Source: a virus
Length of the DNA: 64,000 bases
Reading direction: 5' to 3' (one strand)
Virus record (IMG/VR): IMGVR_UViG_3300048121_000993
Span: 22,369-86,368 of that record
A program made the position numbers and the translations under genes. The notes under the pieces were generated by a model. That model was not told where the DNA came from, did not search any database, and was given only the letters and a program-made list of their open reading frames with translations. Each line of letters opens with the position of its first letter. Position 1 is the first letter of the stretch. This document shows positions 1 to 64,000 of the stretch, in pieces.

Positions 1-525
1 ATTATAGACCTAAGTGCAGTAAGCGAAGGTTGGTCGGAATTGCCTAGCATTAACAGAGAAAAATACCAAGAACGTGATGGATTAGAAGGCCCATTTCCTA
101 CAAAATCAGGAAAAGTAGTTTACTATGATCCAAAAGAAGGCAAGTATTACGATCCGGACACTGACATTTATTTGTCATATGATGAATGGAAATCATTAGA
201 CGAAGCATACGGAACAGCAAATACAGCACAACCAAGCAGAGCAACTATTAGAGCTCAAGGTACTAAGCCATCAGGATCAGAAAGACGCTATAATAATACA
301 GCACAAGATCAAGCCAGAGATGCAACTGTAATACCTAGAACAGTAGCAGGTGCTCCTCCTCAAGGCAATGTAGCAACAGGACAAGGCGCATCGAGAGCCG
401 GTAGTGAAGATCCAGATGATATACACAGACAAGAAATTGAAGATTTAGCGGCTCAAGGTCAGGGCCAAGCAAATATAAACGCACAAGAAATTGAACGCCT
501 AAGACAATTGGCGATGGGGAAATAA
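1..525 (+). CDS. 5'-truncated phage protein, function unknown
   Basis: The frame is open from the first base of the window, so the gene starts upstream; a TTG at 40 is only the first internal start candidate. The visible 174 residues begin with an aromatic, acidic stretch containing two YYDP motifs, then become low-complexity and rich in Gln, Ala, Gly and Ser, with QEIE occurring twice near the C-terminus. It heads a run of tightly packed genes of virion type, which suggests a head, neck or tail accessory protein. I do not recognise a family. Confidence 0.75.
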   Translation: MIDLSAVSEGWSELPSINREKYQERDGLEGPFPTKSGKVVYYDPKEGKYYDPDTDIYLSYDEWKSLDEAYGTANTAQPSRATIRAQGTKPSGSERRYNNTAQDQARDATVIPRTVAGAPPQGNVATGQGASRAGSEDPDDIHRQEIEDLAAQGQGQANINAQEIERLRQLAMGK

Positions 526-735
526 ATGAAAAGCATTGAAACCCCAGGCGGAATTCCAACATTTATTTCACTTCACGAGTGTGCAATGTACGAAAACTTA
601 TTAGAACGTACATGCAAAGACGATTTATCAGAGCGTGAAGTTTACCTAATTCAAAGCCTAGTTAACAAAAATATTGTTAAAAAGATAGTGGAGAATAATA
701 AAGTATATTATGAACGCATGAGAGGGAGCCTATAA
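526..735 (+). CDS. Small hypothetical phage protein (69 aa)
   Basis: The ATG follows the preceding stop codon directly, with a GGGGA ribosome-binding stretch just upstream, and its TAA overlaps the next ATG (TAATG). That arrangement supports translational coupling and a real gene. The protein is charged, has no membrane segment and no recognised motif. Its neighbours are likely structural genes, but nothing in the sequence gives a function. Confidence 0.75.
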   Translation: MKSIETPGGIPTFISLHECAMYENLLERTCKDDLSEREVYLIQSLVNKNIVKKIVENNKVYYERMRGSL

Positions 736-1352
736 TGCCAACAGAAGAAGTAAAAGGAATGATGGATATCATTGCTAAATTAAACGAATCAGTTGCAACA
801 GAACCAACTGCTGCACAAAAAGTTAAAAACGAGAAAAATAACCCATCTCCTACTATGTTAGGTAGTGTTAGTAAAAATGCAGAAGGTATGCTAAGTATTT
901 TACAAAAATTAGACGAAGCAACTACGCAGGTTACTAAAGAGATAGTAAAAGAATCAGAGCATGATATTGAATTATCAGCGATAGATAAAAAAGGTGATAC
1001 TGTTAGAGTAAACAACTACGAAATTACAATGGAAAAAACAACCATTGTTCCAGGAATTAAAAAAACATTTTATAATATCAAAGAAGGTGATGAAATTATT
1101 CACAGTGAATTAGCATTGTTTGAAACAGCAATGGGTATTGTAAAAGGTTTACTATTTGACAATGATAGCAAAGTAAATAGACTATTAGAGTTAGATAACA
1201 GATACGCAAGTTCGTTGCAAGAAGCAGCAACGTATAAAATGAAGTGCAAAACCATTGTAGAGAGCAGTAAACACGATATTGCAATGGCAAAACAAGGTGC
1301 AGCTGTTTATAAGATGAAAGAAATCAAAAAACAGATCAAAAGTGCCCTTTGA
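735..1352 (+). CDS. Hypothetical virion-module protein (205 aa)
   Basis: Starts in a TAATG overlap with the gene before. The N-terminal 70 residues hold two related segments (MMDIIAKLNES and MLSILQKLDEA), an internal short repeat that resembles helix-forming interaction motifs. The C-terminal half is Lys/Ala-rich and predicted by eye to be helical. No catalytic motif is visible. The position before a late-promoter box and other structural-type genes suggests a virion or assembly role; this is inference. Confidence 0.75.
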   Translation: MPTEEVKGMMDIIAKLNESVATEPTAAQKVKNEKNNPSPTMLGSVSKNAEGMLSILQKLDEATTQVTKEIVKESEHDIELSAIDKKGDTVRVNNYEITMEKTTIVPGIKKTFYNIKEGDEIIHSELALFETAMGIVKGLLFDNDSKVNRLLELDNRYASSLQEAATYKMKCKTIVESSKHDIAMAKQGAAVYKMKEIKKQIKSAL

Positions 1353-1353
1353 G

Positions 1354-1361
1354 CATAAATA
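1354..1361 (+). promoter_or_regulatory. T4-late-like promoter box CATAAATA
   Basis: CATAAATA lies 35 bases before the next ATG in a short intergenic gap. The same octamer with a variable first base recurs before many genes in this window and resembles the T4 late consensus TATAAATA. Function is inferred from recurrence and position. Confidence 0.5.
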
Positions 1362-1395
1362 CAATATATAACAAAAACTCTAGTGGGGTAATAAC

Positions 1396-2154
1396 ATGGA
1401 ATTAAAACAATTAAACGTAAAGAATCTAAACAAATTAGATTCAACACTTAAAGAAGTATTTGGTACAAGTTTTAACTTTGGTGCTGGCAATGCCAAATTA
1501 ACTAAAGTAAAAACAGTTACTGAAACAAAAATTAAAGCACTACGTGAAAGTGGTGTAGAAGTAAACAATAAGCAATATCAGAAGTTATTGCTAATTCTGG
1601 AAGGTATAAACACAGCTATGGAAAACAATCCAATAATGGAAAATGAACTAGACCAAGCAGAAGTCCTTTTAGCAGCAAAAAATATGGCAGACGATCTACA
1701 GAAAATGGCTGAAAATTTAGCTAGTATGCAAGTAGAAGAGTTAATGAGTATTACAAATGCAATGAAAGAAGAAGTCGGTACAGCAGAAGCAGATGCGTTT
1801 AACACATCAGCAGAAGCGGCAATTGGCTCGGCTCTCGAAGCAGTAAAAACAGCAAACGCACAAGTGGCAGATGCAGTTTTAGTAGCTCAAGGTCAAGCAC
1901 CAGAATCAGACATGGGAATGGATGATACAAGTATGGATGCAGGACTTGATGACATTGAAGGCGACATTGAAGTAGCACCAGAAATGGACGACTTTGAAGG
2001 TGCCGATGCTGCAAGTGCAGAAACAGACGATGGTGGAAGAGAAATGAAAGAAGATGCATATCTCCAAGCACTAAGTATGGTAAAAGAAGCACAGGCCGAC
2101 GGTAAAGTTAACAAAGAAATTTTAAAACAAGCATTCGCGGTATTAAAGAAGTAA
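1396..2154 (+). CDS. Acidic virion/scaffold-like protein (252 aa)
   Basis: Begins after a late-type box and a GGGG ribosome-binding stretch. The protein is mostly helical by composition in residues 1-165 and has an acidic, Asp/Met-rich segment (about 168-215) containing DDTSMDAGLDDIEGDIE. The last 35 residues are basic and helical. An acidic low-complexity tail region with flanking helices is typical of scaffold or internal head proteins, but no specific family is recognised. Confidence 0.75.
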   Translation: MELKQLNVKNLNKLDSTLKEVFGTSFNFGAGNAKLTKVKTVTETKIKALRESGVEVNNKQYQKLLLILEGINTAMENNPIMENELDQAEVLLAAKNMADDLQKMAENLASMQVEELMSITNAMKEEVGTAEADAFNTSAEAAIGSALEAVKTANAQVADAVLVAQGQAPESDMGMDDTSMDAGLDDIEGDIEVAPEMDDFEGADAASAETDDGGREMKEDAYLQALSMVKEAQADGKVNKEILKQAFAVLKK

Positions 2155-2158
2155 TACA

Positions 2159-2485
2159 ATGAGATACACTGATCTTTTTGAAATATCAGTAGTAGATTCA
2201 AAAGTAATTGATCTACTGTCTATATTAAGTAGCGAAGGAGTCGAAAGCATTCCACTTGACGCACTAGTTGGAGAACTAGTAGCAATGGGTGTAGATGTTG
2301 ATGACCAGTCACTGTTTGATGAATTAGACAACATACCTATTGTTAATAATATTAAAGATGGTATAGTGTATTTTAATACTGCAAGTATGGGTGCTAGCAA
2401 TTTAAATAAAGTTGACCCAGAAAAAAATAAGAAAAAAGTCAAAGCAATGGCTAAGAAACAAGTAGATAAAGAGTTAAGCAAATGA
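2159..2485 (+). CDS. Hypothetical phage protein (108 aa)
   Basis: Starts four bases after the previous stop and ends in an ATGA overlap with the next gene, so it belongs to the same transcript. Residues 1-80 look like a small mixed alpha/beta domain; the last 28 residues are strongly basic (KKKVKAMAKK), which could bind nucleic acid or an acidic partner such as the neighbouring protein. No family recognised. Confidence 0.75.
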   Translation: MRYTDLFEISVVDSKVIDLLSILSSEGVESIPLDALVGELVAMGVDVDDQSLFDELDNIPIVNNIKDGIVYFNTASMGASNLNKVDPEKNKKKVKAMAKKQVDKELSK

Positions 2486-3099
2486 GTGTAGGATTAAACG
2501 CAGCCCAGGCAAGATCAAAAGCATCACAGGATATGATTGTGTATAGAGAAACACAGGCTATCATGGAAGCTATTATCACCCAAAGCGGCTTAGGAAAATT
2601 TGAAGCGTCAGTTGACGATAGTACTACAATGACAGTTTCAACACCAAGTATACAAAGAATTGGTACAGTTAACACCCCCACAGTTAACGTAGGTGACACA
2701 CTTATCATTGACAGCTCTACTATAACACTTGGTACATCAGGAACTTCTCTTAACGCAATTATATCTGATATAAATGATGCAAGTGTTCCAGGTGTAACAG
2801 CATCTAAGGACGCAGGTTACTTAGTATTAACAATTGAAGATAGTGCAGGCGCAACATGGGAATATGAGATTGGTGCCGGAACAGCAAATGCTTCACTTGG
2901 ATTTGTCGCAGGTGTATACGCACTTCCAAATCCAACTAGTGTAGAATATTACACAGTATGGCAAGGATCAGCAACTGATCGTGCTATTCAAAATCAAATG
3001 GCACAAGTAATAAAACACTTTGCAGACTTAGGATATAAAATTGAAAGATTAACAAATTCGTCTACTAATAGAACGTTTAAATGGTACGTGTATTGGTAG
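2482..3099 (+). CDS. Probable virion structural protein (205 aa)
   Basis: ATGA overlap with the gene before. Residues 1-45 are helical. Residues 50-160 are beta-rich with a cadherin/Ig-like look (alternating Thr, Val, Ile, Ser; GDTLIIDSSTITLG), as in flagellin-hook or tail decoration inserts. The C-terminus returns to a helix with AIQNQMAQVIKHFADLGYKIERL and an aromatic end. The helix-beta-helix layout suggests a virion protein with an exposed inserted domain. The exact role is unknown. Confidence 0.7.
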   Translation: MSVGLNAAQARSKASQDMIVYRETQAIMEAIITQSGLGKFEASVDDSTTMTVSTPSIQRIGTVNTPTVNVGDTLIIDSSTITLGTSGTSLNAIISDINDASVPGVTASKDAGYLVLTIEDSAGATWEYEIGAGTANASLGFVAGVYALPNPTSVEYYTVWQGSATDRAIQNQMAQVIKHFADLGYKIERLTNSSTNRTFKWYVYW

Positions 3100-3103
3100 T
3101 AGT

Positions 3104-3478
3104 ATGCTTTCGCCAGTACACAAGCATATCATCCTAAGAATTGAAGCAAACAAGCCACCATTAGAAGATGAACTCAAAGCGTGGATGATTGAACTCGTGG
3201 ACAAAATTGGTATGAAAATACTAGAAGGTCCTATCTCAGCAAACATAGATTATATGCCCGGTAACAACGGACCAACTTGTGTTGTTATTATTGAAACATC
3301 ACACTTTGCTTGTCATGTATGGAATGATGTTGACCCAGCACTAATACAACTAGATGTATACACATGTGGACCATTTGACCCAAATGAAGTATTAGAACAC
3401 ATAAAGATTTGGGACCCAGTGAAAGTAGAATACAAATATTTAGACAGAGAATTTGGACTAACAGAAATAGAAATTTAA
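3104..3478 (+). CDS. speD: S-adenosylmethionine decarboxylase-like (SpeD)
   Basis: Family knowledge: SpeD makes decarboxylated AdoMet for spermidine synthesis after self-cleavage to a pyruvoyl enzyme. Seen here: 124 residues, close to bacterial class 1B SpeD, with ETSHFACHVW carrying the candidate pyruvoyl Ser66 and His71, and DVYTCG carrying Cys88. The residue before the serine is Thr, where the usual motif has Glu-Ser-His. speD homologues occur in marine T4-like phages. A role in polyamine supply for DNA packaging is plausible. The gene sits one base before the next start. Confidence 0.8.
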   Translation: MLSPVHKHIILRIEANKPPLEDELKAWMIELVDKIGMKILEGPISANIDYMPGNNGPTCVVIIETSHFACHVWNDVDPALIQLDVYTCGPFDPNEVLEHIKIWDPVKVEYKYLDREFGLTEIEI

Positions 3479-3479
3479 T

Positions 3480-4295
3480 ATGAAAATTGCATTTATAGGT
3501 GATAGCTATATGGCCTATGACCAATATGAACAAGAAGAAAACTCTTGGACTTGGCTATTATCACAGCACTTCCGACAACACAAATATTATAATTACTCAC
3601 TTGGCGGTAGAGGATACGACTACTATCGGCTAGCATTACTGGATGCAAAAATAAATGATGTTGATGTTATAATAACTAGCGATACATTTAATCATAGAGT
3701 AATGATGCAAGCAGGTGACGGAGATGGAACTTTTGTAGAAGCACCAACTAGTAACCCCCATTATACACTAAAATGCCACTATAATCATTTTTGGAAAAGT
3801 GGACAGGGTAAAACCAATGGGGCAGGTATAGGCACAGCACCTATTCCATCTAGTATACTACCTCAACTAAACACTGCATTAGTAGTTAAGCAAACTTCAG
3901 AAGACTATCTAAGATATAATCAATTATGGTTTGATAACATTAATAAACTTTATAACTTTAAACATATAATAAAGTTATCTTTAATGTTCAACCCAAACGA
4001 TATCAAAGGGCAAGACATGGGAGGCGCAACATGGGAAATGACCAACCATTTTGGCGTTGAAAAATATATTTCCGAACAACTATTCCTACACGACTCTAAT
4101 AAACCTAATGAACTTGATAAAATTATGCAAGACAAAAAAGTTGACCCAATGACAGCACATGGCATACTTAAAAATGAGTTATTAATGAAACATGATTTAA
4201 TTGTTTCAATGGACGACGATCATTGGAGCCCTAAAGGAAATAAATGGGCATTTGATAACTATATTTTACCAAAAGTCGTTGACATCCTGTCTTAA
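3480..4295 (+). CDS. SGNH/GDSL-type hydrolase-like protein
   Basis: 271 residues. The start has the SGNH block I signature FIGDSY (Ser9), a Gly-rich GGRG at about 42-45 fits block II, and DDDHWSPKGN near the C-terminus supplies the Asp-x-x-His pair of block V. Such enzymes are esterases or acyl-hydrolases acting on polysaccharides or lipids. In a phage this could modify a surface glycan or act from a tail structure. The middle segment is not recognised. A second SGNH-like gene lies at 15380-16015. Confidence 0.65.
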   Translation: MKIAFIGDSYMAYDQYEQEENSWTWLLSQHFRQHKYYNYSLGGRGYDYYRLALLDAKINDVDVIITSDTFNHRVMMQAGDGDGTFVEAPTSNPHYTLKCHYNHFWKSGQGKTNGAGIGTAPIPSSILPQLNTALVVKQTSEDYLRYNQLWFDNINKLYNFKHIIKLSLMFNPNDIKGQDMGGATWEMTNHFGVEKYISEQLFLHDSNKPNELDKIMQDKKVDPMTAHGILKNELLMKHDLIVSMDDDHWSPKGNKWAFDNYILPKVVDILS

Positions 4296-4307
4296 TTATA
4301 GTATACT
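4279..4307 (+). promoter_or_regulatory. Sigma70-like promoter inside the end of the SGNH gene
   Basis: TTGACA at 4279-4284, 17-base spacer, TATACT at 4302-4307. The expected start of transcription falls at or next to the ATG at 4314, so the message would be leaderless or nearly so. Confidence 0.6.
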
Positions 4308-4313
4308 TTATGT

Positions 4314-5003
4314 ATGCCTAAAATTATAAATCAATACCCATATCAAGAATTTAAACGAACTAGTGTAGACGGTAAGCGTCTATATCAAAATCCTTGGGGC
4401 GATCCAGTTCCAAGTGTAACAACAATCCTAAGTGCTACACAACCAGCAGAAAAGCGACAAGCGTTAGCAAATTGGCGTAAGCGTGTTGGTACAGAAGAAG
4501 CACAGCGTATTACAACAACTGCCGCAAATCGTGGAACAGTTATGCACAATATATTAGAACATTGGGCATTAGGAGAATACGAAACATATAACCCAGGAAA
4601 CAATATAGTACATCAACAAGCTAAAGCAATGGCACAAGTGGTTGTGGATAACATTGAAAATGATATTGATGAAATATGGGGTACAGAAGTAAACTTAGTA
4701 GCAAAAGAATTGTATGCAGGCACAACAGATTTAGTTGGTGTATACAAAGGCGAAGCAACTATTATGGACTTTAAACAAACAAATAAACCTAAAAAGCGTG
4801 AATGGATTGATGATTATTTCCTACAAGGCGCCGCATACGCAAACGCACACAACGAGATGTATGGCACTGATATTAGCCGTATTGCTATCTTTATGTGTAG
4901 TGGCGATTGTGAATGGCAACTGTTTGAAAGTGACCCAGAAGATTTCAAAGATTGGGAAATGAAATGGGCTCAAAGGTTAGAAAAATTCTATCGCTTATCA
5001 TAA
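4314..5003 (+). CDS. PD-(D/E)XK nuclease, RecB/Cas4-like
   Basis: 229 residues with the ordered motifs of the PD-(D/E)XK exonuclease family: GTVMH (His78), WGTEVNL (Glu125), GTTDLVG (Asp139) and IMDFKQTNK (Asp152, Lys154), followed by a Gln-rich QGAAYA helix. Such proteins are metal-dependent DNA exonucleases used in recombination or host DNA breakdown. The gene has its own sigma70-like promoter and so may be expressed earlier than its virion-type neighbours. Catalytic residues look intact. Confidence 0.8.
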   Translation: MPKIINQYPYQEFKRTSVDGKRLYQNPWGDPVPSVTTILSATQPAEKRQALANWRKRVGTEEAQRITTTAANRGTVMHNILEHWALGEYETYNPGNNIVHQQAKAMAQVVVDNIENDIDEIWGTEVNLVAKELYAGTTDLVGVYKGEATIMDFKQTNKPKKREWIDDYFLQGAAYANAHNEMYGTDISRIAIFMCSGDCEWQLFESDPEDFKDWEMKWAQRLEKFYRLS

Positions 5004-5006
5004 ATA
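4999..5006 (+). promoter_or_regulatory. T4-late-like promoter box CATAAATA
   Basis: CATAAATA spans the stop codon of the nuclease gene and lies about 22 bases before the next start, which encodes a structural-type protein and has an AAGGA ribosome-binding site. Confidence 0.5.
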
Positions 5007-5027
5007 CATTAACATAAGGAAACAATA

Positions 5028-5804
5028 ATGGCAACAACAAACGCAAGAATCACTGCAAGAAAAGGAGTCCTATCTTCTCTCCCTATTTTACTTCCGGGCG
5101 AGTTAGGTCTTGCTACTGATCATCAACGATTATTCATAGGACAAGAACCAATTACAGGTGTATGCGATATTACTGCAAGCACAAATACTACAGCAAAAGT
5201 AGAATTTACTTCTGCAAATGGTGATGTAATTGATATGGATTTAATGGCGCCATTAGACAACTATTCATATAGCATAAAAATTAATCCAGACACTGATAAC
5301 ATAGATATATCGGCTAGTAATATCACATTTACTGATTCAAAAGCATCATTTACTCATGGACTGGTTGATACAGGTACACCACCAGCAGCAAGACTTCCTA
5401 CAAACAGTGATGTATTTGTACTTTATTATAATAAAGAAGTTGGCTATCATGCAGAAGCGTTTCCTAATCCAACACAAGAAATTTCCTTTACTGCTTCCGC
5501 ATCGGGAGTAGCACAAGCAACAGGTATAGAGTTTTTATGCGACAATAAAGAAAGTGTAATAATTGAATACACGCTAAGTACAAGTTCAGCATCAAGGCGA
5601 GGCACATTAACTATGCTACTTGATAACGCATCAGGAGTACCAACAACAAGCTCTATTAAAGATGAGTTTGATATTAGTACAGGTGCAATTCCAGTTGAAT
5701 TTAGTTTAACTGATAACAGTACAGATAAATTTATCCTTAATTTTAAAACAACAGATATAGTAAACGCACATACATTTACATATGTGCAAAAATCATTTAA
5801 GTAA
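5028..5804 (+). CDS. Tail-fibre/tropism-type structural protein
   Basis: 258 residues. The first 45 residues (ITARKGVLSSLPILLPGELGLATDHQRLFIG, given here only as a pattern: RKG..LP.LLPGELG.ATD..RLFIG) match the N-terminal module seen in phage tail fibres and major tropism determinants. The rest is beta-rich and Thr/Ser/Asn-rich as expected for fibres or baseplate appendages. A late-type box precedes the gene. The receptor is unknown. Confidence 0.6.
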   Translation: MATTNARITARKGVLSSLPILLPGELGLATDHQRLFIGQEPITGVCDITASTNTTAKVEFTSANGDVIDMDLMAPLDNYSYSIKINPDTDNIDISASNITFTDSKASFTHGLVDTGTPPAARLPTNSDVFVLYYNKEVGYHAEAFPNPTQEISFTASASGVAQATGIEFLCDNKESVIIEYTLSTSSASRRGTLTMLLDNASGVPTTSSIKDEFDISTGAIPVEFSLTDNSTDKFILNFKTTDIVNAHTFTYVQKSFK

Positions 5805-5809
5805 ATTAA

Positions 5810-6244
5810 ATGAAAGACACGTGGCAATTACCGCTGAAACCTAGACTTCGTAGGTGGCGCGAATTAAGAAAAGAAATAGTAGAAGTTTCAGATAAAAATG
5901 CACAACTAAGAGTTGTAATTGATTTTTGGAAAACTACGCCCTTGGGTACTAGAGTTATTGATCCGTATGATCACACTACATGGCCTAATCCTTGGGACTT
6001 GCTAAATACAAATCACTACGATGAAAATGTTGTAGGTTTGTGTATGGCATACACTCTACATTATTGTGATATTCCTTGTAGAATATTACATGTACAAAAT
6101 GTGGAAAATAGTGAAATAAAGTTAATAGTTTTAGTTGACAATATGTACATTTTAAACTATAATTATGATACTATAAACACAAAAGAAGTAATGAATGAAT
6201 TCAATGTACTTACTGAAATTGAAGTAAGTACCTTGGTAAAATAG
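5810..6244 (+). CDS. Hypothetical protein with transglutaminase-like look (144 aa)
   Basis: Starts five bases after the previous stop. A central segment, TTWPNPWDLLNTNHYDENVVGLCMAYTLHY, has a Cys followed by a helix (GLCMAYTLHYCDIPCRIL), loosely like papain/transglutaminase cores, but no clear downstream His-Asp pair is identified. This kind of protein is common near tail genes of marine T4-like phages. Treat the function as unknown. Confidence 0.65.
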   Translation: MKDTWQLPLKPRLRRWRELRKEIVEVSDKNAQLRVVIDFWKTTPLGTRVIDPYDHTTWPNPWDLLNTNHYDENVVGLCMAYTLHYCDIPCRILHVQNVENSEIKLIVLVDNMYILNYNYDTINTKEVMNEFNVLTEIEVSTLVK

Positions 6245-6281
6245 TTTTTTAAAACTATAAACGAAAGAAATTGGATGAATA

Positions 6282-8603
6282 ATGGGTAAAGATATAACAA
6301 TATTAAAACGCGATGGATCTCGCGAAGAATTAGATCTAGAGAAAATGCATAAAGTCGTATTTTATGCATGTAATGATGTAGCAGGAGTAAGTGCAAGTCA
6401 AGTAGAATTAAAAAGTCATTTACAATTCTATAACGGAATTGAAAGTGCAAATATTCAAGAAACACTAATTAAAGCGGCAGCTGATCTTATTAGTGAAGAG
6501 ACTCCAAATTATCAATGGGTAGCAGGCAGATTAATTAACTATCATTTGCGAAAGATAGTTTATCAATCTTTTGAGCCTCCTCATCTTAAAGAGATAGCAC
6601 TTAAAAATGTAGAACTAGGTTATTACGATAAAAGTTTTTTCTCCGTTTATAGCGAGGAAGAAATTGATCAACTAAACAATTACATTAAACACGACAGAGA
6701 TGAAAACATTACATATGTTGGCATGGAACAGTTTCGTGGAAAGTACTTAGTACAAAATCGTGTTACAGGTGAAATATTCGAAACACCGCAGATTGCATAC
6801 ATGATGATAGCCGCAACACTGTTTGCCAGTTATCCAAAAGAAACAAGATTAAAATATGTAAAGGAATACTATGACGCTATTAGTAATTTTGATATTAGTT
6901 TACCTACTCCTATCATGGCCGGACTCCGCACGCCGCAACGTCAATTCAGCAGTTGTGTACTTATTGAGACCGATGATAGTCTTGACTCTATTAATGCTAC
7001 TAGTAGTGCTATTGTAAAATATGTAAGTCAAAAAGCAGGCATTGGAATTGGTGCAGGCAGTATCCGTTCAATTGGAAGCCCAATTAGAAATGGTGACGCA
7101 TCACACACAGGTGTTATTCCATTTTTTAAACTATTCCAAAGTTCAGTTAAGTCATGCTCACAGGGTGGAGTACGAGGTGGAGCAGCAACACTATACTATC
7201 CAATTTGGCATATGGAAGCAGAAGAATTACTTGTTCTAAAGAACAATAAAGGTACAGAAGATAATCGTGTAAGACACATGGACTATGGAGTACAGTTTAA
7301 TAAACTTATGTACGAGCGTCTACTCACAGGCGGAGATATTAGTTTATTTTCACCAAGTGATGTTCCGGGTCTATATGAGGCCTTTTTTGATGATCAAGAC
7401 AAATTTAAAGAATTATATGAAGAAGCAGAGCGTACAGTAACACGAAAGAAAGTTATGCCAGCGGCAGAACTATTTGGACAGTTTATGGAAGAACGCAAAA
7501 ACACAGGACGCATTTACTTAATGAATGTGGATCATGCAAATACACATGGAGCGTTTAAGCCCGAAGTAGCACCTGTTAAGCAAAGCAATTTATGTTGTGA
7601 GATTAATTTGCCTACTAAACCGTTATCTTTTTTCAGTGACGAACAAGGCGAAATTAGTTTATGTACATTAAGTGCAATCAATTGGGGTAACATTAAATCT
7701 CCAAAAGATTTTGAACGAGTATGTAGACTTGCAGTGCGTGGACTAGATGAACTGTTGGATTATCAAAAGTATCCAGTATTAGCAGCAGAACTAAGTACAA
7801 TGAAAAGACGCCCGTTGGGTGTTGGTATTATTAACTTTGCATTTTGGTTAGCAAAGCATGATTTAAACTATCAAGACATTGATAATGATGGATTAGCATT
7901 AGTAGACGAATGGGCAGAGGCTTGGAGTTATTACTTAATTAAAGCAAGTGCAGATTTGGCTATTGATAAAGGAAACATTGATGGTATATATGAAACAAAA
8001 TACGGCGATGGAATTACTCCTAATCAAACATACAAAAAAGAATTAGATGAGCTAGTACCTCACAAAGAAAGACAAGATTGGAAAGGATTGCGTAAACAAC
8101 TTAAAGCAACAGGTATCCGTAATTCAACTCTAATGGCACTTATGCCTGCTGAAACATCAGCACAAATTAGTAATAGCACAAACGGTATTGAACCGCCTCG
8201 TGCATTTGTTAGTGTTAAGCAAAGCAAACACGGAGTACTAAAGCAAGTGGTTCCTGGTTATCCACGCTTAAAGAACAAATATGACCTACTGTGGGACCAG
8301 CGTAGTCCAGAAGGTTATTTAAAAATTATGGCAGTATTACAAAAATATATCGATCAAGGTATCAGTGTTAATACAAGCTATAACCCAGAATTCTATGAAG
8401 ATGAAAAGATACCAATGAGTGTCATGTTACAACATCTTGTAATGTTCTACAAGTATGGTGGTAAGCAATTGTATTACTTTAATACATTTGACGGACAGGG
8501 TGAAATTGATTTTGATAAGAAAAATAAAGAAGAACTATTAGGAAGAGATAGTTTTGAATCAGACGGCGAATATGAAGACTACTGTGATAGTTGCACAATT
8601 TAA
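6282..8603 (+). CDS. nrdA: Ribonucleotide reductase class I, alpha subunit
   Basis: 773 residues, full length for NrdA. It reduces ribonucleoside diphosphates to deoxy forms with NrdB. The N-terminal ATP-cone is present (ILKRDGSREELDLEKMHKVV). Active-site cysteines are seen in FSSCVL, NLCCEINL and SLCTLSAIN; the radical-transfer tyrosines are in QLYYFNT; the redox C-terminus ends CDSCTI. All expected catalytic residues look intact. It forms a cluster with nrdB and glutaredoxin, supplying deoxynucleotides for phage replication in a poor environment. A GAAAG-type ribosome-binding stretch lies upstream. Confidence 0.97.
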   Translation: MGKDITILKRDGSREELDLEKMHKVVFYACNDVAGVSASQVELKSHLQFYNGIESANIQETLIKAAADLISEETPNYQWVAGRLINYHLRKIVYQSFEPPHLKEIALKNVELGYYDKSFFSVYSEEEIDQLNNYIKHDRDENITYVGMEQFRGKYLVQNRVTGEIFETPQIAYMMIAATLFASYPKETRLKYVKEYYDAISNFDISLPTPIMAGLRTPQRQFSSCVLIETDDSLDSINATSSAIVKYVSQKAGIGIGAGSIRSIGSPIRNGDASHTGVIPFFKLFQSSVKSCSQGGVRGGAATLYYPIWHMEAEELLVLKNNKGTEDNRVRHMDYGVQFNKLMYERLLTGGDISLFSPSDVPGLYEAFFDDQDKFKELYEEAERTVTRKKVMPAAELFGQFMEERKNTGRIYLMNVDHANTHGAFKPEVAPVKQSNLCCEINLPTKPLSFFSDEQGEISLCTLSAINWGNIKSPKDFERVCRLAVRGLDELLDYQKYPVLAAELSTMKRRPLGVGIINFAFWLAKHDLNYQDIDNDGLALVDEWAEAWSYYLIKASADLAIDKGNIDGIYETKYGDGITPNQTYKKELDELVPHKERQDWKGLRKQLKATGIRNSTLMALMPAETSAQISNSTNGIEPPRAFVSVKQSKHGVLKQVVPGYPRLKNKYDLLWDQRSPEGYLKIMAVLQKYIDQGISVNTSYNPEFYEDEKIPMSVMLQHLVMFYKYGGKQLYYFNTFDGQGEIDFDKKNKEELLGRDSFESDGEYEDYCDSCTI

Positions 8604-8615
8604 GGAAACACATGA

Positions 8616-9743
8616 ATGACAATTTTAAACACAAAAAATGAAAAATACCACACTGAATGTAATGCATTTCTAGATGGCCAATTAGGCTTTCAACGATATG
8701 ATACTGTGAAATACAAACAGTTTGATAAACTAACTGATAAACAGTTGGGATTCTTTTGGCGTCCTGAAGAAGTGGATGTTAGTAAAGATTCACAGGATTT
8801 TAAAAATCTCACAGAGCATGAACAACATATCTTTACAAGTAATCTCAAAAGACAAATCCTACTAGACAGTGTACAGGGCAGAGCACCAGTAGAAGCATTT
8901 GGACCTATTGTAAGTTTACCAGAACTAGAAAACTGGATTATGACTTGGACATTTAGTGAAACAATTCACTCACGCAGTTATACACATATTATTCGTAACA
9001 TTTATTCTAATCCTACTGTAGTATTTGACGAGCTAATGGACAGTAAAGAAATTACAGACTGTGGTGATGATATTTCAAAATACTATGATGAGCTTATTGA
9101 ATTATCACAATACTACCAATTGTTAGGTGTAGGTAAACACAAAGTAAACGGTAAAACAGTTGAAGTAGATGAATATGAATTAAAGAAAAAGATTTGGTTA
9201 ACAATGAATAGTGTTAACATTTTAGAAGGAATTCGTTTCTATGTAAGTTTCGCATGCTCCTGGGCATTTGCAGAACTTAAAAAGATGGAAGGCAATGCTA
9301 AGATTATTAAGTTTATTGCCCGTGACGAAAACGTACACTTAGCAAGTACACAGTACTTGTTATCAAAAGTGTTAACAAAAGAAGACCCAGACTTCCTAAA
9401 GATTGCAGAAGAATGTAAAGATGAAGTAACACAAATGTTCGTTGATGCAGTTGAACAAGAAAAAGAATGGGCAAACTATTTGTTTAAGGATGGATCAATG
9501 ATTGGTCTTAATGCACAGTTGTTGAGCGATTACATTGAATGGATTTGTTGTAAGCGTATGATAGGACTTGGCATGAAGTGTCCTTATACAACTTCACAAG
9601 CAAACCCACTACCATGGACACAAAAATGGATTAGTGGAGCAGAAGTGCAAGTAGCACCACAAGAGACAGAGATTAGTTCTTATATTATTGGCGGTGTGAA
9701 AAAAGATGTAAGTGAAGATACATTTTCAGGGATGAGTTTATGA
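8616..9743 (+). CDS. nrdB: Ribonucleotide reductase class I, beta subunit
   Basis: 375 residues. NrdB holds the diiron-tyrosyl radical cofactor. Visible ligands and radical site: WTFSETIHSRSYTHIIRNIY (Glu, His and the radical Tyr) and FIARDENVHLAST (Glu-x-x-His). The C-terminal tail is available for NrdA binding. Start chosen at 8616 because AAGGA at 8602-8606 is nine bases upstream. Ends in an ATGA overlap with glutaredoxin. Tyr is present, so this is a conventional radical-Tyr subunit, not a Mn/Fe Phe variant. Confidence 0.96.
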   Translation: MTILNTKNEKYHTECNAFLDGQLGFQRYDTVKYKQFDKLTDKQLGFFWRPEEVDVSKDSQDFKNLTEHEQHIFTSNLKRQILLDSVQGRAPVEAFGPIVSLPELENWIMTWTFSETIHSRSYTHIIRNIYSNPTVVFDELMDSKEITDCGDDISKYYDELIELSQYYQLLGVGKHKVNGKTVEVDEYELKKKIWLTMNSVNILEGIRFYVSFACSWAFAELKKMEGNAKIIKFIARDENVHLASTQYLLSKVLTKEDPDFLKIAEECKDEVTQMFVDAVEQEKEWANYLFKDGSMIGLNAQLLSDYIEWICCKRMIGLGMKCPYTTSQANPLPWTQKWISGAEVQVAPQETEISSYIIGGVKKDVSEDTFSGMSL

Positions 9744-9991
9744 TTACAATTTATGGAAAAACACAATGCGGTTATTGTGACGCCGCTAAAAGGTTATGCG
9801 AGTCTAGAGGTTTAGATTTTGAATACAAGCAGTTAGATAAAGATTTCACAAGAGAAGTTATGGTAGAAGAATTTCCAACTGCCAGAACATTCCCACAGAT
9901 TGTTGTTAGTGGCAACAAAATAGGTGGGTACGATCAACTAGTCAAGTACATTGAAGATACAAACTACAATGGCACTGGACATTCACTATAA
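9740..9991 (+). CDS. Glutaredoxin
   Basis: 83 residues with the thioredoxin fold and a CGYC redox site (Cys10, Cys13), the TFPQIVV cis-Pro segment and the GGYDQL glutathione-binding turn. It is the expected electron donor for the NrdAB enzyme directly upstream, with which it overlaps by four bases. It could also recycle the phage peroxiredoxin at 40961-41497, which is inference. Confidence 0.92.
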   Translation: MITIYGKTQCGYCDAAKRLCESRGLDFEYKQLDKDFTREVMVEEFPTARTFPQIVVSGNKIGGYDQLVKYIEDTNYNGTGHSL

Positions 9992-10001
9992 AGGATAATA
10001 T

Positions 10002-10301
10002 ATGTTAATAGAAGCACAATACAAAGTAGGTGATGTAATAAGTATCAAACTTTCTTCAGGTGAAGAAATGATTGCACGTTTTGAAGATGAAAACGATGAT
10101 GTAGTTACAGTTGTTAAACCTTACATTTTAATTGCAGCACAGAACGGAATGGCATTAGCGCCATATATGTTTACAATTGCACCGGATACTAAAGTAAAAT
10201 TAAAGATAAATAATGTTATATGCGTAGTTAAGTCAGCAAAAGATGCCAGCGATATGTATATTAAACAAAGTACAGGAATAGCTCTTGCCACAAGTTCATA
10301 G
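10002..10301 (+). CDS. Small Sm/SH3-like beta-barrel protein (99 aa)
   Basis: The N-terminal half reads like an Sm-like or SH3-like barrel (YKVGDVISIKLSSGEEMIARFEDENDDVVTVVKPYIL). Homologues are typical of T4-like marine phages next to tail genes, but I cannot name a function. The C-terminus overlaps the next start by 17 bases in another frame. Confidence 0.7.
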   Translation: MLIEAQYKVGDVISIKLSSGEEMIARFEDENDDVVTVVKPYILIAAQNGMALAPYMFTIAPDTKVKLKINNVICVVKSAKDASDMYIKQSTGIALATSS

Positions 10302-10575
10302 AAATGGAGATTCACGTAGTTGCGGTGCAAGTACAACTGCATCAAACAACTCTAACGTGTTTGTAAACAACCAACCAATCAGTGTTAGCGGTGATCCAAA
10401 TACGCATGGCGGTGGCAACTTAAATGCATCCAACAATAAAGTCAAGGTTGGTGGAATCCTAGTTGTCCTTAACGGCAACGGTGCTGAACCAGATTCATTA
10501 TGTCCATTACCGGGCGGAGCTCATTGCGGTCCTTCTGCAACTAGTGGTAGTCCAGATGTGGAAATAGGGGCATAG
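10285..10575 (+). CDS. PAAR-motif spike-tip protein
   Basis: 96 residues. It begins MPQVHRNGDSRSCG and continues with NVFVNNQPISVSGDP, a Gly-rich GGG turn, then KVKVGGILVVLNGN: the beta-strand and Cys/His pattern of PAAR proteins, which cap the tail spike and help pierce the outer membrane. The start is TTG, supported by AGGAA six bases upstream and by the conserved N-terminus. Family members are usually 90-100 residues, so the length is right. Located with the structural gene that follows. Confidence 0.85.
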   Translation: MPQVHRNGDSRSCGASTTASNNSNVFVNNQPISVSGDPNTHGGGNLNASNNKVKVGGILVVLNGNGAEPDSLCPLPGGAHCGPSATSGSPDVEIGA

Positions 10576-10576
10576 C

Positions 10577-11863
10577 ATGAGCGACTTCCTAGAGCCAATA
10601 AAAGATGCAAGTGATTATCTTAACTCAACTAAAATAGATATACCTACAGGTAAGTTTGATGTAGACCCAGAATCAGGCACTGTAACCCCTCAAACACAAG
10701 CGTACAGCTTGAAAGAAATCATTTGTAGCCTATTAGCAGGAAATGGTATAAAACTACCTAATTTACAAGTATGTTTAAAAATTAACATAGGTAGACTAAT
10801 ACCCGAAATACCCGCAGGCTTAGAAGATTTACAAGATGCGTTAAGTGGTGCCGAAAAAGCACTAGATGATTTTACTGCACATACAAATATTGACAATGCA
10901 TTAGGTAGACTAAATGCAGCAATGTCAGAATTTGCCGCAATTGCTAATATGATTAACTTTTGTGGAACACCAGTAGTACCAAAAGCTATACCAAATGTAT
11001 TAAAAGATGCAATGGGAAGTTTCACAGGCGCAGGTAAAAGTATATTAGATACACTAGGCACTATGGCGGATAGTGATATAGGTGGATGTATAGGAGCAGA
11101 TGGAAAATTTACTCCAGATTTATTTACAGGCGGATTGTTACAACAATTAGGTGCTAATATCAATAACCTACTTGGAATGCCAGCTTCAGTAAAAGCACAA
11201 ATCATTGGTGATTTAAATAAATTTAAATCAGACATAGAAAACCTTATAACATTTGAAAATAACTTTAAAGGAACTAGCTCAACAGGCGGCAGCTTATTTG
11301 CACCAACTGATAGAATAAACACTGGAGTAGGAGTTGCGATTCCAGAAGATTTAACACTAGCAAAGAGTCAACAATATGCAAGTAATTTACAAGCATTGTT
11401 TAATAGTTTAAAAGGTTATCCAGTTGACGATCAAGGAAACAATATTTTTTATTACTTACTTGAACCAGAATTATTAGCAAAGTTAGAAAATGACGGAGAT
11501 CCTAGCATACAGTTAGTAGGACGAGAACCAGTTTATGATCATTGTGGTAGAGTAATTGATTGGACTGCATCAACATTACAAGCAGTACAACAGAAAAGTA
11601 TAGGTGCCGCAGCACAAAATACTACACAACCTGGCATAACTGGATTAGCAGAAAGTGGAATAGTAATTACATCACCGCCAGCAACTACAACAAACTTAAA
11701 CACATCTACTTCCATAATGAAAACAGTACCTAGCAGTTCAATAGGCAAAAGCGGCGATAAAAAAGGTGACATTGCAACAGATAATAACTATATATACATA
11801 GCTAACGCAGATTTTGATGGATCTACCGCTATTTGGCTTAGAGCTTCGTTATCTTCTTGGTAA
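10577..11863 (+). CDS. Probable baseplate/tail structural protein (428 aa)
   Basis: Follows the PAAR gene by one base. The protein has helical Ala-rich stretches (about 90-150) and Gly/Asn/Thr-rich segments, with a Ser/Thr-rich linker near 365-395 and a beta-rich end (NNYIYIANADFDGSTAIWLRA), a carbohydrate-binding-like or fibre-like finish. The pairing with PAAR suggests a baseplate hub or spike-associated role. No enzymatic motif seen. Confidence 0.7.
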   Translation: MSDFLEPIKDASDYLNSTKIDIPTGKFDVDPESGTVTPQTQAYSLKEIICSLLAGNGIKLPNLQVCLKINIGRLIPEIPAGLEDLQDALSGAEKALDDFTAHTNIDNALGRLNAAMSEFAAIANMINFCGTPVVPKAIPNVLKDAMGSFTGAGKSILDTLGTMADSDIGGCIGADGKFTPDLFTGGLLQQLGANINNLLGMPASVKAQIIGDLNKFKSDIENLITFENNFKGTSSTGGSLFAPTDRINTGVGVAIPEDLTLAKSQQYASNLQALFNSLKGYPVDDQGNNIFYYLLEPELLAKLENDGDPSIQLVGREPVYDHCGRVIDWTASTLQAVQQKSIGAAAQNTTQPGITGLAESGIVITSPPATTTNLNTSTSIMKTVPSSSIGKSGDKKGDIATDNNYIYIANADFDGSTAIWLRASLSSW

Positions 11864-11977
11864 ATCACAAAAAACAAGACATTTCGGTTGACAAAACCTT
11901 ATCTTACTAGTATAGTAGTACTTAATAAGCATAAAATCTTATTATAAAACAATTAAACATATTAACATGGTAAAAAA
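11864..11977. other. Intergenic promoter region
   Basis: This 114-base gap carries the promoter at 11888-11916 and an AT-rich leader. I see no terminator with a T-run after the structural gene. Confidence 0.5.
11888..11916 (+). promoter_or_regulatory. Sigma70-like promoter
   Basis: TTGACA at 11888-11893, 17-base spacer, TATAGT at 11911-11916. Upstream and spacer bases partly resemble the repeated promoter cassette found at 24418, 25128, 26892, 27138 and 52043, but without its perfect dyad. Confidence 0.65.
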
Positions 11978-12259
11978 ATGAGAGCAACAGAATACAAGGA
12001 TGGAATAAAACGCATCAAAGCTAAGATTGAAGTTCCTATGAGTGAACTTGATGTAGGCAATTATATACTAAGTGCTCTTACAAGCAACGCAGTTAATTTG
12101 ACACAGATACAAAGACTTAATAAGCGTGAATTATTACAATTAGCGAAAAATGAAGTCAAAGAAAAAGGTATTAAATCTATTTCATTAGAATCTGTAGACA
12201 ACGACACTAATGTTATTGTAAGAAACTATATAAAGCAAATGTTTCCAGAACTACAATAA
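11978..12259 (+). CDS. Hypothetical small protein (93 aa)
   Basis: First gene after a sigma70-like promoter. It is charged and helical, with no membrane segment. Its TAA overlaps the next ATG (TAATG). The N-terminal ..KAKIEVPMSELDVGNYILSALTS pattern occurs in small conserved T4-like phage proteins, but the function is unknown. Confidence 0.7.
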   Translation: MRATEYKDGIKRIKAKIEVPMSELDVGNYILSALTSNAVNLTQIQRLNKRELLQLAKNEVKEKGIKSISLESVDNDTNVIVRNYIKQMFPELQ

Positions 12260-12423
12260 TGGGATACGATTATTACGATAAAGATGCAGTCTTTAATTCG
12301 TATATAAAAGATCTGGCTTTAGAGGAAACTTTAGAGTTTGACCCTCCAATCAAAGAAGGGACACTAGGACACGATATTTTTGATAAAGTAGTGCAATTAC
12401 ATGAGCAAGTTACTGAGTCATAA
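12259..12423 (+). CDS. Very small acidic protein (54 aa)
   Basis: ATG at 12259 overlaps the previous stop (TAATG) and the frame stays open for 54 codons. The start MGYDYYDKDAVF is Tyr/Asp-rich and the whole protein is acidic. Gene coupling and position before the tRNA gene support it; there is no recognised family. Confidence 0.6.
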   Translation: MGYDYYDKDAVFNSYIKDLALEETLEFDPPIKEGTLGHDIFDKVVQLHEQVTES

Positions 12424-12426
12424 ATA
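12419..12426 (+). promoter_or_regulatory. T4-late-like box CATAAATA before tRNA-Thr
   Basis: CATAAATA overlaps the stop of the small gene and lies about 19 bases before tRNA-Thr. Same motif as elsewhere in the window. Confidence 0.4.
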
Positions 12427-12444
12427 AAAGGGTAATAAAATTAT

Positions 12445-12517
12445 GCCGGTATAGCTCAGTTGGTAGAGCAACTGATTTGTAATCAGTAGGTCGAGTGTTC
12501 GAATCATTCTACCGGCA
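12445..12517 (+). tRNA. tRNA-Thr (anticodon TGT)
   Basis: Cloverleaf with a seven-pair acceptor stem (GCCGGTA/TACCGGC), anticodon loop TTTGTAA giving TGT, GTTCGAAT T-loop region, and an encoded CCA at 12518-12520. Confidence 0.95.
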
Positions 12518-12625
12518 CCATATAAAAAGAGAATATAAAATACGAGAGAGAGGCACAGGACGCCCAACTGTAACAAGTTGTAATCGGAAATACAAATAGA
12601 CAGAATAAAAAAGAAAGATATATAA

Positions 12626-12841
12626 ATGAAACTTAGAAATGAGATGTTAAAAACAGCTATACAACACGCAGACGGTGAAATTCAATTACATAAAATGAAT
12701 GTTGAAGTATATTTAACCAATCCTGCAGGTATAGGCGAACACAGTGATGTAATGGAAGCTATTCAAGTTGAACTTGATAAGATGTCTACTGCACACGATC
12801 GCAAAGAAATGCTGACTAAGTATTTTAAATTGGGGGATTAG
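12626..12841 (+). CDS. Small conserved phage protein overlapping tRNA-Ala (71 aa)
   Basis: A helical, charged protein of a type seen in T4-like marine phages; function unknown. Its last codons and TAG stop lie inside the 5' end of tRNA-Ala: the stop is formed by bases 8-10 of the tRNA, a ten-base overlap. The start at 12626 follows an AAGAAAGATATATAA leader with only a weak ribosome-binding site. Confidence 0.7.
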   Translation: MKLRNEMLKTAIQHADGEIQLHKMNVEVYLTNPAGIGEHSDVMEAIQVELDKMSTAHDRKEMLTKYFKLGD

Positions 12842-12904
12842 CTCAGCTGGGAGAGCGTCTGGTTTGCATCCAGAAGGTCAGCAGTTCGATCCTGCTATCC
12901 TCCA
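12832..12904 (+). tRNA. tRNA-Ala (anticodon TGC)
   Basis: Acceptor GGGGGAT pairs with ATCCTCC (one G-T pair), anticodon loop TTTGCAT gives TGC, and CCA is encoded at 12905-12907. The 5' end overlaps the preceding coding sequence. Confidence 0.95.
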
Positions 12905-12914
12905 CCAAAAACAC

Positions 12915-12942
12915 AAAAGAGAGCCAATGGCTCTCTTTTTTT
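12915..12942 (+). terminator. Rho-independent terminator
   Basis: Stem AGAGAGCC/GGCTCTCT with a three-base loop, extended by A-T pairs and followed by a T-run, eight bases after tRNA-Ala. Confidence 0.9.
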
Positions 12943-12956
12943 GACTAAATAATTGT

Positions 12957-13499
12957 ATGCGTATAGGACTTACACAACGAGTATTTGAACACAACAATCA
13001 ATCATATGATGCAACAGATCAAGATTGGTACACATATTTTGATGACCATGAGATTATACCCATACCAAATCATCCACAAAACTTTGTAAGTTTAGCAGAC
13101 AGTTTAGACTTGTTAGTTATTACCGGCGGCAATGCTCCAAGTGAGCGTGTTAAAACAGAACTACAACTAGTTCGTGCTATGATGGATAATGCTAAACCTA
13201 TATTAGGAGTTTGCCATGGAGCATTTTTCTTAACTGAACTGTTTGGCGGCAAAGTTGTTGAATGCAGTGGACATCATAATACTGTACATAATGTTACAAT
13301 GGATAATGCTACAGTACAGGTAAACAGTTTCCACAATTTACAGATAAAAAATCCACCAGAGGTTGCTAAAGTCTTAGCAGTAGACGAAGATGGGTTTTGC
13401 GAAAGTTGGACACATGGTACTATTGGTGCAGTTGTTTGGCATCCTGAACGTGGAAATATATCAATACCAAACGATATAAAACTATTGTTAAATTTATAA
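12957..13499 (+). CDS. Class I glutamine amidotransferase-like (peptidase C26) protein, active-type
   Basis: 180 residues with the GATase fold: TGGNAPSE turn, nucleophile elbow GVCHGAF (Cys86), and WHPER (His162, Glu164), so the catalytic triad is complete. Relatives include gamma-glutamyl hydrolases and amidotransferase subunits of sugar or nucleotide pathways. A paralogue at 35712-36281 has Ser in place of the Cys. The substrate is unknown. The gene stands alone after a terminator. Confidence 0.85.
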   Translation: MRIGLTQRVFEHNNQSYDATDQDWYTYFDDHEIIPIPNHPQNFVSLADSLDLLVITGGNAPSERVKTELQLVRAMMDNAKPILGVCHGAFFLTELFGGKVVECSGHHNTVHNVTMDNATVQVNSFHNLQIKNPPEVAKVLAVDEDGFCESWTHGTIGAVVWHPERGNISIPNDIKLLLNL

Positions 13500-13507
13500 T
13501 AACATAA

Positions 13508-13515
13508 GATAAATA
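13508..13515 (+). promoter_or_regulatory. T4-late-like box GATAAATA
   Basis: GATAAATA lies upstream of the hairpin-rich leader of the ferritin-like gene; no TTGACA/TATAAT pair is seen there. Confidence 0.45.
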
Positions 13516-13520
13516 ATTAT

Positions 13521-13655
13521 GTAGCAAAGAGCTTTGCTACTCATCGACTGATTCACATGTGTATAACAGAGCTGTTATATAATCTAAGGTGTGACTCATT
13601 TATTCCCTTTATATAAAAAGAATAAATGTTTTATTCATGGTTCACACAAGTGAAC
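13521..13655 (+). promoter_or_regulatory. Hairpin-rich leader of the ferritin-like gene
   Basis: Three strong stems in the 5' untranslated region: GTAGCAAAG/CTTTGCTAC (13521-13540), TATAACAG/CTGTTATA (13562-13579), and GTTCAC-ACAA-GTGAAC (13640-13655). The first two have the same AG centre. No T-run follows, so they are not simple terminators. They may stabilise the message or be protein- or RNA-binding sites. Confidence 0.6.
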
Positions 13656-13684
13656 TTACATTAAGTCAAATGGAGAATATTACA

Positions 13685-14386
13685 ATGACTACAGCAACAC
13701 AATTCGTAGAACAACTACGTAAAGATAACGAAGCACTTTTCGAAGCTTCTAAAATGAACGTGAAAGCGTATTTCGAAAGCAAAGACAATTCAATGGAAGC
13801 TCTAGTAGAGCACTTCACAGGTAGAATGGTTAACGAGAGAATGAACATGGTTGAAATCTCACGTCAAGTAGCTAACATGCCTGCTGATGCAGACCCAATT
13901 GAATTACAAAACCTATCTAAGCAAGCGATGGACGAAGCAATCCACTTCCGTATGGTAAAAGAATGCATCGAAAAAATCACTGGTGAAGAATTAGACGTAG
14001 CGAAAGCTATGGCTGATGAAGCAGCTAAGCCAACGGCAAAAGGTGCAGATTTACTAGAAGCTTATGAGGCATCTTCTGATGCGGCAGCACTTGCAGTTTA
14101 CCAAATGGTAGCTGAAGGTCGTGCAGCAGCAGTATGGTCACAAATGGCTGAATCAATTGAAGATTCATTCATTGCTAAGTCTTATGCCAAAATTGCAAAA
14201 GACGAAGGTTTTCACTCAACTATCGGTGAAATGAAACTAGAATCAATCGCAACAACACCAGAAGTTCAAGCACACGTGCTTAACATCGTTGACGGTATGC
14301 GTAAAGACTTGTTTGATGTATCTTGTGCAAACACAACTACAGCAGCAGGTTCTAAAGAACTAGTAGCAGAAGCTTACGGTTGGTAA
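13685..14386 (+). CDS. Ferritin-like diiron protein
   Basis: 233 residues with the four-helix diiron pattern: Glu in NERMNMVEIS, Glu-x-x-His in MDEAIHFRM, Glu in MVAEGRA or AESIEDSF, and Glu-x-x-His in KDEGFHSTIG. Start chosen at 13685 because GGAG sits nine bases upstream; an upstream ATG at 13637 lacks this. Codons look more C-ending (TTC, ATC, AAC, CGT) than in neighbours, which suggests high expression. Flanked by its own leader and terminator, so it is monocistronic. It could be an oxidase, an iron store or a virion-abundant protein; the activity is not known. Confidence 0.75.
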   Translation: MTTATQFVEQLRKDNEALFEASKMNVKAYFESKDNSMEALVEHFTGRMVNERMNMVEISRQVANMPADADPIELQNLSKQAMDEAIHFRMVKECIEKITGEELDVAKAMADEAAKPTAKGADLLEAYEASSDAAALAVYQMVAEGRAAAVWSQMAESIEDSFIAKSYAKIAKDEGFHSTIGEMKLESIATTPEVQAHVLNIVDGMRKDLFDVSCANTTTAAGSKELVAEAYGW

Positions 14387-14407
14387 TCTTTACTAAACAG
14401 TAGTATT

Positions 14408-14443
14408 AACCCAGTATACTTAATTGTGTACTGGGTTTTTTTA
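14408..14443 (+). terminator. Rho-independent terminator
   Basis: Stem AACCCAGTA/TACTGGGTT followed by a run of seven T, directly after the ferritin-like gene. Confidence 0.92.
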
Positions 14444-14455
14444 CGATCAATGCTA

Positions 14456-14484
14456 TTGACTTATGGCTAAATATGTTGTATAAT
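14456..14484 (+). promoter_or_regulatory. Sigma70-like promoter
   Basis: TTGACT at 14456-14461, 17-base spacer, TATAAT at 14479-14484, then a short leader with CAGGGG before the ATG at 14508. Confidence 0.75.
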
Positions 14485-14507
14485 ATATATTAATCAGGGG
14501 ATAATTC

Positions 14508-15380
14508 ATGGACATATCCATTTATCAAAATAATACAGGAAGTGCACCAGCAATACATTGGTGGCTTTCGCAAGAAATTAACATAGGACCACAACTGTAT
14601 GATTTCAATACAGGCTATGGTCGTCCTACTGGACATCATGTAGGTGCTATTGTTATTGAAAACGAAGAAGCAGAACATAGTAAATTACATACGGAATCAC
14701 TAGCAATATTAGACAAATCGTTGCCAGGAATTGTTGATGTAATGTCGCCATTTAAACATGTTAAAGATCAATTTGATTTTTTTCTTTGGAGCAATTACAC
14801 GAACAATTTATCAAATCCAGACAATATCATTAAAGCAGATAAAACAATACTTGTAGATAATAGTTTAGAAGAACAATTATTTTTCTATATAAGTCAGTAT
14901 GCATTTGTTCGTTTGGAATTTTTAGATGATGTAGAACAACAAACGCAATCATGGGCAAACGAACATAACACTTCGGATTGGAAAGAAGTATGGTATGGAA
15001 AATATCATGATGAGTTTTTACAAGCGTTTAAAGATAAAAAATTAAAGTATATGTGGCAACTTAATTTTGCACACCACGATTTACTGGATCAGTTATCAAA
15101 AGGCAAAGAAGATATTAAACTAGTAGACGCAGATGACCACGATAGATTGTTTGAAGTTAAAAAACAAGAAGAAGACTTTTCAGATACATTATTTGCATAT
15201 GCTAATTCAGAAGCCGATTATATGGTAGTAGGCGATGATTGGTTTGAAGATTATGAAAGTATATTAGATTATACAGGAATAATGCAATCATTCAGATTAA
15301 AAAAATATGTAATTGATTATACTAGGTTATATCAACGTAGAAAAAAATTATATACAGATAAGTTTTCAAAGTATCTATAA
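14508..15380 (+). CDS. Family A paralogue 1, function unknown (290 aa)
   Basis: First gene of a long accessory transcript behind a consensus-like promoter. It shares with the gene at 16423-17349 the start pattern IYQ....APAIHWWL.Q and the central block WKE.WY..YH......F....L.YMWQLNFAH.DL. These conserved Trp, His and Asp residues suggest a soluble enzyme or binding protein, but I recognise no characterised family. The last codon overlaps the next gene by one base. Confidence 0.75.
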   Translation: MDISIYQNNTGSAPAIHWWLSQEINIGPQLYDFNTGYGRPTGHHVGAIVIENEEAEHSKLHTESLAILDKSLPGIVDVMSPFKHVKDQFDFFLWSNYTNNLSNPDNIIKADKTILVDNSLEEQLFFYISQYAFVRLEFLDDVEQQTQSWANEHNTSDWKEVWYGKYHDEFLQAFKDKKLKYMWQLNFAHHDLLDQLSKGKEDIKLVDADDHDRLFEVKKQEEDFSDTLFAYANSEADYMVVGDDWFEDYESILDYTGIMQSFRLKKYVIDYTRLYQRRKKLYTDKFSKYL

Positions 15381-16015
15381 TGCCAAGAGTTAGACGATTT
15401 GTTGTATATGCATGTAGTTTTGGACTTAATGGTTCTATGGAACCATATGTAGAATTTAATAATCAGGATTTTTGTTGGCCACATGCAGTAGCAGAACATT
15501 ATAAATTGCATCTTAGTAATAGAAGTAGACCTGGAACAAATATAGATATGCAATTTCAAGATATATTAAATGATGTTCAAAAAAGTAATATTAGACCAGA
15601 TGATGTTGTATTGGTACAGTGGACACATGTTGACAGATATTTTAGTGAAAAAAGTGGAACATTATTTCCTACTTCAAAAGGCAAACATGTAGAATGGTTG
15701 TTTACAGATATTTACAATGAACAATTTGCGACTAATAAATTAATAAGTTATATGACAGCATTAGATGCCTTGGGAATTAATGTTTGTTACAGTTTTGCTG
15801 ATGGATATAAGCAAATTAAAGATAATATGAATTCTAGTCTACACAAAACATTTAAAAGTTTTAAATATGTTGGTTTCAATGACATTGGTTTATTTTGGCA
15901 TATCAGTGCAGATAAAACAGGTGATGTACTTACACATGATTGTTGTCATCCCAATGACAAAGGCCATAAATTTATAGCAGATAGATATATAAAAAGCATT
16001 AAGCCGTATGTATAA
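15380..16015 (+). CDS. SGNH-hydrolase-like protein (211 aa)
   Basis: Block I is YACSFGLNGS (a Ser after Cys), RPGTN fits block II, and the C-terminal DCCHPNDKGHKFIADRY supplies Asp-x-x-His in the normal block V place. Such enzymes hydrolyse esters on lipids or glycans. It lies between the two family A paralogues and overlaps the SET gene by eight bases, so these genes are probably co-translated. Confidence 0.65.
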   Translation: MPRVRRFVVYACSFGLNGSMEPYVEFNNQDFCWPHAVAEHYKLHLSNRSRPGTNIDMQFQDILNDVQKSNIRPDDVVLVQWTHVDRYFSEKSGTLFPTSKGKHVEWLFTDIYNEQFATNKLISYMTALDALGINVCYSFADGYKQIKDNMNSSLHKTFKSFKYVGFNDIGLFWHISADKTGDVLTHDCCHPNDKGHKFIADRYIKSIKPYV

Positions 16016-16301
16016 ACCACTTCCTGCTTTCTTAACAATCAAAAAATCACCTATTCATAAACTAGGACTGTTTGCTTTGGAAGATATCAGCAAAGGAACA
16101 AATCTAGGAAGATCGCATTTTGTAGTACAAGATGAATTTGTTCGTATGCCCTTGGGCGGATTTGTAAATCATTCAGATAACCCTAATGTTAGAATAACAA
16201 GAGAAAAAGGTACAAGATTTTTTCAGTTACTTGTAATTAATGATATTAAATCAGGCGAAGAGTTAGTTGCAAAATATCTTAATAAAGATGGAAATTATTA
16301 A
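16008..16301 (+). CDS. Minimal SET-domain protein
   Basis: 97 residues. Three SET hallmarks appear in order: S..HKLGLFALEDISKGTNL, GGFVNHSDNPNVRI (the NHS..PN AdoMet-binding motif) and IKSGEELVAKYL (catalytic Tyr region). SET enzymes methylate protein lysines; viral forms can be as short as about 119 residues, and this one is shorter because the middle insert is reduced. The target is unknown and could be a ribosomal or phage protein. Overlaps the SGNH gene in ATG..TAA fashion. Confidence 0.75.
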   Translation: MYKPLPAFLTIKKSPIHKLGLFALEDISKGTNLGRSHFVVQDEFVRMPLGGFVNHSDNPNVRITREKGTRFFQLLVINDIKSGEELVAKYLNKDGNY

Positions 16302-16304
16302 CAA

Positions 16305-16312
16305 GATAAATA
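16305..16312 (+). promoter_or_regulatory. T4-late-like box GATAAATA before tRNA-Asn
   Basis: GATAAATA sits just after the SET gene stop and 18 bases before tRNA-Asn. Confidence 0.4.
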
Positions 16313-16329
16313 AAGTATATACATAATAA

Positions 16330-16402
16330 TCCTCAGTAGCTCAGTTGGTAGAGCAACGGACTGTTAATCCGTTTGTCGTTGGTTCGAGCCCAGCCTGGGG
16401 AG
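16330..16402 (+). tRNA. tRNA-Asn (anticodon GTT)
   Basis: Acceptor TCCTCAG pairs with CTGGGGA, anticodon loop CTGTTAA gives GTT, discriminator G as expected for Asn, and CCA is encoded at 16403-16405. Confidence 0.95.
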
Positions 16403-16422
16403 CCAAACTTAGAAACAAATAA

Positions 16423-17349
16423 ATGAACATAGCAATATATCAGTCAGTGAATGCACATGCACCAGCAATACATTGGTGGCTAGCACAGGACCCACGATTT
16501 GGCCCACAATTATATATGTGGGTAGCAAATTCAAAAGAAGATTTAACAAGCATTGTTGAGGAAATGAGAGAACCTACATTTCCTGGCCAAGATATATCAG
16601 CAGAGTTATATGATGTTCATCAAGAAACTCTTAGAGAAATGGAAAATAAAAAAGCAGTAGACGGAGTAGTAGATTGTACTTCTACTTATTTTAATTTTAC
16701 AAAAAACTACAAACACCCAGTCTGGAGTAATTACTTTGGAGCAACTTATGATCATACGAGTACTATAGCATGTGATAAACTTATATTTGCTGAAGCAACG
16801 GTAGAAGATAGTGTTATGTATTATGTTACACAGTATGCATTTAATAATCTCGATTTAGCTGCGATAGAAGAGCATTGTCAAGTATGGTGGACAGATCATA
16901 AACTAATGAACGGTGAAATATTAGACAATTGGAAAGAAATATGGTACAGAGATTATCATAATCAATGCATACAAGATTTCCATGATGGTAAATTGCAATA
17001 CATGTGGCAATTAAATTTTGCACATTGGGATTTGCACCATGCATTAGCCAATGGACTTAATGGATTTGTATTAAACTATTCAATGGAAAGATTGTTTAAC
17101 GAGAAATATCAACGAACTACTAGCGATTTAAAAGCAGAAGCTCACCAAATAAAATATGTAAAAGATAATAACATTGATCATTTGTGTGTCGGTACATATT
17201 GGTTTAATAACATTGATACTATACTTTCTTATCTTGGAGTTGAGAATAGTGATATATTAATACAATCAGCTGAACAGTATAAAAAAGAATTCATTAGGAT
17301 CAATACAGCATACAAAGAAATACTTAATAAATACTACAAAGGAAATTAA
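16423..17349 (+). CDS. Family A paralogue 2, function unknown (308 aa)
   Basis: Paralogue of the protein at 14508-15380, with the same N-terminal IYQ....APAIHWWLAQ..FGPQLY and the central NWKEIWY.DYH....DFHDGKLQYMWQLNFAHWDL. Both copies are kept at similar length, so each probably has a role rather than being decay. There is no recognised catalytic motif. It follows tRNA-Asn and precedes an exported nuclease by three bases. Confidence 0.75.
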   Translation: MNIAIYQSVNAHAPAIHWWLAQDPRFGPQLYMWVANSKEDLTSIVEEMREPTFPGQDISAELYDVHQETLREMENKKAVDGVVDCTSTYFNFTKNYKHPVWSNYFGATYDHTSTIACDKLIFAEATVEDSVMYYVTQYAFNNLDLAAIEEHCQVWWTDHKLMNGEILDNWKEIWYRDYHNQCIQDFHDGKLQYMWQLNFAHWDLHHALANGLNGFVLNYSMERLFNEKYQRTTSDLKAEAHQIKYVKDNNIDHLCVGTYWFNNIDTILSYLGVENSDILIQSAEQYKKEFIRINTAYKEILNKYYKGN

Positions 17350-17352
17350 ATT

Positions 17353-17814
17353 ATGAATAGAAACATAGGTAGAGGATTAATTGTAATAGGAATGCTGATG
17401 TTAGGATTCCTTTTTGCAAATACAACATCAGCTAAAGAAGTTGATATGGTTGTTTACGACTTTGAAATAACCAGAGTAATTGACGGAGATACCGTAGCCT
17501 TTAGAGCAGACTTTTTGCCAGAGCCACTTAAACAAGAACTAAGCATTCGTGTTTACGGAGTTGACACACCTGAAAAGAGTTGGAGAGCAGAATGTGAATC
17601 TGAGGCAGCATGGGGCGAACAAGCAAGTCAATTTACCAAAGACCAATTAAATGGTGCAACAGTTATACAAGTAGCCATATACAAATGGGATAAGTTTGGT
17701 GGGCGTGTGTTAGGAGATATTATCATTGACGGTAAGAGTCTAAGACATATGCTTATTGAAAATGGATTTGCACGTGAATATTATGGTGACAAAAAAGAAT
17801 CCTGGTGTGCCTGA
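17353..17814 (+). CDS. Exported staphylococcal-nuclease-like protein
   Basis: 153 residues. An N-terminal hydrophobic segment (about 7-26, ending TTSAKE) looks like a signal peptide or membrane anchor. The SNase core follows: RVIDGDTVAFRAD, IRVYGVDTPEKSW, FGGRVLGDIIIDGKSLRHMLIENGFAREY, carrying the Asp/Thr Ca-site and Arg residues. Predicted to cut DNA or RNA in the periplasm, perhaps to recycle or exclude nucleic acid. A non-exported relative is at 30553-30903. AAGGA lies upstream of the ATG. Confidence 0.82.
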   Translation: MNRNIGRGLIVIGMLMLGFLFANTTSAKEVDMVVYDFEITRVIDGDTVAFRADFLPEPLKQELSIRVYGVDTPEKSWRAECESEAAWGEQASQFTKDQLNGATVIQVAIYKWDKFGGRVLGDIIIDGKSLRHMLIENGFAREYYGDKKESWCA

Positions 17815-18451
17815 ATATACAAATCACTCTATTGATTTTGCATTAACAACATACTGTCAAGCAAAGTGTCGCAGTTGTGCGAGAACTAACCAATACACTG
17901 GCGAGAAAGAATCTTGGCTACAATTAAAACACATGGATTTAGATGTGTTCAGACAGACATTAGAATCATCTCCTAATGTACATATTGCAGATATTGAATT
18001 TTGCGGAGAATTTGGTGATCCTATGATGCATCCTCAAATTGACAAGTTTATAGAAACTGCATTAGAATTTGCACCATCTGTTAGAATATCAACAAACGGT
18101 GGCTTACGAACTCCAGACTGGTATGAGTCTATTGCAAAGAAATATAAAAACAGATTAGAAATTAATTTTGCAATAGATGGGGCTACACATGATGTTAATT
18201 GGATGTATAGAGAAGGAGTCGATTGGCACCGAGCAATAGATAATATGACTAGTTATATGTCTGCAGGTGGATGGGGCAGCTGGTGGTTTATAATATTTGA
18301 ATGGAATTGGCACCAAATACCAGAGGCTAATAGTTTGGCAAATGATATAGGTATAGAATTAATGGTACGATACAATAACAGAGATTTTGGATTAATAACT
18401 CCAGAATCACGAATAAAAGCAGATGCAATAATTAAAGAACATGGATTATAA
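17783..18451 (+). CDS. Radical SAM enzyme, catalytic part
   Basis: 222 residues from the ATG at 17783; an ATG at 17756 is possible, but 17783 gives the better start before the conserved domain. Cluster motif CQAKCRSC (Cys25, Cys29, Cys32) binds the 4Fe-4S that cleaves AdoMet; EFCGEFGDPMMHP replaces the usual GGEP segment, and STNGG follows. The auxiliary-cluster domain is encoded separately by the next gene. Overlaps the nuclease gene by 32 bases. The substrate is unknown. Confidence 0.85.
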   Translation: MVTKKNPGVPEYTNHSIDFALTTYCQAKCRSCARTNQYTGEKESWLQLKHMDLDVFRQTLESSPNVHIADIEFCGEFGDPMMHPQIDKFIETALEFAPSVRISTNGGLRTPDWYESIAKKYKNRLEINFAIDGATHDVNWMYREGVDWHRAIDNMTSYMSAGGWGSWWFIIFEWNWHQIPEANSLANDIGIELMVRYNNRDFGLITPESRIKADAIIKEHGL

Positions 18452-18453
18452 GC

Positions 18454-18837
18454 ATGAGTAAATACAATATAAGCTGTTTTGCAATAGAAGGTACTCGCAG
18501 AATGTGGGAAGTAGGACCAGATGGTTTTGTATGGCCTTGCTGTTATTTTGGTAATGCATGGGATAAGAGACTTATGATGCATGCAGATGAACTTGATGAT
18601 CCAATCGCGAAACAGTTAGCATCAAATAAACTAAATGATGAATCTGCACTGTTATTTGATGATCCAGTAATGTTACAACTAATGAAAGAAGATCCAAATT
18701 GGAACAATTTAGAATATCATTCATTAGAAGAAATAATTAACCACAAAATATATCAAACATATATTCATCCAACAGGGTGGGAAAGCGATAACCCACCATT
18801 AGTATGTGTAGATAATTGTAATAAATGCAAGACTTGA
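18454..18837 (+). CDS. SPASM-like auxiliary domain, separate gene
   Basis: 127 residues. It contains GPDGFVWPCCYFGNAW, typical of SPASM/twitch C-terminal domains of radical SAM enzymes (Cys29, Cys30), an additional Cys8, and a closing CVDNCNKC with three cysteines. It starts two bases after the radical SAM stop in a different frame. So the protein is naturally split, or an old frameshift separated the halves. I infer that the two products assemble. Confidence 0.75.
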   Translation: MSKYNISCFAIEGTRRMWEVGPDGFVWPCCYFGNAWDKRLMMHADELDDPIAKQLASNKLNDESALLFDDPVMLQLMKEDPNWNNLEYHSLEEIINHKIYQTYIHPTGWESDNPPLVCVDNCNKCKT

Positions 18838-18862
18838 CAAGTTACGAAAACTCGTCTATAAT
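18834..18862 (+). promoter_or_regulatory. Consensus sigma70 promoter for tRNA-Glu
   Basis: Perfect TTGACA (18834-18839), exactly 17 bases, perfect TATAAT (18857-18862), ten bases before tRNA-Glu. The -35 overlaps the stop of the SPASM-like gene. Confidence 0.92.
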
Positions 18863-18871
18863 ACATTTTAT

Positions 18872-18943
18872 GTTCGGTTCGTCTATCGGTTAGGACTCCA
18901 GGTTTTCATCCTGGCAAGAGGGGTTCGATTCCCCTACCGAATA
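18872..18943 (+). tRNA. tRNA-Glu (anticodon TTC)
   Basis: Acceptor GTTCGGT pairs with ACCGAAT (first pair G-T), anticodon loop TTTTCAT gives TTC, T-arm GGGG/CCCC, CCA at 18944-18946. It has its own consensus promoter. Confidence 0.95.
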
Positions 18944-18962
18944 CCAATTTAAAGGAAACATA

Positions 18963-19652
18963 ATGAGCAATATAACAGGCAATGATGTAGATTGCTACTT
19001 AGTTACACACTGTCAAGGTTATTATGGTAACATGTTCATGTGGCTGTTTAATTTACACAATGGATTCCTTGATGCACCACTTAGAGCTAGAAAAACTGTA
19101 GCAGATGATACTGAAGAATATCGCATAACAAACAACAAAGTAGAGCATTTTCATTTACGGCCTGATGATTATCATAAATGGTATTTAGATACTGCAACAT
19201 GGGATCAACATATAGAAAATATATTAGCTCAACAACAGAAACTAATATGGCGTCCAAATAAACATTTTGAAAAACTAATTGTTAAGCCAGGCACACATGC
19301 TCCACAACAATTAATAAAGCAACCAAACATATCTAAAATAAAAACAAAACTAATTTTAAATCTAACAGTTGATAAAGATAATATAGACTTTTTAACAAAA
19401 TTAGAAAATCGTGTTAAAATATTAACAACAAATATTATTGAAGATGGTTATATTAAATCACAACATGCAGCATCAGTTCGAGCTGTAGAAAAACTAAAAA
19501 AATATCACACTGTAGTAAATATTGATATAGATAAATTATTGTTTAAATTTGATGACGATGAATATAATAAAGTATTAGGCTACTTAGGCACTGAACCTAT
19601 TTTATTTTGGAAAAGAAAGTTAAAGTACGGAATGGAATTAATAAATGAGTAA
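18963..19652 (+). CDS. Family B paralogue 1, sulfotransferase-like layout (229 aa)
   Basis: Shares with 19645-20334 and 50508-51242 an N-terminal G-N-x-x-x-W.....H..F segment, a middle EKLIVKPG strand, and a C-terminal VNIDIDKLLF......YLG......W block. This order is reminiscent of P-loop sulfotransferases, but the Walker-type loop is not canonical, so the function is open. A family B gene follows a radical SAM gene in both loci where the family occurs. Confidence 0.7.
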   Translation: MSNITGNDVDCYLVTHCQGYYGNMFMWLFNLHNGFLDAPLRARKTVADDTEEYRITNNKVEHFHLRPDDYHKWYLDTATWDQHIENILAQQQKLIWRPNKHFEKLIVKPGTHAPQQLIKQPNISKIKTKLILNLTVDKDNIDFLTKLENRVKILTTNIIEDGYIKSQHAASVRAVEKLKKYHTVVNIDIDKLLFKFDDDEYNKVLGYLGTEPILFWKRKLKYGMELINE

Positions 19653-20334
19653 TGTAGAATGTCACTTATTAATGCATACTGCATGTATGAATGGAAACTT
19701 TTTGTTATGGTTTATGTCACAACACGATGATTTTTTACACTCTGATATATTTCCTAGAAATACACTAATAGATAAATTCTGGGGAGATAAGTCAGATGAC
19801 CCTTTGCATTTTGCAGTTGAAGATCACAACTTATGGAAAGGTGCAATTGGCAAGTCAGAAAATACAGAACACGCAAATCAAAAGAAACACAGTTGGCAAG
19901 ATCATGTAGATATGTATAAGTCAGATCAAGCATACACTAAAATAGCAGTAAAACCTAATCTTGTACATAACATAAAGCATGCAGTAAAGGGAGATATAAT
20001 AGAACAGTTAATGAGTACAGTAACACCAAAATGTTTATATCTACCAGATGTTGAAGATCAAGTACACTTTGAAAAAATTCTAAAAAGAGCAAATCTACTA
20101 AGGCCATATGGTATGGACAGAAACAAACATTTGTTAAAAAACAATTTGGAAGGCCAGCGTGAAAATGTAGAATTACTAAAAACATGTTGCCCAGTACATA
20201 TAATTGATATTGGTAAATTATTATTTGAGTATGATGAAGAAGAATACGAAAAGCTAGTTATAATGCTAGGGTCGGATAAAATAAATAATTGGAAAGAATT
20301 AGTAAAATCAAACATAGAGTTGGTTTATACATAA
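19645..20334 (+). CDS. Family B paralogue 2 (229 aa)
   Basis: Same length as its upstream paralogue and overlapping it by eight bases. Conserved features: LMHTACMNGNFLLWFMSQHDDFL, KIAVKPN, HIIDIGKLLFEYDEEEYEKL and a terminal NNWKELV. Divergence from paralogue 1 is high, so the duplication is not recent. Function unknown; a sulfotransferase-like fold is a weak inference. Confidence 0.7.
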   Translation: MSNVECHLLMHTACMNGNFLLWFMSQHDDFLHSDIFPRNTLIDKFWGDKSDDPLHFAVEDHNLWKGAIGKSENTEHANQKKHSWQDHVDMYKSDQAYTKIAVKPNLVHNIKHAVKGDIIEQLMSTVTPKCLYLPDVEDQVHFEKILKRANLLRPYGMDRNKHLLKNNLEGQRENVELLKTCCPVHIIDIGKLLFEYDEEEYEKLVIMLGSDKINNWKELVKSNIELVYT

Positions 20335-20343
20335 GAGGATATA

Positions 20344-21126
20344 ATGGCAGCACACAAAGAAACAGTATTATCAGTAACACATTACACAGACACATTATTT
20401 CATATTACAACTACTCGAGATAGTAGTGTAAGGTTTAGAGATGGTGAGTTTATGATGATTGGATTAGACAACTGGTCAGAAAAACTACAAAAGAATAAAC
20501 CTATAATGAGAGCTTATTCAGTAGCAAGTCCAAACCATCAAGAAACACTAGAATTTTATAGTATCAAAGTACAAGACGGTCCACTTACAAGTAAATTGCA
20601 ACATGTAAAAGTAGGTGATGAGATACTAGTTAATCCTAAAGCAGTAGGCACCCTAGTACACGCAAATTTAAAGCCTGGACGCAATCTGTACTTACTGGCT
20701 ACCGGAACAGGAATCGCCCCTTTTATGAGTATTATACGCGGCGTAGACACATACGAACACTATGATAATGTCATTGTAGTATGGGGTACTAGAATAGCTA
20801 AAGAGCTGGCGTTTAGAGAGCTTATAGACGAGTTAAATAGCGATGAAATATATAGTCAAGTAACTGAAGGTAAACTTAAAACATACTTTACTTGCACACG
20901 TGAAGATTATGAGAATACAGGTCGTGTAACAACTGCAATGTATAATGGCGATGTTCAAAGGAAACTAGGACTAGTAGATTTGTCACCAATGCATGACAGA
21001 GTAATGATATGTGGCTCAATGCCAATGAATGCAGAATTAATTGAATACTTAAAAGGCGAAGGGTTTACAGAAGGCGACAGTAAAACACCAGGTGAGTATG
21101 TAGTAGAAAGAGCATTTGTAGGGTGA
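20344..21126 (+). CDS. fpr: Ferredoxin/flavodoxin-NADP reductase
   Basis: 260 residues, full length for the bacterial Fpr type. FAD-binding RAYSVASPN, NADP-binding GTGIAPFMSI, and CGSMPMNAE are present; the C-terminus YVVERAFVG matches subclass enzymes ending near AFV. It moves electrons between NADPH and ferredoxin or flavodoxin. In a phage with four radical SAM proteins it may supply reductant to their clusters, which is inference. AGAGGA lies before the ATG. Ends in a GTGA overlap with the next gene. Confidence 0.92.
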   Translation: MAAHKETVLSVTHYTDTLFHITTTRDSSVRFRDGEFMMIGLDNWSEKLQKNKPIMRAYSVASPNHQETLEFYSIKVQDGPLTSKLQHVKVGDEILVNPKAVGTLVHANLKPGRNLYLLATGTGIAPFMSIIRGVDTYEHYDNVIVVWGTRIAKELAFRELIDELNSDEIYSQVTEGKLKTYFTCTREDYENTGRVTTAMYNGDVQRKLGLVDLSPMHDRVMICGSMPMNAELIEYLKGEGFTEGDSKTPGEYVVERAFVG

Positions 21127-21818
21127 GAACAAACGCACAAAAGAAAGTAATAACTGACAGGTACGAAAGTGCAACAGTACATAAAGATATTGTAAATCAA
21201 GGTTTTATTGATTACTTGCTTAATCAATTTCATAATTCAAAACACATAGAAAAGAATACAGGACCAGTTGTAATGAATTATAGTCCGGATAGAGAAGGAC
21301 TACAAGAATGGTTTACTCCAGTACAACGATTTGTTGATAACTTGATTGGTGAAAGCCTAGTATGGGGTAGTAATATATTTCGAGTAGAACAACCACATAT
21401 TGTACACAATGATGATTATCACGAAAAGATATATGACATATTTAAAACAGTTGTGATACCATTAGAAATTTCAAAGCCAACTAATTTTGTAGTATTTGAT
21501 CAGTATTATTTAGACGGCCCTGTTAAATGTTTTAGAGGATGGGAAAATGTACCAGATACATATTACAACAAAAGTTTAACAGACTATACAGATATTGTTG
21601 GATACACAGACGAACCATTTAACAAGCAAATATACAATGAATATTTAACTCATGTACCATACGAATCATTGCATGGATTAACAGTAGAATCTATAGTAAG
21701 ATGGCAACCCGGAGATGCTATTACATTTGATATGGGAAAATTACATTCAGCAGTAGACTTTATTTCACATGGTATTGATTATAAAATTGGATACAGTATT
21801 TTTACTGCTAAATACTAA
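21123..21818 (+). CDS. 2-oxoglutarate/Fe(II) oxygenase-like protein
   Basis: 231 residues, GTG start overlapping the reductase stop. Iron-ligand pattern His-x-Asp in HIVHNDDYH and a distal His in ITFDMGKLHSAVDF, with the WQPGD turn that precedes it; the jelly-roll strands KTVVIPLEIS and IGYSIFTAKY fit. Such enzymes hydroxylate proteins, nucleic acids or small molecules. Similar oxygenases are common in marine T4-like phages. The substrate is unknown. Confidence 0.7.
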   Translation: MRTNAQKKVITDRYESATVHKDIVNQGFIDYLLNQFHNSKHIEKNTGPVVMNYSPDREGLQEWFTPVQRFVDNLIGESLVWGSNIFRVEQPHIVHNDDYHEKIYDIFKTVVIPLEISKPTNFVVFDQYYLDGPVKCFRGWENVPDTYYNKSLTDYTDIVGYTDEPFNKQIYNEYLTHVPYESLHGLTVESIVRWQPGDAITFDMGKLHSAVDFISHGIDYKIGYSIFTAKY

Positions 21819-21841
21819 TAAGTAAAAAGTATACTTGGCCC

Positions 21842-21864
21842 GGTAAAATGTTGAGAGTTTTACC
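21842..21864 (+). promoter_or_regulatory. Hairpin in the leader of the next gene
   Basis: GGTAAAA (21842-21848) pairs with TTTTACC (21858-21864) around a nine-base loop. No T-run follows, so a terminator is unlikely. Confidence 0.4.
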
Positions 21865-21917
21865 ATAGGACAGTGCTAGCGGACATATTTTTTATGTAAT
21901 ACTAAAAGGAGTTTTGT

Positions 21918-22175
21918 ATGGCAGACTTATTTGGTCACAATAGTGGAGATAAAAAATTCATTATTAATATTAGCGATCTTTACGATGAGAAAGAACGCAA
22001 ACAAAAAGAGTTAGAATTTTACCAAGAAGAACTTGATAAATTAATGCTTAGATTAGGAATGTTACAACACGAAATAGGCGTCACTGAAACTATCATCAAT
22101 ATGATAGAAGGTGAATACTTAGTAGATCTTAAAGAGGCTATTAAAAAGAGGCAAATAATAAAAGGAATAAAATGA
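21918..22175 (+). CDS. Small coiled-coil protein (85 aa)
   Basis: Strong AGGAG site before the ATG. From residue 22 on it is a charged helix with heptad-like spacing (KERKQKELEFYQEELDKL pattern), followed by MLQHEIGVTETIINMIEGEYL. Probably forms a coiled coil. It ends in an ATGA overlap with the next gene. No function recognised. Confidence 0.75.
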   Translation: MADLFGHNSGDKKFIINISDLYDEKERKQKELEFYQEELDKLMLRLGMLQHEIGVTETIINMIEGEYLVDLKEAIKKRQIIKGIK

Positions 22176-22921
22176 ACACATTATATTTAATATGTAGTCA
22201 CAGTTGTTTAAGTCAAATGGAAGTTCCATACTTGCTTAATAACAGCCCTATGCTACACGGTGAAAGCCAAGCAGGAGAACATTGGGCATCATATGAACTA
22301 GATGGAAAAGAAGTAGATCACGAACCAGGTCCGTTGGGAAAGATTCGTGTACATGATGATTATTGGAATATTTCAGATGAAGATAGAGAATGGTATAACT
22401 ATGATGTTAGAAATACTATGGAAATATCTACAGAGCAATTAGATGGATTATTAAATTTAATTAAAGATAAAAGCATATCAGTTTTGCTACATGCACAAAA
22501 TTATGAAGATATTTGGAAGTGGAGTAGAGATTTACCAGTACTATTAGTCAGAACAAGAATGGATGAATGGGAAAGCAACATTGTTAGTTGGGCTGCACGC
22601 GAATACAACTACTTAATGGAAGATGACAGAAACGCTAATTACAGTGATGATGATCATAGTTGGCCTGGTGTAGACAAAATTGTTGACGAATTTATATTGA
22701 AGAAAAAACTTAATAATAATATCATCGATGTCGAAGGAGATATTGTTTTAGATCAAAGCCAATGGTCAACTCTTAGCGGATTAGATACCTTATGGGATAG
22801 TGTTGGTATTGATAAACCAGACCAAAATTGGATACATCAGTATTATGAAGACTTTCAAAATCACCAAGAATTAAACAAAGAACTAGCAAAGGAACTAACA
22901 GATGCCTACAATAAAAGATAA
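22172..22921 (+). CDS. Sulfotransferase-like protein of unknown function (249 aa)
   Basis: Loosely similar in layout to family B: an N-terminal strand-loop (YLICSHSC), then SVLLHAQN and the strand LPVLLVRTRMDEWESNIVSW, which looks like the PAPS-binding Arg..Ser region of sulfotransferases, then a C-terminal NWIHQYYEDFQNHQ helix. The evidence is pattern-level only. It overlaps both neighbours, so it is part of the same operon. Confidence 0.65.
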   Translation: MNTLYLICSHSCLSQMEVPYLLNNSPMLHGESQAGEHWASYELDGKEVDHEPGPLGKIRVHDDYWNISDEDREWYNYDVRNTMEISTEQLDGLLNLIKDKSISVLLHAQNYEDIWKWSRDLPVLLVRTRMDEWESNIVSWAAREYNYLMEDDRNANYSDDDHSWPGVDKIVDEFILKKKLNNNIIDVEGDIVLDQSQWSTLSGLDTLWDSVGIDKPDQNWIHQYYEDFQNHQELNKELAKELTDAYNKR

Positions 22922-23282
22922 TAACAATGTAGTACTGTTTAATGATCCTATAAAAATTTATTTGTTTAAGGATGAACAACTAGTAAAGGTATCATTCAAG
23001 ATATCTGACTATGTAGTTACTAACCGAGATATTACACAAGAGGCATTTGAACATATATTAGAAAACTATAATATAGACGATGGTGTGCAAGGAATTGAGA
23101 TGCACGATAATGGAAAGATTTGGTGGTATCATAGTAAATTTGGTCCACGCCCAGAATGTATTCCAGCAGATATGGTGTGCATTAATTTTAACAGATTTAG
23201 TTTTAGAATTTCATCAGACGAAATGAATAGAATTAAAGAAAACTACTATCATCAAAAGAACAACAAAATGCATTGGGATTAA
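22902..23282 (+). CDS. Hypothetical protein (126 aa)
   Basis: Overlaps the previous gene by 20 bases and ends three bases before the next start. The sequence has a beta-rich first half and a conserved-looking HDNGKIWWYHSKFGPRPECIP segment. No motif recognised. Confidence 0.65.
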   Translation: MPTIKDNNNVVLFNDPIKIYLFKDEQLVKVSFKISDYVVTNRDITQEAFEHILENYNIDDGVQGIEMHDNGKIWWYHSKFGPRPECIPADMVCINFNRFSFRISSDEMNRIKENYYHQKNNKMHWD

Positions 23283-23284
23283 CC

Positions 23285-24358
23285 ATGCGTGATTCCTTAC
23301 ATAATTTTAAAAAAGAAAACAATCAGATATGTATAGGTTGGCTTTTACAAGAAAACTCTAATACATTTATTAATGGCTTTTCGCAAAATCTTGCTGAGTA
23401 CTATTATGTTTCATTGGACATATTTGGTATAAAGCAATATATTGGACACAGTGTAGAAAGTCTGCAAGAACAATCACAAGATTATAAACAAATGCTAGTT
23501 ATTAAACAAGGTATAGTGTTTCGCGACTTAGCAGGATTTATAACAAACGTAGCAAATGAAAGCAATACAATAATATATGCAAGCGACTATGCAGATGATA
23601 TTATAGACTTTAATACAACTAATGCAGATAACATGTCTGAACTAACAGATATACTAAACTTACAAGTGAGCTTTGTAGCTAACACAGAACGGTTTATGTA
23701 CAGACCAACACCAGGGCAAAAATTTACTAAGTTAATAACTAGTTCAGGTGGGCTTAATCCAATACTTTATCCGTGGGCATTAAATATGACAAATGGTGCT
23801 ACAGTTGATGTAGTAGATTTAAGTAATATTGCACTAGTAAATGCAAAGCGTTGGGTTAATGAATGGGACGGTAAAGATTGCATAACTTTTGCTAATATGC
23901 TACTAGACTCAACTTCTGTTGATGGTCTTACATTTATAACAAGAGGTGGAGCTCATAAACACCGTATGCAAGAATTAGTCAATCAACAAGATGGATTTGA
24001 GACTTGGTTTAATAATACATTACCATATATTAACTATAATTATAGAAAACACGATTTTTTTAATAATACAGAAAACGATAAACTTGTAGAAAGCGTAAAA
24101 AACAATGTAGGCAACGTTTATATACATCTAAGTAACATATATCACTATCAACCTACAGCATTCTATTATAACCTAAAAAGCAGAATATCTATGCAAAATA
24201 GCCTAATAAACAAGCTAAAAGCGGCTAATTTAGGTAAAAAAGTAATGATTACCTGTATTGATGCACAGCATAGGCTACCACCGGCACCTATTTGGGTAGA
24301 TGACATAGAAACCCCAGAAATACTAGAAAAATACAATATTTTCCCCTGGCAACAGTAA
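23285..24358 (+). CDS. Family C paralogue 1 (357 aa)
   Basis: Start set at 23285 (MRDSLHNF), just after the previous stop; an earlier in-frame ATG at 23273 overlaps it. Shares with the minus-strand gene at 43544-44902 the N-terminal IGWLL.....I.....TQNL..FY pattern, a KQGI segment, a GG(I/L)(S/N)PI core and the closing (L/I)FPWQ. Function unknown; the fold may be Rossmann-like. A terminator follows. Confidence 0.7.
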   Translation: MRDSLHNFKKENNQICIGWLLQENSNTFINGFSQNLAEYYYVSLDIFGIKQYIGHSVESLQEQSQDYKQMLVIKQGIVFRDLAGFITNVANESNTIIYASDYADDIIDFNTTNADNMSELTDILNLQVSFVANTERFMYRPTPGQKFTKLITSSGGLNPILYPWALNMTNGATVDVVDLSNIALVNAKRWVNEWDGKDCITFANMLLDSTSVDGLTFITRGGAHKHRMQELVNQQDGFETWFNNTLPYINYNYRKHDFFNNTENDKLVESVKNNVGNVYIHLSNIYHYQPTAFYYNLKSRISMQNSLINKLKAANLGKKVMITCIDAQHRLPPAPIWVDDIETPEILEKYNIFPWQQ

Positions 24359-24377
24359 AATAATTAAAAAAACTTAT

Positions 24378-24405
24378 AAACCCTTGTACAGCAAGGGTTT
24401 TTTCT
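24378..24405 (+). terminator. Rho-independent terminator
   Basis: Stem AAACCCTTG/CAAGGGTTT with loop TACAG and a T-run. It closes the long accessory operon. Confidence 0.93.
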
Positions 24406-24417
24406 TGACTAAAAAGG

Positions 24418-24446
24418 TTGACAACCAAGACATCTTACTGTATACT
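24418..24446 (+). promoter_or_regulatory. Repeated promoter cassette, copy 1
   Basis: TTGACA (24418-24423) lies within the small dyad GGTTG-A-CAACC; the 17-base spacer holds the dyad AAGACATCTT (24427-24436); the -10 is TATACT (24441-24446), itself the left arm of TATACT-ATA-AGTATA. Four other copies occur in the window. Confidence 0.85.
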
Positions 24447-24478
24447 ATAAGTATATAAACAATAAAGGAATGAACAAT

Positions 24479-24898
24479 ATGGCATATGTATCACAAGAAA
24501 TGAAAAAAGCACTTACACCAGCTATTAAGGCAGTATTAAAAAAGCACCGTGTTAAGGCATCAATTAGTGTTAACAATCATTCAACACTATGTGTAAACAT
24601 CAAAGAAGGTGCTATTGACTTTATTGGTGAACAGAATAAAAAGAATATGGAAACTTGTCGTCAACGAGGTGTGCCGTTTGTAGAAAGCGATGGTTATATT
24701 CAAGTTAATGAATACTACCCAGAAACATACGGTGATGGAGCAGACTTTTTAGTAGAACTAGTAGATGCTATGAAAGGTCCAGATTACTTTAACAATGATG
24801 ATGCAATGACTGATTACTTTAGTCGTTCACATTATACTAGCATTAATGTTGGTAAGTGGAACAAGCCATATGTTTATAACGCATTTGTAGGACTTTAA
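24479..24898 (+). CDS. Conserved phage/plasmid protein (139 aa)
   Basis: Start set at 24479 (MAYVSQEMKK), since AAGGA is nine bases upstream; the ATG at 24470 is too close to it. The protein begins with a Lys-rich helix, then NHSTLCVNIKEGAIDF and ends YTSINVGKWNKPYV. This pattern is widespread in phages and plasmids as an uncharacterised protein. Driven by a cassette promoter. Confidence 0.8.
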   Translation: MAYVSQEMKKALTPAIKAVLKKHRVKASISVNNHSTLCVNIKEGAIDFIGEQNKKNMETCRQRGVPFVESDGYIQVNEYYPETYGDGADFLVELVDAMKGPDYFNNDDAMTDYFSRSHYTSINVGKWNKPYVYNAFVGL

Positions 24899-24910
24899 TA
24901 GGAGAATAAT

Positions 24911-25120
24911 ATGAAAACAATAATAAAATTTAATGAAGTAACAAATATAGAACTTGGTGGCGTTGATATGAACGACTACCCAGATTTCTGTGATGCATAT
25001 GTAGAAAGTGCAGAAAAGTTAGATGGTACGCCACTAACTGAAGTTGAACTAGAAGCGTTCAGCGAATTAGACGAAACAGCATCTTATATTAATGAGAATG
25101 CGTACGAAAGTTTATTTTAA
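24911..25120 (+). CDS. Conserved small acidic phage protein (69 aa)
   Basis: Twelve bases after the previous gene with AGGAG. Highly acidic, with a core VDMNDYPDFCDAYVESAE..DGTPLTEVELE, a pattern that often accompanies the preceding gene's family in other phages. Function unknown; acidity suggests a DNA mimic or protein-binding role, which is only a guess. Confidence 0.78.
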   Translation: MKTIIKFNEVTNIELGGVDMNDYPDFCDAYVESAEKLDGTPLTEVELEAFSELDETASYINENAYESLF

Positions 25121-25127
25121 AAAAAGG

Positions 25128-25156
25128 TTGACAAGTAAGACATCTTACTGTATACT
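25128..25156 (+). promoter_or_regulatory. Repeated promoter cassette, copy 2
   Basis: TTGACA (25128-25133), spacer of 17 with AAGACATCTT (25137-25146), TATACT (25151-25156) followed by the ATA-AGTATA arm. Confidence 0.85.
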
Positions 25157-25196
25157 ATAAGTATAAACACTAAAAAATTAACTACTGGAGAATAAT

Positions 25197-25544
25197 ATGA
25201 ATTTAGACTATGATGTAAATGAATTAAAAACAATTGTTGCCCAAGCTAAAAAGGCAGCATATGAGGCCGCTAGTGATTACCTTGTTGAGAAACTAGATGG
25301 TAAAGATAATTATCCTTGTGGATTTGCATGGGTTAACATTCACGGCATTAAAGGTAATACTAAATTAGGTCGTGCTATGAAACAAGCTGGTGTTAAACAA
25401 GATTACACTAAAGCATTTCAAATTTACAACCCTTCAGGTGTTAATGTGCAAAATGTTGATGTTAAAGAAGCAGGTGCAGAAGCGGCAGCAGATGTATTTA
25501 CAAGGTACGGCTTTAAAGCATACGCTGGTTCGAGGTTAGACTAA
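25197..25544 (+). CDS. Conserved phage protein (115 aa)
   Basis: GGAG before the ATG and a cassette promoter upstream. The core reads YPCGFAWVNIHGIKGNTKLGRAMKQAGV and AFQIYNPSG, then an Ala-rich helix; this pattern recurs in tailed phages without known function. Early or middle expression is likely from the promoter type. Confidence 0.78.
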   Translation: MNLDYDVNELKTIVAQAKKAAYEAASDYLVEKLDGKDNYPCGFAWVNIHGIKGNTKLGRAMKQAGVKQDYTKAFQIYNPSGVNVQNVDVKEAGAEAAADVFTRYGFKAYAGSRLD

Positions 25545-25545
25545 G

Positions 25546-25707
25546 TTGGATCAAGCGACTATAGAATTGTACGAACACAGAATTGATAATTGTGTTCGTA
25601 CTGCAAAACAAAATCCCAAAGACAGTTGGGCATATAATTTTTGGATGACAACTGCCGGAACACTTTTAAGAAAACTAACTAGGAGTACAAATGAAAAACT
25701 TAATTAA
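25546..25707 (+). CDS. Small protein with TTG start (53 aa)
   Basis: An open frame from TTG at 25546, right after the previous stop, runs 53 codons and overlaps the ligase start by 17 bases. The protein (MDQATIELYEHRIDNC..., Trp/Asn-rich centre WAYNFWMTTAG) looks like real coding sequence with a helical structure. GAGG lies 11 bases upstream. Supported only by composition and packing. Confidence 0.45.
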   Translation: MDQATIELYEHRIDNCVRTAKQNPKDSWAYNFWMTTAGTLLRKLTRSTNEKLN

Positions 25708-26836
25708 ATTACCAACTCTTTTTAAGCGTGATACAACTGGCAAGATTCGTATGTGGGAAGTTGAATATGCTGAAACTGATATTGCTGGAAGTGATAGGCA
25801 TTCAAGTGCAGGCACAAGAACAATCAGTGGTCTAGTTGATGGGCAAAAAGTCACTAGCGATTGGAATATGAGTACTCCAAAAAATGTTGGTAAAGTAAAT
25901 GAAACTACAAGTTTAAGTCAAGCAAAAGCTGAAGCCCAGGCATTATGGGATAAACGCATCGAAAAAGAGTATTTTGAAAACACAAAAGATGTTGACTCTT
26001 ATGAGCGATTCAAGCCAATGCTTGCACATGATTACACTAAGCGTCCACAAAGTGAAGGTTGGAGTCAACCTAAACTAGATGGAATCCGTTGTGTGGTTGA
26101 TAGTAGAGGTATGTGGACACGAGCAGGTAAGCCTATTACAAGTTGTCCTCATATTTGGGAATCACTAAAAGGTTATATGGAACAAAATCCACATCACATT
26201 TTAGATGGTGAACTTTACAATCATGAACTAAAAGCAAACTTTAATAAAATTACAAGTTTGGTTCGTAAGTTAAAAAGCACACCAGAAGATATGGCTGAAG
26301 CAAAAACTCTAGTTGAATATCATGTTTATGATATGTATGATAAATCAGCAACAGATATGAAGTTTACTAATCGTGTTAAACAAGCATATTGGACAAACAA
26401 CGATTATGTAAAAATTGTAAAAACTGATTACTGTGAATCACAAGATCAACTAGATGCATTGTACAGTGAATATATGGAACAAGGCTATGAAGGTCAAATG
26501 GTGCGTAATGATGCAACATATGACAACAAGCGTAGCAAAAATCTTCTAAAGCGTAAAGAGTTTAAAACTGAAGAATTTGATGTTATCCAAGTACTAGAAG
26601 GTAAAGGTAATTGGAGTGGATATGCTAAACGATTCGTATTGCGTGACAAAGAAGGTAAAGAATTTGGTAGTGGAGTTAGAGGTCAACAAGCACAATTAAA
26701 AGAATTGTGGGAGATGTTAAACACTGCTAAAGGAATGCCAAATTGGGCTACTTGCAGATACTTTGATTTAACACCAGACGGTGTTCCTAGGTTTCCAGTA
26801 ATCATTGATTACGGCTACGGAACACGACAAGATTAA
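25691..26836 (+). CDS. ATP-dependent DNA ligase
   Basis: 381 residues. An N-terminal domain of about 100 residues (WGR-like: KIRMWEVEY, VGKVNETTSLSQAKAEA) precedes the nucleotidyltransferase: motif I QPKLDGIRC with Lys128 as AMP acceptor, motif III LDGELYNH (Glu174), motif IV EGQMVR, motif V LLKRKEF, then an OB domain. Seals nicks in replication and repair. All catalytic residues are present, in contrast to the degenerate ligase homologue at 38856-39833. AGGAG lies upstream. Confidence 0.93.
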   Translation: MKNLIKLPTLFKRDTTGKIRMWEVEYAETDIAGSDRHSSAGTRTISGLVDGQKVTSDWNMSTPKNVGKVNETTSLSQAKAEAQALWDKRIEKEYFENTKDVDSYERFKPMLAHDYTKRPQSEGWSQPKLDGIRCVVDSRGMWTRAGKPITSCPHIWESLKGYMEQNPHHILDGELYNHELKANFNKITSLVRKLKSTPEDMAEAKTLVEYHVYDMYDKSATDMKFTNRVKQAYWTNNDYVKIVKTDYCESQDQLDALYSEYMEQGYEGQMVRNDATYDNKRSKNLLKRKEFKTEEFDVIQVLEGKGNWSGYAKRFVLRDKEGKEFGSGVRGQQAQLKELWEMLNTAKGMPNWATCRYFDLTPDGVPRFPVIIDYGYGTRQD

Positions 26837-26891
26837 TTTAAATTAATTTCTAAGTCATTGGAAACGCAGGATTCTTTCTTGTGTTTTCTGG

Positions 26892-26920
26892 TTGACAACC
26901 AAGACATCTTGTTGTATAAT
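26892..26920 (+). promoter_or_regulatory. Repeated promoter cassette, copy 3
   Basis: TTGACA (26892-26897) inside GGTTG-A-CAACC, AAGACATCTT (26901-26910), TATAAT (26915-26920). Confidence 0.85.
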
Positions 26921-26952
26921 AGTAGTACATTAAATAAAAAAAGGACTACATT

Positions 26953-27132
26953 ATGAAAACATTTACATTTGAAAATCATTTAGGTGAAATATTTACTGCA
27001 AAAGCAGAAAACGGACTTGATGTTATGGAAGATGCAAACAAGGCTATATTGTGGTCAAATTGGAAAGACGGAATGTGGAAACAAGTAAGCGACACAAAGT
27101 TTGTTTGGGTTTTAGGTAACTTTTTTGATTAA
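26953..27132 (+). CDS. Small phage protein (59 aa)
   Basis: ATG at 26953 after an AAGGA site and a cassette promoter; 59 codons to the TAA at 27130-27132. The protein starts MKTFTFENHLGEIFTAKAENG and ends WVLGNFFD, with several Trp residues. Promoter, ribosome-binding site and spacing support a real gene. No family recognised. Confidence 0.72.
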   Translation: MKTFTFENHLGEIFTAKAENGLDVMEDANKAILWSNWKDGMWKQVSDTKFVWVLGNFFD

Positions 27133-27137
27133 AAAGG

Positions 27138-27166
27138 TTGACAAGTAAGACATCTTGCCGTATACT
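27138..27166 (+). promoter_or_regulatory. Repeated promoter cassette, copy 4
   Basis: TTGACA (27138-27143), AAGACATCTT (27147-27156), TATACT (27161-27166), followed again by the ATA-AGTATA arm. Confidence 0.85.
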
Positions 27167-27199
27167 ATAAGTATAGTTAATAAAAAACAGGAGTTAAAA

Positions 27200-27538
27200 A
27201 TGCAAAACGAAATCCAAACATTGATCCAAAAGTGTAAAGTAGATTATACAAAGTTTGTTACTGCTAGTGATCGTGGAACACCAGATCCAGATAGTTACTT
27301 TGGTAAAACACTTGCTAACTTTGAAAATAGTTTTACTATCAAAGAAGGTAAAAAGTATATTAAGATTATACGCGATAATGGTGTATGGGGCTTTATTGTT
27401 AAAGAAGATGGTCCTAAGTTTAAAAAAGGTGATATCCTTAAAGCTGCAGGTTGGAATGCTCCAGCAACAAATGCCGCTCGTGGTAACATTTTTGAAGACT
27501 TTAGTGTTGCGTGGACAGGTCCACATTACTTGAAATAA
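27200..27538 (+). CDS. Conserved phage protein (112 aa)
   Basis: Start set at 27200 because GGAG lies nine bases upstream; the earlier in-frame ATG at 27155 falls inside the promoter. The protein has KKYIKIIRDNGVWGFIVKEDGPKFKKGDILKAAGWNAPATNAARGNI, a pattern found in many phages with no assigned function. The promoter type suggests early or middle expression. Confidence 0.8.
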   Translation: MQNEIQTLIQKCKVDYTKFVTASDRGTPDPDSYFGKTLANFENSFTIKEGKKYIKIIRDNGVWGFIVKEDGPKFKKGDILKAAGWNAPATNAARGNIFEDFSVAWTGPHYLK

Positions 27539-27548
27539 GGAAATGAAT

Positions 27549-28061
27549 ATGGATGTTATTCAAAAAGCAGATTTGTTCGCTAGTGTGGCTCACGCAGCAA
27601 TTGGACAAAAACGCAAATACAGTGGAGTGGACTATATAGTTCACCCACGCAGAGTATCTAAAATGGTTGCTGATTACGAAGGCACAGAAGAAATGATCGC
27701 GGCCGCATTGTTACATGATGTGTTGGAAGATACATATGTAACCAGTGAAATGATTGCAGAAGAGTTTGGTTGGAAGATTCACAAGTTGGTTGTTGAGCTT
27801 ACTGATGTTAGCAAGCCAGAAGATGGAAACCGTGCAAAGCGTAAGGCAATAGATGCAGAGCGTTTAAGTCAAGCAAGTAGAGACGCACAAATTGTTAAAC
27901 TTGCTGATCTCATAGACAACAGTGATGACATTGAAGCAAACGATCCAAGTTTTGCTAAAGTGTTTTTAAAAGAAAAAGCACACCTTATAAGCGTTATGGA
28001 TAAAGTACATTTGCACCCTTTATATCCTATAGCACTTGGTGTAGTTAACGGAGGTAAATAG
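27549..28061 (+). CDS. HD-domain (p)ppGpp hydrolase-like protein (small alarmone hydrolase)
   Basis: 170 residues, the size of MESH1/small alarmone hydrolases. HD-family metal ligands: His32 in YIVHPRRV, His56-Asp57 in LLHDVLEDT, and Asp120 in VKLADLIDN. RelA/SpoT-type hydrolases remove pyrophosphate from (p)ppGpp and so relieve the stringent response. No synthetase domain is present. Start at 27549 is favoured because AAGGA is seven to eight bases upstream. The specific substrate is inferred from the family. Confidence 0.8.
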   Translation: MDVIQKADLFASVAHAAIGQKRKYSGVDYIVHPRRVSKMVADYEGTEEMIAAALLHDVLEDTYVTSEMIAEEFGWKIHKLVVELTDVSKPEDGNRAKRKAIDAERLSQASRDAQIVKLADLIDNSDDIEANDPSFAKVFLKEKAHLISVMDKVHLHPLYPIALGVVNGGK

Positions 28062-28065
28062 TATT

Positions 28066-28281
28066 ATGATAGGATTAGATTTAATGATTATATTAGGCCT
28101 GTTTACAATGGCCTGTGCATACTTTAGTCAACGAACTGGATATAGACAGGGCGTAAATGAAGGTATGGAATCAACTTTACAATTACTTGAAAACGGAGGC
28201 TATATTAAAATAGTCGAAGACAAAGCAACTGGTATGCAAGAAATACAGAAGGTACCAAATGGAAACAACACCAGCACATAA
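28066..28281 (+). CDS. Small membrane-anchored protein (71 aa)
   Basis: One N-terminal membrane segment (about residues 3-21, LDLMIILGLFTMACAYF), then a soluble tail. The end overlaps the next gene by 23 bases in another frame. Probably sits in the inner membrane. No recognised function. Confidence 0.7.
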   Translation: MIGLDLMIILGLFTMACAYFSQRTGYRQGVNEGMESTLQLLENGGYIKIVEDKATGMQEIQKVPNGNNTST

Positions 28282-29146
28282 ATTATTCACATACAAAGAA
28301 TTAAAAGATCATCAGCAAGCAGGTACATGGCCACTTGCTGATTCTACATTGTTGTCTACAAAATATGCAGACAGATGGGAAATGGCTAAACGACTGCACG
28401 ATATAGTTGACACAGATCTTTGGAAAAAATTTAACACAGATCCACAAATTGAACATTGGGCTAATGACGAAGTTCCTAATAAACTTTATTCCAATCTAAA
28501 CAGTGGAGATGTTTTTAGTTTTGATGAAGATTTTGTAGCAGGACCTAACGCATGGTTATTACCTGACGAAGATGGTAAACATGATGAGACGGTAAATAGA
28601 ACAAAGATTTATATAATGCAATATACTGGCCAAAATTATGAAAACGGCAATTTTGAACAAGCACCTGAAGAACTTAAATATTTTATAGAAATGCAAAAAG
28701 ACTTTCAACCAGTATTAGAGCATTACCTATATGAAAACTATTCAGATCAAATGCATCTATGGAACGATTGGCAAGGTGAACATGATCTTGGAGTTATTTA
28801 TAAACTAATGGTTATTAAATATTGGACACCGTGTGCGAACCCAGAAGATGTAACAGAGCATAGAAAACACGGTTCAGAGAGATACGGAAGACATCATTGC
28901 GATGAAACATTGGGTGGGTTACATTTAGGTGAAAACTATTCAGAGTTTTGGGCAGAGAATACTGAAACAAAAGAACGAAACATGATTACAGAACTAGCAG
29001 ATAATAAAATGTTATGGATGCATGGTGAAGATTCGGAACAAAGCGGATGGATACCTACATATCATGGAATGACACATAATCCACAAGATGACTTAGGTGA
29101 TCGATATAGTATAATTATGGATTTACAAGCAAGATATAAAGATTAA
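28259..29146 (+). CDS. 2OG-Fe(II)-oxygenase-like protein (295 aa)
   Basis: The C-terminal half holds YGRHHCDETLGGLHLGENYSEFW, with a possible His-x-Asp iron site, and a later WIPTYHGMTH that could give the distal His; this order fits phage 2OG oxygenases. The N-terminal half is not recognised. It lies directly before clpP on the same strand. The oxygenase call is moderate; the reading frame itself is certain. Confidence 0.6.
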   Translation: METTPAHKLFTYKELKDHQQAGTWPLADSTLLSTKYADRWEMAKRLHDIVDTDLWKKFNTDPQIEHWANDEVPNKLYSNLNSGDVFSFDEDFVAGPNAWLLPDEDGKHDETVNRTKIYIMQYTGQNYENGNFEQAPEELKYFIEMQKDFQPVLEHYLYENYSDQMHLWNDWQGEHDLGVIYKLMVIKYWTPCANPEDVTEHRKHGSERYGRHHCDETLGGLHLGENYSEFWAENTETKERNMITELADNKMLWMHGEDSEQSGWIPTYHGMTHNPQDDLGDRYSIIMDLQARYKD

Positions 29147-29161
29147 CACACAGGAGATAAA

Positions 29162-29749
29162 ATGATAATACCAACAGTAATTGAGAGTACAGGAAGAGGC
29201 GAACGTGCATATGACATTTATAGTCGTTTGCTTAAAGATCGTATTGTAATGCTTAATGGAGAAGTTAATGACCATACGGCAAATTTAGTAGTTGCACAAA
29301 TGCTATTTTTGGAATCACAAAATAGTGCAGAAGATATTAATTTTTATATTAATAGTCCAGGTGGTGCAGTTACAGCCGGGCTTGGAATTTATGACACAAT
29401 GCAGTTTATTAAATCTCCAGTAAGCACAATTGTAATGGGTCAAGCATGTAGCATGGGTAGTTTCCTTGCTATGGCAGGTGAGCCGGGCAAGCGTTTAGTA
29501 TTGCCAAACTCACGCACAATGATTCACCAACCAAGTGGCGGCGCAGGCGGACAAGCAACTGATATGCAAATTCAAGTTGATGAGATTCTTAAGATGAAAA
29601 AGAACCTAACACAAATTTATGTTAATCATAATAGTGTAGGTAAAACATATGAAGAATTAGAAGCGGCTATGGAGCGTGATAATTTTATGTCAGCACAAGA
29701 AGCCGTAGATTTTGGTCTTGCTGATAAAGTTGTTGTTCGAAAAACATAA
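29162..29749 (+). CDS. clpP: ClpP serine protease
   Basis: 195 residues, full length. Catalytic triad seen: Ser97 in GQACSMGSF, His122 in MIHQPSGG, Asp173 in MERDNFM; the oligomer-sensor helix [12 protein letters not shown] is present. ClpP forms a 14-mer chamber that degrades proteins fed by ClpX or ClpA, both encoded in this window. AGGAG precedes the ATG. There is no long propeptide. A phage ClpP could replace or mix with the host enzyme to change which proteins are degraded. Confidence 0.96.
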
Positions 29750-29771
29750 TATATTTGTAATACTATATTTG

Positions 29772-29779
29772 TATAAATA
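29772..29779 (+). promoter_or_regulatory. T4-late promoter box TATAAATA
   Basis: Exact match to the T4 late consensus octamer, six bases before the next ATG. That is close; transcription starting a few bases on would give a leaderless or very short leader. Confidence 0.45.
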
Positions 29780-29784
29780 ATAGT

Positions 29785-30474
29785 ATGAAGATACATGATA
29801 TATTAGAAACAGAGCAAGTACTAGAAGGTCCAAACGATCCTCACATATTTAAAGCAGTATTCCTAGCCGGTGGTCCTGGCTCGGGTAAAAGCTATGTGGC
29901 ACAAAAACTATTAACTGGTGGTGGATTAAAACCTCTTAATAGTGATGATGTTTATGAGTATCTTGCTAAAAAACACAATATTGATTTAAGTGACCCTGAA
30001 GTTGTTGGAAGCAACAAGGGGCAAGAAATCCGTAACCGTGCTAAAGAAATTACTAAAACAAGAGAAGACTTATATCTAGATGGTCGCTTAGGTTTAGTAA
30101 TTGATGGCACAGGCAAGGATGTATCTAAAGTATCGCAAGCCAAAAGACAATTAAGTGAATTAGGTTACGATACTATGATGTTATTTGTTAACACAAGTGA
30201 AGAGGTAGCACAAGAACGCAACGCCGAAAGAGCTAGAACAATACCAGCAGACATGGTAAAGGTGATGTGGCAACGAGTTCAACAAAACATAATGAAATTC
30301 CAACAAGTCTTTGGAGCTGCAAAGTTCCATGTAATAGACAATAGTGGCGGGTTAGAAGACCCCGATCGAAAAGAAAACTTTGATAATGTATACAAAGCAA
30401 TACAACAGTTTCTAAACGATCCACCCACTAAGAGAGCCGCTAAGGCTTGGTTAAGCAAGAATACTAAAACATAG
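29785..30474 (+). CDS. P-loop kinase (AAA_33/zeta-type)
   Basis: 229 residues. Walker A GGPGSGKS (29-36), then NSDD, a DGTGKD segment and an Arg-rich lid (RNAERART). The group includes polynucleotide, nucleoside and zeta-toxin kinases; phage versions are common near DNA-metabolism genes. No antitoxin gene is adjacent, so a toxin role is not favoured. Substrate unknown. Confidence 0.8.
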   Translation: MKIHDILETEQVLEGPNDPHIFKAVFLAGGPGSGKSYVAQKLLTGGGLKPLNSDDVYEYLAKKHNIDLSDPEVVGSNKGQEIRNRAKEITKTREDLYLDGRLGLVIDGTGKDVSKVSQAKRQLSELGYDTMMLFVNTSEEVAQERNAERARTIPADMVKVMWQRVQQNIMKFQQVFGAAKFHVIDNSGGLEDPDRKENFDNVYKAIQQFLNDPPTKRAAKAWLSKNTKT

Positions 30475-30497
30475 TATTTAAGTGACACTGATATCAG

Positions 30498-30505
30498 CAT
30501 AAATA
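30498..30505 (+). promoter_or_regulatory. T4-late-like box CATAAATA
   Basis: Lies in the 78-base gap before the nuclease gene at 30553. A weak CAGTT/AACTG stem with a T-run follows it. Confidence 0.4.
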
Positions 30506-30552
30506 TTAAGCAGTTCAACTATTAACTGTTTTTATATTAGATAGGGAATTTT

Positions 30553-30903
30553 ATGTATACATATAAAGCAAAACTAGTAAGAGTAATAAACGGTGATACT
30601 TTGGACATTGAAATCGATTTAGGTTTCGATATCATTATTAAACAAAGATTAAAGTTATATGGTATTGATACACCTGATAGTAGATCAACAGATGTTGACA
30701 CTAAACAAAAAGGCCTTGACGTTAAGCAACGTTTAATGGACTTATTGAACAAAGAATTTAAAGTAGAAACTATACTTAACAAGCGTGGTAAGTATGGTCG
30801 TATACTTGGAAAGATCTATGTTGTTGTTAACAACAACGAGGTTTGTATAAACGAATTATTAGTAGATGAAGGTCTCGCAATTCGTTATAACATCGGGAAA
30901 TAA
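30553..30903 (+). CDS. Staphylococcal-nuclease-like protein, cytoplasmic
   Basis: 116 residues: VRVINGDTLDIEIDLGF, LKLYGIDTPDSRS, RGKYGRILGKIYV and INELLVDEGLAIRY match the SNase fold with the Asp/Thr metal site and Arg residues. There is no signal peptide, unlike the relative at 17353. It may cut or bind nucleic acid inside the cell. The gene is one base upstream of a membrane-protein gene. Confidence 0.82.
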   Translation: MYTYKAKLVRVINGDTLDIEIDLGFDIIIKQRLKLYGIDTPDSRSTDVDTKQKGLDVKQRLMDLLNKEFKVETILNKRGKYGRILGKIYVVVNNNEVCINELLVDEGLAIRYNIGK

Positions 30904-30904
30904 T

Positions 30905-32383
30905 ATGAAGTTATTCGGTTATTGGACAGTTTTAGTTGCACTATCAATAAGTGCTGTGGCGGCCTACTACAGTATTGTTGGACTTGTGGCTATCTTTGCT
31001 AGTGCCGTTATACCGATTATTATTATGGGGTCTGTGCTAGAAGTAGGCAAATTGACATCAGCTGTCTGGTTGCACTTGAACTGGAAATCAGCTCCATTTT
31101 TAATTAAAACGTATCTCACTATAGCCGTCATAATGCTTATGTTTATTACAAGCATGGGTATTTTTGGATTTTTAAGTAAAGCACATATTGAACAAACTAG
31201 TGCGGCTAGTGAGAACGTTGCCCAAATTGAACGTATAGAAGAAAGCATAGTAAGAAATAAATTAATTATTACCAAGTCAGAAGATAAGATTATTAAACTT
31301 GAAGCAGTTGATATTTCTTTAGATGATGGAATACAAGAAAAAATACGCATAGAGCAACAAAGAATTGAAAATGCATATACAGGTGTACAACCATCAATAG
31401 ATGAACAGAATGCAATTATAGTTGCAGAAACAGAGGCTAAAGCAAATGCTATAGCACCGTTTGAAACAGAATTAGCTAACATTATTGAAAAACTAGCATT
31501 AATGGATCAGTATTCAATCAATGGTGAGATTGAAAAAATGCAAGGACTATTAGGTGTTAGACAAGATGGTATACTTGGTTGGAATACTAGAGAAGCATTA
31601 AAGAAATTTAAAGAAGATAATAATAAAGCAAAAGGCATGGCAGGATATCAGCTAAATAAAGTTAGAGATGAATTTGATGATTCTGTTATCAAAGATGCTA
31701 GAGCCGAAATTAAAAGAATTAGAATGTTAGCAGAACAACAGATTGCAGACTCTAATGCATTGATTACTAGGTTAAGAGCACAACTTGGACAAGGTCAACA
31801 ACAAGACAATACAGTATTAATTGATACCCAGCGTAATTTAATTGTTGATTCTGAAGCCAAGTTAGAAGAACTTTATACTACAAAATATACACTAGAAGGC
31901 GAAAGCAGAAAACTAGAAGCAGAAGTTGGACCGGTTAAGTATATTGCAGAATTAGTTTATGGACAAGAACCAGGCAGAAATGTCTTGGAAGAAACAGTAA
32001 GATATGTTATACTAATACTTGTATTTGTGTTTGATCCATTAGCAGTTGTACTTGTTCTTGCAGGAATATCTGGAATAGGATTACGCAAATCAACAAAAGG
32101 AACACATGAGCAAAAAGAAGAATCCACAAAGTCTAAAATTAATGAAGATACCAAAAATGTCACCGTCATTAAGAAAGATGTTGTGGGTAATAAAAAAGAC
32201 AACAAGTCTCCCAAAAAACCTGTTGTTCAAAATAAAATACATGAAGAAGATGTAGTGCATACGGATTCAAAAGGTAAAGAATATACAGTTGACAAACGTG
32301 GCAATAGAAAATACCTAATTGAACAATTGCAATACGACTTAAACGACAGATCAAAAAAATTACAACAACAAAAGAAAAGATAA
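30905..32383 (+). CDS. Membrane protein with coiled coil and peptidoglycan-binding-like motif (492 aa)
   Basis: Start set at 30905, directly after the nuclease stop. Two to three membrane segments lie in the first 95 residues and one near 370-395. Between them is a long charged coiled coil (about 95-350) interrupted by MQGLLGVRQDGILGWNTREALKKF, which fits the peptidoglycan-binding domain 1 repeat. The C-terminal tail is Lys-rich and would be cytoplasmic. Possibly an envelope-remodelling or lysis-timing protein, or a virion protein; unknown. Confidence 0.75.
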   Translation: MKLFGYWTVLVALSISAVAAYYSIVGLVAIFASAVIPIIIMGSVLEVGKLTSAVWLHLNWKSAPFLIKTYLTIAVIMLMFITSMGIFGFLSKAHIEQTSAASENVAQIERIEESIVRNKLIITKSEDKIIKLEAVDISLDDGIQEKIRIEQQRIENAYTGVQPSIDEQNAIIVAETEAKANAIAPFETELANIIEKLALMDQYSINGEIEKMQGLLGVRQDGILGWNTREALKKFKEDNNKAKGMAGYQLNKVRDEFDDSVIKDARAEIKRIRMLAEQQIADSNALITRLRAQLGQGQQQDNTVLIDTQRNLIVDSEAKLEELYTTKYTLEGESRKLEAEVGPVKYIAELVYGQEPGRNVLEETVRYVILILVFVFDPLAVVLVLAGISGIGLRKSTKGTHEQKEESTKSKINEDTKNVTVIKKDVVGNKKDNKSPKKPVVQNKIHEEDVVHTDSKGKEYTVDKRGNRKYLIEQLQYDLNDRSKKLQQQKKR

Positions 32384-32833
32384 ATGAAAATTGATAATAG
32401 CAGTTATACTGTTACCCCTCCAGACCTTTATATGACCGAACATGGAATAAGTATTCTTATTTCGAGTACCAATGCAACGTTTATTACATCAGTAAAGGAA
32501 GTCTTTGAAAAATTTATAGCAACAAGTATTGTTTTTCTTGAACAAAATAAAAAAACTAATTCAGAAACACTACCATGGATGTGGAATGTTTCTAAAACAT
32601 CTGATTTTATGATAGTTGATGTAGATACTTGTGCATGGGAAGATATCATGGCAGGGTTGTTAAAATCAAAAGAAGAAGAAAATACAGTGTTATTTTACAG
32701 CGATAAATACAAGCGAAGAGAAACTGTAAAATTAATAAATGCTACAGGCACTAATTTAGTTGTTAGATCAATAAGCGATATTAACAATTATATAAAACTA
32801 CAAATGAGCCCAGAATATTTTAATGAAGTCTAG
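32384..32833 (+). CDS. Hypothetical protein (149 aa)
   Basis: The ATG directly follows the previous stop, and the end overlaps clpX by 11 bases, so it is co-transcribed with clpX. It looks like a small alpha/beta protein with hydrophobic strands; no motif is recognised. Its constant linkage to clpX might suggest an adaptor, but nothing in the sequence proves this. Confidence 0.7.
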   Translation: MKIDNSSYTVTPPDLYMTEHGISILISSTNATFITSVKEVFEKFIATSIVFLEQNKKTNSETLPWMWNVSKTSDFMIVDVDTCAWEDIMAGLLKSKEEENTVLFYSDKYKRRETVKLINATGTNLVVRSISDINNYIKLQMSPEYFNEV

Positions 32834-34046
32834 CAATCTAACCATATGCAATTTTTGTAACAAAGACACAACACAAGTAAAGAAACTACTAGCGGGTGAA
32901 AATGGTACCCACATATGTAGTGATTGTGTTGAGCTATGTTACGGCATAGTTAAAGAACAAAAGGTTGAAGCCATACATAAAAATTATGGTAAAAAATATC
33001 AAGTTCCTACTCCTAGAGAAATACATAATGATTTAGATAAACATGTAATCAGTCAAGACCATGCAAAAAAGACTTTGAGTGTAGCAATATACAATCACTA
33101 TAAAAGAATATCAACAACTACAAAAACAAAATTACAAAAAAGCAATGTACTATTATGCGGTCCTACAGGAACAGGCAAAACATTAATGGCACAAACACTT
33201 GCAGAATTCTTAGGTGTGCCAATGGTTGTAACTGATGCAACAGTTATTACTGAAAGTGGGTATGCAGGCGATGATGCAGAAGTACTAATACACAAATTAT
33301 TCCAAGCATCAAACTATAACAAAGAACGCACAGAACACGGTATTATATATGTTGACGAGATTGACAAAAAAGCAAAGCGTAATGACTATGTTAGTTTAAG
33401 CAGAGATGTATCTGGAGAAGGTGTACAACAGAGCCTTTTAAAGCTCATGGAAGGTACTATAGTACCGGTTCCTAACAAACCGCAACATAACCCGGAGAAG
33501 GTGGATATTGACACCAGTGAGATACTATTTGTAGTAGGTGGTGCCTTTGTTGGTCTACAAGATGTTGTGGTTAACAGGCTCGGTAAAGCAAAGATAGGAT
33601 TTAACGACGGTTTAGACGCCGATGTAGAACAGTGGGAAAAGCACTTACAAACACGAGATTTAGTGAAGTATGGGCTTATACCAGAATTTGTGGGTAGATT
33701 ACCGTCTGTAAACGCCTTAACACCGTTAAATAAGAACGATCTTGTACGAATACTAACTGAACCAATGGGTAGTATAATAGATCAAATAAAAGAGCTTTTT
33801 CTACTTGACAAAATACAAATAGAGTTTACAATAACAGCATTGGAACAAATTGCAGCAATTGCCATTGATGAAGAATTAGGTGCTAGAGGTTTACGTAAAA
33901 TATTAGACCAAGCACTATTAGAAACTCAATATCAATTGCCAGAATTATATGAAAAGGGAGTACGCAAAATTATTATAAATGAACAAGTTATTTCTAGAAA
34001 CGCACAACCACAATTTATTAAAGGTGAAAATGCAGAACAGAAATAA
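32823..34046 (+). CDS. clpX: ClpX unfoldase
   Basis: 407 residues, complete. N-terminal zinc domain with Cys9, Cys12, Cys32, Cys35; Walker A GPTGTGKT (113-120); pore loop SGYAGDD (146-149); Walker B IIYVDE (174-179); an IGF loop (258-260) for docking on ClpP; sensor-2 GARGLRKI (353-360). ClpX unfolds proteins with C-terminal tags such as the tmRNA peptide and feeds them to ClpP. The zinc domain, needed for SspB-type adaptors, is kept. Overlaps the hypothetical gene before and infC after. Confidence 0.97.
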   Translation: MKSSNLTICNFCNKDTTQVKKLLAGENGTHICSDCVELCYGIVKEQKVEAIHKNYGKKYQVPTPREIHNDLDKHVISQDHAKKTLSVAIYNHYKRISTTTKTKLQKSNVLLCGPTGTGKTLMAQTLAEFLGVPMVVTDATVITESGYAGDDAEVLIHKLFQASNYNKERTEHGIIYVDEIDKKAKRNDYVSLSRDVSGEGVQQSLLKLMEGTIVPVPNKPQHNPEKVDIDTSEILFVVGGAFVGLQDVVVNRLGKAKIGFNDGLDADVEQWEKHLQTRDLVKYGLIPEFVGRLPSVNALTPLNKNDLVRILTEPMGSIIDQIKELFLLDKIQIEFTITALEQIAAIAIDEELGARGLRKILDQALLETQYQLPELYEKGVRKIIINEQVISRNAQPQFIKGENAEQK

Positions 34047-34560
34047 AGGATATAAACAACGTACAAAAGGCCCATTTGTAATCGCAAATGATCGAATAAG
34101 AGCAAAAGAAGTTAGAGTAAACTTTCCAGACGGTGAAAGCCAAGTGCTGTCTTTAAAGGATGCTTTGAATGAAGCAAAGTCGTTATATTTAGATTTAGTG
34201 TTGATCGCCGAAAAGGCAGACCCACCAGTTTGTAAAATAATTGATCTAAACAAGCATTTGTATTCATTAAAGCAAAAAGAAAAATTGGCAAAGAAAAAGC
34301 AACGAGAAAGCGTTGTAGAGACCAAAGAAGTGCGTATGGGACTAAACATAGATACACATGATTTAGAGACTAAGGCTAAAGCAGCTCGTAAATTTTTGGA
34401 TAAAAATAACAAAGTAACAGTTACAGTTGTTTTGCGTGGTAGAGAACGTGGGCGGCAAGACCTTGCAAGGGAATTGCTAAATACATTTGCTTATCTATTA
34501 GAAGTAGAATACGAGCAAATATCATCACAGAACAATCGAGTATCTGGTAAAATACAATAA
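34030..34560 (+). CDS. infC: Translation initiation factor IF-3
   Basis: 176 residues from ATG 34030, which has an AAAGGTG site upstream; an in-frame ATG at 33979 would overlap clpX more. The N-domain (ANDRIRAKEVRVNFPDG, VLIAEKADPPVCKIID), Lys-rich linker and C-domain (KEVRMGLNIDTHDLETKAKAARKFL, VTVVLRGRERGR) are all present. IF-3 binds the 30S subunit and checks start codons. A phage copy, next to a phage bS21, could favour phage start sites or initiation on leaderless messages. Confidence 0.95.
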   Translation: MQNRNKGYKQRTKGPFVIANDRIRAKEVRVNFPDGESQVLSLKDALNEAKSLYLDLVLIAEKADPPVCKIIDLNKHLYSLKQKEKLAKKKQRESVVETKEVRMGLNIDTHDLETKAKAARKFLDKNNKVTVTVVLRGRERGRQDLARELLNTFAYLLEVEYEQISSQNNRVSGKIQ

Positions 34561-34568
34561 AGGTAAAC

Positions 34569-34835
34569 ATGGGAAACTATAATAGAAATAATAAACGTGA
34601 CGACAAACCTCAGTTTGGTCCTGGACTATCTGTAGAAGTTAGAAATGGCAATGTAGAACAAGCTATGAGAAAACTTAAGAAGTTAGTTATGAAAACTGGA
34701 CTTATGAATGAAGTACGCGAACGCAGATACTTCGTTAGCAACACTGAAAAAAGACTTAAAGCAGAGGCGGCAGGCCGAGCTAGAAGGCGTAGAGAAATAG
34801 CTAAAGATTCAATCGTAAAGAAAAGACTATACTAA
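34569..34835 (+). CDS. rpsU: Ribosomal protein bS21
   Basis: 88 residues. The bS21 core is clear: VEVRNGNVEQAMRKLKKLV then EVRERRYF and an Arg/Lys-rich tail. bS21 sits near the anti-Shine-Dalgarno end of 16S rRNA. Phage-encoded bS21 is known from marine viruses, including those of SAR11. The order clpX-infC-rpsU-hsp20-clpS suggests a joint effect on translation and proteolysis. Confidence 0.95.
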   Translation: MGNYNRNNKRDDKPQFGPGLSVEVRNGNVEQAMRKLKKLVMKTGLMNEVRERRYFVSNTEKRLKAEAAGRARRRREIAKDSIVKKRLY

Positions 34836-34963
34836 TACGTTATAACTGAATTTGTTCACAAATGTGGATAAATAATAATGTGTACAACAGGACTGATTCC
34901 TACCGTATACATAGAACGCCGAAAGGGTTCTAAATAATCTTGCTTAATATAAGGAGAAAAGAT
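34836..34963 (+). promoter_or_regulatory. hsp20 leader with ROSE-like RNA thermometer
   Basis: Late-type box GATAAATA at 34867-34874. A hairpin AGAAC(G)CC-GAAA-GG-GTTCT at 34913-34931 has a GNRA loop. Next, TTGCT (34940-34944) can pair with the ribosome-binding AGGAG (34952-34956) across a 7-base loop, giving the ROSE pairing order U-G, U-A, G-G, C-G, U-A. ROSE elements in alphaproteobacteria use the same conserved U(U/C)GCU to mask the site before heat-shock genes. Confidence 0.7.
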
Positions 34964-35386
34964 ATGACTAGATTAACAACACTAAATCTTCCAGATTTTT
35001 ATAAGACTACAATAGGATTTGATAGTATGTTTGATGAAATGCAAAATGCATTCGCAACAAACACAGGCGGTTACCCACCTTACAACATTGTAAAGGAAAG
35101 TGACACTAGCTATTCAATTAGCCTAGCAGTAGCAGGTTTTAATAAAGACGAGATAAAAATCGAACAAGACGGTAATACACTTTCAATTAATGCTGAAAAG
35201 AAACCAATCGAGGAAGAGATTGAATATTTACACAAAGGCATTGGAACTAGAAACTTTACAAAAGAATTTAGTTTAGCTGATTATGTAGAAGTAACATCGT
35301 CAAAGCTAGATAACGGTATCTTAGTAGTTACATTGGAACAAAATATTCCAGACGAAAAGAAACCACGAACTATTAAAATTGACTAA
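34964..35386 (+). CDS. hsp20: Small heat-shock protein Hsp20
   Basis: 140 residues. Start at 34964 after AAGGAG; an in-frame ATG at 34940 lies inside the thermometer stem. The alpha-crystallin domain is present: YNIVKESDTSYSISLAVAGFNKDEIKIEQDGNTLSI, then a GIGTRNFTKEFSLADYVEV and NGILVVTLEQ. The short C-terminal tail includes an I-x-I-like end. It binds unfolding proteins. Family members occur in marine T4-like phages. Likely heat- and late-phase-controlled. Confidence 0.95.
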   Translation: MTRLTTLNLPDFYKTTIGFDSMFDEMQNAFATNTGGYPPYNIVKESDTSYSISLAVAGFNKDEIKIEQDGNTLSINAEKKPIEEEIEYLHKGIGTRNFTKEFSLADYVEVTSSKLDNGILVVTLEQNIPDEKKPRTIKID

Positions 35387-35400
35387 TATAAGGTAAAAAA

Positions 35401-35703
35401 ATGACTCAAGCATCATCAAGTAGCGTAGCAGAAATAACTAAATTAAAACCACCATCACGGTACAATGTTGTATTGTTAAATGATGACTCTACGCCACAGG
35501 AGTTTGTAGTAAATGTTTTACTGACAATTTATAATAGGTCAACGGAACAAGCAAACTCCGTGATGCTTGAAGTCCACGAAAAGGGCCGAGGCATTGCAGG
35601 CACATACAGTTACGAAGTAGCTGAACAAAAATGTGTGGAAACTATCACTGACGCACGGAAAAACCAATTTCCATTAGATGTCACAATAGAAAAAGCAGAA
35701 TAA
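35401..35703 (+). CDS. clpS: ClpS adaptor
   Basis: 100 residues. The ClpS core is clear: YNVVLLNDDSTPQEFVVNVL, then MLEVHEKGRGIAGTYSYEVAE. The LNDD and His residues that form the N-degron pocket are kept. ClpS delivers proteins with N-terminal Leu, Phe, Tyr or Trp to ClpA, and the window encodes ClpA at 56138. The N-terminal extension needed for delivery is short (about 20 residues). Directly follows hsp20. Confidence 0.94.
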   Translation: MTQASSSSVAEITKLKPPSRYNVVLLNDDSTPQEFVVNVLLTIYNRSTEQANSVMLEVHEKGRGIAGTYSYEVAEQKCVETITDARKNQFPLDVTIEKAE

Positions 35704-35711
35704 ACAATTAA

Positions 35712-36281
35712 ATGAAAATAGCAATCACGCAACGTGTGATTGAATTTCGAAACGGACCGTACGATAGCATTGATCATGGATTTTATGAAATGTTTTCAGG
35801 TCATACATTGTTACCAATACCAAACCATTTAGAGCATTATAGAACAGATACAATAGTTAATAGTGACTTAGTAGTGTTTACAGGCGGCAATAGTATGATA
35901 CCAGGAAACTGGCAATACAATGAAAATCGTTTACGAGTTGAGAAACACACGTTAGATTTAGCAAAACTATACAATAAACCAATATTAGGAATCAGCAGAG
36001 GCTGTCAGTTTCTGACGGTTGCTCATGGTGGATCTTTAGAAGAAAACGGTAGACATCACATCAATCATAGTGTAAACTATAAGGGTAGTAATGTAGAAGT
36101 ATGCAGTAGGCATGAAGAAATTTTAAAAACTATACCTACTGGTGCAACAGTATTAGCAACAGATGATTATGGATTTTGTGAAAGTTGGAAATTAGACAAT
36201 ATGATAACAGTGTTATGGCACCCAGAACGGATGAAAACACATTGGCTTCCATACGAAGCATACGGAATTTTAGGATTATAA
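35712..36281 (+). CDS. Glutamine-amidotransferase-like protein with Cys-to-Ser nucleophile
   Basis: 189 residues, same fold as 12957-13499 (both start ITQRV/LTQRV, share PIPNH, GFCESW and WHPER). The nucleophile elbow reads GISRGCQF: Ser95 replaces the usual Cys, while His170 and Glu172 are kept. The codon is AGC, so one base from TGC. It may be inactive, a binding subunit, or a Ser enzyme; a Cys sits three residues on. It lies before a cytidylyltransferase and GMP reductase. Confidence 0.8.
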   Translation: MKIAITQRVIEFRNGPYDSIDHGFYEMFSGHTLLPIPNHLEHYRTDTIVNSDLVVFTGGNSMIPGNWQYNENRLRVEKHTLDLAKLYNKPILGISRGCQFLTVAHGGSLEENGRHHINHSVNYKGSNVEVCSRHEEILKTIPTGATVLATDDYGFCESWKLDNMITVLWHPERMKTHWLPYEAYGILGL

Positions 36282-36282
36282 T

Positions 36283-36699
36283 ATGAAAATAGGATTTACA
36301 TGTAGTACATTTGATTTGTTACACGCAGGTCATATAGGCATGCTCAGAGAAGCAAAAGCAAATTGTGATGTTTTAATTGTAGGATTACAAAGTGATCCAA
36401 CTATTGATCGCCCAGATACAAAGAATAAGCCTATACAAACAATGGTAGAACGTTATGCACAACTCAATGCATTAAAATTTGTAGATGAGATTGTACCATA
36501 TCAAACAGAACAAGATTTAATTGACATACTGGAACTGTTTCAGTTAGATGTTAGATTTTTAGGCGATGAATATAAAGAAAAAGAATTTACTGGAAAAGAT
36601 GTATGTCGTAAGCGTGGTATTGAGCTACACTTTAATAAACGAGATCATAGATTCAGTACAACAGATTTAAGACATAGGGTATGTAAAAATGAGAATTGA
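36283..36699 (+). CDS. Glycerol-3-phosphate cytidylyltransferase-like protein
   Basis: 138 residues. The nucleotidyltransferase signature FDLLHAGH (His14, His17) and the C-terminal RFSTTDLR, matching the RTEGISTT-type motif, place it with TagD-like cytidylyltransferases. They activate a phosphorylated polyol with CTP, for teichoic-like polymers or capsule. The real substrate is unknown. Packed directly between the amidotransferase-like protein and GMP reductase. Confidence 0.85.
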
Positions 36700-37798
36700 T
36701 CAAGACATTAAACTAGACTACAGTGACGTTTTAATTCGTCCAAAGCGTAGTACATTAAGTTCACGCAAACAAGTAAGACTTGAACGCAAGTTTAAATTTA
36801 GAAACAGCAGACACGAGTACGAAGGTATTCCTATTATGGCTGCTAACATGGATGGTGTTGGAACATTTGAAATGGCAGATGAACTTGCACAACAAAATAT
36901 ATTTACATGTTTAGTAAAAACATATTCAGTGGAAGAACTTGTAGATTTTTTTAACAATGATTATCCGGATAATAGAAGAACACAAAACATTGCTATGAGC
37001 ATTGGTACAGGAACAATAGACTTTGATAAGTTAGAAGCTGTGTATAATAAAGTAAGCAATAAACTAAAATATGTATGTATGGATATTGCAAATGGTTACA
37101 GTGATCACTTTGCACAACATGTTAAAAAAGTTCGTAATGCATTTCCTAATTTAGTAATTATAGCAGGTAATGTAGTAACCGGAGAGATGACAGAGGAGTT
37201 AATTTTAAATGGAGCAGACATCGTTAAAGTCGGAATTGGACCAGGAAGCGTGTGTACAACACGAATCCAAACAGGAGTCGGGTATCCGCAACTTAGTGCA
37301 GTCATTGAATGTGCAGATGCGGCACATGGACTTGGTGGACATATTATCGCTGATGGGGGCTGTAACTCTAGTGGTGATGTGGCTAAAGCATTTGCTGGCG
37401 GCGCCGATTATGTAATGCTAGGCGGTATGCTTGCAGGACATGATCAAGGTGGCGGCGAAGTTATTAGTAAGATGTATGCAACCAATGAATGGCTTACAGC
37501 AGAAAAGCCAGTACTTGAACAAAAACAGTTTGTGGCTTTTTACGGAATGAGCAGTGATGCTGCAAACACAAAACACTTTGGAGGACTAAAAGACTATCGT
37601 GCAAGCGAAGGACGAGAAGTATTAGTTCCATACAGAGGTGCAGTACAACACACCGTACAAGCAATCTTAGGTGGGTTGCGTAGTACCTGTACATATGCAG
37701 GTGCAATGAAACTTAAACAACTTAGTAAATGTACTACGTTTGTTCGCGTTAACAATCAGTTTAACAAAACATACGAAAGCACAACAACTAAGATTTAG
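36689..37798 (+). CDS. guaC: GMP reductase
   Basis: 369 residues, full length. The IMPDH/GMPR TIM-barrel has the loop [11 protein letters not shown] with catalytic Cys189, followed by [10 protein letters not shown], and [24 protein letters not shown]; the ..[15 protein letters not shown]-terminus fits GuaC, and no CBS domains are seen. It turns GMP into IMP and ammonia with NADPH. In a phage it may rebalance purines for AT-rich DNA. Overlaps the preceding gene by 11 bases. Confidence 0.93.
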
Positions 37799-37858
37799 CT
37801 ATGTTGTACATGCATAGCGTCTTTGCAGCAGATAAGTAAGTGATTCTGCGGTATTATA

Positions 37859-37866
37859 GATAAATA
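37859..37866 (+). promoter_or_regulatory. T4-late-like box GATAAATA
   Basis: Located about 60 bases before the hairpin array at 37924-38086; it may drive the structured RNA and the small genes after it. Confidence 0.4.
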
Positions 37867-37919
37867 GATGTGTAATAAAAATGGCACAATGTTGTGTTAT
37901 AGTTACATGTACAAAGTAG

Positions 37920-38090
37920 TACAGAGCGACCTCGGCTCAGAAAAAAAGAGCGGCAGTTAGTGCCACGCTAACTGACTCTGGGAAAGACCAGGGCATAACC
38001 CATGCCTTACAAGCGATACATTATGAGGTATCGTGGTAGCGGCCAGGAGAGACTGGCAAATAACGGATGCTTTCCCAAAAACATCCACAC
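37920..38090 (+). ncRNA. Candidate structured RNA, seven hairpins
   Basis: A 310-base gap without a good gene. Seven stems follow one another: GAGC/GCTC (37924-37938), CAGTTAG/CTAACTG (37954-37974), CTGG/CCAG (37978-37991), GGCAT/ATGCC (37992-38006), CGATAC/GTATCG (38014-38033), GCCAG/CTGGC (38042-38057), GGATG/CATCC (38065-38086). GC content is higher than around it. It ends 19 bases before the ribosome-binding site of a small gene, so it could be a cis-acting leader or a processed RNA. No known RNA family recognised. Confidence 0.6.
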
Positions 38091-38109
38091 ATATAACGGA
38101 GAATATAAA

Positions 38110-38316
38110 ATGGCTAACACTTTTTTTAGTGCATGGTCGGGATTATTCAATGGCTCACGTAGAAGTCGTGTGGCTTACAATAACACCCTAATGACTTATG
38201 CAAAAACAGAATATGGTTCTGATTGGCAATATGCCTACAACTATATGCTAGAACACAAAGGATCTGCACCAAAGATGGGTCTTGCAGATATCAATATCAA
38301 GGCAGCAGTAAAATGA
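38110..38316 (+). CDS. Small basic protein after the structured RNA (68 aa)
   Basis: Start at 38110, with GGAG ten bases upstream. The in-frame ATG at 38002 would translate the hairpin region and is rejected. The protein (MANTFFSAWSGLFNGSRRSR...) is short, basic and helical, ending ADINIKAAVK. Ends in an ATGA overlap with the next tiny gene. Function unknown. Confidence 0.72.
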   Translation: MANTFFSAWSGLFNGSRRSRVAYNNTLMTYAKTEYGSDWQYAYNYMLEHKGSAPKMGLADINIKAAVK

Positions 38317-38498
38317 CAACAACATTAATATACAAACAAACATGTAGTGTTTGTGAAAAAATTAAACAAGCATCATTAAAAGTAATGATGGCTATTTGGT
38401 CATTTGGTGAATCGGCAGGTCGTGCAAGAGCAGCCGCTGAATTACATAGACAAGGCTACACAGAAGAAGCAAAAAAACTAATGCTGGAGAGTAGATAA
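38313..38498 (+). CDS. Small Cys-containing basic protein (61 aa)
   Basis: Start at 38313 in an ATGA overlap. It has a CSVC pair near residue 11-14 and an Arg/Ala helix SAGRARAAAELHRQGYTEEAKKL, loosely like DUF1127-type helices. One-base overlap with the next start supports coupled translation. No function known. Confidence 0.7.
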   Translation: MTTTLIYKQTCSVCEKIKQASLKVMMAIWSFGESAGRARAAAELHRQGYTEEAKKLMLESR

Positions 38499-38689
38499 TG
38501 ATTAATACTATAACAAACAAATTAAGTTGGTTAAAACGTGCTTATACAAACAGTCAAGGACGCAGAGCAACTGAAAAGGCTTTGTCGGAATTAAACGACT
38601 TTGAATTAAATGATATTGGATTATGCAGAGGCGACATTAGATCAGTTGCTCGCGGTGATCTTAAAGCATATAAAAGATCAGTTAAGTAA
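38498..38689 (+). CDS. DUF1127-type small protein (63 aa)
   Basis: The C-terminal helix LSELNDFELNDIGLCRGDIRSVARG is the DUF1127 (YjiS-like) signature. In alphaproteobacteria some small DUF1127 proteins bind RNA and affect RNA maturation. That is interesting because this gene is downstream of a candidate structured RNA. A phage copy is unusual to me. Confidence 0.82.
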   Translation: MINTITNKLSWLKRAYTNSQGRRATEKALSELNDFELNDIGLCRGDIRSVARGDLKAYKRSVK

Positions 38690-38823
38690 TGTTTAAAAAG
38701 TTTTTAAAAGCAATGGAATACAGAAGTTATTGCATGAGCATCAGGCAACTTCGTCAATTAGGCGAACATGAAAAAGCTAATGAAATTTCTGAATATAAAC
38801 ATAAGATGTATAACACATTTTAA
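38689..38823 (+). CDS. Tiny basic protein (44 aa)
   Basis: ATG at 38689 overlaps the previous TAA (TAATG); 44 codons to TAA at 38821-38823. It is basic and helical (MFKKFLKAMEYRSYC..., ..QLRQLGEHEKANEI), similar in style to the DUF1127-like neighbours. Supported by overlap and composition only. Confidence 0.6.
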   Translation: MFKKFLKAMEYRSYCMSIRQLRQLGEHEKANEISEYKHKMYNTF

Positions 38824-38842
38824 TTTAGTGTAGTTTTAATTG

Positions 38843-38850
38843 CATAAATA
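38843..38850 (+). promoter_or_regulatory. T4-late-like box CATAAATA
   Basis: Six bases before the ATG at 38856; very close to the start, like the box at 29772. Confidence 0.4.
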
Positions 38851-38855
38851 GTTGT

Positions 38856-39833
38856 ATGAGTAAAGTACATCTATTAACAGAAATAATAATAAAATTACAG
38901 AACCTTAGTACTCAGGATGAGAAACTAAAGCTTCTGCATACCTATAATAAAGAAATCATACTACAACGTATAATTACTATAGCGTATAATCCTTGGATTG
39001 ATTTTGGAATGAAAGATTTTGTGCCAAAGCGTTTAGGTAAAAAGTTTGGTATGGGTTTGAGTAAATTCCTACATATTTTAACAGACATCATAGACGAAAA
39101 ATATGATGAAAGAGAAAAGAACTTTTCTTGTCAAATGGCTATGCAACATATAGATGAGCGTGATGCTGAACTATTTGTTAATTTACTAAGACAAGATCTG
39201 GACTTAGGACTCGAATTAGAAACAATAAATGCAGTATGGCCTGGATTAATAATGATTTATCCAATAAGCTCGCCTACTGTAGCAGACTATAAAACATTTA
39301 ATAAATATCCAGCCGCAGTACAACCTATTAGTAGAGGTTTACGAGTTAATGTAATTGTACATAAAGATATAGTTACTTACAGAGACAAAGAAGGTAACAA
39401 TATCGAAGGTTGGAATATACACGACGAACAGTTTGTAAATTTAGCACAAAACAATAGTACAGTATTTGATGGTCACGCAGTTGTGGTTAATGGTACAACT
39501 ATTGTCGAGACTGATAATCAAAAAGTATTAGAAGCAGACCCGGAAAACATCAGATTTAATTTTTGGGATGTTATTAGATATGATGGATTTATTACTGGTA
39601 CAGATACTCGTATAGGTTATAATTGGCGTAATAATGGATTAGAACATATGATTATACTTGCTATAGATAAGAATAAAACACCTTGCTATGACATTGTAAA
39701 GGCTGATCTAGTAGGAAGTGATGAACAATTAGCGTTAACTGTTGAAAAGTATAAATCTAAATGTGTTATTAAAGCATTAGACGGCACATGGGTACATGGA
39801 ACTGATCCAACACAAGTTATTTACGAGTCTTAA
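38856..39833 (+). CDS. Degenerate T4-type DNA ligase homologue (325 aa)
   Basis: The N-terminal half follows the T4 ligase pattern (LLHTYNKEIILQRIITIAYNPWIDFG, LLRQDLDLGLELETINAVWPGLI). The nucleotidyltransferase half is recognisable, but motif I reads QPISRGLR (156-163): the AMP-accepting Lys is Ile158 and the Asp is Arg160; motif III is FDGHAVV with His207 for Glu. It also lacks a C-terminal OB region. So ligase activity is unlikely; it may bind DNA or partners. An intact ligase is at 25691-26836. The lipase gene overlaps its end from the other strand. Confidence 0.75.
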   Translation: MSKVHLLTEIIIKLQNLSTQDEKLKLLHTYNKEIILQRIITIAYNPWIDFGMKDFVPKRLGKKFGMGLSKFLHILTDIIDEKYDEREKNFSCQMAMQHIDERDAELFVNLLRQDLDLGLELETINAVWPGLIMIYPISSPTVADYKTFNKYPAAVQPISRGLRVNVIVHKDIVTYRDKEGNNIEGWNIHDEQFVNLAQNNSTVFDGHAVVVNGTTIVETDNQKVLEADPENIRFNFWDVIRYDGFITGTDTRIGYNWRNNGLEHMIILAIDKNKTPCYDIVKADLVGSDEQLALTVEKYKSKCVIKALDGTWVHGTDPTQVIYES

Positions 39834-40572
39834 TTTTCTTAATATATTGATTTCCAAAGTGATCGTATAACCCATCAAAGAACTGAAACTTAGTAATAGC
39901 TTTACCAGTTCCTTTCATTCTATCTTTAAATCGTTGCCACCATGTTACTTTGGTTTTGATATGCACATCATATGTAATATATTCTATTTGCCCTACATGT
40001 TTGTAATATCCAAAGAATGGAACTCTAGTAACGACATCATTGTTATTAACAAATCTATACGCCTCTATATCATTGAACTGTTTACCCCATTCTCTGTCAC
40101 CTACTTTTGGTGACCCATATGTATATAAAACTAAATCTGCACCTGCTTGGTGAAATCTACTAGCACATATAGTTGCCATTGCAGCTCCCAAACTATGTCC
40201 AGTAATTACTATTTTTTTAGTAGTTAGTTTTTTACCTAACCATTTAATAATTTCAGGATATAGTTTATCTAGCTCAGTTTTAAATCCAGAATGTACTGTA
40301 CCTGTTGTATCAGCACTTGCTGGCCAAGCCTTAATATCTGCTATTAAGTCGCCCATTTGAGCGCCTTCAGTACCTCTAAAAGCAACGATCACATAGTCAG
40401 GCATAACAATACCATAACCTTGTGCGTTTTCTTTTTCAAAGAATTTAACACTCGAATGTTTTATTTTATTATCTTTTAGGAATTTAACTACTTCTGGTTT
40501 TTCTTCGTATACTATTTTTGATACATCTATACATAATTCTGCCAGATGCCAATCTATATTATTTTTTAACAA
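39817..40572 (-). CDS. Class 3 lipase-like hydrolase
   Basis: 251 residues, TTG start. The alpha/beta-hydrolase motif ITGHSLGAA has Ser127; RFVNNNDVVTRVP gives Asp179, and KHVG gives the likely His192, so the triad is complete. The oxyanion strand VIVAFRGTEG is present. There is no signal peptide, so it would act inside unless released. It could attack membrane lipids in lysis or modify host lipids. It is one of few minus-strand genes and overlaps the MscS-like gene by 14 bases. Confidence 0.85.
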   Translation of the reverse strand: MLKNNIDWHLAELCIDVSKIVYEEKPEVVKFLKDNKIKHSSVKFFEKENAQGYGIVMPDYVIVAFRGTEGAQMGDLIADIKAWPASADTTGTVHSGFKTELDKLYPEIIKWLGKKLTTKKIVITGHSLGAAMATICASRFHQAGADLVLYTYGSPKVGDREWGKQFNDIEAYRFVNNNDVVTRVPFFGYYKHVGQIEYITYDVHIKTKVTWWQRFKDRMKGTGKAITKFQFFDGLYDHFGNQYIKKIKTRK

Positions 40573-40870
40573 TTAATTTCTCCAGTCTGTGTGTAGGTAT
40601 GCGGGTATTATAGATATATCTCCACACCTTACCACGACCATTATCAATTTCAAATATAGTTTCTCGCATACCTATACTAATAATAGTGGCTTTTTCTCCA
40701 TCTAAGAATACTTCGTCGCCGGGTTCAAATCCAGGCTTCATTTTCCAACGAAGACTTGCTACAAAATCTCCTACAGCTTCTTTAAACCATAATACTATTA
40801 TTGCAGTAATTCCTAGCCCTATTAACGGTTCTAATAACATTGATATTTTCATTGCTTCTGATTCTAACAT
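40559..40870 (-). CDS. Small membrane protein with MscS-like beta domain (103 aa)
   Basis: One membrane segment (about residues 13-33, LEPLIGLGITAIIVLWF) is followed by FEPGDEVFLDGEKATIISIGMRETIFEIDNGRGKVWRYIYNTRI, which matches the MscS middle beta-domain (F.xGD.V....G.V..I...T). It is much shorter than MscS and lacks the C-terminal cage. Possibly a partner that guides the lipase to the membrane, or a channel-like protein; both are inference. Confidence 0.65.
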   Translation of the reverse strand: MLESEAMKISMLLEPLIGLGITAIIVLWFKEAVGDFVASLRWKMKPGFEPGDEVFLDGEKATIISIGMRETIFEIDNGRGKVWRYIYNTRIPTHRLEKLIVKK

Positions 40871-40904
40871 ACTATAACTATTTATTAAAAATAGACAAAA
40901 ACTA

Positions 40905-40933
40905 TTGACAAACAGATAATAATATACTATAAT
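40905..40933 (+). promoter_or_regulatory. Sigma70-like promoter
   Basis: TTGACA (40905-40910), 17-base spacer, TATAAT (40928-40933), upstream of the peroxiredoxin gene. Confidence 0.85.
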
Positions 40934-40960
40934 TACACTAATGAAATAAAGGAGTCTATA

Positions 40961-41497
40961 ATGACGAAAGAAAATAGCAATGTACCAGCAGTTACATTTA
41001 AAGTACGAGTACCAGATCCGTCAAACAGTAAAACAAATTCCTGTGAGATTGTACCATCAACTTGGGCAGAGCTAACAACAGATGAAATCTTCAAAGATAA
41101 ACTAGTTGTAGTGTTTAGTTTACCGGGTGCATTTACACCAACATGTAGTACATTCCAGTTACCTGGATTTGAATTATATGCACAGGATTTTTATGATATA
41201 GGTGTAAGCGACATTTACTGTATCAGTGTTAATGATTCATTTGTTATGAATGCATGGCGTGATGCTAATAATCTTAAGAATGTTAAAGTATTGCCAGATG
41301 GTAATGGAACATTTACAGAAGCCATGGGTCAGTTAATTGACATGAGTGGTGTAGGATTTAACAAGCGTAGTAGACGATATGCAATGATTGTTGAGAACGG
41401 TGTAATTAACAAAATGTTTATTGAACCCGATGCATCAGCAGAAGATTCTGATCCGTATGGTGAAACAACACCAGAAAATGTTTTTGCATCTTTATAG
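40961..41497 (+). CDS. Peroxiredoxin (Prx5-type)
   Basis: 178 residues. The site PGAFTPTCS contains the peroxidatic Cys62; the later NKRSRRYAMIVENG carries the conserved Arg. It reduces hydrogen and organic peroxides. Prx5 enzymes often use glutaredoxin/glutathione, and the phage encodes a glutaredoxin at 9740, so a linked system is possible. Consensus promoter and AAGGAG upstream. Confidence 0.9.
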   Translation: MTKENSNVPAVTFKVRVPDPSNSKTNSCEIVPSTWAELTTDEIFKDKLVVVFSLPGAFTPTCSTFQLPGFELYAQDFYDIGVSDIYCISVNDSFVMNAWRDANNLKNVKVLPDGNGTFTEAMGQLIDMSGVGFNKRSRRYAMIVENGVINKMFIEPDASAEDSDPYGETTPENVFASL

Positions 41498-41508
41498 AGG
41501 AGTAGCAA

Positions 41509-42000
41509 TTGAAAATATTTAAAGAATCAATTGATAACTTCTTCAGGTGGGTTAACTCTAGCGAATTAGTAGAGTTAACTGATATTGATGTAAGTGAAGA
41601 TCCAGTAAGACCTGATTTGGACTTAGAATTCAGAACAAGTTATGGTAGAAAAATTTATGGACTAAAATACAAAGATAATATTGAAGGTATTATCTGTGTA
41701 GCATTTTGCAATGATTTGCCACAAAGTGAAAGAGAACTTAGCTTAATCAGTGAGAATGCACATTTACTTGAGAACGCCAATATTGCAGTTGCATATACAG
41801 TATGGTCACGTAAAAGAGGCGCAGGTAGAGAAATAGTAGCAAAACTAAAGCAACACATAGTAGAAAAAACAGATATTGAACGAATAGTTACATTATCGCC
41901 ATTAACACCAATGGCAGCACATTTTCATATAAGCAACGGTGCTAAGTTAGTACAGTATAATGCAACTACTCAGAATTTTGAGTATAAATTAGATAAATAG
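41509..42000 (+). CDS. GNAT-type acetyltransferase-like protein
   Basis: 163 residues, TTG start after GAGGAG. The segment AYTVWSRKRGAGREIVAKLKQHI gives the R-x-x-G-x-G/A acetyl-CoA loop and following helix; IERIVTLSPLTPMAAHFHISNGAKLV is the C-terminal GNAT strand and helix. N-terminal 60 residues are not recognised. The acceptor is unknown. Confidence 0.65.
   Translation: MKIFKESIDNFFRWVNSSELVELTDIDVSEDPVRPDLDLEFRTSYGRKIYGLKYKDNIEGIICVAFCNDLPQSERELSLISENAHLLENANIAVAYTVWSRKRGAGREIVAKLKQHIVEKTDIERIVTLSPLTPMAAHFHISNGAKLVQYNATTQNFEYKLDK
41992..41999 (+). promoter_or_regulatory. T4-late-like box GATAAATA
   Basis: Spans the stop of the acetyltransferase-like gene, 22 bases before iscU. Confidence 0.45.
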
Positions 42001-42021
42001 TATTTCAAATAGGAAGAAATT

Positions 42022-42432
42022 ATGGCATATAGCGAAAAAGTGCTAGACCATTACAATAATCCAAGAAATGTAGGTAAGTTCGACCCCAAGGAAGATAATA
42101 TCGGAACTGGAATGGTAGGCGCACCTGCATGTGGTGATGTAATGCGTTTACAAATTAAAGTAACAGAAGATGGCATTATTGAAGATGCAAAATTCAAAAC
42201 ATACGGTTGTGGAAGTGCAATTGCTAGTTCAAGTATGGTAACAACTATGCTTAAAGGTATGACACTAGATCAAGCACAAGAGATTAAAAACACAACAATA
42301 GTAGAAGAACTTGCATTGCCACCAGTTAAGATACACTGTAGCGTATTGGCAGAAGATGCCATTAAAGCCGCAGTTAGAGATTATTCTGGAAAAAAACAAC
42401 AAATAAACGCAAAACCGGTTGACATAACTTAA
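42022..42432 (+). CDS. iscU: IscU iron-sulfur scaffold
   Basis: 136 residues. Cluster ligands Cys37 (GAPACGD), Cys63 (YGCGSAIASS) and Cys106 (KIHCSVLAEDAI), plus Asp39 and His105, are at the same numbers as in E. coli IscU; the LPPVK chaperone motif (99-103) is kept. IscU builds 2Fe-2S and 4Fe-4S clusters with a cysteine desulfurase, which is not in this window, so it would use host IscS. It may support the four radical SAM proteins. AGGAAG upstream. Confidence 0.95.
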   Translation: MAYSEKVLDHYNNPRNVGKFDPKEDNIGTGMVGAPACGDVMRLQIKVTEDGIIEDAKFKTYGCGSAIASSSMVTTMLKGMTLDQAQEIKNTTIVEELALPPVKIHCSVLAEDAIKAAVRDYSGKKQQINAKPVDIT

Positions 42433-42446
42433 TTTTGTGTTATCAT
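42419..42446 (+). promoter_or_regulatory. Sigma70-like promoter for tmRNA, overlapping a late-type box
   Basis: TTGACA (42419-42424), 16-base spacer, TATCAT (42441-42446). CATAAATA (42444-42451) overlaps the -10, so two promoter types may act here. Confidence 0.55.
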
Positions 42447-42460
42447 AAATAATACGCAAT

Positions 42461-42741
42461 GTTGAAATTTACTCAACGCTGATTCAGGACTCCGGGGCGG
42501 TACCGGACAACTCCACCATAAACACATTGTTACTAGTAGTTCATAGTGTGTTTTTGATGGGGTTGAAATAGGTTCGACTGGGTAGCTAATAGGTAAAGGG
42601 AGTTGCCGGGATGTAAGCGCCGTTACCGCGAACAAACTTTATAATTGCAAATGACAATTATTCGCCAGAAATGGCATTAGCAGCCTAATTTAGGTATGTA
42701 GGGGTTTTTGCAAGTTGAGCCTGGCAACAGAATCAACTTGC
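42461..42741 (+). ncRNA. ssrA: tmRNA, circularly permuted two-piece form
   Basis: The acceptor piece comes first: T-arm TCCGG-loop-CCGGA, then CAACTCC, A and CCA ending at 42518. A spacer follows, then the coding piece from GGGGTTG at 42559, which pairs with CAACTCC to form the acceptor stem. The tag frame at 42647-42688 reads ANDNYSPEMALAA and stops at TAA. A 9-pair stem GCAAGTTGA/TCAACTTGC ends at 42741; the exact 3' limit is uncertain. tmRNA frees stalled ribosomes and tags their products. Permutation is typical of alphaproteobacteria. Confidence 0.93.
42647..42688 (+). other. tmRNA proteolysis-tag reading frame
   Basis: GCA resume codon, then a 13-residue tag ending ALAA and TAA. The Ala-Ala end is the ClpX recognition signal, and the N-terminal AND start is the usual one. 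Confidence 0.9.
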
Positions 42742-42795
42742 TACTATAATGCAATTAGCGTTAAAGTATGTAATAATAAAAATCAAGGAAATATT

Positions 42796-43380
42796 ATGAG
42801 AAATATTATAATGACGGCGGCTCTAATGGTCGCTTTAACTGGAACGGCACAAGCCGAGAACTATGACAATACAACAGTCTCAATGGCTGCCGAATCGGCA
42901 ACTATGGGAGTTTCATTGTCAACTAACGATACATCTAGATCAATTGATGTGTACACAATGGGAAGATCATTAGATTTTGGAGCAGGAGTAAGTGATAACG
43001 GAACTAACCGTGATTATAGTGTTTCTGTTGGAAAAACTTTAGATGTTCTTAATGTAGGACCAGTTGGTACTTACCTAAGTGGTGAAGCTGAATACAATTG
43101 GGGAGATACATTTACTAAATCAGAAATGCATTTCACTCCAACTGTAGGTGGTAAAATGGACCTAGGTCTTATTGCCCCATATGCTGAAGTTGACTATATG
43201 TTAAAATCAGTAGAAGGTGACTTTACAAGTATTGATAAAGCAACACCAAACTTTACTATCGGTACGAAAGTTGCGTTAGGTACATCTACTTCATTAAATG
43301 CCAAGTTGACTAATTCACTTAACAGTGATTGGAAATCAACTGACAAAGAAGTTAGTGTAGGACTTACAGTTAGTTTTTAA
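42796..43380 (+). CDS. Outer-membrane beta-barrel-like protein with signal peptide
   Basis: 194 residues from the ATG at 42796 (AAGGA upstream); the in-frame start at 42715 lies within tmRNA and is rejected. Signal peptide about 1-20 ending GTAQA. The mature part has alternating hydrophobic strands (GVSLST, DYSVSVGKTL, YLSGEAEYNWG) and ends VGLTVSF, with the final Phe typical of outer-membrane porin-type proteins. It may change the host surface or block superinfection. A terminator follows. No named family recognised. Confidence 0.8.
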   Translation: MRNIIMTAALMVALTGTAQAENYDNTTVSMAAESATMGVSLSTNDTSRSIDVYTMGRSLDFGAGVSDNGTNRDYSVSVGKTLDVLNVGPVGTYLSGEAEYNWGDTFTKSEMHFTPTVGGKMDLGLIAPYAEVDYMLKSVEGDFTSIDKATPNFTIGTKVALGTSTSLNAKLTNSLNSDWKSTDKEVSVGLTVSF

Positions 43381-43396
43381 ACTTAACAAATAAGTT

Positions 43397-43425
43397 AAAA
43401 AGGTCGCTTTATGCGGCCTTTTTTT
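43397..43425 (+). terminator. Rho-independent terminator
   Basis: Stem AAAAAGGTCGC/GCGGCCTTTTT (one G-T pair), loop TTTAT, followed by a T-run. Confidence 0.93.
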
Positions 43426-43429
43426 ATGG

Positions 43430-43458
43430 TTGACTAATCGGGTTAAATGTTATATATT
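43430..43458 (+). promoter_or_regulatory. Sigma70-like promoter for tRNA-Arg(GCG)
   Basis: TTGACT (43430-43435), 17-base spacer, TATATT (43453-43458), seven bases before the tRNA. Confidence 0.7.
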
Positions 43459-43465
43459 AATGAAT

Positions 43466-43539
43466 GGACCCGTAGCTCAGTTGGATAGAGCATTGGTTTG
43501 CGGAACCAAAGGCCAGAGGTTCGAATCCTCTCGGGTCCG
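43466..43539 (+). tRNA. tRNA-Arg (anticodon GCG)
   Basis: Acceptor GGACCCG/CGGGTCC, anticodon stem TTGGT/ACCAA, loop TTGCGGA giving GCG, discriminator G, CCA at 43540-43542. Bacteria normally read CGT/CGC with ACG (inosine), so GCG is unusual. Confidence 0.92.
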
Positions 43540-43543
43540 CCAA

Positions 43544-44902
43544 TTAGAATTTTTGCCAAGGAAACAATTTAGGCAAGTATTCAAATTTAGGATGATTGTT
43601 CATGCTTTGTATCACAAATCCTTTGGCTATAAATTTATCTTTATAATTGTCAAAGAATTTAATATAGTCTGCTTCTGTATTTAATCTAATATTTTTACTG
43701 TATAATGTTGCATTTACTTCATAGTTAAAAGCATTACTAACATCAATAAAAATCTTTTCATCATCTTCTATTCTATGCATTGAATCTATTAAGTGCATAG
43801 TCATCGTGTTAATGTCCATTAAGTCAATCTCTTCAAATTGTAATAAAAAAGTTTTTGCAGTAGTATTCCACCATTCTTGAAATGGTTCACCTAAGGCATC
43901 TATATATGCATCTACTTCATCTAAAAAATCTGTACATGCAAAATGATGTCCTAATATTGGATTTTCTTCCATGTAATCTAAAACAAGTTGTTTCCAATTA
44001 CGACCATCCCAATTATTAAACATATAATTTTGCATATGTACTGCTAATGGATCAGCATCATAAAATACAAGTTCACCACCTGGTTTAAGATTTCTTATAT
44101 ATGCATTTGAAATAGGACTTATTCCTCCACAAGTACTGTATACAGAACTTGTAATTTGCTCTTGTACTTCTTTATCCAGTGTTTCGGTATTTGCTGCAAA
44201 CCATCTAGAAACCCATAACTGTTTTCCAATGCTATGTACTTTTTCATAATGATCTAAATTTTCACCATATACATATTCTTTACCTCGGCGCAGATCTTTA
44301 TTCCATATTCCTACTTTTTGATTATCTTGCATTGCTACATTAAGTAAATTATGACCAGCCCATTTGCCTACTGCATTTACTGTTTCGTTTGTAGCAGTAA
44401 TTGAAACTGGATTATATGTTTGCCAATCACTTAATGTTTCTTCACTTCTTTCAATGTTAGTTGCAGTCCATTCTACATTTTCTTCAAAGTCTCCAAATTC
44501 TGGCTTGCCTACACTAGCCCACCATTCCAAGTCTATCCACATTGTTTGTGGGTGTATTTGCCACCATGCGTCACCTCGGTCTAATATATGTCCTACAATT
44601 ACACAGTCTTTATATTCAGTATCCCAATATGGTTTAGATTTTTCTACAAAATTATTTAATATTATACCTTGCTTACACATTAATAGACCTTTAAATCCGG
44701 CATCTATTCCCTTATTACACAATTCAACAAAATCATCTGAAGATACCTGTGGTATGCGTCGATATTTAAAACTGTAAAAGTCTAATAAGTTTTGTGTAGT
44801 TCCTTCTACTGCTTTATCTATAATTCTATTGTTTAGTAACCAGCCTATGCCAGTCATTGGTGGTAGCTTATCCGGTGTATGTTCGAAGTTATAATGTTTC
44901 AT
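43544..44902 (-). CDS. Family C paralogue 2 (452 aa), minus strand
   Basis: The stop lies one base after the tRNA-Arg CCA. Longer than paralogue 1 (23285-24358) but shares IGWLL, TQNLLDFY, KQGI, STCGGISPISNAY and the end LFPWQ. A core CVIVGHILDRGDAWWQIHPQTMWIDLEWW and a later PGGELVFYDADPLAV strand suggest a Rossmann-like enzyme domain. No known function. AAGGA precedes the ATG on the minus strand. Confidence 0.75.
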   Translation of the reverse strand: MKHYNFEHTPDKLPPMTGIGWLLNNRIIDKAVEGTTQNLLDFYSFKYRRIPQVSSDDFVELCNKGIDAGFKGLLMCKQGIILNNFVEKSKPYWDTEYKDCVIVGHILDRGDAWWQIHPQTMWIDLEWWASVGKPEFGDFEENVEWTATNIERSEETLSDWQTYNPVSITATNETVNAVGKWAGHNLLNVAMQDNQKVGIWNKDLRRGKEYVYGENLDHYEKVHSIGKQLWVSRWFAANTETLDKEVQEQITSSVYSTCGGISPISNAYIRNLKPGGELVFYDADPLAVHMQNYMFNNWDGRNWKQLVLDYMEENPILGHHFACTDFLDEVDAYIDALGEPFQEWWNTTAKTFLLQFEEIDLMDINTMTMHLIDSMHRIEDDEKIFIDVSNAFNYEVNATLYSKNIRLNTEADYIKFFDNYKDKFIAKGFVIQSMNNHPKFEYLPKLFPWQKF

Positions 44903-44921
44903 ATTTTTCCTTAAAAAAGTG

Positions 44922-44950
44922 TTGACTTAGTCATGTGTATGTCGTATAAT
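44922..44950 (+). promoter_or_regulatory. Sigma70-like promoter with no immediate gene
   Basis: TTGACT (44922-44927), 17-base spacer, TATAAT (44945-44950). The nearest + gene starts 150 bases away behind another promoter. Confidence 0.65.
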
Positions 44951-45044
44951 GTATGCATTGTTGTTGGAATAGTCGATTTCATTAACAAAGTATATTACTA
45001 TTTATTATCTTAGGTAAACAGTATATATAAGATAAAATAAATAG

Positions 45045-45074
45045 TTGACAGAGATATGACTATTGTGTTATACT
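45045..45074 (+). promoter_or_regulatory. Sigma70-like promoter
   Basis: TTGACA (45045-45050), 18-base spacer, TATACT (45069-45074). Confidence 0.7.
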
Positions 45075-45102
45075 AATAACACTAAAACAAGGAAGAGCGG
45101 AT

Positions 45103-45336
45103 ATGATTAGTAGTAGACAAATTGTGGAAATCATCAAAGATGAAATGAACAAAGAAGAGAACAGCCAGGAAGTCCGTATGGCACTGAAAAAAGTTAAGGA
45201 ACGCATAGAGATTTTGGAAGAAATTGATTATGTGAATACAGTTAAACAACCTTATTTAGAAGAACCAACTAGTAAACAAAGTAAAGAAAAGCAAACAGCA
45301 GCACAAGCCTTTGAGGAATTATTTGGCTTAAAATAA
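45103..45336 (+). CDS. Small charged helical protein (77 aa)
   Basis: AAGGAAGAG site and a promoter upstream. Highly charged, helical, with likely coiled coil (KEENSQEVRMALKKVKERIEILEE). One-base overlap with the next start. No function recognised. Confidence 0.72.
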   Translation: MISSRQIVEIIKDEMNKEENSQEVRMALKKVKERIEILEEIDYVNTVKQPYLEEPTSKQSKEKQTAAQAFEELFGLK

Positions 45337-45518
45337 TGAATCTGGAATATAGTGAAATTGTTAACAAGATAGAAGTTTCGCAAGAATTAATAGAGGTGTT
45401 CAAAAGCCGTATCAAGCCAAGTGCTACTGGATACCTCTATACAACAATAAGCACACTAGAACAATATATAACAGAACTTGAAAAACAATTAGTAACAATG
45501 GAAAATAACAATGCTTAA
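45336..45518 (+). CDS. Small helical protein (60 aa)
   Basis: Starts in TAATG overlap and itself overlaps the next gene by eight bases. Helical throughout; resembles a short two-helix bundle. No known family. Confidence 0.68.
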   Translation: MNLEYSEIVNKIEVSQELIEVFKSRIKPSATGYLYTTISTLEQYITELEKQLVTMENNNA

Positions 45519-45801
45519 ACTAAAAGATGTAAAATGGGACAACACAACAACTCCTACTGGAGTAGCAGCTACCATTGGTTTTGGCAATGAGTACAAAATA
45601 AGCATCATTCAAAATGATATATCATATGGTGGTGATAAAGGCTTGTACGAAATTGCAGTATTGCACAAAGATGAATTTACATCACTTCCTGGTATTACTA
45701 ATCCAAATGATACAGTCGCCGGCTATCTCACTGAAGATAGCGTTAATAACATCTTACTCAAGATGTACACTCTAACAAAAAGAACCCCTTTACAAATTTA
45801 A
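45511..45801 (+). CDS. Hypothetical protein (96 aa)
   Basis: Third gene of a small coupled operon. Beta-rich with GFGNEYKISIIQNDISYGGDKGLYEIAVLHKDEF; this looks like a small phage protein of the kind found in many myoviruses. Function unknown. Followed directly by tRNA-Arg(TCT). Confidence 0.72.
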   Translation: MLKLKDVKWDNTTTPTGVAATIGFGNEYKISIIQNDISYGGDKGLYEIAVLHKDEFTSLPGITNPNDTVAGYLTEDSVNNILLKMYTLTKRTPLQI

Positions 45802-45810
45802 ACCAATTAT

Positions 45811-45884
45811 CCGCTCTTAGCTCAGCTGGATAGAGCAACTGCCTTCTAAGCAGTAGGTCACAGGTTCGAATCCTGTAGAGCGGG
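45811..45884 (+). tRNA. tRNA-Arg (anticodon TCT)
   Basis: Acceptor CCGCTCT/AGAGCGG, anticodon loop CTTCTAA giving TCT (AGA codons), discriminator G, CCA at 45885-45887. Confidence 0.95.
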
Positions 45885-45918
45885 CCAACACAACCGAAGT
45901 AACAGAAAGAAGATTAAA

Positions 45919-46209
45919 ATGACAAGTTTTATAATTGACTGGTATAATGTAATAATGGATAGTGAAAAGAATCCATTAAGTAATATCAAAGATTTAAGAG
46001 TACGCCATATGGTGATGCAAATATTAGCATGGATGTGGTGCATAGTGTTTACTGCAATGACAGGTACTTGGATGTATCTAGGTGCTAACATACTAATACA
46101 CACATTACTATTAGGTGCAGTATGTTTAACAGTAGCAACATTTGAAGCAGCTAAACGCAAACCACAAATATTTTATACATTGCGTGGTGACGGCGGCGAA
46201 CACGAATAA
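45919..46209 (+). CDS. Two-segment membrane protein (96 aa)
   Basis: Hydrophobic segments at about 33-52 (MVMQILAWMWCIVFTAMTGTW) and 54-75 (LGANILIHTLLLGAVCLTVAT). The N- and C-termini would be on the same side. Located between tRNA genes. It could be an inner-membrane protein involved in lysis control or host takeover; unknown. Confidence 0.7.
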   Translation: MTSFIIDWYNVIMDSEKNPLSNIKDLRVRHMVMQILAWMWCIVFTAMTGTWMYLGANILIHTLLLGAVCLTVATFEAAKRKPQIFYTLRGDGGEHE

Positions 46210-46217
46210 GAATTAGT

Positions 46218-46298
46218 GCTCGCATGATGGAATGGTAGACATAACAGACTTAAAATCTGTGGCCGTAAGGCGTCCCGGTTCGAGTCCGGGTGCGAGTA
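46218..46298 (+). tRNA. tRNA-Leu (anticodon TAA)
   Basis: Type II tRNA with a long variable arm; acceptor GCTCGCA/TGCGAGT, anticodon loop CTTAAAA giving TAA, CCA at 46299-46301. It reads TTA, a common codon here by eye. Confidence 0.93.
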
Positions 46299-46312
46299 CC
46301 AAAGAATAGTGT

Positions 46313-46384
46313 GGGACTGTAGCTTAGTGGTAGAGCAAGACGCTCATAACGTCCAGGTCGTTGGTTCGATCCCAACCAGTCCCA
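46313..46384 (+). tRNA. tRNA with CAT anticodon (Met, or Ile after lysidine change)
   Basis: Acceptor GGGACTG/CAGTCCC, anticodon loop CTCATAA giving CAT, CCA at 46385-46387. The G1-C72 pair and lack of three G-C pairs in the anticodon stem argue against an initiator. Met and Ile(ATA) cannot be told apart by eye. Confidence 0.9.
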
Positions 46385-46405
46385 CCATGAAAGAAGGAAC
46401 TATGT

Positions 46406-46630
46406 ATGTTTACAGTAGAAGAAGAATTCGATGAAAGCATTATAACAGTAATGGATACTAAAGAAAAGTTTCAAGATGTTAAAGTGTATTTCCAAGAAGA
46501 TGTTATTTACATTACACAATATAACGAAGAGTTTGACACTCATGATGTAGTGAAAGTATCAACTGAAATGTGGGAAATGTTAATTGAAGGATACAATCGT
46601 ACACAAGGAACATACATAATTACTAAATAA
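46406..46630 (+). CDS. Small acidic protein between tRNAs (74 aa)
   Basis: AAGGAAC precedes the ATG. Acidic, beta-rich: VKVYFQEDVIYITQYNEEFDTHDVVKVSTEMW. The stop codon is followed directly, with no spacer, by tRNA-Ser. Function unknown. Confidence 0.7.
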   Translation: MFTVEEEFDESIITVMDTKEKFQDVKVYFQEDVIYITQYNEEFDTHDVVKVSTEMWEMLIEGYNRTQGTYIITK

Positions 46631-46715
46631 GGACAGTTGGCTGAGTGGTCGAAAGCACCGGTTTACTAAACCGACGAAGGGCAACCTTCCTAGGGTTCGA
46701 ATCCCTAACTGTCCG
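46631..46715 (+). tRNA. tRNA-Ser with unusual anticodon ACT
   Basis: Type II tRNA; acceptor GGACAGT/ACTGTCC, anticodon stem CCGGT/ACCGA (outer C-A mismatch), loop TTACTAA giving ACT rather than the usual GCT. Discriminator G, CCA at 46716-46718. It matches AGT directly. Confidence 0.85.
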
Positions 46716-46729
46716 CCAGTTACTGGTAA

Positions 46730-46801
46730 TGGAACGTAGCATAATGGTAATGCACCGCTTTTTGGTAGCGTAGAGTATAGGTTCGAGTCCTATCGTTCCA
46801 G
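46730..46801 (+). tRNA. tRNA-Gln (anticodon TTG)
   Basis: Acceptor TGGAACG/CGTTCCA, anticodon loop TTTTGGT giving TTG, outer anticodon pair mismatched, CCA at 46802-46804. Confidence 0.92.
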
Positions 46802-46811
46802 CCACAGTTAT

Positions 46812-46882
46812 AGGGGTGTAGTGAAATGGTATCACGGCGGATTCCAAATCCGCAAGTAGGAGTTCGATTCTCTTCACCTTTG
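46812..46882 (+). tRNA. tRNA-Trp (anticodon CCA)
   Basis: Acceptor AGGGGTG/CACCTTT with two G-T pairs, anticodon stem GCGGA/TCCGC, loop TTCCAAA giving CCA, discriminator G, encoded CCA at 46883-46885. Confidence 0.92.
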
Positions 46883-46904
46883 CCAATATTATGAATAAAT
46901 ACAC

Positions 46905-46933
46905 TTGACATATACACATTTCTAGTGTAAACT
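46905..46933 (+). promoter_or_regulatory. Sigma70-like promoter for lysis genes
   Basis: TTGACA (46905-46910), 17-base spacer, TAAACT (46928-46933). The leader after it holds two stems, AACTCAG/CTGAGTT and GTGAGAA/TTCTCAC, before the putative holin. Confidence 0.65.
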
Positions 46934-47034
46934 AATTTAATATAGCAACTCAGGCAACAATCGTCTGAGTTATCTATGTTAAAAATGTGAGAAGATTCTC
47001 ACAGTAGACTATATAATATAAAAAGGAGATCAAT

Positions 47035-47202
47035 ATGATTGAATGGATTAAAGATAGACTAAGCGAACGTACATCTTGGGATGGCGGCGCTCTAATTGCC
47101 GTAGGAGTTATTACACTTTTCTTTAGTGCAATTATTCCAGTAAACTTATTAGCCTGGGCAGCCATTGTATATGGTGCTTGGACATTGCTTAAAAGCGAAT
47201 AA
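47035..47202 (+). CDS. Putative holin (55 aa)
   Basis: ATG at 47035 after AGGAG; 55 codons. The protein has a charged N-terminus (MIEWIKDRLSERTSW) and two hydrophobic segments (about 18-33 and 36-51) joined at a Pro, with a charged end KSE. It lies five bases before the GH19 endolysin, the classic holin place. Holins pierce the inner membrane to time lysis. The call rests on size, topology and neighbours. Confidence 0.7.
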   Translation: MIEWIKDRLSERTSWDGGALIAVGVITLFFSAIIPVNLLAWAAIVYGAWTLLKSE

Positions 47203-47207
47203 GTTTA

Positions 47208-48035
47208 ATGCAATTTGATTTTAAAGTAGAGCAAGTCGCAGAACTACTGCCACGCATTGAAGCACAAGTATGGTTTGATGCTATGACTAGAGTTTTGCCC
47301 AAGTGGGATATAGATACAGTTGATAGAGTTGCAGGGTTTATTGCCCAAACAAGTCATGAATCAGCTGGATATTCTGTTCTAACTGAGAATCTAAACTACA
47401 GTGCCGAAGCACTGGATAAGATTTTTCCAAAGTATTTTAAACGAGCAGGACGAGATGCAAGAAATTATCATAGGCAACCTGAAAAGATTGCAAATATGAT
47501 TTATGCAAATCGTATGGATAATGGTGGTATAGATAGTGGAGATGGCTGGCGCTTTAGAGGTGGCGGTATTCTTCAACTAACTGGACGATATAATTATACA
47601 CAATTTGGTAAAGCAGAAGATATGAGTGCAGAAGAAGCCACAGAGTTTGTTCGCAGTCCTATTGGAGCATTAGCAAGTGCATGCTGGTTTTGGGATACTA
47701 ACAACATTAACCGTTATTGTGATAATCAGGATATAACTGGTATGACAAAACGCATTAATGGTGGAACTATCGGACTGGAAGATCGCAAAAAACATTACGC
47801 ACATGCTTTAGAAGTTTTAGGTGGACATTATACTCCACGCAAAGTATATGAAACAGTGCGTCTTGGATCTCGAGGTCCAACTGTAGCAAAATTACAAGAA
47901 ACACTTGGACTTACTGCAGACGGTATCTTTGGAAAAGGTACAGAAGCAAAACTTAAAGGTTGGCAATCACTTAGAGGATTAACACCAGACGGTATTGCAG
48001 GACCTAATACGTTAGGAATCTTATTTAATGATTAA
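47208..48035 (+). CDS. GH19 endolysin with peptidoglycan-binding domain
   Basis: 275 residues. The GH19 chitinase-like domain is clear: FIAQTSHESAGY (catalytic Glu), LNYSAEALDKIFPKYF, ANRMDNG, and the WRFRGGGILQLTGRYNY block. The C-terminal 65 residues are a peptidoglycan-binding domain: VRLGSRGPTVAKLQETLGLTADGIFGKGTEAKLKGWQ. It degrades cell-wall glycan for lysis. No signal peptide, so release would depend on the holin upstream. Confidence 0.93.
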   Translation: MQFDFKVEQVAELLPRIEAQVWFDAMTRVLPKWDIDTVDRVAGFIAQTSHESAGYSVLTENLNYSAEALDKIFPKYFKRAGRDARNYHRQPEKIANMIYANRMDNGGIDSGDGWRFRGGGILQLTGRYNYTQFGKAEDMSAEEATEFVRSPIGALASACWFWDTNNINRYCDNQDITGMTKRINGGTIGLEDRKKHYAHALEVLGGHYTPRKVYETVRLGSRGPTVAKLQETLGLTADGIFGKGTEAKLKGWQSLRGLTPDGIAGPNTLGILFND

Positions 48036-48047
48036 TGGGTGAGGACA

Positions 48048-49238
48048 ATGGACAATAATTTACACAGTAAAAGTTGGTGTCCACTCCCATTTAACGCTAT
48101 TAGCTTTCATCCTACAGGAGCATTAACTCGTTGCATGATGAGTAATATTCCAATGGGTGAAAGTTTTGATAGTGTACAAATGCAACAGCTACGCCAAGAT
48201 ATGCTTGACGGTAAGTGGGATAAAGAAGGTTGCATTAGTTGTTGGAAAAAAGAAGAACAAGGCAACATAAGCCAAAGACAAAAATGGCTACAAAGAAACC
48301 CACAAGATTTTAAAAGTCCTGAAGGATATAATAATCCACAATTAACAGGCAATCCAATAAATCATATGTTTGTAAATTATAGCAACATATGTAATTTTAA
48401 ATGTAGAATGTGTGGACCTAATTACAGTAATAGTCTTATTCCAGAACACAAACATTTACATTCTATTGGATTAGGAAAACAAGTAAAAGTAGAGTCTATT
48501 AAAAATAGAAACTTTATAAATGATTACTTAAAAAATAACCCAAACAGCTTAGATAATGTAAACAGTATATGGATAACAGGCGGTGAGCCTCTTATGGATG
48601 ATAATTGTTATGAACTTATTGATATTTTAGATGACTATGATAAATCATGGGAAACTGATATGGTTATTACAACCAACGGTTCTAAGGTTGATTTAGATAA
48701 ATTACAAAAGTTTGATAACTTGAAGTTCTTTGAACTTGATTTAAGTTTAGATACTCCGGGCAGTATGTTTGAATATATGCGTAGTGCAGGCATATTCACA
48801 TGGGAGCAAATGAAAAAACTAATAGATGATTTGGCACACTTTAAAAAAGAAAACAGTAGTTGGTTTCATATGTGTTTTAACGCAAGTATACAAGCATACA
48901 ACTTTGATACAGTATTAGAATTTGACAAAATATGCAGAGATGCAAATGCACTAAATAATACTAGGATGTTAATATTTCCAGAACACTTTAGATTAGATGT
49001 ACTACCACTGGAAATGAGACAAGCAGAATTAAGAAAAATAAAAGACTACACAGTTGCAGCATACGATCCTAGGTTCCAACGAACATTCACAGATATATGC
49101 AATAGTATGGCTAAGCCACAAGCAAGCAATGAAATAGTAGACAAGTTTAAACAAATAACAAAAGCACAAGATACATACAGAGGTATGCACATAACAGATT
49201 ACCACACACAATTAGCAGAATTTATATATGACAGATAA
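48048..49238 (+). CDS. Twitch-type radical SAM protein 1
   Basis: 396 residues from ATG 48048, which has GGTGA five bases upstream (GTG at 48039 is an alternative). The order is unusual: an N-terminal twitch-like segment SWCPLPFNAISFHPTG.L.RCMMS and a GCISCW pair come first, then the radical SAM cluster site CNFKCRMC, TGGEPLMDD and TTNGSK. Close paralogue of the next gene. Likely modifies a peptide, sugar or nucleotide with radical chemistry; the substrate is unknown. Confidence 0.9.
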   Translation: MDNNLHSKSWCPLPFNAISFHPTGALTRCMMSNIPMGESFDSVQMQQLRQDMLDGKWDKEGCISCWKKEEQGNISQRQKWLQRNPQDFKSPEGYNNPQLTGNPINHMFVNYSNICNFKCRMCGPNYSNSLIPEHKHLHSIGLGKQVKVESIKNRNFINDYLKNNPNSLDNVNSIWITGGEPLMDDNCYELIDILDDYDKSWETDMVITTNGSKVDLDKLQKFDNLKFFELDLSLDTPGSMFEYMRSAGIFTWEQMKKLIDDLAHFKKENSSWFHMCFNASIQAYNFDTVLEFDKICRDANALNNTRMLIFPEHFRLDVLPLEMRQAELRKIKDYTVAAYDPRFQRTFTDICNSMAKPQASNEIVDKFKQITKAQDTYRGMHITDYHTQLAEFIYDR

Positions 49239-50520
49239 AAAATTAATACCAGAGCGTTGGGTTGTTCATCACGATAATGCAGGTACAACAGTAAAAGAAA
49301 ATGATAAATGGAAAAACTTGCATAGCCCAAGTTGGTGTCCAGTTCCCTTTAATACAATAAGTTGGCATCCATCTGGAATAGTAAGTCGTTGCATGATGAG
49401 TGACGATCCAATGGGAACTTCACATGAAAGTGATGTAATGCAAGAACTACGAAAAAACATGCTTGCTGGTAAGTGGGATACACATGGATGTTTAAACTGT
49501 TTACAAAAAGAACGCAATGGTTTTAAAAGCCAGCGTATGAATTGGTTACATCATGACTTCAGAGAAAGACTTGGAGATCCTGAACCATATACTAATCCAA
49601 AAATAACTGGAAATAAGATAAGTCATTTATTTGTGAACTTTTCAAATGTATGTAATTTTAAATGTAGAATGTGCAATGCAAACTTTAGTAACAGTTTAAT
49701 TCCAGAAAACAAACATATGTACTCATTGTTTCCTGAAGAATATCATAAGGTTCCTTTACAACAAACAAAAAACTTTAATAATATTAATGAATACTTAGAA
49801 GCAACTCCAGAAGTATTAGATGGAATAACAAGCATATGGATGACTGGTGGTGAACCATTTATGGATGATAGTCCATACAAACTAATGGAGCTTATTGAAG
49901 AATATGGGCATCCAGAAAAGATTAAGATGGTTATTACTACTAATGGGTCTAAATTAGATTTTAACAAATTAAGTAAATTTAATAAACTAAAAAGTCTTAT
50001 ACTAGATATTAGTATAGATGCAGTAGGACCTATGTTTGAATACATGCGTAGTAATGGAGTATTTACATGGAGTCAAATGGAAGCAACATGTGGACAGTTG
50101 AAAAATTTTAAAGAAACTAACAAAGAGTGGTTTAAATTTCAAATTAATAGCAGTTACCAAATATTTAATTATGATAATACTTGGGACTTTTTAGAGTTTA
50201 TTGATGATCATGAATGTGATAGTAATATGAGATTGGTTGTGTATCCTGAACATTTGAGAGCAGGAAATTTACCACAAAGTTTTAAAAACGAAGCATATGC
50301 TATGTGTGATAAAATAGAATTGCGATACGGAAACAAAGATCAACATCAGATTAAAATGTTAGACGATATAAGACAAGCGTTAAGTGTAGAAGAAAAACAC
50401 TATAAATCATTTAAACGAGTTGTAACAGAACAAGACAAGTTTAGAGGAAAGTACTTATATGAATATAATGAGAAACTTGGTGAACTGCTTTATGGAACTA
50501 AACAACAATGCCTATTTTAA
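49228..50520 (+). CDS. Twitch-type radical SAM protein 2
   Basis: 430 residues, overlapping the previous gene by 11 bases. Same domain order: SWCPVPFNTISWHPSG...RCMMSDDPMG, GCLNCL, CNFKCRMC, TGGEPFMDDS, TTNGSK. N-terminal extension of about 30 residues compared with protein 1. Two neighbouring paralogues may form a heterodimer or work in sequence. A family B gene follows, as it does after the split radical SAM pair at 17.8 kb. Confidence 0.9.
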   Translation: MTDKKLIPERWVVHHDNAGTTVKENDKWKNLHSPSWCPVPFNTISWHPSGIVSRCMMSDDPMGTSHESDVMQELRKNMLAGKWDTHGCLNCLQKERNGFKSQRMNWLHHDFRERLGDPEPYTNPKITGNKISHLFVNFSNVCNFKCRMCNANFSNSLIPENKHMYSLFPEEYHKVPLQQTKNFNNINEYLEATPEVLDGITSIWMTGGEPFMDDSPYKLMELIEEYGHPEKIKMVITTNGSKLDFNKLSKFNKLKSLILDISIDAVGPMFEYMRSNGVFTWSQMEATCGQLKNFKETNKEWFKFQINSSYQIFNYDNTWDFLEFIDDHECDSNMRLVVYPEHLRAGNLPQSFKNEAYAMCDKIELRYGNKDQHQIKMLDDIRQALSVEEKHYKSFKRVVTEQDKFRGKYLYEYNEKLGELLYGTKQQCLF

Positions 50521-51242
50521 GACCACCACATAAAAGTTATACAGTTGTATTTGAAGAAGGCCTTCCTGGAGATTGGCTTGGATGGTTTATTAATAAACAC
50601 TATAAATTTCCACAAATAAAGCCTTTACAGATAAGAGACGGAAGAATAGGACACCAGGGTAGGTATTGGACTCCTATAGATAGAAGTATATATAATAAAC
50701 ATGGCGAAAGTTGGAGTGAAAAGTCATTTCCATTCAATACAGTTATTGACAAAGCATTAGAAATGGGCTACGGCGACTTTGAAAAACTAATATTTAAAGT
50801 TGGACCAAAGGGCCATTACTTAAATTACTTGTATGAAAACTTTGATGCTATTCATACCAAAGAGGCAAACATAACAAATCATATAGTAGTAGAATTCTCA
50901 GATAATGATATGCTTTCATTATACGAAAACGAAATAGAAGATAGACGAGGCAACTTAGAATCTCACTATAAGCATTTAAAAATACTTGATGGAGTTGATG
51001 CAAGTACAGCCGAACGAGAAGCTGCAGAAGAAGTGATGCAAGATAGTTATTCAACCTATAAACAAAAGTTTAATGAACGTGGAATTCATGTAGATAAAAT
51101 AGATGTAAGTAAAATTATGAAACATGATGTATATGAGTATTATAGATTATGCTTAATAATTGACAGCCCACCTTTAACAAACTGGCGAGAATTAGCTACT
51201 GATTTTGTAGAATTCAGTTTACAAAATTATAAAACAGATTGA
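50508..51242 (+). CDS. Family B paralogue 3 (244 aa)
   Basis: Overlaps the radical SAM gene by 13 bases. Family B marks: GDWLGWFINKHYKF, EKLIFKVGPKGH, HVDKIDVSKIM....YYRLCLIIDSPPLTNWREL. This suggests a partner enzyme to the radical SAM proteins. The fold may be sulfotransferase-like; unproven. Confidence 0.7.
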   Translation: MPILRPPHKSYTVVFEEGLPGDWLGWFINKHYKFPQIKPLQIRDGRIGHQGRYWTPIDRSIYNKHGESWSEKSFPFNTVIDKALEMGYGDFEKLIFKVGPKGHYLNYLYENFDAIHTKEANITNHIVVEFSDNDMLSLYENEIEDRRGNLESHYKHLKILDGVDASTAEREAAEEVMQDSYSTYKQKFNERGIHVDKIDVSKIMKHDVYEYYRLCLIIDSPPLTNWRELATDFVEFSLQNYKTD

Positions 51243-51267
51243 CAAATAGCATAATTTACGCTATAAT
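51239..51267 (+). promoter_or_regulatory. Consensus sigma70 promoter
   Basis: Perfect TTGACA (51239-51244), 17-base spacer, perfect TATAAT (51262-51267). Confidence 0.9.
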
Positions 51268-51301
51268 GTAAATGTAACAAATTTACTATGGAGCGTAAAA
51301 T

Positions 51302-51739
51302 ATGACGATGCAATTACTTGGTCCACATATGACCACAACTCAATATAGTCGGAAGAAAAGCAAAAAGGCTTTGAGTCCAGTAAAACTAGAAAAACTACGT
51401 GTACAATGGCGACAACACAACAAAGATTGTCGTAGGCGACATATCCACTCGGCACAGTTTGCAGAGTTTGATGATTATGTTGCATATGTAAGCGGTACAT
51501 ACAAAGCCCCAAAAAGCACAGCAAAGCCTAAAGCATACGAACCTCCTAAGGTGCGTGAAACAACACATTATCCAAGTCTTAGCAATAATGTTAGTGGTAA
51601 TGGCACACGCAAAGAGCCAATGCAATACACAGGCGAACGCAAATTACTAGGCATTGCAACAATGCACAAAAGTAATATGGTTCCTATCTTTGAAGATCAA
51701 AAAGAACAGGCAGTCGAAATAGCACAAATGAGGCGCTAA
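51302..51739 (+). CDS. Hypothetical basic protein (145 aa)
   Basis: GGAG eight bases before the ATG and a consensus promoter upstream. The protein is basic, with the N-terminal RKKSKKALSPVKLEKLRVQWRQHNKDCRRRH, then a Pro/Lys-rich disordered centre with KPKAYEPPKVRE, and a C-terminal tail. It may bind nucleic acid. Early expression is likely from the promoter. Function unknown. Confidence 0.75.
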   Translation: MTMQLLGPHMTTTQYSRKKSKKALSPVKLEKLRVQWRQHNKDCRRRHIHSAQFAEFDDYVAYVSGTYKAPKSTAKPKAYEPPKVRETTHYPSLSNNVSGNGTRKEPMQYTGERKLLGIATMHKSNMVPIFEDQKEQAVEIAQMRR

Positions 51740-52038
51740 TGACAAAAGTTTGGAGTGTTACTATCAAAGGCAAAAACGACACAGTTGTAATGACTGATGA
51801 ACAAGCAATGATAGTTAAAATGAAGTTTGCACCAAACATCGATATGCATGACTTAACTACACTACATGGACTAACACCAGAATACTTACACAAAATAGAA
51901 CGAAATAAATCATTTGAAGGCGAAGATAAAAGTCTACTTTGGATGAAAAACAGTCTAGAAATGGGAGTATATGGCGGTTGGCCAGGTGAGTATGAGAAAG
52001 CAGTCTGGGAATATCAAGACCTAATTAATATGAAATAA
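51739..52038 (+). CDS. Hypothetical protein (99 aa)
   Basis: Starts in a TAATG overlap. Mixed alpha/beta with a C-terminal helix containing several Trp residues (SLLWMKNSLEMGVYGGWPGEYEKAVWEY). No recognised family. Confidence 0.7.
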   Translation: MTKVWSVTIKGKNDTVVMTDEQAMIVKMKFAPNIDMHDLTTLHGLTPEYLHKIERNKSFEGEDKSLLWMKNSLEMGVYGGWPGEYEKAVWEYQDLINMK

Positions 52039-52042
52039 AAGG

Positions 52043-52071
52043 TTGACAACCAAGACATCTTGTCGTATAAT
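52043..52071 (+). promoter_or_regulatory. Repeated promoter cassette, copy 5
   Basis: TTGACA (52043-52048) inside GGTTG-A-CAACC, AAGACATCTT (52052-52061), TATAAT (52066-52071). Confidence 0.85.
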
Positions 52072-52104
52072 ATATACATAATGTTAGAAAAAAGAGGAAT
52101 AAAG

Positions 52105-52686
52105 TTGGAAGATAAAATCATACTTACAGATTGCGATGGTGTACTACTTGATTGGGAAAGTGCGTTTCATAAATGGATGGAATCACATGGACATGTTAAA
52201 GTAGCACATGGAATGTACGATATTAGTCAACAGTATGGGTTTGAAAAGGCTCAAGGTAAACAACTAATTAAAATATTTAACGAAAGTGCATGGATGGGCT
52301 ATTTAAAAGCATTCCGTGATGCACGAAGTGGTGTTGCTAAACTATACGAACATGGATACCGATTTCATTGTATTACAAGTTTAAGTTTAGACAAAAAAGC
52401 AATTCGTCTAAGAAAGTACAACTTAGAGAATGTATTTGGTAAGGGTACTTTTAAAGAAGTACTATGTTTGGATACTGGTGCAGACAAAGACGAAGCATTG
52501 GCACCATATGTTGGAAGTGATGCATTTTGGATCGAGGACAAACTCGAAAATGCAGAGTGTGGGGCTAAGTTAGGATTAAAAAGTATTCTACTAAAACACG
52601 ATCATAACAAAGATGAAGTCTTAATGGACGGAATAAAAATGGCAGGCAATTGGGCCGATATAGTTGACATGATTGTCAACAGTTAA
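52105..52686 (+). CDS. HAD-family phosphatase/nucleotidase-like protein
   Basis: 193 residues from TTG 52105, which has GAGGA six bases upstream; in-frame ATGs further up lie in the promoter. Motif I LTDCDGVLLDW (Asp9, Asp11) is the HAD nucleophile and acid; motif II is CITSL; the C-terminal AFWIEDKLENAECGAKLGLKSIL matches motif IV (Glu-Asp). Related phage enzymes act as 5'(3')-deoxyribonucleotidases. The substrate is not certain. Expressed from a cassette promoter. Confidence 0.82.
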   Translation: MEDKIILTDCDGVLLDWESAFHKWMESHGHVKVAHGMYDISQQYGFEKAQGKQLIKIFNESAWMGYLKAFRDARSGVAKLYEHGYRFHCITSLSLDKKAIRLRKYNLENVFGKGTFKEVLCLDTGADKDEALAPYVGSDAFWIEDKLENAECGAKLGLKSILLKHDHNKDEVLMDGIKMAGNWADIVDMIVNS

Positions 52687-52687
52687 T

Positions 52688-53422
52688 TTATTCTTCGTCT
52701 CCGTAAATAGTTAGAACTTCAGTAACAGCGACATGTCGTTCAACATCACCTTTGGTAAAGCTGACAACTCCAATTATATCACTACCTCTTTGTTCTAGTA
52801 GTTTTACGAAATTTTTAAGACCGTTGTCTTCGAATCCACGGTCGTGTTGTGCTAAGTCTCCTGTTACAATAATTTTAGAATTCTCGCCAATGCGTGTTAA
52901 TAACATCTTCATTTGAGATGGTGTCGCATTTTGCATTTCGTCTGCTATAATCCAAGAATTCTTAAAAGTTCTACCACGCATATATGCCAGTGGTGCAATC
53001 TCGATAATGTTCTCATTAATCATATTTTCGATTGTACTTGGTGACCAATATTCTTCCATTACGTCAAATATAGGTCTTGTCCATGGTGCCATTTTTTCTA
53101 CTAATGTTCCTGGTAGAAAACCATGTTGTTCATCAACACTAACCGCAGGTCGTGTAATAACAATTTTACTACATAAGTTTGAATTGTATGCGTCAATAGC
53201 CGCTAACACGCCTAGCAATGTTTTACCTGTACCTGCAGGTCCCATTGCAAACACAATGTTACGTTTTTCATCGTCAAGAAGCTCTACATAATCTTCTTGT
53301 GCGAGATTACGTGGAACAATTTGTACATGTCGTTTTCTGTGTGCGTTGAGTTGGACTATCTTATCCTGTGAATGTTCTTGTTGATATTGTTGTTTTTTTG
53401 TTTTTCGAGCTCGTTTAGCCAT
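52688..53422 (-). CDS. phoH: PhoH-like ATPase
   Basis: 244 residues from ATG 53422 (minus strand, AGGAG just upstream); an upstream in-frame start at 53479 lacks such a site. Basic N-terminus, then Walker A GPAGTGKT (61-68), a PhoH block ITRPAVSVDEQHGFLPGTLVEKM, and Walker B WIIADEMQN. PhoH is widespread in marine phages and may be an RNA helicase or RNase regulator. The gene is convergent with the HAD gene, with one base between. Confidence 0.94.
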   Translation of the reverse strand: MAKRARKTKKQQYQQEHSQDKIVQLNAHRKRHVQIVPRNLAQEDYVELLDDEKRNIVFAMGPAGTGKTLLGVLAAIDAYNSNLCSKIVITRPAVSVDEQHGFLPGTLVEKMAPWTRPIFDVMEEYWSPSTIENMINENIIEIAPLAYMRGRTFKNSWIIADEMQNATPSQMKMLLTRIGENSKIIVTGDLAQHDRGFEDNGLKNFVKLLEQRGSDIIGVVSFTKGDVERHVAVTEVLTIYGDEE

Positions 53423-53539
53423 GTGTTCTCCTATTTGGATGCTTGGGCCCTTTACTGCCTGCTCATATGTATTTAACACTTTGAGAATTAAGTTAAGTTA
53501 GCATAAAAAGAATAAAAGTTGACACTACGAACTAACTGT

Positions 53540-53547
53540 CATAAATA
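53540..53547 (+). promoter_or_regulatory. T4-late-like box CATAAATA
   Basis: 23 bases before the start of a structural-type gene; a TTGACA occurs at 53519 but no matching -10 is clear. Confidence 0.5.
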
Positions 53548-53570
53548 AGTATATATTAAAGGAATTCACA

Positions 53571-54098
53571 ATGGATCAAAATTATATTTTAAACAACCTA
53601 AGAGCAAACACTAGTCGAGATAGTGCGTTAGAAACACTAATGGACTTTGAGCGTGTAATGGATAATGCCAACATTTATGCATATAAAAACTGGATGGAAG
53701 GCGAAATCGTCGAAGGTCCACATATTGATAGATATTGGGTAACAGTTACATTAATGTATTATAAGAATCAAATGCCAGATCCTGAAGGTGCAATGCGTTT
53801 AACAAGAAATGGTTGTAAAGTATATTTTGCAGAAGAAGAATACATTACGGCTGCTAAACTAAGAAGTCCAGACGACAGTGAAGGACAAGACGGAGCAGAC
53901 GGTAGAAGACCAGGGCAAACTCGTGCTAAAAGAGTTATTAAGCCTATTTGGTTAGTAACAATAGTAATGCCTAGAAAATATATGAATGATGTAGAAGCAG
54001 CTAAATTGCGTGTTGATGATCAAGGTATTGATAGTAATGCAGTAGAGCAAGCATACACAGATGAAATATCTGCAGCAGACGAAGGATTAGACTTATGA
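53571..54098 (+). CDS. Probable virion protein (175 aa)
   Basis: Preceded by a late-type box and AAGGAA. The N-terminal half includes RDSALETLMDFERVMDNANIYAYKNWMEGEIVEGPHIDRYWVTVTLMYY; a Gly/Asp-rich linker GQDGADGRRPGQ follows. This arrangement is known in T4-like marine phages as an uncharacterised structural protein. ATGA overlap with the next gene. Confidence 0.72.
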   Translation: MDQNYILNNLRANTSRDSALETLMDFERVMDNANIYAYKNWMEGEIVEGPHIDRYWVTVTLMYYKNQMPDPEGAMRLTRNGCKVYFAEEEYITAAKLRSPDDSEGQDGADGRRPGQTRAKRVIKPIWLVTIVMPRKYMNDVEAAKLRVDDQGIDSNAVEQAYTDEISAADEGLDL

Positions 54099-54562
54099 GC
54101 ATACAACACAATGATTTAATAGATTTAGTACAATCAACATTTAGTGTAGATCAATACAAAAGTAAAATAGGCGATGATAAGAATGTTGTAGTATTAGCAT
54201 TTGAAGTTAAAGATGCCGATCCAGCAAAAGATTTAAGTCTGTTTATTGAAACAGGACATGACTGTATTGATGTAGATGTATCGCCGGGTCCAGACAAAGA
54301 CGGAAATTACAAAGTCTTTGTTGAATTACAACGAAACAGTAAGTTATTTGATTCAATTGATAACATACTAAAAGATATCACTCGTGTAGACGAATCAGCA
54401 AACAGCTTTATGTTTAATGCATACAAAAGCGATATGCCTTCAAATTGGAATAGACAAAACTTTGAAAGTAGTGTATACTCAAGTAGTTACGATTATGAAA
54501 TGGCCACTAACCCAAAAGCTCAAGAAATATCGGAACGCATTAAATTTTTAAACAAGTATTAA
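54095..54562 (+). CDS. Hypothetical virion-module protein (155 aa)
   Basis: Second gene of the late operon. Mixed alpha/beta; conserved-looking GHDCIDVDVSPGPDKDGNYKVFVEL. The last third is Ser/Tyr-rich (SSVYSSSYDYEM). Pairs with the previous gene; function unknown. Confidence 0.7.
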   Translation: MSIQHNDLIDLVQSTFSVDQYKSKIGDDKNVVVLAFEVKDADPAKDLSLFIETGHDCIDVDVSPGPDKDGNYKVFVELQRNSKLFDSIDNILKDITRVDESANSFMFNAYKSDMPSNWNRQNFESSVYSSSYDYEMATNPKAQEISERIKFLNKY

Positions 54563-54566
54563 TATT

Positions 54567-55040
54567 ATGATATTAGGAAAACTTAAATTACTTCTTATAA
54601 TGACTGCTGTACTCGGTGCAGTAGGATTAGGTGCGTGGAAGTATTACACATACACACAAGAACAAATTCGTGTATATGCCACAAACGCCGCAACTGCCGA
54701 ACAAGCCGCAGAAGCTTCACAGGCCGCATTTGTATCAGTACAAAAAGATTTAGCAGAAGTACAAAAACAATTTAATGAAGTAAGCAAAGAATTTGCATCA
54801 GCACAATCACGTGTTGATACACTTGAAGAAAAACTAAGCGAACATGACTTAGGTCAACTTGCACAAGCAAGACCTGGATTAGTTGAAAAAATAATTGACA
54901 AAGCCAGTAACAACGTAGCAAGATGTATAGAGATACTAAGCGGTTCACCATTAACGGAGAAAGAAATCAATGTTACAAAAAAATCAAAAGCCAATACTGA
55001 ATGTCCTGGCATTGCTAATCCTAACTACGTTCCTAAGTAG
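54567..55040 (+). CDS. Putative inner-membrane spanin-like protein (157 aa)
   Basis: N-terminal membrane segment about 5-25 (KLLLIMTAVLGAVGLGAWKYY), then a long Ala/Glu/Gln coiled coil (about 30-105), as in Rz i-spanins. The following gene, with a lipoprotein signal, starts within its last 71 bases in another frame, the classic overlapping Rz/Rz1 layout. Spanins fuse the two membranes at the end of lysis. The call depends on topology and gene arrangement. Confidence 0.6.
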   Translation: MILGKLKLLLIMTAVLGAVGLGAWKYYTYTQEQIRVYATNAATAEQAAEASQAAFVSVQKDLAEVQKQFNEVSKEFASAQSRVDTLEEKLSEHDLGQLAQARPGLVEKIIDKASNNVARCIEILSGSPLTEKEINVTKKSKANTECPGIANPNYVPK

Positions 55041-55419
55041 TTGTGCAACTACCCCACAGGTAATTTCATATAAAGCAGAGCCTATTGAAAAGCCAGCACT
55101 AGTATTACCTGCAACGGGTACACTAGAATTAAGAGATGCTGATTGGGATATTATTACACCAGATGCATTGGGTCAAGTGTTTGATAAGTTACAAGCAGAT
55201 GGCGAACCTGTAGTTATATATGCATTAACAACAGAAGGCTATGAGCAACTTTCATTAAACATGGCAGATATACTTAAATTGTTATCACAACAAAAAGCAA
55301 TTATTGAAGCATACAAAGAATACTACGAACAAACAGAAAAAAATATAGATGATTACAACAGCAAAAACAAAGAAGTTCCTGTTGAAAAAACAGGAATACT
55401 CGATAAATTTCTTAATTAA
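54970..55419 (+). CDS. Putative outer-membrane spanin-like lipoprotein (149 aa)
   Basis: A lipobox LSSC at residues 22-25 follows a hydrophobic signal segment, so the mature protein should be lipidated and go to the outer membrane. It overlaps the coiled-coil gene by 71 bases. It is longer than typical Rz1 and its C-terminal part is helical (ILKLLSQQKAIIEAYKEYYEQTEKNIDDY). An o-spanin is the best guess; another envelope lipoprotein is possible. Confidence 0.6.
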   Translation: MLQKNQKPILNVLALLILTTFLSSCATTPQVISYKAEPIEKPALVLPATGTLELRDADWDIITPDALGQVFDKLQADGEPVVIYALTTEGYEQLSLNMADILKLLSQQKAIIEAYKEYYEQTEKNIDDYNSKNKEVPVEKTGILDKFLN

Positions 55420-55446
55420 AAACACTAACGTTTAAGGCTCTTCATA

Positions 55447-56145
55447 ATGTCAATAAATACTACGATGAAGAAAATGAACAATCCTTGGTTTATACTCGGC
55501 CTCGAACCAGGTGCTACATTTAAAGAGGTCAAATTAGCATACAAAAAATTAGCTCTAAAAAATCACCCAGACAAGGGCGGTACTATCGCAGACTGGTTGG
55601 CTATCAGTGATGCTTACGAAGAAATTCAAAAAAAGAATCATGTTCCTATATTAAAATCAACAGATGTGCAAATGATAGATCTAGCATTAACAATCGAACA
55701 ACAAATTAGTGGTGTAAATGATTATGTTAAAATTGATGAAGAAGAAGACTTATATTTAAAAGTAAATATTCCAGCAGGCGTACTAGCTGGAGATAAGTTT
55801 AAAATAACTGATAAGCGAAAAAAATATATAATAAATGTGAAAGAAAAGGCAAATAAAGTCTTTACAAGATCGGGAAATAATATTATAATGTATAAGACAT
55901 TGGATGTTATTGATGTAATGAAACTAAATTCATTTATGATAATGACACCAACAGGAGAACGCTGTGAAATTGATATTCCAATAGATACAGTGACAGGAAG
56001 TATAATAGTGCTAAAGGGACATGGGTTATACAATAGAAAGAGTAAAAGAAAAGGTAATTTAAGGATACATATAAAGGTGAAGATACCTTACTTAAATAGT
56101 ACTAATATAGAAGAATTTATAACGAGGTTAAGGACAAATGACTGA
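55447..56145 (+). CDS. DnaJ/CbpA-like J-domain protein
   Basis: 232 residues. The J-domain is complete with HPD at 40-42 (LALKNHPDKGG). After it comes a C-terminal region with GV..Y..I and ILKGHG..NRK..RKGNLRIHIKV, matching the type II Hsp40 C-domain. No zinc-finger domain. It stimulates DnaK ATPase, so it would recruit host DnaK. It overlaps clpA by eight bases, linking Hsp70 and Clp pathways. AAGG upstream. Confidence 0.85.
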   Translation: MSINTTMKKMNNPWFILGLEPGATFKEVKLAYKKLALKNHPDKGGTIADWLAISDAYEEIQKKNHVPILKSTDVQMIDLALTIEQQISGVNDYVKIDEEEDLYLKVNIPAGVLAGDKFKITDKRKKYIINVKEKANKVFTRSGNNIIMYKTLDVIDVMKLNSFMIMTPTGERCEIDIPIDTVTGSIIVLKGHGLYNRKSKRKGNLRIHIKVKIPYLNSTNIEEFITRLRTND

Positions 56146-58393
56146 TATTGAAAAAATTGTAATAACTGCTATCAATTTAGCAAAGAAATTAAAACACGAA
56201 TATGTAACTATTGAACATTTAGCAGCAGTTATTTTAGATGACCCACAAGTGCAAGCAATGTGTTTTGAAATAAATGCCGATTTTGAAACTTTGCAAATTG
56301 CATTAGTAGAGTACCTGGAAAAACATTGTAACGAATTAGTTAAGAATGATAACGAGGAACCAAATCCTTTTAAAACACAAATGCTTGAAAGAGTATTTAA
56401 TAGAGCATTAACACAAGCATTGTTTCAAGGTAAAAAACATCTTAATCAATTAGACTTAGTATTAAGTATATTAGGCGAAGAAAATAGTATAGCGGCACAG
56501 TACGCAGAGCAGATGGGTCTTAACAAAAACAAAGTTATAGGTTGGATGCAAGAAACACAAGCACTAGAAAATGAACAAATTTTTGGACCTTCAGATAGTT
56601 TGGGAGATCCTCGTAGACCTCAAGGTGCAATGACACCTAGAGATGTATTAGCACAGTTTTGTACTAACATGAATGAAGCATATGATGAGTATGATGACTT
56701 AATTGGTCGTAGACACGAATTAAAAGAATTAGTACAAGCAGTAGCACGAAAGAAAAAGTCTAATGCTATTTTAACAGGCGGAAGCGGTGTTGGTAAAACA
56801 GCAGTTGTACAAGGACTAGCAAAACTTATTGTAGAAGGACATGTTCCTGATATTATTAAAGATAAGGTTGTGTGGGAATTAGATATGACTAAATTAGTTG
56901 CCGGTACAAAATACAGAGGTGACTTTGAAGAACGCATGAAGCAATTAGGCGAAGCATTAATACAAGAGCCTAATATTATTTTGTTTGTAGATGAGATACA
57001 CACAATCATTGGTGCAGGTAGTACAAATGGTACTATGGATGCAGGTAATATGTTAAAGCCAGCATTAAGCAATGGTAAACTAAAAGTTATTGGCGCAACT
57101 ACAGATGAAGAGTATAGAAAAGTATTTGAAAAAGAAACAGCACTAGCACGTAGATTTACAAAAGTTGTTGTATCAGAACCTAACTTAATAGACGCAAAAG
57201 AAGTTGTTTATAACTCGCTAATATCATATGAAGCATTTCACGATGTTACTATTAGACCAGAAGCAGCAGATCTTTCAGTTGAATTAAGTAATCAATATAT
57301 CTTTAACAAGAAACTTCCAGATAAAGCATTTGATATTATTGATAGAGCATGTGCATTTAATAGAATATTACCACCCGAAGAACGCTTAGACATATTGGGC
57401 GAAGATGAAATTAAAGCAGAGGTGGCAAGACTAACTGGTATTCCAAAAGAACATTTAGGAAAAGCAGAAGACGAATCAACAAACAAAAAGCACTCAGAAG
57501 TTAGAGAGTTTTTAGAAAGCACAGTATTCGGTCAACAAGCGGCAATTGATTGCGTAGTTGACAGTATTACAGTTAGCATGGCAGGACTTAAAGATCCTAT
57601 TAAACCTATTGCAAGTTATTTGCTTACAGGTCCAACAGGTGTTGGTAAAACAGAACTTGCTAAACGTTTAGCACAGTCAATGAGCATGAAACTATGTAGA
57701 TACGATATGGCAGAATATCAAGAACGCCACACAGTATCAAAACTAATTGGTTCACCTCCAGGATATGTAGGACACGGTGATGGTAAAGCAGGTGATGGTT
57801 TACTTATTAACCAATTAGAAGATAATCCTAATTGTGTGTTATTATTGGACGAAGTAGAAAAAGCACACCCAGATTTAATGAGCGTATTGTTAAGTTTATT
57901 AGATGAAGGTACAATTACATCAAGTACAGGTAAAGTAGTAAGTGCCAAGAACGCTATTGTTATTATGACAAGTAACCTTGGAGCCAGAGACGCGGCAGTT
58001 AAAAGCATTGGCTTTAATGAAGAAACATATAATGCAAAAGCAGTAGACGATGCAGTAAACAATTACTTTGCACCAGAGTTCCGTAACAGACTAGATGGTG
58101 TTGTTAAGTTTAATGCACTAACAAGAAACGACATGAAGCGTATTGTTATTAAGTTCTTAGGTGAACTTGAAACATATGTAGAAGGCAGACACATTGTAAT
58201 TAATTGGGGTCCTGAACTATTAGCAATGCTAGAAGATAAAGGATACGACCCGGCAATGGGTGCAAGGCCACTTGCAAGGTTAATTAATGAAAGTGTTAAA
58301 CTTCCATTAGCAAAACACTTGCTAGATCACAACAAAGATTTTACATTGGATCTAGACTGGAAAAAAGACGCACTAACTATTAATGGAAAATAA
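56138..58393 (+). CDS. clpA: ClpA unfoldase
   Basis: 751 residues. N-domain (1-145) for ClpS binding, two AAA+ modules: Walker A GGSGVGKT (214-221) and GPTGVGKT (498-505), Walker B ILFVDE (281-286) and VLLLDE (567-572), pore loop PGYVGHG (about 541-547). There is no middle domain, so it is ClpA rather than ClpB. The loop SIGFNEET carries IGF (624-626), needed to dock on ClpP. With ClpS (35401) and ClpP (29162) it makes up an N-degron protease. Confidence 0.96.
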   Translation: MTDIEKIVITAINLAKKLKHEYVTIEHLAAVILDDPQVQAMCFEINADFETLQIALVEYLEKHCNELVKNDNEEPNPFKTQMLERVFNRALTQALFQGKKHLNQLDLVLSILGEENSIAAQYAEQMGLNKNKVIGWMQETQALENEQIFGPSDSLGDPRRPQGAMTPRDVLAQFCTNMNEAYDEYDDLIGRRHELKELVQAVARKKKSNAILTGGSGVGKTAVVQGLAKLIVEGHVPDIIKDKVVWELDMTKLVAGTKYRGDFEERMKQLGEALIQEPNIILFVDEIHTIIGAGSTNGTMDAGNMLKPALSNGKLKVIGATTDEEYRKVFEKETALARRFTKVVVSEPNLIDAKEVVYNSLISYEAFHDVTIRPEAADLSVELSNQYIFNKKLPDKAFDIIDRACAFNRILPPEERLDILGEDEIKAEVARLTGIPKEHLGKAEDESTNKKHSEVREFLESTVFGQQAAIDCVVDSITVSMAGLKDPIKPIASYLLTGPTGVGKTELAKRLAQSMSMKLCRYDMAEYQERHTVSKLIGSPPGYVGHGDGKAGDGLLINQLEDNPNCVLLLDEVEKAHPDLMSVLLSLLDEGTITSSTGKVVSAKNAIVIMTSNLGARDAAVKSIGFNEETYNAKAVDDAVNNYFAPEFRNRLDGVVKFNALTRNDMKRIVIKFLGELETYVEGRHIVINWGPELLAMLEDKGYDPAMGARPLARLINESVKLPLAKHLLDHNKDFTLDLDWKKDALTINGK

Positions 58394-58997
58394 TATAACA
58401 GTACTGCCTACAGAAACTGTATTTTATAGATACTTTGATACACGACTTAAAATAGTAAAAATACCACGCAACTTTCATTTTAAATACGATAAGTTTGATT
58501 CTCTAGCAAGACTACAATACAGAGTAGTAAAGGTGTATAGAAGCAAACATGAATATGATTGTAACTTATACACATCGAATACAGAAATTGTACAAGATGT
58601 ATTAAACAATTTTGAAGTAGAAGAAATAACTCAACCGTTAAATGAAACACATAGAGAACTACTACATAAGCGTGATAGAAAAGTAGTTATACGCAACAAG
58701 TTATGGTTTAACAGATACAAGCACAAAGTAACTGCATGGCATAATTGGGACAAGAATACAACCCGTGAAGAAAGTGTAAAAATGATTCAATGGGTATATG
58801 AACACTTTCCCAAAGGTGAGAATAGAATCGTATCCACCTCATATGGTTCCTACTTTGGAACAATTAATAGATTAGCACAACCACCCACTATATTCACAAA
58901 CAGTGAAGAAACTATGATGTTATACAAGTTAGCATACAGTGATATGCTTAGAATGACTATGGAAACTTGTATAACGCTTCAAGAATTGGATAATTGA
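58383..58997 (+). CDS. Hypothetical protein after clpA (204 aa)
   Basis: Overlaps clpA by 11 bases. Basic and Tyr/Trp-rich, with KLWFNRYKHKVTAWHNWDKN in the centre and a helical end. No motif recognised. Its position might hint at a Clp adaptor, but also just at operon packing. Confidence 0.7.
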   Translation: MENNITVLPTETVFYRYFDTRLKIVKIPRNFHFKYDKFDSLARLQYRVVKVYRSKHEYDCNLYTSNTEIVQDVLNNFEVEEITQPLNETHRELLHKRDRKVVIRNKLWFNRYKHKVTAWHNWDKNTTREESVKMIQWVYEHFPKGENRIVSTSYGSYFGTINRLAQPPTIFTNSEETMMLYKLAYSDMLRMTMETCITLQELDN

Positions 58998-59003
58998 TAA
59001 ATA
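58996..59003 (+). promoter_or_regulatory. T4-late-like box GATAAATA
   Basis: Directly after the preceding stop and 26 bases before a structural-type gene with AAAGGAG. Confidence 0.5.
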
Positions 59004-59028
59004 CTTGTAAGATTAAAGGAGATTATTA

Positions 59029-59400
59029 ATGGCTAGTTCTAACATAGTTCTAACAAATAAAAACGAACTTACATATACAAGTGACGCTGTAAAAGGCGAT
59101 GGTTACTATGGATTTGCTGACGGTTTACATACAATGAGTTTCCATGTAAGTAACTTTACTGGAAGAATTCACTTAGAAGCAACAATTGTAGAACAACCAA
59201 CAGAAAACGATTGGTTTCCTATTGATTTGGATAACTTAGCACCATATTTACAATATACTGCAGAAACTACTACCAAAGGTTCGACCTTTGAAGGTAACTT
59301 TGTTTATTTGCGTGTTAAAGTTGACAGATCATATTTAGGTGCAGGATCATATGATAAAGCACTGCATGGCGTTATTGACAAAGTCGTTGTGCTAATTTAA
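59029..59400 (+). CDS. Tail/appendage structural protein (123 aa)
   Basis: Beta-rich throughout (TYTSDAVKGDGYYGFADGLHTMSFHVSNFTGRIHLEATIV) and ending VIDKVVVLI. Precedes the fibre gene by 13 bases, suggesting a small adaptor or tip for the tail fibre. No enzymatic motif. Expected late expression. Confidence 0.7.
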   Translation: MASSNIVLTNKNELTYTSDAVKGDGYYGFADGLHTMSFHVSNFTGRIHLEATIVEQPTENDWFPIDLDNLAPYLQYTAETTTKGSTFEGNFVYLRVKVDRSYLGAGSYDKALHGVIDKVVVLI

Positions 59401-59413
59401 AGGAGAAATACAC

Positions 59414-61570
59414 TTGGCGATTCAAGCATTTAGTGGTGGTATTCAACAACTACCTACACCAGATTTTAATTTAACAACTACCATTGCTGATGGCGATCTT
59501 TTGGTATACAGAAGCGTTGATAAAGCATTTCACAACGAAACAAGTTCATTTACAACACTTGCACAAGTTAATCAACTAATTGCAAACATACAAAGTGGCG
59601 GTGGAGTAGATTTAAGTGGATATGTGTTATCAACAACATTGGCAGCCGAGATAGCAACACTCAACACTGCTATATCAGTTAAAGCAGATACTACTTATGT
59701 AGACGCCCAAATAGCAGCTATACCTAATACAGATTTAAGTAGTTATGTAACTACAGCTGCATTAAGCGGTGCATTAGTAAATTACGATACTTCTACTGAA
59801 GTTACGGGTAAAATTAATACTGCAATTGCAAATGCTACATTCTTTGATGGCGATTATAATAATCTTACTAACACACCAGTAATTCCAGATTTAACAGGAT
59901 ATGCGACACAAGCCTGGGTACAAAATCAAATAGCAACCACTGATATAAAAGATTTGTTAGATGTAACAAATTTATTAAATGGCGGTGGTGGAGCAACTAC
60001 ACTAGGTGCTTTAACTGATGTAAGTACAACTGCTCCAACAACAGGACAAGTTTTAAAATATAATGGTACAGTATGGGCACCAGCGTCAGACAATACATCA
60101 GGTGCCGGTGGAAGTAATGCAGATACATTAGACAGTCAAGACGGTACATATTATTTAGACTATAATAACTTTACTAATACTCCAAGCATTCCAACACCAT
60201 TTAGTGGTGACTATGACGACTTAACAAACAAGCCAACATTATTTGATGGACAGTTTAGTTCACTAACTAGCACACCAACTACACTAGCAGGTTATGGAAT
60301 TACAGATGGCGGCAGTGGCGTTTGGGCAGATATTACTGGCAAACCAACTACAATAGCAGGCTTTGGTATTACTGATGCGTTTGACGGTGACTATACAAAC
60401 TTAACAAACAAACCAACTATACCAGTAGATGTAAGTGATTTAACTGATACAACTAATTTATTAACTGGTGCAGCTTATACAGATGCTAGTGTTGATACAC
60501 ATCTTAACAGAAGTTCAGCAGCAACTAACCAAGTATTAAGTTGGGATGGCACAGATTATGCATGGGTTAACAATTCAGGAGGGGGCGGTGGCGCTACTTC
60601 TTTGGGTGGATTATCTGATGTATCAAGTACTGCTCCTTCAAACGGTCAAGTACTTAAATGGGATAGTGCAAATTCAACTTGGGCACCAGCATTAGATGCC
60701 ACTTCAGGAATTGGCGGTAGTAGTTATGCAACAGAAGCCTATGTAGATCAGAAACTATTAGAGCGTGGCGATCACTTTAGTGGCGATTATAACGATTTAA
60801 CAAACACACCTGTATTGTTCTCAGGTGATTATGCAGACTTACTTAATAAGCCTGCAGGTAATTCAGATCTAAGTTTACAAATTGTAGGAACAGATTTAAA
60901 ACTTTTAAATATTGAACCAGATCCTGATACAGTAATTAGTACAGTAAGTTTAGCATCATTAGGTAGTGCTATAGCATCTAGTATTGACTATACAGACTTA
61001 GCAAACAAGCCTAATTTATTCAGTGGTGATTATAACGACTTAGTAAATAGACCAAATCTATTCTCAGGTAGTTACACAGACTTATCAAATAAACCTTATA
61101 TTCCAAGTATTGCAGGATTGGCATCAACCTCATATGTTGATTCAAAAGTAATAGAACCTAATGTAATCAGAGAAGTAAGAGTATCTAATGTAGTATTAGC
61201 AACACATGATAATTATGTTATGTCAATTACTACAACAGATGCTACACCAACAGAAGCATTATTAACTACCGGAAATAGAATAGTAATAGACAACAATAGT
61301 ACAGTTATGTACAATGTACACATAATTGGTGCAGACGGCACTGACAATTATGGTATTAAATTACAAGGTATTATTGATAAAACTAGTGGAACATTAACAT
61401 TAATCGGCACTCCAAGTAGAGAAACCCTAGCAGATACTACAAGTGATACTTGGTCTGGTAGTGTTTCAGCAGATACTGTTAACAGTAGTTTAAAGATTTC
61501 TGTCACAGGCGAAGCGGCAAAAACAGTAAATTGGACTATTTTTGTTGAACAAAACGCCGTAAAAAGATAG
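59414..61570 (+). CDS. Tail-fibre-like protein with repeats (718 aa)
   Basis: TTG start after AGGAG. The protein carries at least eight copies of a motif like F(S/D)G(D)Y-DLTNKP and Gly-rich turns; SYVDSKV and the terminal DTWSGSVSADTVNSSLKISV look like fibre ends. DLTNKP repeats are typical of phage tail fibres, where they build beta-helical shafts. Host range is likely set here or in the neighbours. Repeats also make the gene prone to recombination. Confidence 0.82.
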   Translation: MAIQAFSGGIQQLPTPDFNLTTTIADGDLLVYRSVDKAFHNETSSFTTLAQVNQLIANIQSGGGVDLSGYVLSTTLAAEIATLNTAISVKADTTYVDAQIAAIPNTDLSSYVTTAALSGALVNYDTSTEVTGKINTAIANATFFDGDYNNLTNTPVIPDLTGYATQAWVQNQIATTDIKDLLDVTNLLNGGGGATTLGALTDVSTTAPTTGQVLKYNGTVWAPASDNTSGAGGSNADTLDSQDGTYYLDYNNFTNTPSIPTPFSGDYDDLTNKPTLFDGQFSSLTSTPTTLAGYGITDGGSGVWADITGKPTTIAGFGITDAFDGDYTNLTNKPTIPVDVSDLTDTTNLLTGAAYTDASVDTHLNRSSAATNQVLSWDGTDYAWVNNSGGGGGATSLGGLSDVSSTAPSNGQVLKWDSANSTWAPALDATSGIGGSSYATEAYVDQKLLERGDHFSGDYNDLTNTPVLFSGDYADLLNKPAGNSDLSLQIVGTDLKLLNIEPDPDTVISTVSLASLGSAIASSIDYTDLANKPNLFSGDYNDLVNRPNLFSGSYTDLSNKPYIPSIAGLASTSYVDSKVIEPNVIREVRVSNVVLATHDNYVMSITTTDATPTEALLTTGNRIVIDNNSTVMYNVHIIGADGTDNYGIKLQGIIDKTSGTLTLIGTPSRETLADTTSDTWSGSVSADTVNSSLKISVTGEAAKTVNWTIFVEQNAVKR

Positions 61571-61576
61571 AAATTA

Positions 61577-61584
61577 GATAAATA
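61577..61584 (+). promoter_or_regulatory. T4-late-like box GATAAATA
   Basis: Lies six bases after the fibre stop and about 55 bases before the next gene. Confidence 0.5.
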
Positions 61585-61639
61585 AAAGTAGTGCAACAGC
61601 ACAGAACTTTAAAAATAAACATTATTAGGAGAATATATA

Positions 61640-61945
61640 ATGGCAACAAGAAATCCAGCAAATGTAATTGAATTTGGTAAATTCAACTATGGCGCAACAA
61701 TGACAGACTTCGTAATCACTGCAGCAGCAGATGTATCAGGTGAAGTTAACCCAGGTGAAGAAATGGAAGCAATTCTAGAAGCAGTAGCTCAAAAAGGTAC
61801 AGTTATCGGTCTTAGCAACCACTCAACTGGTGGTACAGTATTTACTGTAGTAGTTGAAGGCTCAGCTTGGGCTGACGCAGCTGAACTACAAACTGCACTA
61901 CAGGCATTATCACTTGCAACAGCAGGCGCAATGACAGTAGCATAA
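61640..61945 (+). CDS. Abundantly expressed small virion-type protein (101 aa)
   Basis: AGGAG and a late-type box precede the ATG; a terminator follows, so it is monocistronic. The protein is Ala/Gly/Val-rich (VIEFGKFNYGATMTDFVITAAADVSGEVNPGEEME). Codons with C or T in AAC, ATC, GCT are frequent compared with neighbours, as in the ferritin-like gene, hinting at high expression. A decoration or tail-related protein is possible; unknown. Confidence 0.75.
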   Translation: MATRNPANVIEFGKFNYGATMTDFVITAAADVSGEVNPGEEMEAILEAVAQKGTVIGLSNHSTGGTVFTVVVEGSAWADAAELQTALQALSLATAGAMTVA

Positions 61946-61966
61946 GTTACAGTTAAGTAATTAAAG

Positions 61967-62001
61967 AAAACCCAGTCTTAGAAATAGGATTGGGTTTTTT
62001 T
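61967..62001 (+). terminator. Rho-independent terminator
   Basis: AAAACCCAGTCTT pairs with AGGATTGGGTTTT (two G-T pairs), six-base loop, then a T-run. Confidence 0.9.
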
Positions 62002-62022
62002 GTGACTAGTAATTCTAAATTG

Positions 62023-62030
62023 GATAAATA
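62023..62030 (+). promoter_or_regulatory. T4-late-like box GATAAATA
   Basis: 25 bases before the ATG at 62055, after the terminator; no TTGACA/TATAAT pair is seen. Confidence 0.5.
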
Positions 62031-62054
62031 CAATTATACAAGGAGATACAAATA

Positions 62055-62408
62055 ATGGCAAACACAGATTTAAATAATGACGGTAAAATATCAAAACTGG
62101 AAGCATTTCCATATTGGTTTGATAAATTACGTTTATTCCCTCGTGCATTTATTAGTATGTACATTTATTTACTATATCAAGTAACAGAATGGTTTATGGC
62201 TTTACCAGATCCAAGCATGCCACAAGCAGGACTGGTTAGTGTTGTAGTTGGAGCAGGCGCGGCATGGTTTGGTCTTTATGTAAACAGTACAAGTGAAAAC
62301 GATCAAAAGATTGTAGTACAAACAGATACTTCCACTTCGGGAACTCGAGCTAGTTATAGCGGTTCAGCAAGTGCAGAAGCAGATTATTCTAAAAAGAGCA
62401 AATACTAA
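62055..62408 (+). CDS. Membrane protein with EF-hand-like motif (117 aa)
   Basis: Residues 4-16, TDLNNDGKISKLE, fit a Ca-binding EF-hand loop (D.N.DG.I...E). Two hydrophobic segments follow (about 32-52 and 58-78). The Ser/Thr-rich tail is exposed. Calcium control of a membrane or holin-like protein is a possibility; unknown. AAGGAG upstream. Confidence 0.72.
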   Translation: MANTDLNNDGKISKLEAFPYWFDKLRLFPRAFISMYIYLLYQVTEWFMALPDPSMPQAGLVSVVVGAGAAWFGLYVNSTSENDQKIVVQTDTSTSGTRASYSGSASAEADYSKKSKY

Positions 62409-62963
62409 ATGTATCAACATCATGTAATATTAAAAACTACAGAAGCACTAGATAGTGAAACTGCATTAGATTGGTTGGGAACTTGTAAACGTTTTGGACC
62501 AGAAGGAGTTGTATTTTCATATCAACATGGTGCTAACGAAGTTGCAATGGAATACGGAATAGACGAAGGTTGTCCGGAATTTCCAAACACATACACAGTT
62601 CCGTTAATAAGAGATTTAACACAAGAAGAAGCAGCAATTGTTGTTGCTGCATGGGATTATAAATTTATTCCAGACTTTAATATTGAAATTTCTAACCAAT
62701 ACGATACAATGCAGGATGTAGAACTTGAGATAGATCCAGAAGTAATGGAATCAGCTACATTAGACTTAAACAAATGGCATCACAATAGATGGCGTGATGA
62801 GATGCTTAAAGAAGGATGGCATTATGGATTGTATTTTAGCGAAAGTAAAAAATCACACCCAGCATTAAGAGATTGGGATTCATTACCAGAGAGTCACAGA
62901 CGAAGTCCACAGTTTGATAACAAAGAAATCTTTGAATGGCTTCGTAAAAACGGCGTAGCCTAA
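62409..62963 (+). CDS. RyR-domain-like protein (184 aa)
   Basis: The C-terminal segment KWHHNRWRDEMLKEGWHYGLYFSESKKSHPALRDWDSLPESHR follows the RyR repeat pattern (H..W...K..GW.YG.....K.HP.L..W..LP..). RyR-like domains are known in some phage and bacterial proteins and may bind nucleotide-type ligands. The first 115 residues are not recognised. Starts directly after the previous stop. Confidence 0.6.
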   Translation: MYQHHVILKTTEALDSETALDWLGTCKRFGPEGVVFSYQHGANEVAMEYGIDEGCPEFPNTYTVPLIRDLTQEEAAIVVAAWDYKFIPDFNIEISNQYDTMQDVELEIDPEVMESATLDLNKWHHNRWRDEMLKEGWHYGLYFSESKKSHPALRDWDSLPESHRRSPQFDNKEIFEWLRKNGVA

Positions 62964-62964
62964 A

Positions 62965-63876
62965 ATGATTGAAAACAATATGTTGCTTGTGCTAACTCAC
63001 GACAACAAAATAAAAACCTCACAAACACAATATTTAATTAAGAATAATGTTACACTATTCTTAGAATGGCGTTGTGAAGTTTTTGATCACACAAAAACAA
63101 TAACATCACAATTAGGAACAACTGGATATACTGCATGTGGCAATAAGTCACGCACATGTGATGTGGCAATATGTGCATGTCCTACTGACATAAACTTACC
63201 AAAAGCAATTAACAAAGATACACTTGTTAATTTTAGAGAATTAGTGTCTAATATTACAAAATATTCTATAATCGAAGATTACAATGTTGACACAGACGGA
63301 GATATTATTGCATGTGGTGTATATGGATTATTACAAAATAATCGTTTTGTAGTTGATTGGAATTTATTAAGAAGATGTAATTTTAGTTGTACATATTGTG
63401 CACCAGACATACACGACCTAGACAGTGGGTTTCCTTCGTTAATACAATACAAAAAAGAATTTGAAGAAATAGAAGTTCCACCTGGCAGAGAAATACATTT
63501 TAACCTCAATGGCGGCGAACCAACCTTACATCCTAATATTTTAGATATCGTAAAAATGTGTAAAAAAAGAGGTACTGTTGAATTATTATCTAATGGAACA
63601 GCATCCATAAAATTATACAATGAATTATTAGAACATACTAAAATTAATATAAGTTTGCATCATGAATTAATAAATGAAAAACATATGCAGAAGTTTATTG
63701 ATATTGCACTACTTGGTAAGGGACAATTAGTGTTTAAATACTTTAATACATTTGATGAAGAAAAATTTAAAAAATATCTTAATATATTAGAACAATTTGA
63801 AAATGTATCTATTATATCCAACAAGCGTCTTATACTTAGAGGACAACGAAATAAAGAAAAAACTTGGGCAACTTAA
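62965..63876 (+). CDS. Radical SAM protein 4
   Basis: 303 residues. Cluster site CNFSCTYC (Cys138, Cys142, Cys145), then NGGEPTLHP and LLSNGT. Before the core, the N-terminal 130 residues hold five further cysteines (37, 58, 65, 70, 72), suggesting an extra metal site. No C-terminal SPASM. The substrate is unknown. It follows the RyR-like gene by one base. Confidence 0.88.
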   Translation: MIENNMLLVLTHDNKIKTSQTQYLIKNNVTLFLEWRCEVFDHTKTITSQLGTTGYTACGNKSRTCDVAICACPTDINLPKAINKDTLVNFRELVSNITKYSIIEDYNVDTDGDIIACGVYGLLQNNRFVVDWNLLRRCNFSCTYCAPDIHDLDSGFPSLIQYKKEFEEIEVPPGREIHFNLNGGEPTLHPNILDIVKMCKKRGTVELLSNGTASIKLYNELLEHTKINISLHHELINEKHMQKFIDIALLGKGQLVFKYFNTFDEEKFKKYLNILEQFENVSIISNKRLILRGQRNKEKTWAT

Positions 63877-63879
63877 CGG

Positions 63880-63908
63880 TTGACATAACCAACCAATCTT
63901 GCTATAAT
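63880..63908 (+). promoter_or_regulatory. Sigma70-like promoter
   Basis: TTGACA (63880-63885), 17-base spacer, TATAAT (63903-63908). The spacer has AACCAATCTT, a partial match to the dyad of the repeated cassette. Confidence 0.85.
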
Positions 63909-63938
63909 ATACACATAACTTAATTTATAGAGGTACTT

Positions 63939-64000
63939 ATGGTAGGCAAGGTAGGCTTTGCGTGTAAATATTTACACCACGATCAGACACAAAAAAAGAA
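63939..64000 (+). CDS. 3'-truncated gene, possible UV-damage endonuclease (UvsE-like)
   Basis: ATG at 63939 with AGAGG upstream and the promoter at 63880; only 20 codons are in the window. The start MVGKVGFACKYLHHDQTQKK is like the first strand of UvdE/UvsE TIM-barrel endonucleases (..GFAC..), but so few residues allow only a weak call. Confidence 0.45.
   Translation, partial: MVGKVGFACKYLHHDQTQKK

Follow-up and report, generated by a model that had tools for sequence, protein, structure and literature searches.

A putative ROSE-like RNA thermometer in the 5' leader of phage hsp20 genes

Results

Genomic context and structure of the hsp20 leader

The window, i.e. the whole stretch of 64,000 nucleotides of viral DNA that was analysed, contains a putative regulatory element in the gap between the genes for ribosomal protein S21 and a small heat shock protein (Table 1). 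An earlier note on this DNA had named the downstream gene hsp20, which was confirmed by its match to PF00011. The gene is probably co-transcribed with clpS. Upstream, clpX-like, IF3 and S21 genes follow each other (32823-34835), an arrangement in which proteostasis genes are found together with translation-initiation genes.

Table 1. Features of the hsp20 region in the window
Feature	Position	Strand	Evidence and remarks
clpX-like gene	32823..34046	+	PF06689 and PF07724
Translation initiation factor IF3 gene	33979..34560	+	PF05198 and PF00707
Ribosomal protein S21 gene, 5' neighbour of hsp20	34569..34835	+	PF01165
T4-late-promoter-like box GATAAATA	34867..34874	+	Sequence; likeness to TATAAATA consensus; function inferred
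Extra 5' hairpin, AUGUGUAC/GUAUACAU, inner AGGA-CUGAU-UCCU	34878..34912	+	MFE and centroid
ROSE hairpin 1, AGAAC[G]CC-GAAA-GGGUUCU, bulged G34918	34913..34931	+	MFE/centroid fold, two-sided changes
ROSE hairpin 2, UCUU[G]CUUA-AUA-UAAGGAGA, bulged G34942	34938..34957	+	Fold, ROSE_3 and R1 matches, two-sided changes
Shine-Dalgarno (SD) AGGAG, in 3' arm of hairpin 2	34952..34956	+	Sequence; 7 nt to ATG 34964
hsp20, small heat shock protein, 140 aa	34964..35386	+	PF00011, E 5.6e-19
clpS adaptor gene, directly 3' of hsp20	35401..35703	+	PF02617, E 2.4e-27

Folding of the 155-nt leader revealed a structure more stable than those of shuffled sequences (z -4.11), and both the MFE and the centroid structure contain the three hairpins listed in Table 1. 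The inner AGGA/UCCU stem of the extra hairpin is replaced by AGAA/UUCU in the relatives L016, L019 and L020; phages with only two hairpins lack this structure. The box GATAAATA is late-promoter-like, and it is inferred that transcription starts a few bases downstream of it, no start having been mapped. An inverted repeat (ATTTGTTCAC/GTGGATAAAT, 34850-34873) overlaps this box and may be the 3' end of the S21 message. It shows paired changes in close relatives (TCCACA/TGTGGA, TCTACA/TGTAGA and TGCACA/TGTGCA).

Similarity to the Rfam family ROSE_3

In a search of 10 kb around the element with 4227 Rfam families, RF02523 (ROSE_3) was the best match (34910-34969, 25.6 bits, E 0.069). The hsp20 leader was the only match of this model within the 10 kb and was aligned end to end (model positions 1-69), the window showing the same two-hairpin consensus as the family. 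Membership of RF02523 by score was not met, as the gathering threshold is 43, and standard annotation therefore overlooks the element. None of the phage sequences tested reached this threshold; the best score seen was 34.1 bits for the hsp20 leader of Melnitz, and the leaders of C48C1, Atu_ph07 and Syn1 were also matched. A search of the virus's own genome with RF02523 and a loose first look missed the site, and two weak matches elsewhere in this genome were attributed to chance.

The ROSE-like identity suggested in the earlier note is thus supported by the top Rfam match at the site, albeit under the gathering threshold, and those characteristics of the ROSE class that can be read from sequence, predicted structure and gene context are present as well. 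UUGCU (34940-34944) conforms to U(U/C)GCU and is imperfectly paired to the SD AGGAG (34952-34956) in the 3'-proximal hairpin; the coordinates given earlier for both motifs, for the ATG (34964) and for the hairpin adjoining on the 5' side were right. G34942 provides the bulged or non-canonical G of the anti-SD strand, the fold and the covariation of hairpin 1 agree with two to four hairpins of which the first are stable, and the downstream gene encodes a small heat shock protein (Hsp20, PF00011). A fourU thermometer was ruled out, since the anti-SD strand (UCUUGCUU) does not contain four consecutive U.

Two pairing registers were compared for hairpin 2. In the first one, U34938-A34957, C34939-G34956, U34940-A34955, U34941-G34954, C34943-G34953, U34944-A34952 and U34945-A34951 pair around the bulged G34942. 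The second one, proposed initially, places a G opposite this G (U-G, U-A, G-G, C-G, U-A) and is possible in the window, but it would give C-A in 19 of 47 phage leaders, whereas the bulged-G register pairs throughout. Because the 47 leaders had been chosen by a detector that demands the bulged G, this contrast is partly built in. The G-G register corresponds to the NMR solution for the B. japonicum ROSE element, and in the crystal structure of another ROSE-like stem the G is bulged (PMC11342760).

Conservation in phage leaders

Relatives of hsp20 were gathered from IMG/VR (64 loci) and from GenBank phages (508 records, 26 leaders fetched). The resulting 53 distinct leaders include one (L081) from a SAR11 single-cell genome rather than a phage record. 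By a strict detector, which requires a bulged G after C or U, at least two inner and at least three outer pairs and an overlap with the SD, 47 of the 53 leaders have the SD hairpin and 46 have the two hairpins together. In 10,600 dinucleotide shuffles, in which the last 18 bases were kept, the corresponding values were 1.5% and 0.009% (1/10,600), and among 148 leaders of other phage genes three had the SD hairpin and none had both. Four of the six leaders that failed the detector retain the hairpin by eye, namely those of Atu_ph07, Paride, S-TIM5 (CCAC[G]CUU UUUC AAGGUGG) and ACG-2014i, the latter failing on spacing only. Detector and inspection taken together, 51 of 53 leaders have the bulged G of the anti-SD strand. 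Among the phage hsp20 leaders examined, only those of two Vibrio phages, L096 (PWH3a-P1) and L097 (IBT_VpB-34), lack the element. These two leaders have a TATTGCTCATYAATA stretch upstream instead.

Carriers comprise cyanophages, pelagiphages, an OM43 phage, rhizobial jumbo phages and the Pseudomonas phage Paride. Most relatives possess UUGCU or UCGCU, but the stem and its bulged G are maintained by rather different sequences: CUUGCU/AGGAG, CUCGCU/AGGAG, CCUGCC/GGAGG (the L033-L053 group), GUCGCU/AGGAC, AUCGCU/AGGAU and CCACGCUU/AAGGUGG. The CUGCC/GGAGG group and a few further phages (UUGCG, CACGCU) are off the motif letters, yet their pairing is kept. Compensation extends into the SD itself, AAGGAC being combined with GUCGCUU in S-WAM2 and ACG-2014i and AAGGAU with AUCGCUU in HTVC103P. 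The earlier note had stated in advance that leaders of relatives with broken and uncompensated pairing would refute the element; the pairing is kept in 51 of the 53. The note had also pointed out a GNRA hairpin just upstream. The loop of hairpin 1 is GAAA in the window, but relatives have UUCG, GUAA, UAAC and others, so that the GNRA loop is not conserved. The bulged G of hairpin 1, by contrast, is conserved too.

Covariance model and covariation

Since MAFFT alone misaligned hairpin 2, a covariance model (R1) was built from 12 well-aligned leaders, the window being one of its seed sequences (34910-34966, 62.9 bits). A search of 56 sources (271 kb, both strands) yielded 45 matches at E <= 1, all of them directly 5' of hsp20. 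Across these matches 96.0% of the cells are paired, compared to 81.1% after shuffling, and two-sided changes occur at 11 of 13 pairs, compared to 5.5. Hairpin 1 accounts for five of six pairs with such changes (98.9% of cells paired) and hairpin 2 for six of seven. The covariation score of 0.456 exceeded those of all 500 shuffles (0.181 shuffled) and of slid versions (at most 0.101); covariation among aligned hsp20 leaders, named earlier as a check, was thus found. The alignment is structure-fitted and its rows are related, for which reason these numbers lean upward. The slid controls and the unfitted leaders point to the same conclusion. In alignment A3, fitted by the model, hairpin 2 of the CCUGCC group remains misaligned, an error that reduces and does not increase the pair counts of this group.

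Promoter-like boxes and SAR11 counterparts

Most phage leaders contain TATAAATA, GATAAATA or TTAAATA-like boxes (ATAAATA-like) 5' of the element, at a distance of 11-16 nt from hairpin 1 in two-hairpin forms and farther up where there is an extra hairpin, as in the window. They resemble the T4 late promoter TATAAAT, which has been used in such annotations (PMC3037559). The leaders of HTVC115P, S-PM2 and P-HM1 have a TATAAT-type box instead.

Matches to R1 at E <= 0.01 were found in 71 of 117 genomes of the SAR11 order, and all 15 matches inspected precede the host Hsp20 gene. The SAR11 leaders are near-identical to the phage elements in sequence and structure (GUAAGUCGCCUAAUGGGGCUUAC..CUUGCUUAACAAAGGAG), but they belong to host genes and, in most of the 15 leaders inspected by eye, lie downstream of heat-shock-like boxes of the sigma32 type (CTTGAAA..CCATATAA). 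These ROSE-like leaders of the very abundant Pelagibacterales (e.g. L098-L112) are apparently unannotated. RF02523 did not match in 58 SAR11 genomes; as the control genomes were silent too, this is no evidence of absence. The ROSE stem of other Alphaproteobacteria is of the classic, longer type. A tree of Hsp20 proteins places those of pelagimyophages within SAR11 and those of jumbo rhizobial phages beside other Alphaproteobacteria, the phage label requiring at least three changes. Due to this placement, hsp20 and the thermometer were probably taken by phages from bacteria more than once; this inference rests on a single tree, in which several branches are long.

Distribution and target genes

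Whole-record scans with R1 gave a match at E <= 1 in 18 of 19 records, nearly always a single one; no R1 match was obtained in the whole record of S-TIM5. The phage matches lie at hsp20 except for a weak one in Paride (268235, 19.8 bits), which, lying for the most part within the beginning of a gene on the other strand, was discarded. Two pattern scans of IMG/VR were evaluated for those of the matches listed that have a readable downstream ORF. Among the matches listed, 221 of 233 viral elements stand before Hsp20 (217 by HMM, four cut by contig ends by eye) and eight before DnaK; the remaining targets are three short proteins without clear Pfam match and one rubredoxin-like protein. The elements of these non-chaperone genes (short proteins, rubredoxin-like) are at L184 4153-4209, L288 966-1020, L362 1969-2025 and L348 1876-1936. 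Judged by sequence patterns, the ROSE-like device is common to at least hundreds of ocean and freshwater phages, at chaperone genes.

In L159, L190, L254, L259 and L386, there is one R1 match before dnaK and another before the hsp20 that comes next, with clpS following. These phage DnaK (Hsp70) genes, identified by PF00012 and phrog_22485, share an operon with hsp20 and clpS, in a gene order similar to that of the window, and are located at L159 775-2679, L190 5652-7568, L254 2484-4397, L259 3794-5698 and L386 7599-9497. The gene order of L190 (membrane protein, clpX, S21, ROSE-dnaK, ROSE-hsp20, clpS) is syntenic with that of the window (membrane protein, clpX, IF3, S21, ROSE-hsp20, clpS).

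Predicted response to temperature

For the 47 leaders, the median predicted SD accessibility was 0.11 at 5 C, 0.21 at 45 C and 0.36 at 55 C, with a rise from 5 to 45 C in 36 of them. The SD is predicted to be more occluded than that of other phage genes (median unpaired 0.34 versus 0.52 at 20 C, p 0.014). Nearest-neighbour folding of the AU-rich hairpin in the window is ambiguous: at some shorter leader lengths a competing AUCUU/AAGAU hairpin is preferred, the ROSE hairpin has a low probability and there is little temperature response. This alternative is fully paired in only four of 11 close relatives. In nearly all members of the GC-rich CCUGCC/GGAGG group, the predicted SD-free fraction does not exceed about 0.15 up to 45 C, and according to these models the stability of the hairpin in this group may prevent melting at the temperatures of the sea. 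The folding models ignore non-canonical contacts needed by ROSE elements and neither prove nor refute switching.

Discussion

The element in the window, placed in the 5' UTR of a phage hsp20 gene, is very probably a short RNA thermometer of the ROSE-like type. Its sequence, the conservation of its structure, the covariation, the gene context and the existence of a host homologue were observed directly, while promoter use, melting, temperature-dependent translation and a benefit to the phage are inferred. Hairpin 2 is the SD-sequestering and, by homology, presumably the thermosensing part. Temperature control of phage hsp20 translation is likely but unproven, being inferred from homology without functional data.

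The closest tested counterpart is the two-hairpin ROSE element of Pseudomonas ibpA, for which a thermometer function has been demonstrated (Krajewski et al. 2013, PMC3669281). In those Pseudomonas elements of this layout that were tested, melting of hairpin 2 takes place between 25 and 42 C with hairpin 1 still closed, and deletion of the G combined with U38C locks the hairpin (PMC3669281). A stable hairpin 1, a short hairpin 2, the U(U/C)GCU/SD pairing around a G, flanking G-C pairs and a small heat shock gene downstream are common to both systems. What separates the phage elements is their location in phage genomes, an AU-richer sequence, a third hairpin in some cases, a conserved bulged G also in the 5' hairpin, their occurrence before dnaK and, in many phages, a late-promoter-like box instead of a sigma32 promoter.

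By analogy, in a cool cell the U(U/C)GCU strand would pair imperfectly with the SD around the bulged G and ribosomes would be held back, until warming or local unfolding opens the weak hairpin 2 and Hsp20 is made. The stable 5' hairpin or hairpins may insulate the sensor and protect the 5' end of the message. The late-promoter-like box appears, from its sequence, to stand in many phages where the bacterial sigma32-like promoter was. Due to this replacement, phage hsp20 would be transcribed on the phage's own schedule and translated according to temperature.

It is conceivable, albeit unlikely, that the leader merely looks like a ROSE element and acts as a translational attenuator, which ensures low constant expression or is opened by a non-thermal factor such as RegA, a ribosomal protein or neighbouring initiation factors. 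The modest predicted temperature response and the apparent stability of the GC-rich CCUGCC group fit this explanation, as do the S21 and IF3 genes upstream in the window and a regA gene directly 5' of hsp20 in several cyanophages. However, no regA lies upstream in other carriers. Moreover, what is conserved is precisely that bulged-G U(U/C)GCU/SD core which tested ROSE elements need for their heat response (PMC3669281, PMC11342760), the homologues are found at bacterial heat-shock genes and the targets are chaperones. Even less probable is a passive relic, which arrived with a bacterial hsp20 and has no function in phages. The position of the pelagimyophage and jumbo rhizobial phage proteins in the Hsp20 tree and the presence of the same element in host leaders are compatible with such an origin, but deeply diverged phages retain the element through compensatory substitutions, including changes of the SD, although the remaining leader and the promoter region have changed. 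A chance SD-complementary hairpin in AU-rich DNA, to which the single-sequence Rfam E-value of only 0.069 might point, is refuted by the comparisons with shuffles and with other genes and by the covariation controls.

RNA thermometers already known from phages are those of lambda cIII, SPbeta blyA (fourU) and a gut-phage sigma70 gene (PMC11182007, PMC10586365). They likewise control translation of a phage gene by temperature, but they are single cases, none of which has been described as ROSE or is located at a heat-shock gene. The earlier note knew of no ROSE element in a phage, and none was found in the literature searched, which was open-access only. To our knowledge, no one had described a ROSE device before phage chaperone genes. 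While the mechanism as such is not new, its wide use among viruses apparently is.

The putative thermometers on hsp20 and, in sister phages, dnaK, each separate and situated beside clpX and clpS, raise the question of whether many large phages run a heat-shock regulon of their own, with phage-scheduled transcription and with translation set by temperature or folding stress, independent of host sigma32. At present this idea may just as well prove wrong as right.

The Rfam thresholds hide the ROSE class in viruses and perhaps in SAR11. T4-like cyanophages have hsp20 among their core genes, and it is also present in pelagimyophages and freshwater relatives. Its role has only been guessed, the suggestions being scaffolding of the capsid or survival of the host at high temperature (PMC3037559, PMC7674155). 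A conserved thermometer before hsp20 implies that the dose of the protein is meant to follow temperature, which is testable in cultured phages. The case also illustrates how phages may take over an RNA device from bacteria and exchange its promoter, and, acting on translation, the thermometer would couple sea temperature to the infection of abundant ocean bacteria.
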